Below, piece after piece: positions 1 to 40,066 of a stretch of 40,066 nt of DNA; positions within the stretch are counted from its first letter, which is position 1, and every line of letters starts with the position of its first letter. Location of the stretch: the NCBI GenBank assembly GCA_902770835.1, contig CACXUM010000024.1, positions 1 to 40,066 on the forward strand, given 5' to 3'. The translations under genes were made by a program, and so were the position numbers. The notes under the pieces were generated by a model, which saw nothing but the letters and a program-made list of their open reading frames with translations, made no database searches and was not told the origin of the DNA. The DNA comes from an uncultured Bacteroidia bacterium. Lineage in GTDB: Bacteria > Bacteroidota > Bacteroidia > Bacteroidales > F082.

Positions 1-1962
1 AATACGCAGGGTCTCGAAACTATCTTTGTCCTGCAACAGGACGAAGGGATCGTGGTAGAACTTGGTGTAGAGGTCGTTGAAATCGAAGATGTTCAGCGAG
101 AGGTGCACGCACATGGGGAGGGAGAGGACGAGCATAGCGGGGATAGCCACCTGCTGCACGAGTTCGTAGAGCCATGTGGCGCCGAAGAGGAGCGACTCGC
201 GGTCCGGTCCGGAGACGTAGTTGATACGGTTGCGCATAGCGTTCACGCGTCGGTCGAGCCTACGCTCTTTGTATGCAGCCAGCAGATGGAAGATGCAAGC
301 GATGGACAAGAGTATAGCCAGTTGGAAATACCACCAGACGAGGATGAGCAAGGCGGCAAAGATGTAGCCTGCAATGGCCAACAGGAGTGCCAAGCCCGTG
401 GCTGAAAGCGAAGCCCGTCCCATGATGCGGTCGCTCTTTTCGGCAAGTTTGCCATGCTTGAGGCAGGCCAAAAGTTGCCAGATGAAAAAGACAATCAGCA
501 GGGGAGGGAAGAGGAAGTTCAGCATCGTATTGGGCAAGAAGATGGAGCGGCAGCCGATGACGCCAATGGCCATAAGGATGGTCGGCAGGTAGAGCCTCAC
601 ACTGTTTTTGAGTTGCTCTGGCTTCAGCCTGATGAGCAATGCGGCTATGATGGCGGCGAGCAACCACATGAAGGTGTTGGTGAGCCTGATGGCCTTCTCG
701 TACAAGTCGTTTTCGACAAAATTGGAGGAGTTGTTGAAGATGACAAAAAGCAGGATGCCAGCCAGCAGGGTCAGATAACGTCGCTGTTGTTTGGCGACGG
801 CTTTCTTGACGGGTTTGACGAAAAGGAAGATGGGCAAGAGAACAAGCGTGGCTATGAGCCAAGCAAACATCAACCCTACAAGCATGAAGACAATGACAAG
901 AAGCAAAGCCAAATACTCCCAATCGGCATTTTCCAACGAATCTTCTTCTTCAACTTCGTCCAATGGGTTCGCAATGGTGCTTGTCGTGTCGGTCGAGGCG
1001 GTTAGTGTGGAATCTTCTTCAGATAGGGGTATGGGCAACACGTCGGCGATGGAAAGACTGTCAGTGACTTTTGGGGCAATGGCAACGGTCAAGGAGTCTT
1101 GGCTCGCAAAGGTGTCCTCATAAAGGACATATTTGTTTTTTATGTCTTTAACGGCCTCATTCCAATACTGTTTCGGGTCGGAAAGGATGACAGGCCAAGG
1201 GGTTTGCCCTTCAATGAAGATGCGGGTTTGCAGCAGTTTGTAGTACTTCTGGGCGTAGTCGTAGGATTCCTTCAGGCGCAGGTAGACTTCCTCATAGTGG
1301 ATGCTGTCGGCCATGATAACAGTTCGGCTCTCTGCATACATCTTGAGCAGTTCGGTGGCAAAATAGAGGCAGGTGTCGCGGTTGCGCTCGCCTTTCTTGT
1401 CGAGGACAAAGACCCTCGCGATGGAGTCGGTTGTGTTTTGTGCCTCGGCCATGAGGTCGAAGCGGTTGTCTCTGTTGAGTTTGAGGTGTTGGTGCAAGGT
1501 GTCGTTGCGGAAGGCGAGGCTGTCGGGCAGGTTCTTGACTTTCGCGATTTCGGGAGGAAGCCGGCGCAGCGACTCGACGAGGCGGGCATAGCGGTCGATC
1601 TCGATGTCCAAGTTAATCAAGATGCGGTCGTAAGGCGTCTTGTCCTTGGTAAACTCTTCAAATTCATTTTTGACCTTCTCCAAGGCGAAACAGAGGTCGA
1701 GCGTGTATTCCTGTTTCTGCGAATAGAGGCGCAGCGAAAGCTCGTTGCACTCTTTCATGATGTCCACCATCCTTTGGTGCTGAAAGTCGTAATTGCTTGT
1801 GATTTTGTCCTTTGTCAGCGACATTTGTTGATATTCGCGACGCAAATTATTCCTCAAGGCTTGAAGCCTTTCGTTGAGGGTTTCGACTGGCTCGTTCTCG
1901 GCGAAAAGCGGCACGACGATGGCCAAAACCGCGATGATGATGGTTAAGTATCTCTTTTTCAC
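1..1962 (-). CDS. Mechanosensitive-channel-like membrane protein (MscS-type N-terminal part), truncated by window edge
   Basis: An open frame of 654 codons runs from a GTG at 1962 off the left edge of the window, so the C-terminus is missing. The start was chosen because it gives a signal peptide (VKKRYLTIIIAVLAIVV...) just below a TAnnTTTG promoter element. Residues about 22-345 form a charged, helix-rich domain expected to be periplasmic, with coiled-coil-like stretches. From about residue 350 there are several hydrophobic membrane segments, interrupted by basic loops such as KPVKKAVAKQRR. This layout, a long extracytoplasmic N-terminal domain followed by many membrane helices, matches large MscS-family channels known in Bacteroidota. 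The diagnostic MscS pore and beta domain would lie beyond the window, so the family is inferred. It could instead be another large membrane protein. It follows ubiE on the same strand after 42 nt but has its own promoter element. Confidence 0.6.
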   Translation of the reverse strand, partial: MKKRYLTIIIAVLAIVVPLFAENEPVETLNERLQALRNNLRREYQQMSLTKDKITSNYDFQHQRMVDIMKECNELSLRLYSQKQEYTLDLCFALEKVKNEFEEFTKDKTPYDRILINLDIEIDRYARLVESLRRLPPEIAKVKNLPDSLAFRNDTLHQHLKLNRDNRFDLMAEAQNTTDSIARVFVLDKKGERNRDTCLYFATELLKMYAESRTVIMADSIHYEEVYLRLKESYDYAQKYYKLLQTRIFIEGQTPWPVILSDPKQYWNEAVKDIKNKYVLYEDTFASQDSLTVAIAPKVTDSLSIADVLPIPLSEEDSTLTASTDTTSTIANPLDEVEEEDSLENADWEYLALLLVIVFMLVGLMFAWLIATLVLLPIFLFVKPVKKAVAKQQRRYLTLLAGILLFVIFNNSSNFVENDLYEKAIRLTNTFMWLLAAIIAALLIRLKPEQLKNSVRLYLPTILMAIGVIGCRSIFLPNTMLNFLFPPLLIVFFIWQLLACLKHGKLAEKSDRIMGRASLSATGLALLLAIAGYIFAALLILVWWYFQLAILLSIACIFHLLAAYKERRLDRRVNAMRNRINYVSGPDRESLLFGATWLYELVQQVAIPAMLVLSLPMCVHLSLNIFDFNDLYTKFYHDPFVLLQDKDSFETLRI

Positions 1963-1982
1963 GTTGTTTCAGTTTTTCCGCG

Positions 1983-1990
1983 CAAAAGTA
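1983..1990 (-). promoter_or_regulatory. Bacteroidota -7 promoter element for the MscS-like gene
   Basis: On the minus strand the bases read TACTTTTG, a match to the Bacteroidota consensus TAnnTTTG. It lies about 20 nt before the GTG start at 1962. No clear TTTG -33 box is seen at the usual 19-21 nt distance. Confidence 0.5.
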
Positions 1991-2004
1991 GGGAAAAAAA
2001 CAAT

Positions 2005-2703
2005 TCATTTGCTTTTAGTGACGGAATAAAGCGTGGCGATGCCGTGGCCGAAGTGCCGCATGGTGCCCTCTGTCAAACCAGCAGAGGAGAGCAAGCGAAG
2101 AAATTCCAAGGGTTTTGGGAACCGTTCCACCGATTCGGGCAGGTAGCTGTAGGCACTCGCGTCTTTCGAGACCCATTTCCCGATTTTTGGAAGTATATGC
2201 TTGAAATACAGTGTATAAACTTGCTTGACAGGAAACTTTTTAGGCATCGAGAACTCCAAGATGAAAGCCAGTCCATTGGGTTTCAGCACACGATGGATTT
2301 CGGAAAGGCCTTGCTTCAAATTCTCGAAATTCCTCACCCCGAAGGCCACCGTGATGGAATCGAAACTGTTGTCCTCGAAAGGCAGTGCGGCAACGTCGCC
2401 CAAACGTAGTTCGATTTGGCTTTCAAGACCTTTCTTCCTGACTTTCTCCATCCCAATCTCCAACATTTTTTCGGAAATGTCCATTCCGATAATATGGGCC
2501 TGTGGATTGCGTTTCGCAAGGGCAATGGCCAAGTCCGCCGTGCCTGTGGCGAGGTCGAGGATGGCTTTGGGATAGTAGAAGGACACGATTTTCGCGGTCT
2601 TTCGTCGCCACATCTTATCTATATTAAGGGATAGCAAATGATTGAGCGCATCGTATTTCGGCGAGATGCGGTCGAACATGGCGGCGATGGGGGAAGTGGT
2701 CAT
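2005..2703 (-). CDS. ubiE: Demethylmenaquinone methyltransferase (UbiE/MenG)
   Basis: A 232-residue SAM-dependent C-methyltransferase that makes the last step of menaquinone synthesis, converting demethylmenaquinone to menaquinone in the cytoplasm. SAM-binding motif I is LDLATGTADLA (residues 49-59). The acidic end of the next strand is GMDIS (73-77), and the family signature GVRNF is at 122-126, followed by HRVLKPNGLAFILEFS. The N-terminal MFDRISPKYDALNHLLSL is typical of UbiE. Length is normal for the family. Menaquinone is the usual quinone of Bacteroidota, so MenG activity is more likely than a ubiquinone role. It is divergent from the AI-2E permease gene. Confidence 0.93.
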   Translation of the reverse strand: MTTSPIAAMFDRISPKYDALNHLLSLNIDKMWRRKTAKIVSFYYPKAILDLATGTADLAIALAKRNPQAHIIGMDISEKMLEIGMEKVRKKGLESQIELRLGDVAALPFEDNSFDSITVAFGVRNFENLKQGLSEIHRVLKPNGLAFILEFSMPKKFPVKQVYTLYFKHILPKIGKWVSKDASAYSYLPESVERFPKPLEFLRLLSSAGLTEGTMRHFGHGIATLYSVTKSK

Positions 2704-2817
2704 TTCGAGGAAGATGTTTTCTGACCAAACGGCTGACGGCGTGGATTATTGCGAAAGCCATGAGGCAAAATGCCATGAAAATCCAAAACTTTTTCTTCTA
2801 CCAAAAGAGTTTTTGCC

Positions 2818-2825
2818 TACTTTTG
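2818..2825 (+). promoter_or_regulatory. Bacteroidota -7 promoter element for the AI-2E permease
   Basis: TACTTTTG matches TAnnTTTG and lies 26 nt before the ATG at 2852. It supports starting the permease at 2852 and not at upstream in-frame codons, which would sit before the promoter. Confidence 0.5.
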
Positions 2826-2851
2826 TGCCTTATATTGATGGTTCGTTGACT

Positions 2852-4000
2852 ATGGAAAACCAAAGCAAACTTGAAAAACTGGCTGGATACCTGATTTTCA
2901 TGGGAATCCTTGCCATTGTGTGTGTGCTGTGCTGGTACTTCCGCAGTATGCTGCTTTATGTGATTCTGGCATTTGTGGTGTCGCTCGTCAGCCAGCCGCT
3001 GATGCGCTTGATGCGCAAAATTCGCATTATGGGGAGGAAAGTCCCGGAATGGCTTTTGGCCATTTTGTCCATCTTTGTGGTGATTGCAGGCCTCATTTTG
3101 GCGATTACACAGATGATTCCTGTGGTAATCAATATCATCAAGGAGGCTTCCTTCTTTAGCGATATGAACCTTTTGGACGGAAATCTTGTCGATACCGTCA
3201 ATGGTTGGGTCGTGGGCCTGTTCCCCAGTTTGGGGGCGGATTACGATGCCATCGGCGTAGTGCTCGACTACTTGAAGGGGGTTGTTTCCAACTTTTCCAT
3301 TACTGGACTTCTTGGCTCGGTGGCTTCCGTAGTGATTGATTTGGCGGTGGGCATTTTCGCTGTGGTGTTCATCTCCTTTTTCTTCGTCAAGGACGAAAAC
3401 CTGTTCTCAAAAATTGTTGCCGCCGTTGTCCCCGACCGCATCGAAAACTCTGTTGCTGAGTCCATTAGTGACATTGAGCATCTGTTGTCGCGCTATTTCG
3501 TTGGCCTTCTGTTGGAAATGCTTTGTGTCGCGTTCCTCAATTTCATTGGGCTGTGGCTCATCGCCCGCATTGGCCTCACCTATGCTTTGGGCATTGCATT
3601 CATTGCGGGAATACTCAACATCATCCCCTATGTGGGACCCATCATCGGTGAGGTGCTGGGTGTGCTGCTTTGCATGGTGCTCAAATACGGTGCCGGCGTA
3701 GGATTGGATGTCAACATTTGGATTTTTGCCCTCATTGTGTTGGCTATTATGCTCGGAGTGCAACTTGTCGACAATTTCGTCCTGCAACCAGTCATTTATT
3801 CCACCAGTATCCAGTCTACTCCGCTTGAGATTTTCATTGTAATGCTTATGGCTGGACACATAGGTGGCATACTTGGCATGTTGGCCGCCATTCCGGCCTA
3901 TACGGTTGTGCGCGTCATTGCCGGACGCTTTTTCTATGACAGGAAAGTCGTCCGACGCCTGATGCCAGACTTGGAAAAGGAAATCAAAGTTTCTCAATGA
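2852..4000 (+). CDS. AI-2E family transporter (permease)
   Basis: A 382-residue integral membrane protein of the AI-2E family (PF01594, YdiK/TqsA/PerM type). About eight hydrophobic segments are visible, starting with LAGYLIFMGILAIVCVLCWYF. A soluble stretch lies at roughly residues 100-150, and the family signature GILNIIPYVGPIIG is near residue 252. Members export small molecules or ions, and the substrate cannot be told from sequence. The frame stays open upstream to 2642, but the promoter at 2818-2825 and the usual N-terminus favour ATG 2852. Its last 17 nt overlap the 3' end of the convergent glycosyltransferase gene. Confidence 0.88.
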   Translation: MENQSKLEKLAGYLIFMGILAIVCVLCWYFRSMLLYVILAFVVSLVSQPLMRLMRKIRIMGRKVPEWLLAILSIFVVIAGLILAITQMIPVVINIIKEASFFSDMNLLDGNLVDTVNGWVVGLFPSLGADYDAIGVVLDYLKGVVSNFSITGLLGSVASVVIDLAVGIFAVVFISFFFVKDENLFSKIVAAVVPDRIENSVAESISDIEHLLSRYFVGLLLEMLCVAFLNFIGLWLIARIGLTYALGIAFIAGILNIIPYVGPIIGEVLGVLLCMVLKYGAGVGLDVNIWIFALIVLAIMLGVQLVDNFVLQPVIYSTSIQSTPLEIFIVMLMAGHIGGILGMLAAIPAYTVVRVIAGRFFYDRKVVRRLMPDLEKEIKVSQ

Positions 4001-4979
4001 TTTGTTTAGGCGCAATGCCGTTCAAGCAGGCATAATCGCCTCTAAGGCAAGGCTTGTTCCCATAAACAGAGCAAGGCCGGCAGGGCAAATCGAGTTGGAT
4101 GCAATCGGCTGGTTTTTGGTTCCATCCCAAGAATCCGGCGAAGGGATGCGTTCCGCCCCAAATGGAAACCACCCTCGTCCCGACCAACGAAGCCAAGTGC
4201 ATGTTGGCCGAGTCCATCGAAAGCATCACGTCCAATTGGCCCATCAGCGCAAGTTCGCCTTTCAAACCTTGAGAGGTTTTGGCGGCTTGCACATTCGGGT
4301 ATTTGGCGCAAAGTTCCGCAATCTTCCGTTTCTCCTCTTTGCCGCCACCGAAAAGAAAAACGCTTGTGTTTTCCCTCTCGCTCAAGGCCTTGATGACTTC
4401 CTCCATCTTTTCCATTGGATAGACTTTGGCAGGATGTTTGGCAAACGGCGCAATGCCAATCCAAGTTTCATTGGTCGCTTTTTGCGTCCCGCAAAAAGCA
4501 GAATAATCCAGTTTCACAAATTGCGGTTCGATTGAGAAACCCAACTGTTCCAACACTTTGGCATACCGCTCAAAAGAAGTGGTCTGTTGCTCGAAGACCT
4601 TGTTTTTCTGTCGGGTCAAAGCCTTTTTCCCTTTGCGTCCTTTGTCGATTTTGGCGACTTTTTTTCCGAACAAGCGGCAGACAAACCTCAACCATTGTGT
4701 ACGCAAAACATCATGGAAGTCAGCGATATAGTCAAAGTCTTTGAATTGAATGTCGCGCAAAAGTCGGTTCAGGCCAAACAATCCTTTGTGCCTCCCGCTG
4801 AGGTCGGCGGCGAAGAAATGAACATTGTTGGGCAAACGTTCAAACAAAGGTCTCGCCATTTCGCGGCTCAACATAGTAATCTCCAATTCAGGGTATTGCA
4901 CAGCCAAATCGTAGACGATAGGCACGGTCATAGCGATGTCGCCCAAAGCAGAAAACCGTATGATGAGGAGTTTTTTCAT
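3984..4979 (-). CDS. Glycosyltransferase family 9 (heptosyltransferase-like, LPS core)
   Basis: A 331-residue GT-B glycosyltransferase of family 9, the family of ADP-heptose:LPS heptosyltransferases. The N-terminus KKLLIIRFSALGDIAMTVP is the classic GT9 start. The C-terminal half has GIAPFAKHPAKVYP and the nucleotide-sugar-binding motif MDSANMHLASLVGTRVVSIWGGTHP. It probably adds a sugar to the lipopolysaccharide core at the inner face of the inner membrane, though the exact sugar is not determined. Its start codon overlaps the stop codon of the DUF4254 gene by 4 nt (ATGA), so the two are translationally coupled. The 3' end overlaps the convergent permease gene. Confidence 0.88.
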   Translation of the reverse strand: MKKLLIIRFSALGDIAMTVPIVYDLAVQYPELEITMLSREMARPLFERLPNNVHFFAADLSGRHKGLFGLNRLLRDIQFKDFDYIADFHDVLRTQWLRFVCRLFGKKVAKIDKGRKGKKALTRQKNKVFEQQTTSFERYAKVLEQLGFSIEPQFVKLDYSAFCGTQKATNETWIGIAPFAKHPAKVYPMEKMEEVIKALSERENTSVFLFGGGKEEKRKIAELCAKYPNVQAAKTSQGLKGELALMGQLDVMLSMDSANMHLASLVGTRVVSIWGGTHPFAGFLGWNQKPADCIQLDLPCRPCSVYGNKPCLRGDYACLNGIAPKQIIEKL

Positions 4980-5587
4980 TTTTGCCCGTAGAGCACTGGG
5001 TTCAATGCGGGGTCGTTATACATCTTCATCTGCTTGTAGACCTTCATCACCTTTTCGCCAGATTTGTAGCACTCCATCAATTGGTCGATGGCGGTGCAAA
5101 GGTCGGTGTTTTGCTCTTGTAAAACGCGCAGTTTTTCCTCGCACTTTGCCTTGTGTTCCTCGCTCACGTCGGTGCGTTCCACTTCGGCCTTCATGTGGTA
5201 AATCTTCAACTGAAGAATCGAAAGCCTATCGATGGCCCAAGCGGGACTTTCCGTGTTGAGCGTGGCGTTGGCTTTCGGTTCAACACGTTGGAAAAGAAGA
5301 AGATAGTAACCGTCAATCATCTCCACGATGTCTGTCCTGTCTTGGTTCGACTTGTCGATGCGGCGCTTTAAGGCCAAAGCCTCCACAGGGTCAATGTTCG
5401 GGTCGCGGATGAGGTCTTCCAAGTGCCATTGCACCGTGTCAATCCACACCTTATTATAAAGATACCATTCGATAGTCAGCCTTTCGTAAGGGTTTTGGCA
5501 AGGATGATTCACGTCGTCAAACTTATGATAGTCGGCGATGGCTTGGTTGAAGATGGGAAGAATCGGTTCGGTGGAGAGGATGATCAT
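4976..5587 (-). CDS. DUF4254 family protein
   Basis: A 203-residue cytoplasmic, helix-rich protein with no signal peptide. The layout and motifs (NPYERLTIEWYLYNKVWIDTVQWHLED, and SPAWAIDRLSILQLKIYHM in the middle) match DUF4254, a Bacteroidota family commonly placed next to GT9 glycosyltransferases. The biochemical role is unknown. The 4-nt overlap with the downstream GT9 gene suggests they act together in lipopolysaccharide or other glycan assembly. The 111 nt upstream are filled by a dispersed repeat, and no TAnnTTTG promoter was seen there. Confidence 0.8.
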   Translation of the reverse strand: MIILSTEPILPIFNQAIADYHKFDDVNHPCQNPYERLTIEWYLYNKVWIDTVQWHLEDLIRDPNIDPVEALALKRRIDKSNQDRTDIVEMIDGYYLLLFQRVEPKANATLNTESPAWAIDRLSILQLKIYHMKAEVERTDVSEEHKAKCEEKLRVLQEQNTDLCTAIDQLMECYKSGEKVMKVYKQMKMYNDPALNPVLYGQK

Positions 5588-5600
5588 GGTGTCGGGTTTT

Positions 5601-5693
5601 TAATGCGGAATGCAGAATGCGGAATTAGGAATGTCGCGATGCAACGCTGGGCTTTGCCCTATTCCGTATTCCGCATTCATAATTCCGCATTTA
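5601..5693. repeat. Dispersed palindromic repeat, copy A
   Basis: The 93-bp stretch is built of AATGCGGAAT-like units on one side, a core containing GTCGCGATGCAACGCTGGGC, and ATTCCGCATT-like units on the other side, so it can fold into a long hairpin. A second copy in opposite orientation lies at 26282-26375. The element fills the whole gap between the aminotransferase and DUF4254 genes. It resembles REP/MITE-like intergenic repeats and carries no coding frame of its own. Confidence 0.8.
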
Positions 5694-5698
5694 TAAAA

Positions 5699-6907
5699 TC
5701 AGTGTAACTTTGCCAATGCAGCTTTGATGCGCTTCACGGCCTCGATGAGTTTGTCCTCGCTCGTGGCATACGACAGGCGGATACAGTCGTCGTTGCCGAA
5801 AGCGTTGCCGGCCACGCAGGCCACATGGGCATTGTAGAGCAGCCACATGCAGAGGTCGTCGCTGCCCTTGATGGTGGTCTCGCCGTCGGTCTTGCCGTAG
5901 AACGACTTCATTTCAGGGAACACATAGAACGCACCGGCGGGAGTGTTGCACTTCACGCCCGGAATCTCGTTCAGCAACTTCACGAAAGTGTCACGGCGGT
6001 GGCGGAAGGCCTTCAGCATTTCTTGGATTTCCGTTGAGTTCTCGGGGCTGAGTTCCATGGCCTTGGCTGCGGCGGCTTGCGCGATGGTGCAAATGCCGGA
6101 GGTGATTTGGCCTTGGATCTTGTTGGTGGCTTTCACGATGGCTTGGGGTGCGGCGATGTAGCCGATGCGCCAACCTGTCATGGCATAGCCCTTGGCCACG
6201 CCGTTGACGAGGACGAGGCGGTCTTTCAGGAAATCGAACTGGCCCATGCTCTCGTGCTTCTGCTCGTATTGGATGAACTCATAAATCTCGTCGGAGATGA
6301 TGATGATTTGGGGATATTTCTTCAAGACTTCGGCGATGGCGGTCAGTTCGGCCTTGGTGAACACGCTGCCGCTGGGGTTGCAAGGCGTGTTGATCATGAA
6401 CACTTTGGTCTTGGGCGTGATGGCCTTTTCGAGTTGCTCGGCGGTGATTTTGAATTCGTGTGCGATGTCGCTCTTGACGATGACGGGCACGCCGCCAGCC
6501 AATTTTACCATTTCGGGGTAGGAGACCCAGAACGGGGCGGGGATGATGACCTCGTCGCCGTCGTTGACGATGGCCAAAAGTGCGTTGTTGATGGCCTGCT
6601 TGGCACCGTTGGAAACGAGGATGTCGGTTTCCTTGTAGTCGAGGCCGTTATCGCGTTTCAGTTTGTTGGCGATGGCCTTGCGCAGCGCGGGCGTGCCGGG
6701 CACGGGCGGGTAGTGCGTGTCGTTGTTGTTGATGGCGTCCACACCGGCTTGCTTGGCCGATTCGGGCGTGTTGAAGTCGGGCTCGCCGATGCTCAGGCTG
6801 ATGACGTCGATGCCTTGGGCTTTCAGTTCACGGCTCTTGTTGGTCATGGCTAAAGTTGCCGATTCAGCCATGTTCAAAACTCTGTTGGAAAGGATGATTT
6901 CACTCAT
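5699..6907 (-). CDS. Class I aminotransferase (aspartate aminotransferase-like)
   Basis: A 402-residue PLP-dependent fold-type I enzyme, probably aspartate:2-oxoglutarate aminotransferase of the AspB subgroup (Igamma). The PLP lysine is K239 in NGVAKGYAMTGWRIGY. N177 (NTPCNPSG), D206 and Y209 (SDEIYE) hold the cofactor. The substrate-binding arginine is in the C-terminal IRLSYA. The N-terminal motif SLSIGEPDFNTP is also typical. A TACCTTTG promoter element lies 45 nt upstream on the minus strand. Family members may also use other amino acids or prephenate, so the exact substrate is not certain. Confidence 0.9.
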   Translation of the reverse strand: MSEIILSNRVLNMAESATLAMTNKSRELKAQGIDVISLSIGEPDFNTPESAKQAGVDAINNNDTHYPPVPGTPALRKAIANKLKRDNGLDYKETDILVSNGAKQAINNALLAIVNDGDEVIIPAPFWVSYPEMVKLAGGVPVIVKSDIAHEFKITAEQLEKAITPKTKVFMINTPCNPSGSVFTKAELTAIAEVLKKYPQIIIISDEIYEFIQYEQKHESMGQFDFLKDRLVLVNGVAKGYAMTGWRIGYIAAPQAIVKATNKIQGQITSGICTIAQAAAAKAMELSPENSTEIQEMLKAFRHRRDTFVKLLNEIPGVKCNTPAGAFYVFPEMKSFYGKTDGETTIKGSDDLCMWLLYNAHVACVAGNAFGNDDCIRLSYATSEDKLIEAVKRIKAALAKLH

Positions 6908-6952
6908 GATTTATGTTTAAATGTTTAATCGTTGTTTGTTGAATTGAATGGG

Positions 6953-6960
6953 CAAAGGTA
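6953..6960 (-). promoter_or_regulatory. Bacteroidota -7 promoter element for the aminotransferase
   Basis: On the minus strand the sequence is TACCTTTG, matching TAnnTTTG, about 45 nt before the ATG at 6907. A -33 box at the expected distance is not obvious. Confidence 0.5.
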
Positions 6961-7034
6961 GGCCTTTTTTTGCTTCAAAAGCCAGGCTTCTCGCTTTTTT
7001 TTGTCGTTTGTTCGTTTCGTATGTCGATTTTTTC

Positions 7035-7042
7035 TATTTTTG
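7035..7042 (+). promoter_or_regulatory. Bacteroidota -7 promoter element for the DUF1566-like gene
   Basis: TATTTTTG matches TAnnTTTG and sits 61 nt before the ATG at 7104. A TTTG box at 7007-7010 is 24 nt upstream, slightly longer than the usual 19-21 nt spacing. Confidence 0.45.
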
Positions 7043-7103
7043 TCGCCTGATTGAAACAGATTTGGTTCAATATTTGATGTGCCAAAGGGAAAAAATTGAA
7101 GTT

Positions 7104-7736
7104 ATGCGTAAAATAGCAAGACATTTGATGACGGCGCTCCTGATTATGGTTGCAGCGCCATTTGTGAAGGCTCAAGTTCACGTGGGCGACATTCTTTGCG
7201 AAGGCAATGTCGTTGTCAGCCCCAGTAGTTTTGCGGTTTCAGGACATACCCCCATCGGCGTGGTGTTCCATGTGGATGGCTCGCGGCAGCATGGCTGGGC
7301 TGTGGGCTTGAATGACTTGGGCAAGTACCAATGGGGACCCAATAGTGTTGACACGCCGTTGCGCAACCGTATGAACAAACTGCAAGCCAAGAATGACCTT
7401 GATGGCTATAACAACACCAAAACCATTTTGGAAGGTGGATACGACATACCGTTCCCTGCTTTTGATTTCCTTGACTTCGAAAACGGTTGGTATCTTCCAG
7501 CCTTGGGTCAGTTGAAGTACCTCTATGCCAACCTTGACAAGGTGAATGAAAGCCTCTCTGCGGTGGATGGCACGCCCTTCTCAACTGAAGAAGATTGGGA
7601 GTTTTGGTCGTCGACAGAATACTCCATCTGCAACGCTTGGAGCATGGATTCTTCCGGCAAGTTTTACCACAAAGACGAAAGTTACAACGGCAACAAGGAC
7701 GACCGGAAAATCATTCGCGGAGTGAGGAATTTCTGA
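7104..7736 (+). CDS. Secreted DUF1566-like (C-type-lectin-like fold) protein
   Basis: A 210-residue protein with a clean signal peptide (MRKIARHLMTALLIMVAAPFVKA, cleavage near residue 23). The start at 7104 was chosen over upstream in-frame codons because it begins the signal peptide and follows the promoter element. The mature part has GWYLPALGQLKYLYANLDKV and EDWEFWSSTEYS, which are hallmarks of the DUF1566/Fib_succ_major-like domain found in many exported Bacteroidales proteins. It is likely located in the periplasm or on the surface; the ligand is unknown. It ends at a strong intrinsic terminator and is therefore probably a single-gene unit. Confidence 0.7.
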   Translation: MRKIARHLMTALLIMVAAPFVKAQVHVGDILCEGNVVVSPSSFAVSGHTPIGVVFHVDGSRQHGWAVGLNDLGKYQWGPNSVDTPLRNRMNKLQAKNDLDGYNNTKTILEGGYDIPFPAFDFLDFENGWYLPALGQLKYLYANLDKVNESLSAVDGTPFSTEEDWEFWSSTEYSICNAWSMDSSGKFYHKDESYNGNKDDRKIIRGVRNF

Positions 7737-7753
7737 GTCCGAACCATCGACAG

Positions 7754-7793
7754 AAATGCCTCTGCATAACTTTTGCAGGGGCATTTGTTTTTT
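7754..7793 (+). terminator. Rho-independent terminator after the DUF1566-like gene
   Basis: The 13-nt arms 7754-7766 and 7774-7786 pair with one G-T wobble (AAATGCCTCTGCA with TGCAGGGGCATTT), with a 7-nt loop and a following T-run. It lies 17 nt after the stop codon. Confidence 0.85.
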
Positions 7794-7847
7794 GTGGGCA
7801 AATTGCAGGGAAATTGTGAGGCCTGATGGAAAATGCCGATTTATTTG

Positions 7848-7855
7848 TAACTTTG
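7848..7855 (+). promoter_or_regulatory. Bacteroidota -7 promoter element before the broken small gene
   Basis: TAACTTTG matches TAnnTTTG and lies 24 nt before the ATG at 7880, suggesting that the original gene began there. Confidence 0.45.
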
Positions 7856-7879
7856 CAGACTTTTAACAGTTAGTGTATT

Positions 7880-8202
7880 ATGACAGCGGATGAATTGAGA
7901 GAGAGGTGCTGAAAGAGGATGCCGTGATTGACTTTGTCAGTGATGACAACGCGGGCGATTTCAAGACCATCATTTGGAGGGATACTGATTTGGAGTTTTT
8001 GGAGGAAGGTTCGGAGAAAACCGAAGAAAGCACCCAGAAAATGGTCAATAATGAAGATGAAAAGTTGGTAGAAATGCCAGAAAACTTGGTAGAAAATCCA
8101 AGAACATTGGTAGAAAACCAAGAAACCTTTGTAGAAAATATTGAAAAGTTGGTAGAAGGAATGTTGGTTGGAAAATCGCGGCAGCGTGTGTTGATTCGAT
8201 AA
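7880..8202 (+). pseudogene. Small gene of unknown function, probably frameshifted near its start
   Basis: The ATG at 7880, at a normal distance from a promoter element, opens a frame that stops after ten codons (MTADELRERC). A second frame, offset by one missing base, continues from GTG 7906 for 98 residues. Joining the two would give MTADELRERVLKEDAVIDF, a plausible continuous protein start, so a single-base deletion is inferred. The rest is acidic and polar and contains five copies of a seven-residue repeat based on LVEN. No family was recognised. The alternative is that GTG 7906 is the true start of an intact 98-residue protein. It precedes the ATPase/TOPRIM pair and marks the start of the accessory segment. 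Confidence 0.45.
8065..8160 (+). repeat. 21-bp in-frame tandem repeat
   Basis: Copies of TTGGTAGAA (one as TTTGTAGAA) start at 8065, 8086, 8107, 8128 and 8149, an exact 21-bp period. In the coding frame they read LVEMPEN, LVENPRT, LVENQET, FVENIEK and LVEGMLV, a heptad-length unit with divergent second halves. Confidence 0.85.
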
Positions 8203-8239
8203 AATGCTTTGCATAATAACAAATAATTGAAATAATCTG

Positions 8240-8247
8240 TATTTTTG
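8240..8247 (+). promoter_or_regulatory. Bacteroidota -7 promoter element for the ATPase/TOPRIM pair
   Basis: TATTTTTG matches TAnnTTTG, 23 nt before the ATG at 8271. It would drive both genes of the pair, which are only 8 nt apart. Confidence 0.5.
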
Positions 8248-8270
8248 CAAATTGTAAACACCAATATAAT

Positions 8271-9389
8271 ATGAAATTCAAGTCAATAAGCGCAAGAAAC
8301 AAACGGACGGGATGGAACGTGGAGAACATGCAGTTCAATCCTATGCTTACACTTTTGGTGGGCGCATCGGGTGTGGGCAAAACCAAAATTCTAAATATCA
8401 TAAGGATGCTGACTCGTGTTGCAAGAGGCGAATCCTTTAATGGATTTGAGTGGGAGATTGAGTTTGAACAGAATGGAAGAAACTATGTGTGGGAAGGCGA
8501 GTTTGCAATTATCGAAGTAAACCAGCCTCTGATGAGAGATATGGAAGTTGGTAATGATGAGGCACCTATTGTGAGAGAAATGGTTTTAGATAATGGGGAA
8601 GAAATGATAATGCGCTCATCTGACGGAATTCGCTATAAAGGCAATGATTTGGTTAAATTGGATAATGCCAAAAGCGTAGTTGAACTTTTAAAGGAGGAGT
8701 CTTCCATAAAACCCATTTATGACGGTTTTAAACAGTGTTATGCTTTGGAAGTGGCAGACAGTTCTCTCCGGTTTGCTCCTATGGCTTCGATGTATAAGAA
8801 TATGACATTTGATGCAATGCAGATAAAACAAATGAGCAACATCTCTCCATTGGAGAAATTGTATTTTCTTCGTGTGAACAAGTTGAAAGAGTTTGATTTA
8901 ATCTGTCAGGCGTTCCAAAGTATTTTCCCTAACGTGGAACAAATTGATGTGTTGCTATCCAAAGCATTTGATGATTTTTTCACCGTAGTTGCAAGGATTA
9001 AGGAGAAGGGTGTTGAGCCTTGGATTGAACACTTTGATATTTCTTCTGGAATGTTTCGTACATTGCTGCAAATCACAGCAATGGTCATGGCTAATGACGG
9101 CGATGTGATTATGATTGACGAGTTTGAGAACGGTTTGGGCGTGAACTGTATCAACGAATTGGCCGACCTTATCATGGAACCCGAAGCCAATATCCAAGTA
9201 GTGATGACCAGCCACCATCCTTATATCATCAATGCCATACCTGTCAAAGATTGGAAGATTCTTACGCGCAATGGAAGCGATGTGCAAGTTCACACCGCCG
9301 ATGAACTTCATATCGGTGAACATTCGAAGCATGAGGCGTTTATGCAGTTGCTTCAAACACGTGAATACAAGACTGGAACCAGAAACTAA
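8271..9389 (+). CDS. AAA/ABC-type ATPase of the OLD/RloA/AriA kind (candidate defence ATPase)
   Basis: A 372-residue ATPase of the RecF/SMC/OLD-like group (AAA_15/AAA_21 families). Walker A is GASGVGKT at 31-38, a signature-like SSGMFR is at 258-263, Walker B is VIMIDEFEN at 279-287, and the switch histidine is in TSHHP at 313-317. The middle section has no recognised domain, and there is no C-terminal TOPRIM fused on. Eight nt after its stop begins a TOPRIM-like gene, the layout of two-gene systems such as RloA-RloB or PARIS (AriA-AriB). Those ATPases sense phage and control a nuclease partner. Function here is inferred from the arrangement. Base composition is more AT-rich than in the flanking housekeeping genes, consistent with transfer. 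Confidence 0.8.
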   Translation: MKFKSISARNKRTGWNVENMQFNPMLTLLVGASGVGKTKILNIIRMLTRVARGESFNGFEWEIEFEQNGRNYVWEGEFAIIEVNQPLMRDMEVGNDEAPIVREMVLDNGEEMIMRSSDGIRYKGNDLVKLDNAKSVVELLKEESSIKPIYDGFKQCYALEVADSSLRFAPMASMYKNMTFDAMQIKQMSNISPLEKLYFLRVNKLKEFDLICQAFQSIFPNVEQIDVLLSKAFDDFFTVVARIKEKGVEPWIEHFDISSGMFRTLLQITAMVMANDGDVIMIDEFENGLGVNCINELADLIMEPEANIQVVMTSHHPYIINAIPVKDWKILTRNGSDVQVHTADELHIGEHSKHEAFMQLLQTREYKTGTRN

Positions 9390-9397
9390 CAGGCAAG

Positions 9398-10090
9398 ATG
9401 AACTTCTATATTGTAGTTGAAGGCGATCAGACTGAAATGTCAGTTTATCCAGCATGGCTTTCCATCCTGGCACCGACCTATACGCGCATTGAAAACGCTT
9501 GGAATGTAGGCGAGAACAACTACTACATTTTCAGCGGCGGTGGTATCCCATCCATCTATACGCATGTAAAAAACGCCGTTTTGGACATCAATTCCATCAA
9601 TAGCAAAGGCGAGTCGCGATACGATTATCTGTTGGTCTGCCTGGATACGGAAGAGGAGACCCGGGAATATATTCTTGGGCAGATAAATAAGGAGTTACAA
9701 TCGAACAATGTTGCCTTGCAAGATGCCGACTTGATAGTGTTTGAACATAAAGTTTGCATGGAAACATGGTTTTTGGGCAATCAGAATGTATTCAAAGACA
9801 ATCCGCAAAATGCTGAATATTTGGAATATATCAAGTATTACAATGTGGGTCATGACAATCCCGAAGAGATGGGAAACATGGATGAAAACAAATTTGCAAC
9901 CACGGCAAAGTTTCATCTTCGCTATCTGAAAAGGATGTTAGAGGAAAGGAACATGACCTATTCGAAAAACAATACAATTGTCGTGCAGAAGCAAGCCTAT
10001 TTACAACAATTGATTAGTCGCTATAAAATTACCGGGCACATTGCTACCTTCGGCAGTTGGTATGACTTCGTGAAAGCCCATTTCAGATGA
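9398..10090 (+). CDS. TOPRIM-like (RloB/DUF4276/DUF4435-type) partner of the ATPase
   Basis: A 230-residue protein starting MNFYIVVEGDQTE. The motif VEGDQTE (7-13) with its glutamate, and LVCLDTEEET (79-88) with the following acidic group, fit the two metal-binding motifs of a TOPRIM fold. CMETWFLGN (120-128) matches the E-x-W-hydrophobic motif found in RloB and DUF4276 proteins. There is no signal peptide or membrane segment. It is the probable effector of the upstream ATPase, cutting DNA or RNA when released or activated, as in other ATPase-TOPRIM defence pairs. That role is inferred. The exact subfamily cannot be fixed without a profile search. Confidence 0.72.
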   Translation: MNFYIVVEGDQTEMSVYPAWLSILAPTYTRIENAWNVGENNYYIFSGGGIPSIYTHVKNAVLDINSINSKGESRYDYLLVCLDTEEETREYILGQINKELQSNNVALQDADLIVFEHKVCMETWFLGNQNVFKDNPQNAEYLEYIKYYNVGHDNPEEMGNMDENKFATTAKFHLRYLKRMLEERNMTYSKNNTIVVQKQAYLQQLISRYKITGHIATFGSWYDFVKAHFR

Positions 10091-10122
10091 TAAGTAGATG
10101 AGCAAATTTAGTTTACATAATA

Positions 10123-10198
10123 GACTGCGAGACTCCGAGACTGCGGGACTGCGAGTCGAACAAATACCCGAAGTCCCGTGTCCCGAAGTCCCGAAGTC
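10123..10198. repeat. 8-mer tandem repeats in inverted arrangement
   Basis: Four units of GACTGCGA type start at 10123, 10131, 10139 and 10147. They are followed, after a short spacer, by three units of CCCGAAGT type (10168-10198) and one shortened unit CCCGTGT. The second set is roughly the reverse complement of the first (ACTTCGGG compared with GACTGCGGG), so the region could form a GC-rich imperfect hairpin in otherwise AT-rich sequence. It lies 32 nt after the TOPRIM stop and might act as a terminator or as a mobile repeat scar. Confidence 0.75.
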
Positions 10199-10267
10199 AA
10201 AGAATAATGCAGTTTAATTTTGAACAGTTACTTATTATACGCATTTGTTATAATATAGTTGTTATCA

Positions 10268-10363
10268 ATGAAAGAATATACACTGATAGATTTTGTTCCC
10301 CGTGAACAAATAGAAAAATATAGAGACTGGGAAATCTCTTTTGATTGGGAAGTTGTCCGATAA
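10268..10363 (+). CDS. Mini-ORF of 31 codons, unknown (possible gene remnant)
   Basis: The frame encodes MKEYTLIDFVPREQIEKYRD followed by WEISFDWEVVR, a protein-like composition rich in charged and aromatic residues. No ribosome-binding site stands out and no family was recognised. It may be a small protein, the 5' remnant of a decayed gene continuing into the MYEKMSGKDE frame, or chance. Confidence 0.25.
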   Translation: MKEYTLIDFVPREQIEKYRDWEISFDWEVVR

Positions 10364-10433
10364 AATGTACGAAAAAATGTCAGGAAAAGATGAATAAGGA
10401 AAACAGGAGAAACTTGAAATAGTGAATTTGTTG

Positions 10434-10441
10434 TATTTTTG
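10434..10441 (+). promoter_or_regulatory. Bacteroidota -7 promoter element for the GIY-YIG gene
   Basis: TATTTTTG matches TAnnTTTG, 32 nt before the ATG at 10474. Confidence 0.5.
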
Positions 10442-10473
10442 CACCATTAGGTTTTAAGTTGCTATAAATAAAT

Positions 10474-11745
10474 ATGAGAACGCATAAGTTAAAAGAATTC
10501 ATTTTTGAGTCGGATTTAGTTAAACTGAATAGAAACAATGCCGATTTTAGCGCATATAATGCTGTGATGATTATCAATACAAATATAGCAGATTCATTAC
10601 TTCACGCAAAATACTTGTCTGTGTATGATGGATTTATTGTTGAACTACATAAAGGCGATGTCATAGGTATCCTTTCGCTTTCTAAAAAAACAATTTCTGC
10701 TCCAATAACTTCTGCTCCTAAAAACTGTCAAATAACAGATACGCGTGATTATCAGAGATTTCAATATCAAATTCAGTTAATCACACCTCAAGATAATTAT
10801 TATTTGTTTCCAAAGATAGACAACCTTCTGTTTAATCAAAAGTTCTTTTACGATGATGACATTACCTTATGCAAATCATTCGAGTCAAACCAAGAAATAT
10901 CAGAATGCCTCCAAAAGGAGGTGGAACATTTCGTAGAAAGCAAGTTCAGTTATCTTGTTACAGACGATGTGTTCACTGGTGAAAAACGAATAGTATGGAA
11001 AAACTGGTATGAATTGTGTTTTGATGGTGCGGAAACTTACCCTTATATTATTCTACAGAATTCCAAAGAACAATTCGTAATGAAGTACCACAAAAAGGAC
11101 TTCTCTGCACATAAATTTGATAGAGGTGACAGACTTCTTTTTTTGTTTGAAGACAATCAATGTATAAATGTTCAATTGAGAGCGAAAGAATCTAATACCG
11201 ATAAAATAAACTATAAACAAATTTCGTTTTCATTGCTTCCTCAAGACATGGTTTCGTTCTCATCGAAATCGTTGATAAGAATTCGTTTTGAGTTCCTTAA
11301 TGGCGATGAAAGCCTTGATTTGAAACCAAAAAATGAGACGGTTACTCTTTCCTTTAAACTATATTTCCAAAAATACATTAAAGCATTAGGTGAATGTGGG
11401 GTGAGTATCGAAAGATTTTCTTCTTTAAACGAACATGTAATACATCATACAAACGAATCTAATAAAGAATCGAAAGACTCTTCTTGTTTTGTGTATCTAA
11501 TGAAAGATGAATCAAATAGTTTTTATAAAATAGGCATTTCAAACAAACCTGAATATAGAGAAAGAACTTTACAGAGTGAAAAACCGACAATAGTGCTTTT
11601 GTGTGCTAAAAAATTCCCTTCAAGAGTTATTGCCGATTCCATTGAGTCAGCACTGCATAAAGCATACGGATATAAAAGGTTGAGAGGAGAATGGTTTGAG
11701 TTGGACAACAAAGATGTAACCGAAATTGTTGCAACTCTTTCATAA
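10474..11745 (+). CDS. GIY-YIG nuclease-domain protein (T5orf172/MUG113-like) with unknown N-terminal region
   Basis: A 423-residue protein. Residues 336-423 form a GIY-YIG-type domain: FVYLMKD and FYKIGIS correspond to the GIY and YIG strands, the catalytic arginine is likely in EYRERTL, and the glutamate is in SIESALHKAY. The ending RLRGEWFEL is typical of the T5orf172/MUG113 branch found in phage and mobile-element proteins. Residues 1-330 are not recognised. They look globular, mainly beta-strand-like, without membrane segments, and could recognise DNA or another target. Codon use is distinctly AT-rich compared with the neighbours, a sign of horizontal transfer. It has its own promoter element and stands alone between the defence-like pair and the lipid A genes. 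A stand-alone nuclease in DNA defence or processing is an inference. Confidence 0.7.
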   Translation: MRTHKLKEFIFESDLVKLNRNNADFSAYNAVMIINTNIADSLLHAKYLSVYDGFIVELHKGDVIGILSLSKKTISAPITSAPKNCQITDTRDYQRFQYQIQLITPQDNYYLFPKIDNLLFNQKFFYDDDITLCKSFESNQEISECLQKEVEHFVESKFSYLVTDDVFTGEKRIVWKNWYELCFDGAETYPYIILQNSKEQFVMKYHKKDFSAHKFDRGDRLLFLFEDNQCINVQLRAKESNTDKINYKQISFSLLPQDMVSFSSKSLIRIRFEFLNGDESLDLKPKNETVTLSFKLYFQKYIKALGECGVSIERFSSLNEHVIHHTNESNKESKDSSCFVYLMKDESNSFYKIGISNKPEYRERTLQSEKPTIVLLCAKKFPSRVIADSIESALHKAYGYKRLRGEWFELDNKDVTEIVATLS

Positions 11746-11793
11746 TATGCTAATCGTTATCATTATCTTATTTATCATAATAAACTGAAAAAA

Positions 11794-12312
11794 ATGAACA
11801 CTTGGATTATCTATTCACTGATGGGTGCGGGGCTGCTGCTGATGGTCGCCGCGATGATACTTTTGTCCCGACTGATTCGGATGAAAGACGCCGAACTCCG
11901 CAACGGTAGCAAAATGGAACTGAAGGTGCAAGCCTTGAAGATTATTATGCCACTGAAGGTGCAGGCCTACGAGCGGTTTTTGCTCTTTCTTGAAAGGGCT
12001 CAATTGCCCCAATTAGTGAAGCGCGTCTATGCGCCGGGAATGGAAAAAGGTGCGTTTCATCTGCAACTTTTGCAGAATGTGCGCGAGGAGTTTGAACACA
12101 ATCTTGCCCAGCAGTTGTATGTTTCCAATTCCACTTGGAATGCTGTGGTGAACGCCAAGGAAGAACTTGTCAACCAAATCAATACGACTTTCGAGCAACT
12201 GAAGGATGAGGAGGATGTGTCCATCTTGGCGCAGAGCCTCGTGGCCTTGCCCAATCCGATGGTGGAGCAGGCCGTGGCTGTCCTGAAACGCGATTTTGAA
12301 CGCCTGCTTTAA
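11794..12312 (+). CDS. Conserved Bacteroidota membrane-anchored protein (DUF7935-like)
   Basis: A 172-residue protein with one N-terminal membrane segment (IIYSLMGAGLLLMVAAMILL, residues 5-24) and a helical cytoplasmic part. The stretch LKIIMPLKVQAYERFLLFLE and the helix with EFEHNLAQQLYVSNSTWNAV recall a small uncharacterised family annotated DUF7935 in Bacteroidota. Function is unknown. It precedes lpxD by 119 nt, with an inverted repeat between them, so it may or may not be cotranscribed with the lipid A genes. The family name is from memory and is less certain than the existence of the gene. Confidence 0.7.
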   Translation: MNTWIIYSLMGAGLLLMVAAMILLSRLIRMKDAELRNGSKMELKVQALKIIMPLKVQAYERFLLFLERAQLPQLVKRVYAPGMEKGAFHLQLLQNVREEFEHNLAQQLYVSNSTWNAVVNAKEELVNQINTTFEQLKDEEDVSILAQSLVALPNPMVEQAVAVLKRDFERLL

Positions 12313-12327
12313 CCTGTTGGTCGGCGT

Positions 12328-12368
12328 TTCGACAGGCTCAACGACCTTAGGCCCCTGAGCCTGTCGAA
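12328..12368. repeat. Perfect 13-bp inverted repeat (hairpin)
   Basis: TTCGACAGGCTCA at 12328-12340 and its exact reverse complement TGAGCCTGTCGAA at 12356-12368 flank a 15-nt loop. The stem is GC-rich and lies just after the stop codon of the DUF7935-like gene. No T-run follows, so it may be a dispersed REP-like element more than a classical terminator. Confidence 0.8.
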
Positions 12369-12431
12369 GGGCCGTCCCCGAAACAATAAATGTCTTTATT
12401 TTCCGTTTTACGGTATCAAACACACATTGTA

Positions 12432-13475
12432 ATGAAATTCACCGCTAACCAAATCGCTGGAATCCTTGAAGGCAAGGTGGAAGGCAATCCCAACGCCGAG
12501 GTCTGGAATGTGGCCAAAATCGAGGAAGGTGCGCCTGGCATGATCAGTTTTCTGGCCAATCCGAAATACACGCACTATATTTACGAAACGCAGTCGAGCA
12601 TCGTCATCGTGAACGACGATTTCGAGGCGACGGCACCCATCCAGGCCACCTTGATTCGTGTGCCGGATGCATACGCTTCGTTTGCCAAACTATTGGCCTT
12701 TTACGACCAGATGACTCAGAACAAGCAAGGCGTTTCGTCCTTGGCTTTTGTTTCAAAATCGGCGCAATGTGGTGAAAACCTGTATCTTGGCGAGTTTGCC
12801 TTTGTGGGCGAAAACGCCAAAATCGGCAACAATGTGAAACTTTATCCGCAGGTGTATGTCGGCGACGGCTGCATCATTGGCGACAATACGGTGCTGTATC
12901 CGGGCGTGAAATTATATAGGAATACGGTTGTCGGGAAGAATTGCATCCTTCACGCGGGCGCAGTGCTTGGCGCGGATGGTTTCGGTTTTGCGCCGCAGCC
13001 CGACGGCCATTACGAGAAGATTCCACAAGTGGGCAATGTGGTAATCGAGGACAATGTGGAAATCGGGGCCAACACCACCATCGACCGCTCCACGATGGGT
13101 TCGACGCATGTCCGCAAAGGCGTGAAATTAGACAATCTGGTGCATTTAGCGCACAATGTTGAAGTAGGCGAAAATTCGGCTTTGGCGGCTCAAGTGGGTG
13201 TGAGCGGCTCCACGCATCTCGGAAAGAATTGCGTGGTGGGCGGCCAGTCGGGTTTCGTGGGGCATATCAACATTGCCGACGGCTCGAAATTCGGCGGACA
13301 AAGCGGCATTATGGGCAGCATAAAGCAAGAAAATCAGGAGTTTATGGGCACCCCGATACAGCCTTTGCGCCAATATCTGGTTTCCAATGCACGTTTTCGC
13401 CATATCGATGAAATGGCCCGAAAGTTGGAAAAACTCGAAAAGGAATTGGCCGAACTAAAGGCCGAAAAGCGGTGA
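12432..13475 (+). CDS. lpxD: UDP-3-O-(3-hydroxyacyl)glucosamine N-acyltransferase LpxD
   Basis: A 347-residue acyltransferase for the third step of lipid A synthesis, adding the amide-linked hydroxyacyl chain from acyl-ACP. The N-terminal domain starts [20 protein letters not shown]. From about residue 105 a left-handed beta-helix of hexapeptide repeats follows. The catalytic base is H241 in [14 protein letters not shown], matching H239 of the E. coli enzyme. The C-terminal helix ([16 protein letters not shown]) is also typical. The ATG at 12432 is preferred to an upstream in-frame ATG because it gives the family N-terminus. It lies upstream of lpxC and lpxA on the same strand. Confidence 0.96.
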
Positions 13476-13499
13476 AATAGGCACCAATAGGGAATTTTT

Positions 13500-13530
13500 T
13501 TTGCGGGTGACAGAATAATTCCTATCTTTG
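13500..13530 (+). promoter_or_regulatory. Full Bacteroidota promoter upstream of lpxC
   Basis: A -33 box TTTG (13500-13503) and a -7 box TATCTTTG (13523-13530) are separated by 19 nt, the consensus layout for the Bacteroidota primary sigma factor. The ATG of lpxC follows 39 nt later, so lpxC-lpxA can be transcribed independently of lpxD. Confidence 0.75.
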
Positions 13531-13569
13531 CGCGTTTTTTGTGGAGATTATCCACGAATATGATTTTTT

Positions 13570-14481
13570 ATGGAGAAACAACGTACGCTCAAAAATAGAG
13601 TCAGTGTCAAAGGAGCAGGGCTTCATACCCGCCAGTGCGGCACCCTCACCTTTAATCCGGCTCCCGTAAATTCTGGAATCCGTTTTCGTCGAATTGACCT
13701 TGAAAACCAACCCATTATCGAAGCAGATGTCGACAATGTCATCGATACCGCCCGAGGTACTACCCTCGGCAAAGGCGGTGTGAAGATTTATACTGTCGAA
13801 CATGTTTTGGCTTCGCTTCGCGGTATGGGTATTGATAATGTGTTGATTGACATTGATGTAGAGGAAACTCCAATCATGGACGGTAGTGCCAAGTTCTTCG
13901 TCGATGCCATCCATCAGGCGGGTATCGTCGAGCAGAACGCACCGCGCAATTATTTGGTCATCGAGGAACCGATTTCCTACAAAAACGAGGTTTTGGGCAT
14001 TGAGTTGACCATCGAGCCTTGCGACCATTTTGAAATCGACGTGAAGGTGAAGTACAACACGAGGGTTTTGGATGAGCAACATGCCAAATTGACCGACCTT
14101 AAGGACTTCGAAAACGAGATTGCGCCTTGCCGTACCTTTGTTTTCTTGCATGAATTAGAGACACTTATCAGCCGCAACCTCATCAAAGGTGGCGACTTGA
14201 CCAACGCCATTGTGTTCGTCAACCGCAATGTTTCCGCCGAGGAACTCGACCACATTGCGGCCTTCTTCAAGAAGCCGAAAGTGACGGTGAAAGAGTGCGG
14301 TATCTTGAACAACGTGGAGCTCTATTTCGAGAATGAACCTGCACGTCATAAGTTGTTGGATGTCATTGGCGACCTGACTTTGGTCGGTCGTCCCATCAAG
14401 GGCAAGGTGACGGCTGTGAAACCCGGCCATTTCTCCAACACTTCCTTCGCAAGGAAAATCAAGCACACCTTATTATATTAA
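13570..14481 (+). CDS. lpxC: UDP-3-O-acyl-N-acetylglucosamine deacetylase LpxC (stand-alone)
   Basis: A 303-residue zinc-dependent deacetylase carrying out the committed step of lipid A synthesis. Motifs are KGAGLHT (14-20), VEHVLASLRGMGIDN with E77 and H78, the PIMDGSAKFF loop, and the zinc and catalytic region RHKLLDVIGDL with H260 and D264. The protein ends at PGHFSNTSFARKIKHTLLY. In most Bacteroidota LpxC is fused to a C-terminal FabZ dehydratase of about 150 residues. Here the frame stops and lpxA starts 2 nt later, so no fusion exists. Length equals that of stand-alone proteobacterial LpxC. A full consensus promoter lies upstream. Confidence 0.95.
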   Translation: MEKQRTLKNRVSVKGAGLHTRQCGTLTFNPAPVNSGIRFRRIDLENQPIIEADVDNVIDTARGTTLGKGGVKIYTVEHVLASLRGMGIDNVLIDIDVEETPIMDGSAKFFVDAIHQAGIVEQNAPRNYLVIEEPISYKNEVLGIELTIEPCDHFEIDVKVKYNTRVLDEQHAKLTDLKDFENEIAPCRTFVFLHELETLISRNLIKGGDLTNAIVFVNRNVSAEELDHIAAFFKKPKVTVKECGILNNVELYFENEPARHKLLDVIGDLTLVGRPIKGKVTAVKPGHFSNTSFARKIKHTLLY

Positions 14482-14483
14482 GC

Positions 14484-15275
14484 ATGAACCAGCCTTTAGC
14501 TTATATCCACCCCAATGCCCGCATCGCGGATGACGTGAAGATTGAGGCGTTCGCTTGGATTGGCGAAGACGTTGAAATCGGTGCTGGTACTTGGATTGGT
14601 CCCAATGCCACCATTATGGACGGTGCCCGCATCGGGAAGAACTGCAAGATTTTCCCTGGAGCGGTGATTTCTGCCATTCCGCAAGACCTTAAATATCAAG
14701 GGGAAAAAACCTATTGCTATATTGGCGACGGCACAACAGTGCGCGAGTCGGCGACGGTCAACAAAGGTACGGTGGCTTCTGGCAAGACGGTTGTCGGCAA
14801 AGATTGTTTGCTGATGGCTTTTACCCATGTTGCGCATGACTGTTACCTTGGCGACCATGTCATTATGGCCAACGCTGCCACCCTTGCAGGGCATATCACT
14901 GTTGACGATTGGGCCATTTTTGGTGGCTTGGCGGCGGTGAGCCAGTTTTGCCGCATCGGGGCGCATGTGATGATTTCGGGCGGAGCCTTGGTGAACAAAG
15001 ACATTCCGCCTTATGTGAAGACAGGTCCGGGACATCCGGTATGCTATGTCGGCGTCAATTCCATTGGTTTGATGCGTCGTGGTTTTTCGCGTGATCGCAT
15101 CAATGCCATTCAGGATGTGTATCGTGTGATTTACAGCGTAGGAATGAATGTCACCCAGTCGGTGCAATACATTCGTGAACACCTTCCCGAATCGGAAGAC
15201 CGTGATTTCATTCTCAATTTCGTGGAGAGTTCCAAAATCGGCATTATGAAGAATGCCGTGCGGAGTGAGGATTGA
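14484..15275 (+). CDS. lpxA: UDP-N-acetylglucosamine acyltransferase LpxA
   Basis: A 263-residue enzyme for the first step of lipid A synthesis, transferring a 3-hydroxyacyl chain from ACP to UDP-GlcNAc. Hexapeptide repeats begin at IHPNARIADDVKIEAFAWIG. The catalytic histidine is H118 in FTHVAHDCYLGD. The region GGLAAVSQFCRIGAHVMISGG and the C-terminal helical part (VGVNSIGLMRRGFSRDRI) match LpxA. It starts 2 nt after the lpxC stop and is certainly cotranscribed with it. It is convergent with recN, with a 17-nt gap. Confidence 0.96.
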   Translation: MNQPLAYIHPNARIADDVKIEAFAWIGEDVEIGAGTWIGPNATIMDGARIGKNCKIFPGAVISAIPQDLKYQGEKTYCYIGDGTTVRESATVNKGTVASGKTVVGKDCLLMAFTHVAHDCYLGDHVIMANAATLAGHITVDDWAIFGGLAAVSQFCRIGAHVMISGGALVNKDIPPYVKTGPGHPVCYVGVNSIGLMRRGFSRDRINAIQDVYRVIYSVGMNVTQSVQYIREHLPESEDRDFILNFVESSKIGIMKNAVRSED

Positions 15276-15292
15276 TTTTCAGAGATTTACCA

Positions 15293-16948
15293 TTACTTTC
15301 CCAGCAACACTTCTGCCGCCCGCAAAGCCTCGGGCGTGATTGTGTCGTTGCTGAGCATCTTAGCGATTTCATTGGTGCGTTCTGAGGAATTCAGCAGGCG
15401 AATGTGCGACTGCGTGCGTTCGCCTTTATTGTCTTTGTAGATGAAATAATGGTGTAAGGCTTGGCTGGCCACTTGGGGCAGGTGGGTGATGGAAATGAGT
15501 TGCAGCGAATGGCCCATCTGCCGCATGATGCCCCCGATTTTAGCGGCCACTTCACCAGAAACGCCCGTGTCGATTTCGTCGAAGATGAGGGTGGGGATGT
15601 AGTTGTAGTCCGAAACAGCACTCTTGATGGAGAGCATCAGGCGCGAAAGCTCGCCGCCCGAGGCCACACGACGGATGTCGTCGGGAGCCACACCCTTGTT
15701 GGCGGAAAAGAGGAAACGGATTTCGTCGCTGCCCTTGCTGCCGTAGGTTTCTTGGCTTTCAACGCTGACTTGGAATTGGGCGAAAGGCATGGCCAACTGT
15801 CGCACCAATTGGGCAACTTTTTCGCCAAAGGCAACAGCAGCCTGACAACGTTTTACGTGCAGGTTTTTGGCAAGGCTTGAAAGTTGTTTTTCGCTGGTTT
15901 TCAGATGTTTTTCGGCTTGTGCGATGGCTTCATCGATGTTCTCGAAGGCGTTCACTTTCTCTTTCAGGCTGTCCCGCAAAGCGATAAGTTCCCCAAACTC
16001 GTTGAGCCTGTGCTTCATCATCAAGCGGCTGAGGAGGTCGTAGCGTTCCTGAAGGTTTTGCAGTTGTTCCTCGTCGAATTGGGTCTCATCTTCCTTGTGG
16101 CGCAGGTCATAGGCGATGTCTTTTAGTTCAACTTTCAGGTTTTCAATGCGTTCAAACAGGCTTTCAGCGTCGGGCAAGAGGTGCTTTAGTCGCGAAAGGG
16201 TAGAGGACAGTTCATTGACTTGCCCCAAAATGGCTGTTTCCGAGTCTTCCATCAGGCAGTTGGCAGTCACCAAAAGCGTCTTGATTTCCTCCGAGTTTTC
16301 CATCACGCTAAGCGTCTGCTCGATTTCCGTGTATTCGCCTTCCTTCAGGTCGGCTTTGTCGAGTTCGTTCAACTGGAATTTCAGGTAGTCGTTTTCGGCG
16401 GTGTTTTTGGTTGCCAACTCCTTCAAGTCGCTTAATGAACGCTTGAGTTGGTTGTAGTTGCCATACTCTGCCTGATAATCAATCAATAACGAATTGTTTT
16501 GCGCAATGTCGTCTAATAGTCTGAGTTGGAAGTCGGCATCGGTGAGCAGAAGCGAGTCGTGTTGGGAATGGATGTCAACCAATTGGTTGCCAATCTCTTT
16601 CATGGCTTGCAACGCAACGGGCGTGTCGTTGATGAAAGCGCGGCTTTTCTTCTGTGGGCTGAGTTCGCGGCGGAAGATGCAATCGGTCTCAAAATCGAGG
16701 TCGTTTTCCTCAAAGAGAGCTTGCAAAGTGTTGTCTTTCAGTTCAAATTGTGCTTCCACGACGCATTTCTTGTCCTTGTCGTAAAGCACATTCGTATCGG
16801 CACGGTCGCCCAAGGCAAAGCCCAAGGCACCGAGCAAGATGGACTTGCCCGCACCAGTTTCGCCCGTGATGACATTGAAACCGCTTTCGAAACTGACATT
16901 CAGTTTGTCTATCAAGGCGTAGTTACTGATGTGCAGTTGCTTGAGCAT
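15293..16948 (-). CDS. recN: DNA repair protein RecN
   Basis: A 551-residue SMC-like ATPase that acts in double-strand break repair. Walker A is GETGAGKS (29-36). A long central coiled coil is seen as Glu/Leu/Lys-rich sequence (roughly residues 150-370). The ABC signature VASGGELSRLMLSIK and Walker B LIFDEIDTGVSG lie near residues 430-460, followed by ITHLPQVASQA. Length is typical. It is the last gene of the bamD-rpoZ-porD-recN unit, 11 nt after porD. Confidence 0.96.
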   Translation of the reverse strand: MLKQLHISNYALIDKLNVSFESGFNVITGETGAGKSILLGALGFALGDRADTNVLYDKDKKCVVEAQFELKDNTLQALFEENDLDFETDCIFRRELSPQKKSRAFINDTPVALQAMKEIGNQLVDIHSQHDSLLLTDADFQLRLLDDIAQNNSLLIDYQAEYGNYNQLKRSLSDLKELATKNTAENDYLKFQLNELDKADLKEGEYTEIEQTLSVMENSEEIKTLLVTANCLMEDSETAILGQVNELSSTLSRLKHLLPDAESLFERIENLKVELKDIAYDLRHKEDETQFDEEQLQNLQERYDLLSRLMMKHRLNEFGELIALRDSLKEKVNAFENIDEAIAQAEKHLKTSEKQLSSLAKNLHVKRCQAAVAFGEKVAQLVRQLAMPFAQFQVSVESQETYGSKGSDEIRFLFSANKGVAPDDIRRVASGGELSRLMLSIKSAVSDYNYIPTLIFDEIDTGVSGEVAAKIGGIMRQMGHSLQLISITHLPQVASQALHHYFIYKDNKGERTQSHIRLLNSSERTNEIAKMLSNDTITPEALRAAEVLLGK

Positions 16949-16959
16949 GGAATGGGAAT

Positions 16960-17874
16960 TTATCTGCCGTTGTTTTGCAGCATCGCGTCATACCTCGATG
17001 ATTGCGAGGGGTCGACGGCCTTCATGATGTTGGCGGCTTCGGTGCGGAACTTCATATCGCCTTGCGAAAAGACTTGGATGATTTCGTCGCGCTTGCTTTC
17101 AACAATCAGTTGCAGGAAATAGCACATGGAGTTGCGCTCATACACCGATTGCAGGTTGCCGAGGCTGCCCAAGATGGCTTCGCGGCCTTGCTCAGGATTA
17201 TCCGCCATTATGTCGAGGCCGTGACGATGGTATTCGTAAAGGAATTGGCGCAGCGGTTGGTAACTCTGGTTGTTGATGTCGCTGATGATGGCGTGGCGGT
17301 TGTTGCGTCCCGACGAACTCCAGCCATTTTCCGAATCAGCCTCTTGCGGAGCAGTGTTGGCGATGTTCTCGGCGATGGCAAAGAACGGGTCGCCACCGTT
17401 GGGTGAGAAGGAATCGAAGTCCAACCCGAGGAAGACATAGACATAAAAGCCTATGGTGCTTGTGAGGTTGGAAATGAAGGAGTTCGGGTTGAAGTCGAGG
17501 GGCTGGCCGTCCATATACTCGAAGTAAAATCGTCTGTCGATGTAGTTGAACAACGGTGTGCTGTAGTTCGACTTGAAGACAGGGCGGCGCAGCGCGAGGC
17601 TGATTTCGGCAGTAAAGTAGTTGCCCTCCCGACTGGTCACGTCCACCAGCATCGAACACTCGATTTTCTCCGCTTGCCTGAAGTTGATTTCCGTGAATTT
17701 CGTGTTGTTGATGAATTCGTGAAGGGAGTTTTGCAGATTCTGGTAGATGGTCCTGTCGCTACCTTGTATCTTGTTGGAACTGACGCGCACTTCGCATTGC
17801 AACTCTTGCGCCCGCAAGGTGTTGACCGTCAGCAGGCCAACAAGAATCGTAAGTATTGATAAGGCTTTTTTCAT
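16960..17874 (-). CDS. porD: DUF4835 family protein, type IX secretion PorD-like
   Basis: A 304-residue exported protein with a signal peptide (MKKALSILTILVGLLTVNTLRA, then QELQCEV). Conserved features of DUF4835 are seen: QELQCEVRVSSNKIQGSDR, the ECSMLVDVTS segment, FNPNSFISNLTSTIGFYVYVFLGLDFDSF and the C-terminal FRTEAANIMKAVDPS. Database annotation names this family type IX secretion protein PorD, a periplasmic component. Presence of PorX and T9SS-sorted peptidases elsewhere in the window supports an active system. It lies between rpoZ and recN, its common place in Bacteroidota, although coaBC, often found just before it, is absent here. Confidence 0.85.
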   Translation of the reverse strand: MKKALSILTILVGLLTVNTLRAQELQCEVRVSSNKIQGSDRTIYQNLQNSLHEFINNTKFTEINFRQAEKIECSMLVDVTSREGNYFTAEISLALRRPVFKSNYSTPLFNYIDRRFYFEYMDGQPLDFNPNSFISNLTSTIGFYVYVFLGLDFDSFSPNGGDPFFAIAENIANTAPQEADSENGWSSSGRNNRHAIISDINNQSYQPLRQFLYEYHRHGLDIMADNPEQGREAILGSLGNLQSVYERNSMCYFLQLIVESKRDEIIQVFSQGDMKFRTEAANIMKAVDPSQSSRYDAMLQNNGR

Positions 17875-17901
17875 GGCGGCTCCCTTTTAGTTGTTTGAAA
17901 A

Positions 17902-18240
17902 TCAGAAGGCTTCGGCGGTTTCCTTGGCAGGATTGCGGAAGTAAATCTGGTCGTTCAAAAATTCGTGGATGGCAATCAGGGTGGGTTTGGGAAGACGCTC
18001 GTAGAACTTGGCGATTTCGATTTGTTCCTTGTTCTCGAACACTTCTTCGAGGCTGTCGTTGGATGCCGAGGCAAACGACTCGATTTTTTCGTTGAGTTCC
18101 GCCTTCATCTCAGAGGCAATCTGGTTGGCCCTGATGGAGAGGATGGCAACGGTTTCGTAAATGTTGCCTGTGCCTTTGTAGAACTGGTCTTTCTGACGGG
18201 TGACAACCGTCGTTTCTGTCTTGATTTTCTTGAAATCCAT
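17902..18240 (-). CDS. rpoZ: DNA-directed RNA polymerase omega subunit (Bacteroidota RpoZ-like)
   Basis: A 112-residue cytoplasmic protein, an assembly and stability subunit of RNA polymerase. The conserved part is KGTGNIYETVAILSIRANQI near residues 22-41, matching the Bacteroidota omega family. The C-terminal half contains FYERLPKPTLIAIHEFLNDQ. The ATG at 18240 was chosen because it gives the family N-terminus MDFKKIKTETT and starts 2 nt after the bamD stop. An upstream in-frame start would overlap bamD heavily. It is cotranscribed with bamD. Confidence 0.88.
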   Translation of the reverse strand: MDFKKIKTETTVVTRQKDQFYKGTGNIYETVAILSIRANQIASEMKAELNEKIESFASASNDSLEEVFENKEQIEIAKFYERLPKPTLIAIHEFLNDQIYFRNPAKETAEAF

Positions 18241-18242
18241 GG

Positions 18243-19040
18243 TTATTTGATGTTTTCTAATTTCTTTCTTGCTTTGGTTGCAATGCCGCTCACTTCCTGC
18301 AAATACTTGCTTTCGGGATAGAGATACGAGAGGGTGTTGCATTGCTCGATGCACGACTCGTAACGCTCGCGCTGCTTTTCGGCGATGCTGTTTTCGGCAA
18401 AGTCGTAGTAGGTCTTGGCCATGTCGAACAGGATTTCCTCGCGGTGCGGAGTGTTGGGGTATTTCTTCAGCATGTTCTCAAAAGAGGTGATGGCAGCGCT
18501 GTAGTTTTCCATGCGGTAGAACAGCCTGCAAATGTTGTAGTCTTTCTCTTCCAATTTGTTGTTGAGGTCGGCCAAAAGGTAATTGGCGCGGTCGAGGCTG
18601 TCGCTTTTGGGATAACGCTCGATGAAGCCTTTCAATTGCTTGATGGCGTTGTGGGTGTTGGTTTGGTCCAATCCCGACTCGGGCGAATCCATGTAACTGC
18701 AATAGGCGCTCATGTAGGCGGCCTTTTCTGCATCCTTTGAGAAGGGGTAGACTTGGAGGAAACGGTTGTAATAGTAGCCCGCGATTTCGTAGTCGTGCTG
18801 CATATAGTAGCATTGCGCCGTGCGATAAGTGATGTTTTCGCCACGGGGCGTGTTGCGGAACGAGGCTTGCAGCAGGTCGAACAGTTGCAGGGCGTGGTTG
18901 TAGTCGCCGCGTTCATAATAGTCCATCGCCACCTCGTACTTCATTTCGTTGTCGGTGCTTTTCACCAAACGGTTGAAGTCGTTGCAAGAGGCGAGGGCTG
19001 CCAACCCCATAACGGCCAATATCAAAATCCTGTTTTTCAT
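18243..19040 (-). CDS. bamD: Outer membrane assembly lipoprotein BamD
   Basis: A 265-residue lipoprotein of the BAM complex, which folds beta-barrel proteins into the outer membrane. The signal peptide ends in the lipobox LASC with C19 as the lipidated residue. Five TPR-like helical repeats follow, for example MDYYERGDYNHALQLFDLLQ, YRTAQCYYMQHDYEIAGYYY and FDMAKTYYDFAENSIAEKQR. Length is typical for BamD/YfiO. A TAATTTTG promoter element lies just upstream. It is the first gene of the bamD-rpoZ-porD-recN unit. Confidence 0.93.
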   Translation of the reverse strand: MKNRILILAVMGLAALASCNDFNRLVKSTDNEMKYEVAMDYYERGDYNHALQLFDLLQASFRNTPRGENITYRTAQCYYMQHDYEIAGYYYNRFLQVYPFSKDAEKAAYMSAYCSYMDSPESGLDQTNTHNAIKQLKGFIERYPKSDSLDRANYLLADLNNKLEEKDYNICRLFYRMENYSAAITSFENMLKKYPNTPHREEILFDMAKTYYDFAENSIAEKQRERYESCIEQCNTLSYLYPESKYLQEVSGIATKARKKLENIK

Positions 19041-19047
19041 CGGGCTG

Positions 19048-19055
19048 CAAAATTA
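19048..19055 (-). promoter_or_regulatory. Bacteroidota -7 promoter element for the bamD operon
   Basis: Minus-strand TAATTTTG matches TAnnTTTG and ends 7 nt before the bamD ATG at 19040, implying a very short leader. Confidence 0.45.
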
Positions 19056-19090
19056 CTCATTTTTGCGTTAATAACGAGGTGTTTTTGTTT

Positions 19091-21397
19091 TTATTTTTCA
19101 ACGATGAGTTTTTCAACCCAGTTCCCGTTTGTGCCTTTCAGTTGAAGGAAATACACGCCTTGCCGCAAGGATTGGGCATCGATTTGGGCTTTGTCCGTGA
19201 ATTTGCCTGCAAGCACGACTTGGCCGAGAGTGTTGTAAACGGAATACTGGATTTCGCCATCAGCCTCGATGGTGAAACTGTTTTGTGCCGGATTGGGATA
19301 GATTTTCATGCTCTCCGTCAGGTTTTCGTCTACCGACACGCCACTTGTGCAAGTCACCGTTGCAATCCACCCTAAATAATTGCTATAAGTGTTTGAAACA
19401 AAAGTGATTGTGAGTGCGCCTTCTGGGTTGCTGGCCGTGATGCAGCCGGGCAAGACCGAGCCTGAATAACTGCCGATGAGCGGGGCATCGGTGGAGGTGC
19501 CGTCGTAGATGGTGAGGACATCGGTGTTGGGTTGGGTCTTGAAATCGAGGAAATCCAAAATGATTTTTCGCTCGTTGCCGTCAGGGTAGAGGGTCATTTT
19601 GTGACTTTCGTCGTTGCCGTAATGCCCGCAGTCGCTGCCCGAAGGGAGAAAGAGGCCTCGGCAGTCGGTCACAGTCACATTGCCGTCTTGGATGGGGATG
19701 GCATGGTAAACATCGATGAATTCGCTCTTGGTGTTGGTGCTGGCTTGTCCATCGGCATCGGTGACGGTCAGCGAAACATCGAACTTCCCAGGTGCGTCAT
19801 AAATGACTGTGGGATTGCGCTCGGTGGAGGTGGAGGGTGTTCCTCCTTCAAACCGCCACTCCCAACTGACGATGTGCCGACCTTGACTAAATTCATTGAA
19901 CCAGACGGGCGAACCCACCGTAACCACCTCTCTTTCAGCCACAAAATAGGCGGATAAAGGTGTGTTGGGGATAGGTGTCAGTTGCACATCCTGATTAACG
20001 GCTTCATTGTCGTTTACGCTCACGGTAATGGTCTGTGGCTCATAGCCGTAAGCGGAATAAGTGATGGCGTAAGTGCCACCTTTGATGGGACGGTGATAGT
20101 CGCCCGCTGGCAACTGCGAATTGACATGAGAGCCGCGTTGGTCGTGTCCCGCAATGAAAACGGTGGCTTCAATCGCCTCGCCTGTTGCGGCATCGGTGAT
20201 GGTGCCGTGTATCCCGTTGAGGCACTGCTCCATGTAACTTAACATGCTGTTATGATTGTAGTTCCAGTACATCGGCATTGTTGTGGCATTGGGCAGGTAT
20301 GTGTTGGAACATTCAATCGTCACTTCGCGGCATTGGGCGTAGTAGTTCATGTAGTCCTGTCGGCTGCCCGAAATGGTGTACCACACATAGCCGTTGATGA
20401 TGCCGTTGTCTGCATTCTGATGAGGCATATTCATATAAGAGGTGTCCCACTCGTGGCATTGGTCGGCGTATTCGTGGCAGACCAATTTCCACCATTCATC
20501 GTCGGCGTGGAGCGCGGGATGGGTGTCCCAAGGGTAGTTCAACACCTCCGAACCCGTATGGAAATTGGCGGCCATCGTAAATTTATGGTCACGTGCAAGG
20601 TTCATCAGCCATTGGGTTTCATCCTGATAGCACCATTCGTTGTCGGGGTGCGGACCTTTGTCGAAATCGGGATAGTGGCGGTTGAGGTCGAGGTCGTTGG
20701 CATTGTTGCGGCGGGCGCCAGATACGCTTTGGTTGCCGCCGTAATAGGTGCCGTCGGGGTTGGTGTTTGGGCAGATGAAGATGTCCAAGTTGTTGACTAA
20801 GTTCAAAATACGGTCGTCATTGCTCGAACAAAGTTCGTCGATTAGGCGGAGCATCAGCATAAAGCCTGTCGTTTCGTTGCCGTGCATGGTTGAGGTGTAG
20901 AGGAACTTCGGCTTGCCGTTGGGTTGCCCGTTGTTGATGCGGCAAAACATAAGTTTGCGCCCGCTGGCCAAAGTGCCAAGTTCGAAATAGGTGCAACGGT
21001 CGGGATGCTCGGCGGCAAATTGCTGCATCATGTTTTCGTAGGCTTCGTAGGTCGGGTAAGCGTCCCAATCGTATGCCTCGCGGTGGCTTCCGTCCCACAT
21101 GATGGGTGTTTCGAGCAACGATGGTGGATTTTGCAAATGAGGCTGATAGCCTTTTTCGAGCAAAATCTCATACTCGTTTTGGTTGGCAAAACACACCACG
21201 GTTCGGCCATCGGTGCCGTCAACGGAGCAAAGGTCGCTGATGGCTTGGATTTCAGAAGGTTGGTCAACCGTGAGGGTGAAGAAATACTCTCTACGGCTAC
21301 GCATAAGTTGCTCCAAATCCTTTTGGCTGTTTTGGGCCAAAAGGTTGCCGCAAACCGTCACGGCAAGAATCAGGATGAGATTTTGCAAATGCTTCAT
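19091..21397 (-). CDS. Secreted M14 zinc carboxypeptidase with PKD and T9SS sorting domain (CPG70-like)
   Basis: A 768-residue secreted metallocarboxypeptidase. A signal peptide (to about residue 22) is followed by a propeptide-like region and the M14 catalytic domain (about 110-390). Zinc ligands are H172 and E175 (MHGNET) and H280 (NFHTGSE), and the catalytic glutamate is E362 (TIECSNT). A carboxypeptidase regulatory-like domain begins at GIHGTITDAATGEAIEATVF (about 396-470). A PKD domain (about 490-580, SWEWRFEGGTPS), a CUB-like domain and a C-terminal T9SS type A sorting domain (KIYPNPAQNSFTIE to EKLIVEK) follow. The order resembles CPG70 of Porphyromonas gingivalis. It lies 8 nt after its paralogue on the same strand and is almost certainly cotranscribed with it. 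Substrates are probably peptides with a basic C-terminus, by analogy only. Confidence 0.92.
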   Translation of the reverse strand: MKHLQNLILILAVTVCGNLLAQNSQKDLEQLMRSRREYFFTLTVDQPSEIQAISDLCSVDGTDGRTVVCFANQNEYEILLEKGYQPHLQNPPSLLETPIMWDGSHREAYDWDAYPTYEAYENMMQQFAAEHPDRCTYFELGTLASGRKLMFCRINNGQPNGKPKFLYTSTMHGNETTGFMLMLRLIDELCSSNDDRILNLVNNLDIFICPNTNPDGTYYGGNQSVSGARRNNANDLDLNRHYPDFDKGPHPDNEWCYQDETQWLMNLARDHKFTMAANFHTGSEVLNYPWDTHPALHADDEWWKLVCHEYADQCHEWDTSYMNMPHQNADNGIINGYVWYTISGSRQDYMNYYAQCREVTIECSNTYLPNATTMPMYWNYNHNSMLSYMEQCLNGIHGTITDAATGEAIEATVFIAGHDQRGSHVNSQLPAGDYHRPIKGGTYAITYSAYGYEPQTITVSVNDNEAVNQDVQLTPIPNTPLSAYFVAEREVVTVGSPVWFNEFSQGRHIVSWEWRFEGGTPSTSTERNPTVIYDAPGKFDVSLTVTDADGQASTNTKSEFIDVYHAIPIQDGNVTVTDCRGLFLPSGSDCGHYGNDESHKMTLYPDGNERKIILDFLDFKTQPNTDVLTIYDGTSTDAPLIGSYSGSVLPGCITASNPEGALTITFVSNTYSNYLGWIATVTCTSGVSVDENLTESMKIYPNPAQNSFTIEADGEIQYSVYNTLGQVVLAGKFTDKAQIDAQSLRQGVYFLQLKGTNGNWVEKLIVEK

Positions 21398-21405
21398 TTT
21401 GAACC

Positions 21406-23922
21406 TTATTCGATGATGATTTTTTCTGTCCTACAGTCGTTTTCACCGTTAAGGCGGAGGAAATAAACGCCTTGTTTCAAACCTTGTGCATCGATTTGGC
21501 ACTTGCCTTCGCAAACACCTGAAAGCACGACTTGGCCAAGGTTGTTGATGAGTTGATAATTAGCATTGCCTTCAATGGTGAACAGGCCATTGTTTGGGTT
21601 GGGATAAACCTTCAAGGCACTCATGGTGTTTTCATCCATGCCGACATTCCTGATGGTTACGGTCACTTCGCCAGAAGCCGTATTGCCTTCTCCGTCAGTC
21701 ACTTCCACTTTGTAAATGGTTTCATGCTCGGTGGGTGTGGCTATGGGGCAACAACTGGTGGGATAGTCGAGGGTTTCGACGGGTTCCCAACGGAAAGTGT
21801 AGTTGCCTGCGCCACCCGTTACAGTTGCCGTGAGTTGGCTGCTTTCGCCTTCGTTGATGACTTCCGGATTGGCGGTGACGTCAATAACCATAGGCTCGTA
21901 TGAACCGACGCAGTCGACCAAGGCCTCCCAGCCGCTCGACGTGGTAGAATAGTCGGAAGTGAAATGGAAAGTGAGTGCGCCTTCTTCGTTGGTGGCGGTC
22001 ACTATGCCGATTTCGTCATTGCCTGAATAACTGTTGATGAAAGGCGCATCGGTGGAACTGCCATCATAGATTTCAAGCCAGTCGTAGTTGGCTTCAGTGC
22101 TGAAACTTAGGAAGTTGACGCTGATTTTGTTGCCTGGGGTATCGGGAAGGAAAGTCATGGTGTAGTCCTCGTTGCTGTGGTAACCGGTGTAAGCAGAAGC
22201 GTAGAAGAATGCCCTGCAAGTTTCGAAGGTACCGTCTTGCATCATGTAGGCTTCGCGCACATGGATGTAATTGTCGCGTGTGAGGGTTTCGGTATTGCCG
22301 TTGCTGTCGGTCACGGTGAGGGTCACGTCGAAATCGCCAACCATGTCGTATGAAACATTCGTCGGGTTCTGTTGCGTCGATGAACCGGCTCCTTCAAAGG
22401 TCCAGTGCCACGAAACAATGTCGCCAAACGACTGGTCGGTGAAGTTGACATGTCCACTCAACGGCACCATCGTCCTCGAAACAGAGAAATCAGGAAGGAT
22501 GCCTGCGCCGGCTTCGAGTGCAACGTTCAGATTGACAGTTTCATAATCAGCAACAGTGACGGTTTCCTGATGGGGACGATAGCCATCGGCGATGAAGTTC
22601 ACGGTGTAGGTGCCTCCCTTGATGGGGCGGTGGAAGTCGCCCGCCGGCAGATGGCTCTCCACTACTGAAAACGTATTGTCGTGTCCCGAAATGGTGATCG
22701 TGGCCTCTATGGGCTCGCCTGTCGAAGCATCAGTCACTGTGCCGTGGATGCCGTAAAGGCATTGGTTCATAAAAGCGAAGATGGAATTTTTGTTGATGTT
22801 CCAAAAGTTGGGCAATTGGTTGCCGTTGGGCAGTTTGGTGTTCGAGCACTCAATCGTGAGTTCGCGGCATTGCGCATAGCCGTTCATATAATCTTGGCGG
22901 CCTCCGCCAATCATATACCATTGAGCGCCATTGGTGATGCCGTTGTTGAAGTCGTTCATGTAATTGGGGTTCACTTCGTGGGTGAGGTCGGCATACTCGT
23001 GGCTGATGAGTTGATACCAAGCATCATCAGGATGGAGCGTGTAGGTGTTGTCCCAGGGGTAGTTCATCACCTCGGCACCGCCGTGATAGTTGGCACCCAT
23101 CACAAAAACGTTTTCTTCGGCAAACTGCATAAACCATTCTGTTTCAGTTTGGTAGGGATTGCCATCGGGGTGTGGACCACCATTGGGGTCGGCATAGTTG
23201 CGGTTCATATCAACACCGTTGGCGTTGTAGCGGGTGGCTCCGTTCACGTTGTTGTTGCCTGCGTGATAAGTTCCGTCAGGGTTGGTATTAGGGCCAATAT
23301 AGAGGTCGATGTTCTCCATAATGGTTTGAACTTCAGGCTCATCAGGATTTTCAAGCAAATAGTCAATCAAGCGAAGCATCAAAATCCAGCCTGTGGTTTC
23401 GTCGCCGTGGATGGTGCTGGTGTAGAGGAACTTCGGCTTGCCTTCGCCCGAACCGTTGTTGAGGTGGGCAATCATAATTTTGCGACCACTGGGCAGCGTG
23501 CCAAGGGTGATGATTTCGCACTTGTCAGGGTGGTCGGTGGCAAATTGGAACATCATTTCCTCGTAGGCCGTGTAGGTCGGGTAACTGTCCCAATCATATT
23601 CGGCGCGGTTGCTGCCGTCCCACATTGCGACTTTCTCCATCAGCGAAGGCGGCGTTTGCAGCGTCGTTTCATAGCCAAGTTGTTGGAAATCGGCAAATTC
23701 CTTGTTGTTGGCGTATGCCGTAACCACTTGACCATCAATGCGGTCAACCGAAATGGTTTGGGCAATGGCGTTCAGGTCATCGTTGCCGCTCAGGTTGAAG
23801 GTGAAATAATACTCATTGCGCTCTTGCATGAGCTGGTTCAGTTCTTGTTGGCTCTTTTGGGCAAAAATGTTGCCGCAAACCACTGCGGCCAAAATCAGCA
23901 TTAAATAGCGTAAACTCTTCAT
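21406..23922 (-). CDS. Secreted M14 zinc carboxypeptidase, paralogue with extra Ig-like domain and T9SS sorting domain
   Basis: An 838-residue protein with the same architecture as the next gene. It has a signal peptide to about residue 22, an M14 domain with H172 and E175 (IHGDET), a third histidine in NYHGGAEVMNYPWD and a glutamate in LTIECSNT. A regulatory-like domain (GIHGTVTDASTGEPIEATIT), a PKD domain (SWHWTFEGAGSS) and a CUB-like domain follow. It has one additional Ig-like domain (about 680-760) before the sorting domain (KVYPNPNNGLFTIE to TEKIIIE). High similarity to its neighbour shows a tandem duplication. Both should pass the outer membrane by T9SS and be released or attached to the surface. 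It starts 42 nt after dapA without a clear promoter of its own. Confidence 0.92.
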   Translation of the reverse strand: MKSLRYLMLILAAVVCGNIFAQKSQQELNQLMQERNEYYFTFNLSGNDDLNAIAQTISVDRIDGQVVTAYANNKEFADFQQLGYETTLQTPPSLMEKVAMWDGSNRAEYDWDSYPTYTAYEEMMFQFATDHPDKCEIITLGTLPSGRKIMIAHLNNGSGEGKPKFLYTSTIHGDETTGWILMLRLIDYLLENPDEPEVQTIMENIDLYIGPNTNPDGTYHAGNNNVNGATRYNANGVDMNRNYADPNGGPHPDGNPYQTETEWFMQFAEENVFVMGANYHGGAEVMNYPWDNTYTLHPDDAWYQLISHEYADLTHEVNPNYMNDFNNGITNGAQWYMIGGGRQDYMNGYAQCRELTIECSNTKLPNGNQLPNFWNINKNSIFAFMNQCLYGIHGTVTDASTGEPIEATITISGHDNTFSVVESHLPAGDFHRPIKGGTYTVNFIADGYRPHQETVTVADYETVNLNVALEAGAGILPDFSVSRTMVPLSGHVNFTDQSFGDIVSWHWTFEGAGSSTQQNPTNVSYDMVGDFDVTLTVTDSNGNTETLTRDNYIHVREAYMMQDGTFETCRAFFYASAYTGYHSNEDYTMTFLPDTPGNKISVNFLSFSTEANYDWLEIYDGSSTDAPFINSYSGNDEIGIVTATNEEGALTFHFTSDYSTTSSGWEALVDCVGSYEPMVIDVTANPEVINEGESSQLTATVTGGAGNYTFRWEPVETLDYPTSCCPIATPTEHETIYKVEVTDGEGNTASGEVTVTIRNVGMDENTMSALKVYPNPNNGLFTIEGNANYQLINNLGQVVLSGVCEGKCQIDAQGLKQGVYFLRLNGENDCRTEKIIIE

Positions 23923-23964
23923 TTTATTATTGTTATTTCAAATTTCAAGATTTCAAATCCCTGA

Positions 23965-24858
23965 TTATGCGTTCTTTAAGGTTTTCCATTCGTTGGTAAT
24001 GTCGTTTTCCACTTTTTCATTAACGGGAATCAAAGGCAAACGCAACACATTCTCGCACAGCCCGATATGGCTCATCAGGCACTTGATTCCTGCGGGGTTG
24101 CCGTCGGCAAAAATCAGTTGGTTCATACGGAGCATGGCGTAATGCAGGCGCAATGCTTCTTCGATGCGGCCTTCATTTTGTGCTTTCATCATTCGGCTGA
24201 ACTGATTCGTGTAGGCATTGGCGGCCACCGAAATCACGCCTGTTGCGCCGAGTGCCAACAAGGGTTGGGTGATGCCGTCGTCGCCGGAAAGCACATCGAA
24301 ATCAGCGGGCTTGTCGCGAAATATCTCCATGATTTGCTGCAAGTTGCCCGAAGCCTCCTTCACGGCGATGATGTTGGGATGCTGGGCCAATTCCACACAG
24401 GTTGCGGCTTGCAAGTTCACGCCCACGCGCCCCGGCACGTTGTAAACCACTACGGGCACAGGACTCGCATCGGCGATGGCCTCGAAATGGGCTTTCATGC
24501 CGCGCTGGTTGGGCTTATTATAATAAGGTACGACGCTCAAGATGCCTTGGATGCCCTTAAAATCTTGGTTTTTAACGGCTTCGATGACGGCCTGCGTGTT
24601 GTTGCCGCCCATGCCGAGCATGACGGGCAAGCGACCCTCATTGGCTTCCAATATCGTGTTGATTACCAATTGCTTTTCGTCTGCCGAAAGGGTAGGGGCT
24701 TCGGAAGTGGTGCCCAAAACGACCAAAAAATCCGCGCCGTTGGCGATGACATGGTTCACGATGTTGATTAAAGCCTCAACATCAACTGAACAGTCGGTTT
24801 TAAAAGGAGTGACAAGGGCAATGCCCGTGCCTTTAAAAGGGTTGTATTTCATTTTCAA
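23965..24858 (-). CDS. dapA: 4-hydroxy-tetrahydrodipicolinate synthase DapA
   Basis: A 297-residue class I aldolase-type enzyme of the diaminopimelate/lysine pathway, condensing pyruvate with aspartate semialdehyde. The Schiff-base lysine is K167 (IIAVKEASGN). The catalytic threonines are T50 and T51 (GTTSEAPTL), the tyrosine is Y139 (VVYNVPGR), and R144 binds substrate. Diaminopimelate is needed for peptidoglycan. The start may also be the second methionine two codons later. It follows the DUF6913 gene after 8 nt. Confidence 0.96.
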   Translation of the reverse strand: MKMKYNPFKGTGIALVTPFKTDCSVDVEALINIVNHVIANGADFLVVLGTTSEAPTLSADEKQLVINTILEANEGRLPVMLGMGGNNTQAVIEAVKNQDFKGIQGILSVVPYYNKPNQRGMKAHFEAIADASPVPVVVYNVPGRVGVNLQAATCVELAQHPNIIAVKEASGNLQQIMEIFRDKPADFDVLSGDDGITQPLLALGATGVISVAANAYTNQFSRMMKAQNEGRIEEALRLHYAMLRMNQLIFADGNPAGIKCLMSHIGLCENVLRLPLIPVNEKVENDITNEWKTLKNA

Positions 24859-24866
24859 TCAGAGTT

Positions 24867-25412
24867 TTAAGTTGTTGAACCCGACAAAGCTTTCAGGTAG
24901 TTGTGCAGGACATGGATGTTGGAAACAGGGTCGGTGGCTCGCGGGTTTTGGATGATCAAGTCGTAGATAGGTTGATTTTTGCTCTCGTGGAAACAAATCC
25001 TGAAATCCGACTTCGGTAGGGTGCAAAGATAGTCGCTGATTTCGGCGTTTTTTGCCGCCATGTTGATAAGCATTGTGCTGAAAGGCAGCTTCTTGATGAA
25101 TTCGTGCTTGTCGGGTTTCAGCACGCTCATAAAGCCAAAATCCTTGGGCGTGATCTCGGTGTAGAGGTCGCTTTGCAGGATGGTTTCCGACATTTGGTTG
25201 CAAAGGATGACAAACCCGCAACGACTTGCGCCAAACAGACTTTTCGCGCTGCTTTCGATGTTCTTCACTATGCTTTTGTCGCCTTCGTCCAAAATAATCA
25301 AAATGGAAGTAACCCGCTGAAGATTAGGCATTTTTGCCGTAGGTTTTTCGGCGAGAAATTGCTCCAAAGCGCGTCTTAAAGCCCTATTTCTGAGGTAGGA
25401 TGAAAAATTCAT
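24867..25412 (-). CDS. DUF6913-like conserved protein
   Basis: A 181-residue cytoplasmic protein beginning MNFSSYLRNRALRRALEQFL. It has no signal peptide. Features include the hydrophobic strand SILIILDEGD, GFMSVLKPDKHEFIKKLPFS, and SDYLCTLPKSDFRICF. The pattern fits a small Bacteroidota family annotated as DUF6913, often next to dapA; its role is unknown. The ATG at 25412 is preferred to an earlier in-frame ATG at 25436, because the -7 element at 25417-25424 lies between the two and excludes the longer form, if that promoter is real. Confidence 0.72.
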   Translation of the reverse strand: MNFSSYLRNRALRRALEQFLAEKPTAKMPNLQRVTSILIILDEGDKSIVKNIESSAKSLFGASRCGFVILCNQMSETILQSDLYTEITPKDFGFMSVLKPDKHEFIKKLPFSTMLINMAAKNAEISDYLCTLPKSDFRICFHESKNQPIYDLIIQNPRATDPVSNIHVLHNYLKALSGSTT

Positions 25413-25416
25413 GCCG

Positions 25417-25424
25417 CAAATGTA
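25417..25424 (-). promoter_or_regulatory. Possible -7 promoter element for DUF6913-dapA
   Basis: Minus-strand TACATTTG matches TAnnTTTG but lies only 4 nt before the ATG, which would make the transcript nearly leaderless. The match may be chance. Confidence 0.3.
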
Positions 25425-25466
25425 GGCAAATTCCATGAAATAGCATGTTTTTTTGTTTAAAATCGC

Positions 25467-25474
25467 TAATTTTG
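25467..25474 (+). promoter_or_regulatory. Bacteroidota -7 promoter element for the metallo-beta-lactamase gene
   Basis: TAATTTTG matches TAnnTTTG, 49 nt before the ATG at 25524. Confidence 0.5.
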
Positions 25475-25523
25475 CGCTTGAATTTCGGTGAGGCGTTTAT
25501 GGACGTGAAAAAATGATAAAAGT

Positions 25524-26375
25524 ATGATTGTCACTGTTTTAGGTAGTGGAACTTCGCAAGGTGTTCCGGTCATCGGCTGCACTTGTCCCGTGTGCCAAAG
25601 CAAAGACCCACGCGACAAGCGGCTGCGCACCTCGATTCTGATTCAGACCGAAGAGGTGACTGTGGCCGTGGATGCCGGCCCTGACTTCCGCCAACAGATG
25701 TTGCGCGAAAACGTCACCAAACTTGATGCGGTGATTATCTCTCATGAGCATAAAGACCACATCGGCGGCCTCGACGATTTGCGCCCCTATATTTTCATGC
25801 AGAAAAAGCCTATGACGCTCTATGTGGCCGATACCGCGTTGCCCGAAATCAAGCGGGAGTATTCATACGCCTTTGATGAGCATCCTTATCCGGGTGCCCC
25901 GACTTACGACATCCGCCGCCTCGACGAAACGCCCTTCGACCTCGGCGACCTGCACATCATACCTATTAAATTAAAGCATTTCACCCTGACTTGCTATGCC
26001 TTCCGCATCGGCAACTTTGCCTACGTCACCGACCTGAGCGAGATTTCCGAAGAGGCAATTATAAAGCTGCAAGGTGTTGAATACCTGATTATTGAGGCTC
26101 TGCAAAAGAAGAAACACTACTCGCATCTCACTTTGGACGAGGCAATCGAAATTTCCCGAAAAGTGGGCGCGAAAAAGACTTGGTTCACGCATTGCAGCCA
26201 CAGCATGGGCCTCGCCGATGAAGTCAATCGAGAGCTGCCCGAAGGCATGATGCTCGCCTACGATGGACTGAAAATAGAAATAAATGCGGAATGCAGAATA
26301 CGGAATGCGGAATTGGGGCGAAGCCCAGTAGCGCATCGCGATATTCCGCATTCATCATTCCTAATTCCGAATTAA
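25524..26375 (+). CDS. Metallo-beta-lactamase fold hydrolase (PhnP-like)
   Basis: A 283-residue cytoplasmic MBL-fold hydrolase. The metal motif is SHEHKDHIGGLDDLRPY with H74, H76, D78 and H79. Further ligands lie in TDLSE and THCSHSMG. The N-terminal GCTCPVCQSKDPRDKRLRTS has the Cys-x-Cys-x2-Cys structural zinc site seen in PhnP-like phosphodiesterases, which cleave cyclic phosphate esters; the true substrate is unknown. The usual family end is near residue 252 (AYDGLKIEI). The last 31 codons are read through a dispersed repeat (26282-26375), so the C-terminal tail is an acquired, probably unstructured extension. The thioesterase gene starts one nt after the stop. Confidence 0.85.
   Translation: MIVTVLGSGTSQGVPVIGCTCPVCQSKDPRDKRLRTSILIQTEEVTVAVDAGPDFRQQMLRENVTKLDAVIISHEHKDHIGGLDDLRPYIFMQKKPMTLYVADTALPEIKREYSYAFDEHPYPGAPTYDIRRLDETPFDLGDLHIIPIKLKHFTLTCYAFRIGNFAYVTDLSEISEEAIIKLQGVEYLIIEALQKKKHYSHLTLDEAIEISRKVGAKKTWFTHCSHSMGLADEVNRELPEGMMLAYDGLKIEINAECRIRNAELGRSPVAHRDIPHSSFLIPN
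26282..26375. repeat. Dispersed palindromic repeat, copy B (overlaps coding 3' end)
   Basis: This is the inverted copy of the element at 5601-5693. Both share the core with AAGCCCAG followed by GCATCGCGA, flanked by AATGCGGAAT and ATTCCGCATT units. Here it supplies the last 31 codons and the stop codon of the upstream MBL gene and ends directly at the start of the thioesterase gene, replacing the normal intergenic and ribosome-binding sequence. Confidence 0.8.
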
Positions 26376-26376
26376 T

Positions 26377-26838
26377 ATGAAAGCAACCTATTCCCAAAGA
26401 CTGATCAAACTCGCCGACCTCAACCACCACCAGACTTTCTTCGCAGGTCGTTGCTCGGAGTATTTCTTAGAAAGCTCCTATTTCGCTGTGGCGCAATATG
26501 TTGATACGAAAGACACCGTTCTTCTCGTCCTCCACGGCATCGACTTCAAGTTCCCGATTTTTGCCGGCGACATTGTCACTTTCGAGAGCAAAGTCATCTC
26601 CGTGGGTCGCAGCACTTTGACCGTTTACACGAAAATGTACCGCAGCCGCGAACCCGAAAAAGTCGCCGCCGATGGCTTCGCAACCTTCTCCTATTTGGAC
26701 GAGAACCACCATTCCCGTCCTCATGGCATCACGCTTACGCCTGAAACTGAGGAAGAAAAGTTCTTGCAGCAGCAGGCTTTGGAGGTGATGGAAGACTCGA
26801 AGCGTAGAGCTATGGCAATGAATGAGAAAAAATATTAG
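26377..26838 (+). CDS. Acyl-CoA thioesterase (hotdog fold)
   Basis: A 153-residue protein of the acyl-CoA thioesterase (4HBT) family. Features are NHHQTFFAGRCSEYFLESSYF with the active-site-type helix start, the central HGIDFKFPIFAGDIVTFESK, and SVGRSTLTVYTKMY with VAADGFATFSYLDE, all matching YciA/BACH-like cytoplasmic thioesterases that hydrolyse acyl-CoA. It has a charged C-terminal tail. It begins one nt after the MBL stop codon, within a repeat boundary, and has no clear ribosome-binding site, so translation probably depends on coupling to the upstream gene. Confidence 0.82.
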   Translation: MKATYSQRLIKLADLNHHQTFFAGRCSEYFLESSYFAVAQYVDTKDTVLLVLHGIDFKFPIFAGDIVTFESKVISVGRSTLTVYTKMYRSREPEKVAADGFATFSYLDENHHSRPHGITLTPETEEEKFLQQQALEVMEDSKRRAMAMNEKKY

Positions 26839-26864
26839 AATCGTGATCTATTAGCAAATATCAT

Positions 26865-26872
26865 TATATTTG
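26865..26872 (+). promoter_or_regulatory. Bacteroidota -7 promoter element for the DUF5018-like lipoprotein
   Basis: TATATTTG matches TAnnTTTG, 40 nt before the ATG at 26913. Confidence 0.5.
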
Positions 26873-26912
26873 CAGCAGAATTAAAAATTCAAAACAATAA
26901 TACAATAATACC

Positions 26913-27731
26913 ATGAAAAAAGTAAGTATCTCTTTAATCATCATGACAATCTTGATGGCATTGTCAAGTTGCCAGAAGAAAAGCAGCGAAAAAGAAATCC
27001 TATCATTTAAGTTCATTTCTCCTAATATCGAGGCATCGATTGAAGACCGAATTATTATTGCAACAGTGCCTTTTGGTACAGATGTCACGAATTTAGTGCC
27101 GATCATTTCGGTTTCCGATAAAGCAACGGTTAATCCTGCTTCAGGAATGCCTCAAGATTTCAGCCAACCTGTAACCTATACAGTAATTGCTGAAGACGGC
27201 TCTCAAAATAGTTATACTGCTATTGTTACTGTTGATATGCCAGAGAAACCTTTCTTTGGTATTTGGGGCGTAGAAAAAATTGAGTATTACAACATTGACT
27301 ATGCTGGCAACCCGATTGCGGCTTCATTGACGACTTATTTATATGACCCGAATGATACTGATAATGGTATCCAACTGGTTTTCAGGGAAAACAGATCGGG
27401 TGAAATGCGAAATGGTTCTATTGATACAATTTGGATGAATGAAAATTACATTGTTTGTCCTGATACTGTTATTGTGACGGGATACACTTATTCTTTCGAT
27501 TTTGAGACTTCCGTTTTGTCAATGAATATGGAATATGGACGAACTTTTGCGCTTCAGATTGTGGAACAAAATGCTGATGCTTTTGTTTATGAAAATGAGT
27601 ATGTCCATGATTATGTCGAAAAGGCTTATCTCAGAAGAATTTCAGATGTTCCTGACAAGTCAAAGCCAACGAGCTTTATAAATCAAGCAAAATTTTATAA
27701 ATATAAGGAAGGTTCTTTGTTGAGGAGATAG
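26913..27731 (+). CDS. DUF5018-like lipoprotein
   Basis: A 272-residue lipoprotein. The signal sequence ends with LSSC, so C20 is the lipid attachment site. Residues about 28-108 (EILSFKF, then VPFGTDVTNLVPIISVSDKA, PASGMPQDFSQPVTYTVIAE) match the DUF5018-type beta-sandwich module found in many Bacteroidales surface lipoproteins. The C-terminal part (FFGIWGVEKIEYYN onward) resembles lipocalin-like domains that begin with a G-x-W motif. The charged residues right after the cysteine (QKKSSEKE) may affect export to the surface. Function is unknown. The gene is more AT-rich than its neighbours and has its own promoter. It is convergent with the HD gene. Confidence 0.72.
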   Translation: MKKVSISLIIMTILMALSSCQKKSSEKEILSFKFISPNIEASIEDRIIIATVPFGTDVTNLVPIISVSDKATVNPASGMPQDFSQPVTYTVIAEDGSQNSYTAIVTVDMPEKPFFGIWGVEKIEYYNIDYAGNPIAASLTTYLYDPNDTDNGIQLVFRENRSGEMRNGSIDTIWMNENYIVCPDTVIVTGYTYSFDFETSVLSMNMEYGRTFALQIVEQNADAFVYENEYVHDYVEKAYLRRISDVPDKSKPTSFINQAKFYKYKEGSLLRR

Positions 27732-27753
27732 TTCATACTTCTTGAAGTTCTTA

Positions 27754-28989
27754 TTACCCCAATTCCTTCGGATAACAAATAAAATGTTTCACCACGGGCT
27801 GCGAAAGCACCGAAATGTTCAGCTGGTCGGAGGCCTCGCTGATGTCTTTCATCGTGCCGTCTTTGTATAAAATGTTGATGGCTGGCTTTTTCGGGTGATA
27901 AGCATGATTCGACGAAACGCCTTGCAACAGCGCGAAATCCGCTTCCTCCAACGTCCAACCGTAATACTTCGCAATCTTGTTTCGAATGTCCTCGATATAA
28001 TTCGGGTCAAATTCGGAGTCTTGCATCTCGATCTTGAACAAATGCCTGTCAGTCAAGCGTTTGCAAAGTTCGGAAAGGACGCGGTCTTCGTCGTCGCGCC
28101 AGACTTTCACAGCGGTCATCACGTCGTAGTCGTCCAATTGGCAGAACTTGTCCAAGACGAAATCGGGGTCATGGCCGTCGGCGAAGGGATGTTGGTTTTT
28201 CAGGAAGAACGAAAGGGCAGGGGTGGCAAACAAATCGCGTTCCGCGCTGAGCATCTTGGCGCGTTTCAGCACCTTCATCAGCGTGTATTCCGCGCTCAAA
28301 ACGGCCTTGTGCATATACACCTGCCAGTACATGATGCGCCGCGCCACCAAGAAACTCTCCACCGAATAGATGCCCTTCGCCTCAATAGCGAGTTCATTTC
28401 CAACGACTTCCATCATTTCCAACAATCTTTCCGCGTTCACGCTGCCCTCGGCCACGCCGCTGAAGAAACTGTCGCGTTTCAGATAGTCGATTCTGTCAAC
28501 ATCCAACTGGCTGGAAATGAGTTTGCTGAGAAAACCCTTCTCATATTCTCCCTTGAACAATTTGATGGCTAAATCAAGCCGTCCGCCGTGGATTTCGTTG
28601 AACTTCTGCATCACTTTCAGCGAGAGTTCCTCGTGGGAAACACCCTGCACGATGCTGTTTTCCAAGGTGTGCGAGAACGGCCCGTGGCCGCTGTCGTGGA
28701 GCAAAATGGCCAATGATGCTGCCTCCAATTCCTCATCAGTAATATCATATCCCTTGCCGCGCAGCAGTTGGATGGCACGTCGCATCAAGTGCATGGTGCC
28801 AAGGCTATGTGCAAATCGCGTGTGGTTGGCTCCTGGATACACCAAATTGGTCATGCTGACCTGTTTGATGCGCCTAAGCCGCTGGAAATAAGGGTGTTCT
28901 ATGATGTCGAAATGCAGTTCGTCAGGGATGCTGACGAAGCCGTAAATGGGGTCGTTGAAGATTTTCTTTTTGTTTGGAGAGGTGGGCAT
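27754..28989 (-). CDS. HD-domain phosphohydrolase (YwfO/SAMHD1-like)
   Basis: A 411-residue cytoplasmic HD-superfamily enzyme. The first histidine is in ANHTRFAHSLGTMHLM (H56, H61). The HD pair is H98-D99 in ILLHDSGHGPFSH, and the last metal aspartate lies in SQLDVDRIDYLKRDS. The start FNDPIYGFVSIPDEL and the HPYFQRLRRIKQ segment match the YwfO/SAMHD1-like group that includes dNTP triphosphohydrolases. Activity on dNTPs is plausible but not shown. In other Bacteroidota I recall this family next to lpxD or porX; here it is near porX only. Confidence 0.87.
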   Translation of the reverse strand: MPTSPNKKKIFNDPIYGFVSIPDELHFDIIEHPYFQRLRRIKQVSMTNLVYPGANHTRFAHSLGTMHLMRRAIQLLRGKGYDITDEELEAASLAILLHDSGHGPFSHTLENSIVQGVSHEELSLKVMQKFNEIHGGRLDLAIKLFKGEYEKGFLSKLISSQLDVDRIDYLKRDSFFSGVAEGSVNAERLLEMMEVVGNELAIEAKGIYSVESFLVARRIMYWQVYMHKAVLSAEYTLMKVLKRAKMLSAERDLFATPALSFFLKNQHPFADGHDPDFVLDKFCQLDDYDVMTAVKVWRDDEDRVLSELCKRLTDRHLFKIEMQDSEFDPNYIEDIRNKIAKYYGWTLEEADFALLQGVSSNHAYHPKKPAINILYKDGTMKDISEASDQLNISVLSQPVVKHFICYPKELG

Positions 28990-29012
28990 AAAATGTTGAT
29001 TTCTATTGGCTG

Positions 29013-29020
29013 CAAAATTA
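29013..29020 (-). promoter_or_regulatory. Bacteroidota -7 promoter element for the HD gene
   Basis: Minus-strand TAATTTTG matches TAnnTTTG, 23 nt before the ATG at 28989. Confidence 0.5.
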
Positions 29021-29071
29021 GTGATAATTATTGAAAGGATGGATTTATGAGAAAAAAGTTGGGCAAATCCC

Positions 29072-29101
29072 TTGCGGATTGGAAAATTGGTGCTATTTTT
29101 G
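29072..29101 (+). promoter_or_regulatory. Bacteroidota promoter for the small gene/GNAT pair
   Basis: A TTG box (29072-29074) and TATTTTTG (29094-29101) are separated by 19 nt. The ATG of the 60-codon gene follows at 29133, with AAGAAATGAAAGAGAG purine-rich sequence between as a likely ribosome-binding site. Confidence 0.6.
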
Positions 29102-29132
29102 CAAGTTGAAAAGAAATGAAAGAGAGACGATT

Positions 29133-29315
29133 ATGGCAGCAAAACCCAACACAAAACCTTATCCGTTCAAGGAAACTCCGATTCTATTCGGTGAGGATGC
29201 GGAGCGTTTCATGGAAGAGATTGAAAACCCTGTGAGCGTTTCCGATGCCGAAAGGTTGGCGCAAGAAGAAGCCTATGCCTACCTGAAAAGTATTGCTTTG
29301 TTCCCCATGCCTTAA
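29133..29315 (+). CDS. Small protein paired with GNAT acetyltransferase (antitoxin-like)
   Basis: A 60-residue protein starting MAAKPNTKPYPFKETPILFG, with a helical acidic middle (EDAERFMEEIENPVS and SDAERLAQEEAYAYLKSIAL). ATG 29133 was chosen because it follows the promoter element and a purine-rich leader. The gene ends 6 nt before a GNAT-family gene and must share its transcript. Size and position resemble the antitoxin half of GNAT toxin-antitoxin pairs, but no ribbon-helix-helix DNA-binding domain is evident, so the role is an inference. I recall similar small proteins beside GNAT genes in Bacteroidales, without known function. Confidence 0.65.
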   Translation: MAAKPNTKPYPFKETPILFGEDAERFMEEIENPVSVSDAERLAQEEAYAYLKSIALFPMP

Positions 29316-29321
29316 TTCTCC

Positions 29322-29846
29322 ATGAGAAGGTTTTTGCGGATAGAGGACATTGAGGTCATCAAGCCATTTTCCTGTGGCGACAAGTCCTTGGATGAGTTTC
29401 TTTTTGAGGACGCGCGTTATTTCTACGATGAGTTTATCGCTAACACCTTTTTGTTGGAAGATGACGACGAAACAATCGCCTATTTCAGTTTGTTGAACGA
29501 TAAAGTGTCGAGCGCGACTGTTCCGAAGAACATTTGGCGTAAGTTGCGTAAGGAATTTCCCCACGAAAAGCATTTCAATAGTTATCCAGCGGTGAAAATC
29601 GGACGCTTGGCGGTTTCCGAACGCCATCAAGGAGAGCATATTGGGTCGATGTTGTTGCTGTCAATCAGGGAAATGCTGTTTCGGCGGGCTTCGGTTGGCG
29701 CTTGCCGTTTCATCACGGTGGATGCTCTGATTGGGAAACAGTCGTTTTATGAGAGAAACGGCTTCCGCTTGTTGCAGTCGGAGATTCCGGAAGGTGCAGA
29801 TACGGTTCTGATGTATTTTGACTTGAAAGCCTTTTCGGTAAAATGA
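29322..29846 (+). CDS. GNAT family N-acetyltransferase (possible toxin)
   Basis: A 174-residue acetyltransferase. The acetyl-CoA-binding motif A is VKIGRLAVSERHQGEHIGSM (residues 91-110), with the R/Q-x-x-G-x-x-G/I pattern. The C-terminal FITVDALIGKQSFYERNGFR carries the usual tyrosine (near 145). The N-terminus, with FSCGDKSLDEFLFEDA, resembles the start of TacT/AtaT-like GNAT toxins, which acetylate aminoacyl-tRNA. The adjacent 60-residue gene fits such a pairing. It could instead be a housekeeping acetyltransferase of unknown substrate. Confidence 0.82.
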   Translation: MRRFLRIEDIEVIKPFSCGDKSLDEFLFEDARYFYDEFIANTFLLEDDDETIAYFSLLNDKVSSATVPKNIWRKLRKEFPHEKHFNSYPAVKIGRLAVSERHQGEHIGSMLLLSIREMLFRRASVGACRFITVDALIGKQSFYERNGFRLLQSEIPEGADTVLMYFDLKAFSVK

Positions 29847-29901
29847 TAGGGTGGTAAAATATTATCCCCCTTTTCTCGTTTTCCATACAAATTACTAATC
29901 T

Positions 29902-31455
29902 ATGGACAAAACCACAATCCTTTGGGCCGATGACGAGATTGATCTCCTCAAGCCCCATATCATGTTTCTGGAACAAAAAGGCTATGAGGTAATTACGGCC
30001 AACAACGGCTCCGATGCCATCGACCTTGTGCGCCAACGCCATTTCGACATTGTTTTCCTCGATGAGCAGATGCCGGGCATTTCGGGCATCGAGGCGCTCG
30101 AAGTCATCAAGCGCGAATATCCCAACCTGCCCGTGGTGATGATCACCAAGAGCGAGGAGGAGCGTATTATGGAGGATGCAATCGGTTCAAACATAGCGGA
30201 TTACCTCATCAAACCCGTCAATCCGAATCAGATTCTGCTTTCGCTGAAACGCAACCTCGAAAACCGCAAACTCCGCGACGAGAAATCGACGATGGGTTAC
30301 CAACAGGAGTTCCGCAAAATCAGCATGGACCTCAATAACAACCTCAACTTCGACGAGTGGGTTGATTTGTATAAGAACTTGGTACGCTGGGAGTTGGAAC
30401 TGCAAAAATCCACCGACGAGGGCATCAAAACCATCCTCGCCGACCAAAAACAGGAGGCCAACACGCAGTTCACGCGCTACATTGAGCGGAACTACATCGA
30501 CTGGATTCAAGGTCGTTCGGAGAAACCTGTGATGTCGCATACCGTGGTGCGCGACAAGGTGATTCCACGCCTTGACGACAGCGATAAACCGCTGTTTCTC
30601 ATCGTGATAGACAACCTGCGCTATGACCAATGGAAGGCCATCCAGCCGCTGATTGAGAACCATTTCCGCGTGGAGGCCGACGACATTTATTACAGCATTT
30701 TGCCAACCACCACGCAATATGCCCGAAATTCCCTCTTCGCCGGACTGATGCCGCTCGAAATCCGTCGCCGCTACCCGAAATGGTGGGTCGATGAAGAGGA
30801 CGAAGGCACGAAGAACCAATACGAAGGCGAACTGCTTGGCGAGCAACTGAAGCGCTTCGGCAAGAACATCAAGTACTCTTATAATAAGGTGTTGAATTTG
30901 CAGGCGGGCAAGAAACTTTACGAGCAAATGGCCAACCTGATGCCTAACAAGCTGAATGTCATCGTTTACAACTTCGTGGATATGCTCTCTCACGCCCGCA
31001 CGGAGATGGAAATCATTCGTGAATTGGCCGACGACGAGGAAGCCTACCGCTCGTTGATGTACTCGTGGTTCGAACATTCCAGCCTTTTCGACATGATGCG
31101 CTTCATCGCCGAGAAGGGCTGCGACATGATCATCACCACCGACCACGGCTCCACCTACGTTGAAAAACCCGTCCGCATCCTTGGCGATCGCGAGGTGAAC
31201 ACCAACTTGCGGTACAAGTACGGCAAGAACCTGAAATACAACCCGAAAGAAGTCTTCGAGGTGAAAGACCCCGAGAAGATTTTCCTGCCAAAAGTCAATC
31301 TCAGCACGACCTACGTTTTCGCTGGAGAAAGCGACTTCTTCGCCTACCCGAACAACTACAACTATTACGTCAGTTACTACCGCAACACCTTCCAGCATGG
31401 CGGCATCTCGATGAGCGAAATGCTGATTCCGGTGACGCATCTCACGGCGAAGTGA
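29902..31455 (+). CDS. porX: PorX: response regulator with PglZ/alkaline-phosphatase-type domain
   Basis: A 517-residue two-domain protein that regulates the type IX secretion system. Residues 1-120 are a CheY-like receiver: acid pair D10-D11, phosphoacceptor D54 (FLDEQMPG), T82 and K104. A helical linker follows, then the PglZ phosphatase domain with LFLIVIDNLRYDQW (231-244), the TTTQYARN nucleophile region (269-276) and the metal motif TTDHGSTYVEKP. Length and order match Porphyromonas gingivalis PorX, which pairs with the histidine kinase PorY and sigma factor SigP; neither is in this window. It stands alone upstream of an inverted repeat and tsaE. Confidence 0.93.
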   Translation: MDKTTILWADDEIDLLKPHIMFLEQKGYEVITANNGSDAIDLVRQRHFDIVFLDEQMPGISGIEALEVIKREYPNLPVVMITKSEEERIMEDAIGSNIADYLIKPVNPNQILLSLKRNLENRKLRDEKSTMGYQQEFRKISMDLNNNLNFDEWVDLYKNLVRWELELQKSTDEGIKTILADQKQEANTQFTRYIERNYIDWIQGRSEKPVMSHTVVRDKVIPRLDDSDKPLFLIVIDNLRYDQWKAIQPLIENHFRVEADDIYYSILPTTTQYARNSLFAGLMPLEIRRRYPKWWVDEEDEGTKNQYEGELLGEQLKRFGKNIKYSYNKVLNLQAGKKLYEQMANLMPNKLNVIVYNFVDMLSHARTEMEIIRELADDEEAYRSLMYSWFEHSSLFDMMRFIAEKGCDMIITTDHGSTYVEKPVRILGDREVNTNLRYKYGKNLKYNPKEVFEVKDPEKIFLPKVNLSTTYVFAGESDFFAYPNNYNYYVSYYRNTFQHGGISMSEMLIPVTHLTAK

Positions 31456-31467
31456 TTTTTTTTGGCA

Positions 31468-31541
31468 CGCAGAAATCGCAGAATTATATGAAGCGCGAAG
31501 CGACGAAAAATTTGTGTCCGATAAGTTCTGCGATTTCTGCG
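31468..31541. repeat. Perfect 16-bp inverted repeat with loop
   Basis: CGCAGAAATCGCAGAA at 31468-31483 and its exact reverse complement at 31526-31541 enclose a 42-nt loop. A further TTCTGCG unit follows at 31544-31550. It lies 12 nt after the porX stop and before the tsaE promoter. It could end porX transcription, or it could be a dispersed REP-like repeat. Confidence 0.8.
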
Positions 31542-31564
31542 GATTCTGCGTGAAACAAAATTAC

Positions 31565-31572
31565 TATCTTTG
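31565..31572 (+). promoter_or_regulatory. Bacteroidota -7 promoter element for tsaE-aroA
   Basis: TATCTTTG followed by CGG matches the extended -7 consensus, 18 nt before the tsaE ATG at 31591. It rules out the earlier in-frame start at 31570, which lies inside the element. Confidence 0.6.
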
Positions 31573-31590
31573 CGGCGAAAATCTTTTGCC

Positions 31591-32028
31591 ATGAAAGATA
31601 AGCAATTCAAAATAAGCAATGTGGAAGCCTTAAACGAGGTTTCCGAATACTTGATTTCTCTGCGTGAGGGGGCTGACATCATCGCGTTCTACGGCGCAAT
31701 GGGAGCAGGTAAGACCACGCTCATCAAGAACCTTTGCCACAAAATGGGTGTCACCGACGAGGTGAACAGCCCGACTTTCGCCATCGTGAATGAATATGTT
31801 ACAGAGGAAGGTGAATCGGTCTATCATTTTGATTTTTATCGTATTAAGAAGCTGGAAGAAGCCTACGACATCGGTTTCGAGAACTATTTCGATAGCGGCA
31901 ATCTCTGCCTCATTGAGTGGCCTGAGATGATTGAACCGCTTTTGCCCGAAAAATACATTCGCGTGGAGATTCAGCAAGGTGAAACGGATAATGAGAGAAT
32001 TATCAAGTGTGAACTGATAAACGATTGA
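31591..32028 (+). CDS. tsaE: tRNA threonylcarbamoyladenosine biosynthesis ATPase TsaE
   Basis: A 145-residue P-loop ATPase that helps TsaB-TsaD form the t6A modification on tRNAs reading ANN codons. Walker A is GAMGAGKT (35-42). Other family signatures are SPTFAIVNEY, VYHFDFYRI and LCLIEWPEM. The start was set at ATG 31591, because the promoter element covers the earlier candidate. The next gene starts 2 nt after its stop. Confidence 0.95.
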   Translation: MKDKQFKISNVEALNEVSEYLISLREGADIIAFYGAMGAGKTTLIKNLCHKMGVTDEVNSPTFAIVNEYVTEEGESVYHFDFYRIKKLEEAYDIGFENYFDSGNLCLIEWPEMIEPLLPEKYIRVEIQQGETDNERIIKCELIND

Positions 32029-32030
32029 TT

Positions 32031-32540
32031 ATGAGAAAATTGTCTTTTGTGTTCGGAGTTTTGATGATGTTTTTGTTGCCTTCCTGTTATTCGGTTGATA
32101 ATCAGAATTTTGCTGAATATAATAGACAAAAAGTTGCAGAAGTGATGGCCTCGCACGACACGACGATTCTCTATTTCATGACTTCGTGGTGCAAGGCTGG
32201 GCAGATTGATTTTGAGAACAATCTGAAGCCTTATCTCGGCAATGCCTCTGAAACAAAGGCGATTGTTGTGGTTTGTATCGGCGAGTTGGAGGAGGTCATG
32301 GGTTTGAAGGGACTCAATGACAATGTGTTTTTGCTCAGCAAGGCATCACGGCAAGGCTTTTTCGACAAAGTTTTCATCAATAGTGAATGTAAAAAACTTC
32401 TAAAAGATTATAAACGAGTGAATTATGTTCCAGTTGAATTGGTCTGTAACGACAAAGGTGAGATTCTGAATTGGAACACTGAAGAGGAATCACGTAGAAC
32501 ATACGGAAGCATTTATCCATATTTAATGGGCTGGAAATGA
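32031..32540 (+). CDS. Thioredoxin-like lipoprotein with single active-site cysteine
   Basis: A 169-residue protein with a lipoprotein signal (MRKLSFVFGVLMMFLLPSC, C19 lipidated). The mature part has TTILYFMTSWCKAGQIDFEN, which looks like the strand and helix start of a thioredoxin fold with the motif WCxxG at C54-G57, where a second cysteine would be expected. The second part (VPVELVCNDKGEILNW) resembles the thioredoxin cis-proline region. A redox-active pair is therefore absent, and the protein may bind or act through one thiol only. It overlaps aroB by 4 nt (ATGA). Function is unknown. Confidence 0.65.
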   Translation: MRKLSFVFGVLMMFLLPSCYSVDNQNFAEYNRQKVAEVMASHDTTILYFMTSWCKAGQIDFENNLKPYLGNASETKAIVVVCIGELEEVMGLKGLNDNVFLLSKASRQGFFDKVFINSECKKLLKDYKRVNYVPVELVCNDKGEILNWNTEEESRRTYGSIYPYLMGWK

Positions 32541-33541
32541 ACGACAAACTGCAACAAATCTTTGACAAAACCTCAAAAGTTTTCATTCTAACCGATGAAA
32601 ACGTGGCCCAGTTTTGGTTGCCCGAAGTAGAGTATTGGCTAAACTGCAAAAACGCCGTTGAAATCGTCATCAAGGCGGGCGAGCAGCACAAAAACTTGCA
32701 GACCGTCCAGCGGATTTGGAGAATTCTGATGAAGCAACACGCCGATCGTAACGCATTGCTAATCAACCTTGGAGGTGGTGTTGTCACCGACATGGGAGGT
32801 TTTGCGGCTTCAACTTACAAACGCGGCATTAAGTTCATTAATGTTCCGACGACTTTGCTCGCGATGGTGGATGCGGCGATAGGGGGGAAGACGGGCATCG
32901 ATTTCGGGGGGAGCAAGAACCAAATCGGCACTTTCGCCGAGGCGGAAGAAGTGATTATTGACCCTGTCTTTTTGGAAACTTTGCCCCAAAGGGAAATATG
33001 TTCAGGCTTAGCGGAAATGTTGAAATATGGTTTTATCGCTGATTCCAATTTGTTGAATGTCAATTTGGAAAACTATCAGCAATACATCACTCATTGTGGC
33101 GAAAGCAAGCGCGAAATCGTGATGCAAGACCCGACGGAAAAAGGCTTGCGTAAAGTGCTGAATTTTGGTCACACGTTAGGCCACGCCATCGAAAGCCATT
33201 GTCTGACAACGGATTACCCTTTGTTGCATGGCGAAGCGGTGGCCTTGGGAATGTTGGGAGCTTTGTGGCTTTCGGTGAGTCAATGCGGCCTTGATGAAAA
33301 AATGTTGCAAGATATTGAAAGTCAACTTCCTATGCTGCTTTCGGAAACGGAAACCAGCCTTTCGGAAAGCGACATTGAGCCAATTTTGGGCTACCTCGTC
33401 CACGACAAGAAAAACAAAGGCGAAAAACCGCAATTCGTTCTGCTTGAGGCGGTTGGAAAACCCGTTTGGGATGTGGAAATCGAACCAAACTTGGTGGAAG
33501 AATCTTTGCAATACATAATAAATATAGTGTCGCACCAATGA
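32537..33541 (+). CDS. aroB: 3-dehydroquinate synthase AroB
   Basis: A 334-residue NAD- and zinc-dependent enzyme, second step of the shikimate pathway, converting DAHP to 3-dehydroquinate. The NAD loop is LGGGVVTDMGGFAASTYKRG (79-97), followed by NVPTTLLAMVDAAIGGKTGID. Metal ligands are expected at E160 (AEMLKYG), a histidine of GHTLGHAIE (H212/H216) and H231 (HGEAVALGM). It starts inside the stop of the upstream lipoprotein gene and overlaps aroA by 4 nt, so it is translationally coupled on both sides. Confidence 0.95.
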   Translation: MNDKLQQIFDKTSKVFILTDENVAQFWLPEVEYWLNCKNAVEIVIKAGEQHKNLQTVQRIWRILMKQHADRNALLINLGGGVVTDMGGFAASTYKRGIKFINVPTTLLAMVDAAIGGKTGIDFGGSKNQIGTFAEAEEVIIDPVFLETLPQREICSGLAEMLKYGFIADSNLLNVNLENYQQYITHCGESKREIVMQDPTEKGLRKVLNFGHTLGHAIESHCLTTDYPLLHGEAVALGMLGALWLSVSQCGLDEKMLQDIESQLPMLLSETETSLSESDIEPILGYLVHDKKNKGEKPQFVLLEAVGKPVWDVEIEPNLVEESLQYIINIVSHQ

Positions 33542-34662
33542 AACTGTACTGCGACATCCAACTGCCCGCCAGCAAGAGCGAAAGCAATCGCGCCCTGATG
33601 ATTGCCGCGTATGGCGGATTCGCGCCTGATTTTCAGAACCTTTCGGATTCAAATGATACATTTGTTTTGTCCAATGCCTTGCGCGAAATCCAGCAAAACA
33701 AAGCCGTCATCGACATTGCCGATTGCGGCACGGCGGCGCGTTTCCTGACCACTTATTTGGCCTGTCGCGAAGGCGAATGGTTTTTGACGGGAGCGGAACG
33801 GATGAAACAGCGTCCCATCGCACCACTTGTGGAGGTATTGAGAGGATTAGGTTCTGATATCCAATATGTTGAAAAAGATGGTTGTTTGCCTTTACGAATC
33901 GTAGGAATGCCAATTGAGGGCGGGAAAGTCCAAATCGATATGCACCAAAGCAGCCAATTCGCCTCGTCTTTGCTTTTGGCCGCTCCGATGTGGGCGCAAG
34001 GCCTTGAAATGGAACTACTTGGCGAACTGAGTTCCTTGCCATACCTCGAAATGACTTTGGCCATGATGAGGCATTTCGGTGCTGATGTGGAACGAAATGG
34101 AAGAACGATTTTTGTCAATCCAAAACATTATCAATCAAAGAGTTTTACGATTGAAGCCGATTGGAGCTCAGCATCATATTGGTATGAGATGGCGGCATTG
34201 AGTGAAGAATGTGAGATTCGCTTGCGGGGCTTGTCGCTGCCCTCACTTCAGGGCGATGCGGTCATTGTGGATTGGATGAAGCAGTTTGGAGTTGGTACTT
34301 TTGTTGAAAAAGAGGCCATAATCCTGAGAAAAATCCCTTTCGAAAAACGCCCTTTGCAGTTCGATTTTTCTGCCCATCCCGACCTTTATCCAACGCTCGC
34401 CGCCACTTGTGCTGGATTGGGTGTTGTAGCTGAGTTTTTAGGCATTGATAATCTGCATCTTAAGGAATCGGATAGGGTTGGAGCTATGCAAGCGGAATTG
34501 GCAAAATTGGGTCGTCAGCCCGTGCATTTTTGTGCCCACAACGACCACCGCATTGTGATGGCTTTGGCACCCTTGGCGATGAAGTTTGGATCGGTCACTT
34601 TCGACCATCCCGAAGTGGTTAAAAAATCCTATCCTCGCTTTTGGTCAGACGTTTCTTTTTAA
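33538..34662 (+). CDS. aroA: 3-phosphoshikimate 1-carboxyvinyltransferase (EPSP synthase) AroA
   Basis: A 374-residue enzyme of the shikimate pathway, adding the enolpyruvyl group of PEP to shikimate-3-phosphate. Substrate motifs are LPASKSESNRALM (9-21) and the C-terminal LKESDRVGAM and NDHRIVMALAPLA. The PEP loop reads DCGTAARF where the usual form is N/AAGTAMR: the core G and T are kept but the flanking residues differ. The protein is shorter than most family members (about 410-430). The ATG at 33538 overlaps the aroB stop (ATGA), which supports this start over an upstream one. It ends the tsaE-aroA unit; a weak A/T hairpin follows at 34661-34678. Confidence 0.92.
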   Translation: MKLYCDIQLPASKSESNRALMIAAYGGFAPDFQNLSDSNDTFVLSNALREIQQNKAVIDIADCGTAARFLTTYLACREGEWFLTGAERMKQRPIAPLVEVLRGLGSDIQYVEKDGCLPLRIVGMPIEGGKVQIDMHQSSQFASSLLLAAPMWAQGLEMELLGELSSLPYLEMTLAMMRHFGADVERNGRTIFVNPKHYQSKSFTIEADWSSASYWYEMAALSEECEIRLRGLSLPSLQGDAVIVDWMKQFGVGTFVEKEAIILRKIPFEKRPLQFDFSAHPDLYPTLAATCAGLGVVAEFLGIDNLHLKESDRVGAMQAELAKLGRQPVHFCAHNDHRIVMALAPLAMKFGSVTFDHPEVVKKSYPRFWSDVSF

Positions 34663-34700
34663 AAAAACATGTGTTTTTAATAATGTAAGGATATTTTTCG

Positions 34701-34708
34701 TAATTTTG
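34701..34708 (+). promoter_or_regulatory. Bacteroidota -7 promoter element for the LutA-like gene
   Basis: TAATTTTG followed by C matches TAnnTTTG, 19 nt before the ATG at 34728. Confidence 0.55.
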
Positions 34709-34727
34709 CACGATTTTTTGTGTCATT

Positions 34728-35453
34728 ATGAAAGTCGAATTATTTGTACCCTGCATTATTGATCAGTTCTATCCTCAAGTGGCTGCTGATACCATGAAGG
34801 TTTTGCAGCGTACTGGAGTGGAAGTGGAATATAATCCAGACCAAACTTGCTGTGGTCGCTTCGCATATCATGCTGGTTTTCTGGAGGAAGCCAAGGAGTT
34901 GGGCGACAAGTTTTTGAACGATTTTTCATACGATGGCCCCGTGGTGGCTCCTTCTGCCGCCTGTGTGCATTACATCAGGAAACACTATCCAGAGTTGTTT
35001 TTCAATACTGCCAACCACTTGAATTTCAAGCGAATGGTGGCCAATATCTACGAATTGACCGATTTTTTGGTCAACCAGTTGAAGTTTGATGATTTCGGGG
35101 CTGAATTTCCGCACAAAGTGACTTTCCACGACAGTTGCAGTGCCTTGCGCGGTTTGGGTTTGGGCAAGGAGGCTCGACAGTTGCTCTCGAAGGTGAGGGG
35201 TTTGGAATTGGTGGAGATGAAACAGAGCGACATGTGCTGTGGTGCCGACTTTTCCTTGCAGGTGCAACAGGAAACCTTGTCGATGGGCATGGCCTATCAT
35301 AAGGTCAGGAATGCCCTGAACACGGGCGCGGAATACATCGTTTCGACCGACATGACTTGCCTCATGCACCAAAAGGCATACATCGAGAAGGAGAACCTGC
35401 CTATCAAGGTGATACACATTGCGGATGTGCTTGCCTCGGGTTGGATTTTGTAA
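34728..35453 (+). CDS. CCG-domain (LutA/YkgE-like) oxidoreductase subunit
   Basis: A 241-residue protein with two cysteine-rich CCG domains. The first is around [10 protein letters not shown] and [12 protein letters not shown] (about residues 6-50), and the second is around [12 protein letters not shown] and [12 protein letters not shown] (about 140-185). Such domains bind Fe-S clusters in heterodisulfide reductase-like and lactate dehydrogenase (LutABC) complexes. The start [16 protein letters not shown] matches LutA, the cysteine-rich subunit of L-lactate oxidation. No lutB or lutC follows, so it may work with partners encoded elsewhere. The middle motif is PSAACVHYI, where PSGSC is more usual. 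Confidence 0.85.
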
Positions 35454-35472
35454 ACAATTGAATTATAGAAAG

Positions 35473-36033
35473 ATGAACGATTATTTTATACATGATAGCA
35501 GTTATGTTGATGACAATGTGACCATTGGCAAAGGCACTAAGATTTGGCATTTTTGCCATGTGCAGTCGGGTGCCGTGATTGGCGAAAACTGCTCTTTAGG
35601 CCAAAACGTGAATGTGGGCAACAATGTCAAGATTGGCAACGGCGTGCGCATCCAAAACAATGTTTCGATTTACGAAGGCGTTGAAATTGAGGACAATGTG
35701 TTTTGCGGTCCGAGCTGCGTTTTCACCAATGTGACCACGCCAAGGTCGCATTTTCCAGTGCATGGCGTGTATGCCAAGACCAAGATTTGCGAAGGTGCCT
35801 CGTTGGGTGCCAATTGCACGGTGGTCTGCGGACATACGGTTGGTAAGAGTGCCCTCATCGCCGCTGGAGCCGTGGTGACCAAGGATGTAAAGCCTTATGC
35901 GCTGATGGCTGGTGTTCCCGCCAAGCAAATCGGCTGGGTTTGCGAGTGCGGAAAACGCCTCAACGCCACTTTGCATTGTGATTGCGGTCGAGTGTATAAA
36001 GAAACTGACGGTCAATTGGCCAAAATACTATAA
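35473..36033 (+). CDS. WbpD/WlbB-like sugar N-acetyltransferase
   Basis: A 186-residue left-handed beta-helix acetyltransferase. The motifs [39 protein letters not shown] and [20 protein letters not shown] match enzymes that acetylate UDP-2-acetamido-3-amino-2,3-dideoxy-glucuronate. The C-terminus has four cysteines (CECGKRL and CDCGRVY), which could hold a zinc ion. It probably works with the next gene, an aminotransferase that makes the 3-amino sugar, to build a nucleotide sugar for surface polysaccharide. The start at 35473 gives the family N-terminus; an earlier in-frame ATG overlaps the upstream gene. Confidence 0.85.
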
Positions 36034-36037
36034 AACT

Positions 36038-37168
36038 ATGCAATTCAGGGATTTAAAAACACAATATACCGTCCTGAAGGACGAAATGGACAAGGCCATT
36101 TTGGATGTGGTCGCTTCGGGTGCCTTTGTCATGGGCCCGAAAATCAAGGAAATGGAATCAGCTTTCGCTGAGTATGTGGGCGCGAAGCATTGCGTGGCCT
36201 GCAATAGTGGCACTGATGCCTTGCTCCTTGCCCTGAAAGCGTGGGATGTGAAGGAGGGCGATGCCGTGTTTGTGCCAAGTTTCACTTTCTTTGCCTCCGC
36301 CGAAGTGATTGCCATGCAAGGCGCGACCCCCGTCTTCGTGGATGTCGATAGCGACACCTTTAATATATGTATAGCCGACCTCGAGCGCAAAATCGAGCAG
36401 ACTTTGAAGGCAGGGAAACTCAAGCCGCGCGTGATTATCGCCGTCGACTTGTTTGGCCTGCCTGCCGATTTCAAGGCCATTCGCAAGATTGCGGAGAAAT
36501 ACAATCTCTATGTGCTTGAAGATGGTGCCCAAGGTTTTGGTGGTCGTATTGGCGAGCAAAAAGCCTGCACTTTTGGTGACATTTCAACCACTTCGTTTTT
36601 CCCCGCCAAGCCCGTGGGCTGCTATGGCGACGGCGGCGCGGTGTTCACCGACAACGACGAGTGGGCCGCGTTGATTGAGTCCTACCATATCCACGGCAAG
36701 GGCAGCGACCGTTATGACAATGTCCGAATTGGCATGAACTCCCGCATGGACAGCATTCAGGCGGCGGTTTTGTTGGTCAAGTTGAAAGCTTTTGCCGAGC
36801 ATGAGTTGGTAGATATTAATAAGGTGTCGGCGCGATATACGGAGAAGTTGAAGGACATCGTGAAGACTCCGATTGTTCCAGAAGGTTTTTATTCCAGTTG
36901 GGCACAATACACGCTTCAGGTTGAAAACAAGGAAGTTAGAAACGGTTTGCAGGCCGCTTTGAAGGCTCTCGACATCCCGACGGCCATCTATTATCCCATT
37001 CCGATGCACCGTCAGACGGCATTCAACTACTTGAATATCAACGATAATCTTTGCCCTATTTCCGACCAATTGGCCGACACGGTGATTTCCCTGCCGATTC
37101 ATCCTTACCTTACCGAAAAGGATCAGGACATGATTTGTGAGGCAGTTTGCAATTATCTTACGAAGTAA
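36038..37168 (+). CDS. DegT/DnrJ/EryC1 sugar aminotransferase (WbpE-like)
   Basis: A 376-residue PLP-dependent enzyme that aminates a keto nucleotide sugar, likely UDP-2-acetamido-3-oxo-glucuronate or a related 3-keto sugar. The start MQFRDLKTQYTVLKDEMDKA is typical. The PLP-binding loop is NSGTDALLLAL (57-67), the aspartate is D162 (LEDGAQGFGG), and the Schiff-base lysine is K191 in SFFPAKPVGCYGDGGA. It begins 4 nt after the acetyltransferase gene, as in the wbpD-wbpE and wlbB-wlbC pairs. The oxidase and epimerase genes of that pathway are not in the window. Confidence 0.9.
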   Translation: MQFRDLKTQYTVLKDEMDKAILDVVASGAFVMGPKIKEMESAFAEYVGAKHCVACNSGTDALLLALKAWDVKEGDAVFVPSFTFFASAEVIAMQGATPVFVDVDSDTFNICIADLERKIEQTLKAGKLKPRVIIAVDLFGLPADFKAIRKIAEKYNLYVLEDGAQGFGGRIGEQKACTFGDISTTSFFPAKPVGCYGDGGAVFTDNDEWAALIESYHIHGKGSDRYDNVRIGMNSRMDSIQAAVLLVKLKAFAEHELVDINKVSARYTEKLKDIVKTPIVPEGFYSSWAQYTLQVENKEVRNGLQAALKALDIPTAIYYPIPMHRQTAFNYLNINDNLCPISDQLADTVISLPIHPYLTEKDQDMICEAVCNYLTK

Positions 37169-37181
37169 TTCTTTGATTGAC

Positions 37182-38303
37182 ATGGGTCTGAGGTCTTTCT
37201 TTAGCCACATGATTGCTCGTGACAATTACGACGAGGTGATGGAATACCTTGCCGTGAAGGAAACGCAACATGCACCCCGTTTTGAGTTTGACCAAGCCCC
37301 TGAGCAACTTCGCGAATTGATTGCCGTTGCAGAAACACCTCGAAGTCCCGAACGCTCGAAATGGCTGAATGATTTTGCAGAAAAGACATGGGCTGTACCC
37401 GACGGCGAGGCTGAGGTTTTGTTTTCAAAAGAACACCTCAATGCAATTCGTCATTTAAACAATTATTTGCGTGAAGCCAATGCGAAAATGAAGCAAGACG
37501 GCTTTTTCATCTGTGCTTTCGATACGGCACAAAAGCACAGGGCGCAGATTTTCAGCAAGTATCCGAAGATCATTGCTTATTTCATCTATTTCTTTGATTT
37601 CCTGTGGCATAGGGTGTGCCCAAAAATTCGTCTGACCCGCCGCTTTTATTATTTATGCACAAAGAAAGTAAGGAAAGTGTTTCCACGTCCTGAAGTGTTG
37701 GGGAGATTGTATTATTGTGGTTTTGAAGTGGTTAGTGAGCAGTATATCCATGATCGCTATTGCGTGATTGCCCAAAAGAAGCGCCAGCCCAGCACCGAGC
37801 CGCATACCTATGGAGTGCTGATTAAATTGCGGAGGATTGGGAAGGATGGGAAATATTTCAATGTGTTCAAATTCCGCACGATGTACGCTTATTCCGAGTA
37901 TTTGCAGACTTATATATACGAGAACAACGACTTGGATGTGGGAGGCAAGTTCCATGATGATTACCGCGTTACCGAATGGGGGCGTTTTTTGCGCAAGACT
38001 TGGCTTGACGAGTTGCCGATGTTTTTCAATTTGTTGAAAGGCCAGATGAAGTTGGTCGGTGTACGTCCGTTGAGCCAGCAATATTACAATTTATATTCGA
38101 AAGAATTGCAGCAACTTAGAATTGAAACCAAGCCTGGTTTGCTGCCTCCTTTCTATGTCGACATGCCAGAAACACTCGATGAGATTCAGGAAAGCGAGAT
38201 GCGTTATCTTGTTGCATACAAGAAACATCCTTTCAGCACCGATTGGCGTTATTTTTGGAAAATTGTCGGCAAGATTATCCTCAAGGGAGAACGGTCGAGA
38301 TAA
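37182..38303 (+). CDS. Polyprenyl-phosphate sugar-1-phosphate transferase with methyltransferase-like N-terminal region
   Basis: A 373-residue protein. The C-terminal part (about 215-373) is a monotopic phosphoglycosyl transferase: FKFRTMY near 229, the catalytic Asp-Glu in LRKTWLDELPMFFNLLKG near 275, then LVGVRPLS. It loads the first sugar onto undecaprenyl phosphate at the inner membrane. The N-terminal 200 residues lack the usual multi-pass membrane region. They read like a decayed SAM-methyltransferase end (NNYLREANAKMKQDGFFI and LYYCGFEVVSEQYIHDRYCV) followed by a hydrophobic stretch near 145. ATG 37182 was chosen because an earlier codon would lie inside the upstream gene. It likely initiates the repeat unit exported by the downstream permease. 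Confidence 0.87.
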   Translation: MGLRSFFSHMIARDNYDEVMEYLAVKETQHAPRFEFDQAPEQLRELIAVAETPRSPERSKWLNDFAEKTWAVPDGEAEVLFSKEHLNAIRHLNNYLREANAKMKQDGFFICAFDTAQKHRAQIFSKYPKIIAYFIYFFDFLWHRVCPKIRLTRRFYYLCTKKVRKVFPRPEVLGRLYYCGFEVVSEQYIHDRYCVIAQKKRQPSTEPHTYGVLIKLRRIGKDGKYFNVFKFRTMYAYSEYLQTYIYENNDLDVGGKFHDDYRVTEWGRFLRKTWLDELPMFFNLLKGQMKLVGVRPLSQQYYNLYSKELQQLRIETKPGLLPPFYVDMPETLDEIQESEMRYLVAYKKHPFSTDWRYFWKIVGKIILKGERSR

Positions 38304-38326
38304 ACCGCGAAAAATTTCAGGAAGAT

Positions 38327-38358
38327 TTTGTTTTGAATTGAAAAAAGTGTTACTTTTG
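38327..38358 (+). promoter_or_regulatory. Full Bacteroidota promoter upstream of the ABC permease
   Basis: TTTG (38327-38330) and TACTTTTG (38351-38358) are separated by 20 nt. The leader from here to the permease start is about 140 nt long, much longer than for other genes in the window. It contains a small GC hairpin (38384-38394) and a short ORF. Confidence 0.7.
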
Positions 38359-38437
38359 CAATTTGAAACGACTGTGATTTGAGCCGCCCTGCGGTGAGGA
38401 TTGCAGAGAATTTGGAGATTTCCACAAATAACGAAAA

Positions 38438-38503
38438 ATGAGGAAGATAATGCGTTGGAGTGGGAGTCAGAACAACGGAGTTATACCCTTTTATCAAAGT
38501 TGA
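38438..38503 (+). CDS. Short upstream ORF in the permease leader (21 codons)
   Basis: MRKIMRWSGSQNNGVIPFYQ plus serine ends 3 nt before the permease ATG at 38507. The position would allow translational coupling. No family is recognisable and the ORF may be chance. Confidence 0.25.
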   Translation: MRKIMRWSGSQNNGVIPFYQS

Positions 38504-38506
38504 AGA

Positions 38507-39388
38507 ATGGCACAAGCAATATCTGAAAACGAAAATTGGACCACTATCATCAAGCCCCGAAACAAGCTTTTCGAGGTGAATCTGAAAGAAATTTGGGATT
38601 ACCGAGACCTGCTGTTTCTGTTTGTGAAGCGTTCCATCACGGTATCCTACAAGCAGACTATTCTAGGGCCGTTGTGGTGGTTTATCCAGCCGGCTTTCAC
38701 CGTCATTATGTATATGGTGGTGTTTGGTGGTATCGCAGGCATTCCCACCGATGGCATCCCGCAACCTTTGTTCTATTTGGGCGGTGTCGCCTTTTGGGGT
38801 TATTTTTCTTCATGTTTGGGAAGTGCTTCTAACACTTTTGTTTCAAATGCGGGCATCTTTGGTAAAGTGTATTTTCCGCGACTGATTATGCCATTAGCAA
38901 GTGTGATTACTAATTTGGTGCGTTTCGGAATACAGATGGGATTGTTTGTGATAGTATACATTTATTATGGCTTCATTGGACAGGCACCCAGCCCCAATTG
39001 GTATCTGTTGCTCTTCCCACTTTTGGTGGTGATGTTGGCGGGTTTAGGATTGGGTTTTGGCATCATCATTTCCTCCATGACCACGAAATATCGTGACTTG
39101 CAGATTCTTTTTTCATTCTTCGTATCGTTGTGGATGTACGCCACGCCTATTGTCTATCCATTGAGTCAAGTGACAGGAAAAGAGGTAAAAGGATTCGACT
39201 TAAAACTCATTATGTCACTCAACCCCATTACTCCTGTCATTGAAACTTTCAAGTATGGGGCCTTGGGTGCTGGCGAGTTTATGGGCTGGGGATGGTTGGC
39301 CTATAGTTTTGCCTTTATGGTCGTCGTTCTGGCTCTTGGCATTTTGATTTTCAACAGAGTGCAGAAGAGTTTTATGGATACGGTTTGA
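38507..39388 (+). CDS. ABC-2 type polysaccharide export permease (Wzm/KpsM-like)
   Basis: A 293-residue membrane protein with about six hydrophobic segments. The N-terminal cytoplasmic part (KEIWDYRDLLFLFVKRSITV) and GPLWWFIQPAFTVIMYMVVF match the Wzm/TagG/KpsM permease family, which exports lipid-linked O-antigen or capsule across the inner membrane with a Wzt ATPase. Further signatures are FGKVYFPRLIMPLASVITN and PIVYPLSQV. No wzt follows directly in the visible 680 nt, where a DUF1703-type ATPase gene lies instead. Confidence 0.9.
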   Translation: MAQAISENENWTTIIKPRNKLFEVNLKEIWDYRDLLFLFVKRSITVSYKQTILGPLWWFIQPAFTVIMYMVVFGGIAGIPTDGIPQPLFYLGGVAFWGYFSSCLGSASNTFVSNAGIFGKVYFPRLIMPLASVITNLVRFGIQMGLFVIVYIYYGFIGQAPSPNWYLLLFPLLVVMLAGLGLGFGIIISSMTTKYRDLQILFSFFVSLWMYATPIVYPLSQVTGKEVKGFDLKLIMSLNPITPVIETFKYGALGAGEFMGWGWLAYSFAFMVVVLALGILIFNRVQKSFMDTV

Positions 39389-39433
39389 GGCAGTTTAGGA
39401 GTTGGCAGTTGATAGTTTGGAGTTATTGGTATT

Positions 39434-40066
39434 ATGAAATATCCCATTGGCATACAGAACTTTGGCGAAGTCAGGAGGGACGGCTATGTGTATGTCGACA
39501 AGACCGCTTTGGCTTACAAGATGATTTCGGAGGGGAAATATTATTTCCTCTCGCGTCCGAGACGTTTTGGCAAGTCGTTGTTGCTCTCCACTTTCGAGGC
39601 CTTTTTTGTCGGCGAGAAGGAACTGTTTGAAGGGCTGGCGGTGTATGGCTTGGAAAAGGAATGGACGGTGCATCCCATCCTTCATCTGGACTTGAACAGC
39701 CGCGAATACAAGGATGAGTCGTCGCTGAGTGCCGAGCTGAACCGCCATTTGGAGAAGTGGGAGAAACGCTATGGCGATGAATACAAGGATAGAGCGAATG
39801 AAGAGCGATTTCTGCATGTCATCGAAAACGCATTTGAGCAGACCGGCAAGCGCGTGGTCATCCTCGTGGATGAATATGACAAGCCATTGCTGCAAACCAT
39901 TGGCAACAAAGCGTTGCAGGATGCCTATCGTAGCATGTTGAAAGCATTCTACGGTGTGCTGAAGACCTGCGATCGCTACATCCGTTTTGCCTTCTTGACG
40001 GGTGTGACCAAATTCGGCAAGGTGAGCGTTTTCAGCGACTTGAACAATTTGATTGACATATCAGTT
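39434..40066 (+). CDS. AAA-ATPase-like/DUF1703 (PD-(D/E)XK) protein, truncated by window edge
   Basis: The frame from ATG 39434 stays open for 211 codons to the edge, so the C-terminus is missing. The start MKYPIGIQNFGEVRRDGYVY, with YVDKTALAYKM after it, the P-loop RPRRFGKSLLLST (41-53), and VVILVDEYDKPL (141-152) as Walker B are hallmarks of the AAA-ATPase-like family whose C-terminus carries a DUF1703 PD-(D/E)XK nuclease-like domain. These are abundant, often multicopy genes in Bacteroidales, of unknown function. It is preceded by AGTT-rich sequence and interrupts the polysaccharide export genes, suggesting insertion. Confidence 0.88.
   Translation, partial: MKYPIGIQNFGEVRRDGYVYVDKTALAYKMISEGKYYFLSRPRRFGKSLLLSTFEAFFVGEKELFEGLAVYGLEKEWTVHPILHLDLNSREYKDESSLSAELNRHLEKWEKRYGDEYKDRANEERFLHVIENAFEQTGKRVVILVDEYDKPLLQTIGNKALQDAYRSMLKAFYGVLKTCDRYIRFAFLTGVTKFGKVSVFSDLNNLIDISV

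What the first reader, a model, noticed from the sequence alone, without database searches (positions are those of the whole stretch)
8271..10090. Two-gene ATPase + TOPRIM-like module, a candidate defence system
An OLD/RloA/AriA-type ATPase with complete Walker A, signature-like and Walker B motifs is followed after 8 nt by a 230-residue protein. That protein has VEGDQTE, LVCLDTEEET and CMETWFLGN motifs of a TOPRIM/RloB-like nuclease. The pair lies in an AT-richer accessory segment next to a broken gene, repeats and a GIY-YIG protein. It is organised like RloA-RloB or PARIS. Both proteins are short (372 and 230 residues), so it may be a compact or new subtype.
Basis: partly seen in the sequence, partly recalled or inferred. 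Interest (0 to 1): 0.75.

Follow-up and report, generated by a model that had tools for sequence, protein, structure and literature searches.

The report
Mobile ATPase–nuclease pair, likely anti-phage
A rumen gut bacterium carries a small mobile pair of genes, an ATP-burning sensor-like protein and a nuclease-like partner, that resembles known bacterial suicide defences against viruses and has close relatives inside restriction-enzyme operons.

Summary
In detail: gene A (8271-9389, 372 aa, OLD/PtuA/AriA-type ABC ATPase) is followed 8 nt later by gene B (9398-10090, 230 aa). B keeps a TOPRIM-type metal site, E8 and D83-x-[DE]85, in 27 of 27 aligned rows, window included. Its family profile aligns with RloB/AbiLii-type proteins (probability 94.8%; 20 column shuffles at most 0.49%), but a fold search gave no significant hit. 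A lies directly upstream of B in 29 of 30 fetched loci; the exception is cut by a contig end. In the tree made here A forms its own group, apart from ATPases that partner RloB/AbiLii and DUF4276 proteins. The pair behaves as a roughly 1.87 kb cassette, in a site that is empty in four relatives. Four close relatives lie between hsdS and hsdR of type I restriction operons. Best reading: an AbiL/PARIS-like abortive-infection pair, perhaps a restriction guard; a distinct lineage of a known kind. Untested: nuclease activity, phage defence. Its size is not unusual, and the GIY-YIG gene is not part of it.

The parts
8240..8247 (+). likely promoter -7 box (TATTTTTG, fits TAnnTTTG; this Bacteroidota consensus is recalled, no call tests it)
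   Evidence: TAnnTTTG lies shortly before gene A in 7 of 7 upstream regions printed; DNA similarity to L006-L010 starts at about 8220
8271..9389 (+). gene A: ABC-type ATPase of the OLD/PtuA/AriA kind, 372 aa
8361..8384 (+). Walker A of A (GASGVGKT, residues 31-38)
8511..9020 (+). faster-changing middle of A (residues 81-250), candidate trigger-sensing part (inference)
   Evidence: 20-residue bins of 19-70% identity here, 61-89% over 1-80, 79-100% over 261-372
9042..9053 (+). ABC signature-like SSGM of A
9105..9128 (+). Walker B of A (VIMIDEFE)
9207..9224 (+). H-loop-like TSHHPY of A
9398..10090 (+). gene B: TOPRIM/RloB-like protein, 230 aa, likely nuclease effector
9419..9421 (+). E8 of B (TOPRIM glutamate, VEG)
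   Evidence: 27 of 27 rows
9644..9652 (+). D83-x-E85 of B (TOPRIM DxD/DxE)
   Evidence: 27 of 27 rows
9755..9769 (+). CMETW of B (residues 120-124), aligned with the FE.W motif of RloB/AbiLii-type proteins
   Evidence: C120 and E122 27 of 27 rows; alignment
10092..10232 (.). 141-nt insertion directly after B, absent in L005; partial copies elsewhere in the genome; not part of the system

Best explanation
The pair is a self-contained, horizontally moving abortive-infection cassette of the AbiL/PARIS kind. Gene A is an ABC-type ATPase that probably oligomerises, holds B inactive, and senses an infection signal through its variable middle part. Gene B is a metal-dependent TOPRIM nuclease that, once released or switched on, cuts a nucleic acid the cell needs (tRNA or other RNA is the favoured guess, from AriB) and stops growth before phage is made. 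Shown here: two conserved genes, the motifs, the strict pairing, a separate ATPase group, the cassette, and its occurrence in restriction operons. Inferred: oligomerisation, inhibition of B by A, the trigger, the substrate, and defence.
For: A carries the ABC/OLD ATPase motifs. Its family profile finds AriA chains first among solved structures (E 1.5e-6), and its model matches retron PtuA complexes best (Foldseek E 3.4e-13, but TM-score only 0.46 over the query). All 25 A rows hit the PADLOC AriA and AbiLi models at E<=1e-5, though also mad3, HEC-01A, PDC-M07A and PDC-M25A, so this places it only in the general kind. B keeps E8, D83, [DE]85 and E122 in 27 of 27 rows, with predicted order beta 3-7, helix 12-24, beta 41-46, helix 53-69, beta 77-83, helix 89-102, beta 111-117. 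B aligns by profile with RloB/AbiLii-type proteins, EG, D.D and FE.W in register. A is directly upstream of B in 29 of 30 loci; the exception is cut by a contig end, and in three more A is cut by one. The pair occurs in few genomes and on plasmids of Cyanobacteriota, Bacteroidota and Pseudomonadota. Restriction genes lie beside or near it in 6 of 29 distinct loci. Literature, passages read only: an AbiLii of Fusobacterium is toxic in E. coli (PMC3985639); two AAA plus TOPRIM pairs are reported as neutraliser and toxin (PMC10440598); AriA holds and releases AriB, a tRNA-cutting TOPRIM nuclease (PMC12409363, PMC12707154).
Against: Foldseek found no significant structure for the B model (best E 0.015, lumazine synthase; mean pLDDT 77.5). 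Window B is below the Pfam cut-off of its only hit (DUF4276 E 0.022). In PMC3985639 the lactococcal AbiLii was not toxic in E. coli, and AbiLi of Fusobacterium did not neutralise its AbiLii, so 'A inhibits B' may fail. An AAA-neutralised pair with another toxin gave no phage protection in an E. coli screen (PMC10440598). In 22 of 29 loci the queries used found no restriction gene, and in L139 only a weak methylase match. I found no wet data for this family.
Confidence: 0.8

Rival explanations
1. Guard of restriction: the pair watches over restriction-modification and fires when a phage blocks it (for example by an Ocr-like anti-restriction protein), as PrrC and PARIS do. This is a narrower form of the best explanation.
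For: The pair lies between hsdS and hsdR in L006, L007, L008 and L010, directly before a type III mod/res pair in L066, and near a XamI type II system on plasmid L025. HsdR starts 4, 4 and 12 nt after the stop codon of B in L006, L007 and L010. Review passages describe PrrC inside a type I locus and PARIS sensing Ocr (PMC12707154).
Against: The window copy and L009 are not in restriction operons. The hsd interval also holds other defence-type genes (GmrSD- and HEPN-type in L135, an AbiJ-type ATPase in L007, an AIPR gene upstream of the pairless hsdR of L144), so it may be just a defence slot; of three pairless operons looked at, L145 has hsdS and hsdM directly upstream and L143 one unnamed gene and hsdM. 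The window genome has no match to this HsdR at E<=1e-100 (3 of 60 relatives do).
Confidence: 0.3
2. A toxin-antitoxin or addiction pair that keeps plasmids and islands in the cell, with little role against phage.
For: It occurs on small plasmids, near other toxin-antitoxin genes in L027 and L028; AAA plus TOPRIM pairs behave as toxin and neutraliser.
Against: Chromosomal copies inside hsd operons, rarity and turnover fit defence better; toxin-antitoxin and defence are not exclusive.
Confidence: 0.15
3. A housekeeping DNA-repair pair (SMC/Rad50-like ATPase with a TOPRIM partner).
For: A's model also matches Rad50 and SMC heads.
Against: Presence in 4 of 60 relatives, 5 of 395 phylum genomes and 6 of 393 order genomes (own genome counted in each), and in a site empty in four relatives, is not housekeeping.
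Confidence: 0.03

Closest known systems
AbiL (AbiLi ATPase + AbiLii RloB/TOPRIM), Lactococcus abortive infection
   Same: Gene order, ATPase type, RloB-like TOPRIM partner; all 25 A rows hit an AbiLi model at E<=1e-5 and 16 of 27 B rows hit AbiLii at E<=0.1.
   Different: Window B scores E 0.015 on AbiLii. The same model finds 26 of 148 genomes, with two other loci of the window's own genome among them, but not this B. The ATPase group is separate.
RloA/RloB (genes linked to type I restriction operons)
   Same: Type I operon location of four close relatives; RloB profile similarity.
   Different: Window B itself has no RloB hit at E<=1. The Campylobacter rlo genes that gave the name are recalled and were not fetched; PMC10440598 says RloB occurs in type I operons (passage).
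PARIS (AriA/AriB)
   Same: Two-gene ATPase + TOPRIM logic; AriA is the best PADLOC hit of A (1.1e-19) and the best solved match of the A profile.
   Different: No AriB model among the hits of B or its family; A is 372 aa, the solved AriA chains 464. No certain AriA was in my tree.
DUF4276-type ATPase pairs
   Same: Same layout and size; weak DUF4276 hits in 20 of 27 B rows at E<=0.1.
   Different: Profile alignment covers only 10 columns, probability 10.4%; separate ATPase group.
PADLOC candidates PDC-M38 and HEC-01
   Same: Weak two-sided match to PDC-M38: M38A 2.1e-9, M38B 5.9e-5 for the window pair; HEC-01A 3.5e-19 for A.
   Different: M38 scores are 35 and 20 bits over part of the models; model PDLC04618 (M38B) rings in none of 148 phylum genomes nor in the 14 controls, so that search says little. 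Window B has no HEC-01B hit, other members have.

Membership tests
AbiL | AAA ATPase of the AbiLi type as first gene | tested here: met
   AbiLi model 2.5e-17 for A; 25 of 25 rows at E<=1e-5. The same rows hit several other ATPase models, so this is not exclusive.
AbiL | second gene recognised by the AbiLii model | tested here: not met
   E 0.015 for window B; not reported in its own genome at E<=0.001 although two other loci are. Some family members do better (best 1.3e-7).
AbiL / RloA-RloB | ATPase falls with ATPases that partner RloB/AbiLii proteins | tested here: not met
   21 window-type rows lie on one side of a branch with 100/100 support, apart from 13 RloB/AbiLii partners. The program warns that long branches meet there.
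RloA-RloB | location in a type I restriction operon | tested here: inconclusive
   Met for four close relatives (L006, L007, L008, L010); not met for the window copy or L009.
RloB (PF13707) | score over the Pfam cut-off | tested here: not met
   Window B has no RloB hit at E<=1; 12 of 27 rows hit at E<=0.1, best 2.4e-5.
PARIS | AriB-type TOPRIM partner | tested here: not met
   No AriB model among hits of B at E<=1 or of the 27 rows at E<=0.1.
TOPRIM nuclease | conserved E and DxD/DxE metal residues | tested here: met
   E8, D83 and [DE]85 in 27 of 27 rows.
TOPRIM nuclease | TOPRIM fold by structure comparison | tested here: inconclusive
   Strand and helix order fits; Foldseek best E 0.015, to unrelated folds.
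TOPRIM nuclease | metal-dependent cleavage of nucleic acid | not testable with these tools
   needs protein
DUF4276 (PF14103) | score over the Pfam cut-off | tested here: not met
   15.5 bits against 30.2 for window B.
OLD-type ABC ATPase | Walker A, signature, Walker B, H-loop | tested here: met
   Present and invariant or nearly so in 25 rows; AAA_21 66.8 bits over cut-off 27.
anti-phage defence system | protection of a host against phage | not testable with these tools
   needs a plaque assay

The most novel reading that the evidence does not exclude
A separate lineage of two-gene ATPase-TOPRIM immunity, not modelled as such in the libraries searched, that evolved as a plug-in guard of type I restriction operons. 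The ATPase's fast-changing middle reads out phage anti-restriction proteins, and copies such as the window's later left the hsd operon, still trailing a vestige of the hsdR start, to become free-standing.
Probability: 0.22. Interest if true: 0.65.

Novelty: new variant of a known kind. Interest (0 to 1): 0.45.

Why it matters
If right, a family of ATPase-TOPRIM immune pairs that current models name only by weak, conflicting hits gets a defined membership, a cassette boundary and a testable trigger. The natural series of closely related pairs inside and outside hsd operons would let one ask directly whether such pairs sense failure of restriction.

Tried and rejected
GIY-YIG gene 10474 as a third component: rejected; of the 30 loci compared it accompanies the pair only in the window's own locus and L005. 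tRNA-Ser at 6941-7031 as an integration site: doubtful; ARAGORN finds no tRNA-Ser in any of eight relatives' loci. Terminal inverted repeats around the cassette (8213-8235 and 10232-10254, 74%): one of 22 such pairs, not pursued. Sigma-70 and terminator scans: no more than in shuffles. Rfam: none over 6800-12400. Compactness as a sign of novelty: rejected. AriA set for the tree: model PDLC02979 rang in 148 of 148 genomes and all 14 controls, so it is unspecific; of its 15 loci I used two (rows ARI), neither followed by an evident AriB, so no PARIS clade was tested. Viral contigs: five pattern matches, no relative by tblastn.

Rows left out of the ATPase tree: of the AbiLii-model loci L076 and L077; of the weak HEC-01B/DUF4276 loci L084, L085, L100, L101 and L105; of the AriA-model loci L109-L120 and L122; of the window family the near copies L005, L007, L008, L009 and L028 and the cut copies L016, L021 and L030.

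Literature: I cannot say that the family is not in print. Searches listed no title that describes it; others returned nothing, and long lists were seen only in part. The library holds open-licence papers only. Passages were read from six papers (PMC10568477, PMC12409363, PMC3985639, PMC10440598, PMC12707154, the last two on PMC12707154 and PMC10440598), that is five different papers, none in full; the rest were seen as listings.

Full report
What is there. The window lies in genome G000, contig C24; its nearest named relatives are uncultured Bacteroidales, several from rumen samples. Gene A spans 8271-9389 and gene B 9398-10090, same strand, 8 nt apart. A is an ABC-type ATPase: AAA_21 66.8 bits against a cut-off of 27. 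Walker A, SSGM, Walker B and TSHHPY are invariant or nearly so in 25 aligned rows, window included. The predicted model (pLDDT 85) matches retron PtuA complexes best (Foldseek E 3.4e-13, TM-score 0.46 over the query) and, lower in the list, Rad50, SMC and Septu PtuA. A profile of the family finds AriA chains first among solved structures (E 1.5e-6).

B is a TOPRIM/RloB-like protein by sequence. E8, D83, C120 and E122 are identical in 27 of 27 aligned rows (window included; two rows, L002 and L009, are the same contig) and residue 85 is always D or E. The model's order of strands and helices fits TOPRIM, with E8 after the first strand (3-7) and D83 at the end of strand 77-83. A profile of the 27 rows aligns with a profile of 13 RloB/AbiLii-type proteins over 100 columns with probability 94.8% and E 5e-8, the EG, D.D and FE.W motifs in register. 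Twenty column-shuffled versions reach at most 0.49%, and four ATPase profiles at most 0.79%. Against it: Foldseek gave nothing significant (best E 0.015, lumazine synthase); window B stays under the Pfam cut-off of its one hit, and none of the 27 rows has an NCBIfam hit at E<=0.01.

The two genes belong together. In 29 of 30 fetched loci A lies directly upstream of B; the exception, L015, begins at a contig end, and in L016, L021 and L030 A itself is cut by one. A few of the 30 loci are the same contig under two names (L002 and L009 by length and identity). B starts at or near the stop of A in many loci. A Proteus plasmid (L026) has two copies, one with a split A.

The pair moves. It is found in 4 of 60 relatives, 5 of 395 genomes of the phylum and 6 of 393 of the order (own genome counted in each), in 7 of 72,556 plasmid records and 1 of 50,697 phage records, among them plasmids of Nostoc, Planktothrix, Bernardetia, Acinetobacter, Proteus and a Methylovorus plasmid with Zot-domain and integrase annotations. 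In the window it lies between an aminotransferase-like gene and the gene before an lpxD-like gene (names from my reading of the translations, no family call). In four relatives (L061, L062, L063, L068) the same two neighbours are only about 130-200 nt apart; in G018 (L059) the site holds other ORFs and in G016 (L060) only a relative of the Lcl-like ORF. Apart from L005, which is similar through the whole region, DNA similarity to L006-L010 runs in pieces of 74-86% within about 8220-10097, that is a promoter-like box plus A plus B, the middle of A not aligning.

Restriction context. In L006, L007, L008 and L010 (B 78-82% identical to the window's) the pair sits between HsdS and HsdR of type I restriction operons, in L006, L007 and L010 with other genes between HsdS and the pair; in L008 hsdR is broken. 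HsdR starts 4, 4 and 12 nt after the stop of B in L006, L007 and L010. L066 has a type III methylase and restriction gene directly after the pair, and L025 a XamI type II system nearby. That is 6 of 29 distinct loci; L139 has a weak methylase match and 22 have none. The queries came from the positive loci, so other restriction types could be missed, and several loci are short. In L006 and L007 the pair's DNA is 85.6% identical over 1912 nt, and A and B are 87% and 94% identical, while the adjacent HsdR proteins are only 55% identical. I read this as exchange of the pair between operons. The interval also holds other defence-type genes: an AbiJ-type ATPase in L007, GmrSD-, HEPN- and Schlafen/AlbA-type genes in L010/L135, an AIPR gene upstream of a pairless hsdR in L144; two other pairless operons, L143 and L145, show no named cargo. 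It may therefore be a general cargo slot, which weakens the guard reading.

A possible footprint. Two of three pairless hsdR genes (L143, L144; not L145) begin with ATGCG.AACTTCGACTAC. After the stop of B, L005, L009 and L015, which showed no hsd genes, carry a short look-alike of the stretch that starts hsdR in L007: 9, 8 and 7 of 11 positions by my own count; the more distant L011-L014 do not. This suggests, without a statistical test, that these copies descend from an hsd-embedded one. In the window a 141-nt insertion separates B from this stretch; parts of it recur elsewhere in the genome.

Where change is fast. Among six pairs (window, L006-L010), A's residues 81-250 fall in 20-residue bins of 19-70% identity, residues 1-80 of 61-89%, 261-372 of 79-100%, and B of 66-93%. 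The ratio of changes at codon positions 1+2 to position 3 is 0.60 for A 81-250, 0.38 for 1-80, 0.14 for 251-372 and 0.27 for B. Position 3 differs at about half of sites and insert regions of such ATPases often vary (recalled), so the sensor idea is inference.

Place among known systems. In a tree of 55 ATPases the 21 window-type rows form one group with 100/100 support, apart from 13 partners of RloB/AbiLii, 12 of DUF4276 and nine others; the program warns of long branches, and no certain AriA is in it. PADLOC's AbiLii model finds 26 of 148 genomes drawn from the phylum, with two other loci in the window's own genome, but not this B. DUF4276 pairs share layout and size, but B aligns with them over 10 columns only. 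No AriB model matches. So the pair looks built like AbiL, RloAB and PARIS, and by the tests run it is not a member of AbiL, RloB, DUF4276 or PARIS as modelled.

Mechanism. Passages read say that AriA holds and releases AriB, which cuts tRNA as a two-metal TOPRIM nuclease (PMC12409363; PMC12707154); that a Fusobacterium AbiLii is toxic though its AbiLi did not neutralise it, and that the lactococcal AbiLii was not toxic in E. coli (PMC3985639); and that two AAA plus TOPRIM pairs act as neutraliser and toxin (PMC10440598). By analogy I take A as holder and sensor and B as effector. Nothing here tests that.

Noticed in passing
L026 1082-2949 and 6688-8554: A 10 kb Proteus terrae plasmid carries two copies of the pair, the second with A split into two ORFs.
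   Followed up: partly
L029 7698-9441: A 9.8 kb Methylovorus plasmid annotated with Zot-domain, capsid and integrase genes carries the pair directly after the integrase, as if a filamentous-phage-like element bears it as cargo.
   Followed up: no
G000:C59, C11, C45 (L123-L125): The window's own genome holds further ATPase/TOPRIM-type loci: two AbiLii-model hits (C45, C11) and a weak DUF4276 hit beside an AriA-model ATPase (C59).
   Followed up: partly
L135 7252-14508 (same contig as L010): One hsd operon carries a run of defence-type genes between hsdS and hsdR: GmrSD-, HEPN- and Schlafen/AlbA-type genes and the pair.
   Followed up: partly
window 10092-10232: 141-nt element inserted right after B, absent in L005, with partial copies on C11, C60 and C13 of the genome.
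   Followed up: partly
window 8058-8157: 21-nt in-frame repeats (LVEN-like) inside the remnant ORF 7906-8202.
   Followed up: no
window 6941-7031: ARAGORN calls a tRNA-Ser overlapping the Lcl-like ORF; none is found in eight relatives' loci, so it is probably false.
   Followed up: partly
L006, L007, L008: A and B do not share one history: L006-L008 A 95% but B 78%, L006-L007 A 87% but B 94%, suggesting recombination between the two genes.
   Followed up: no
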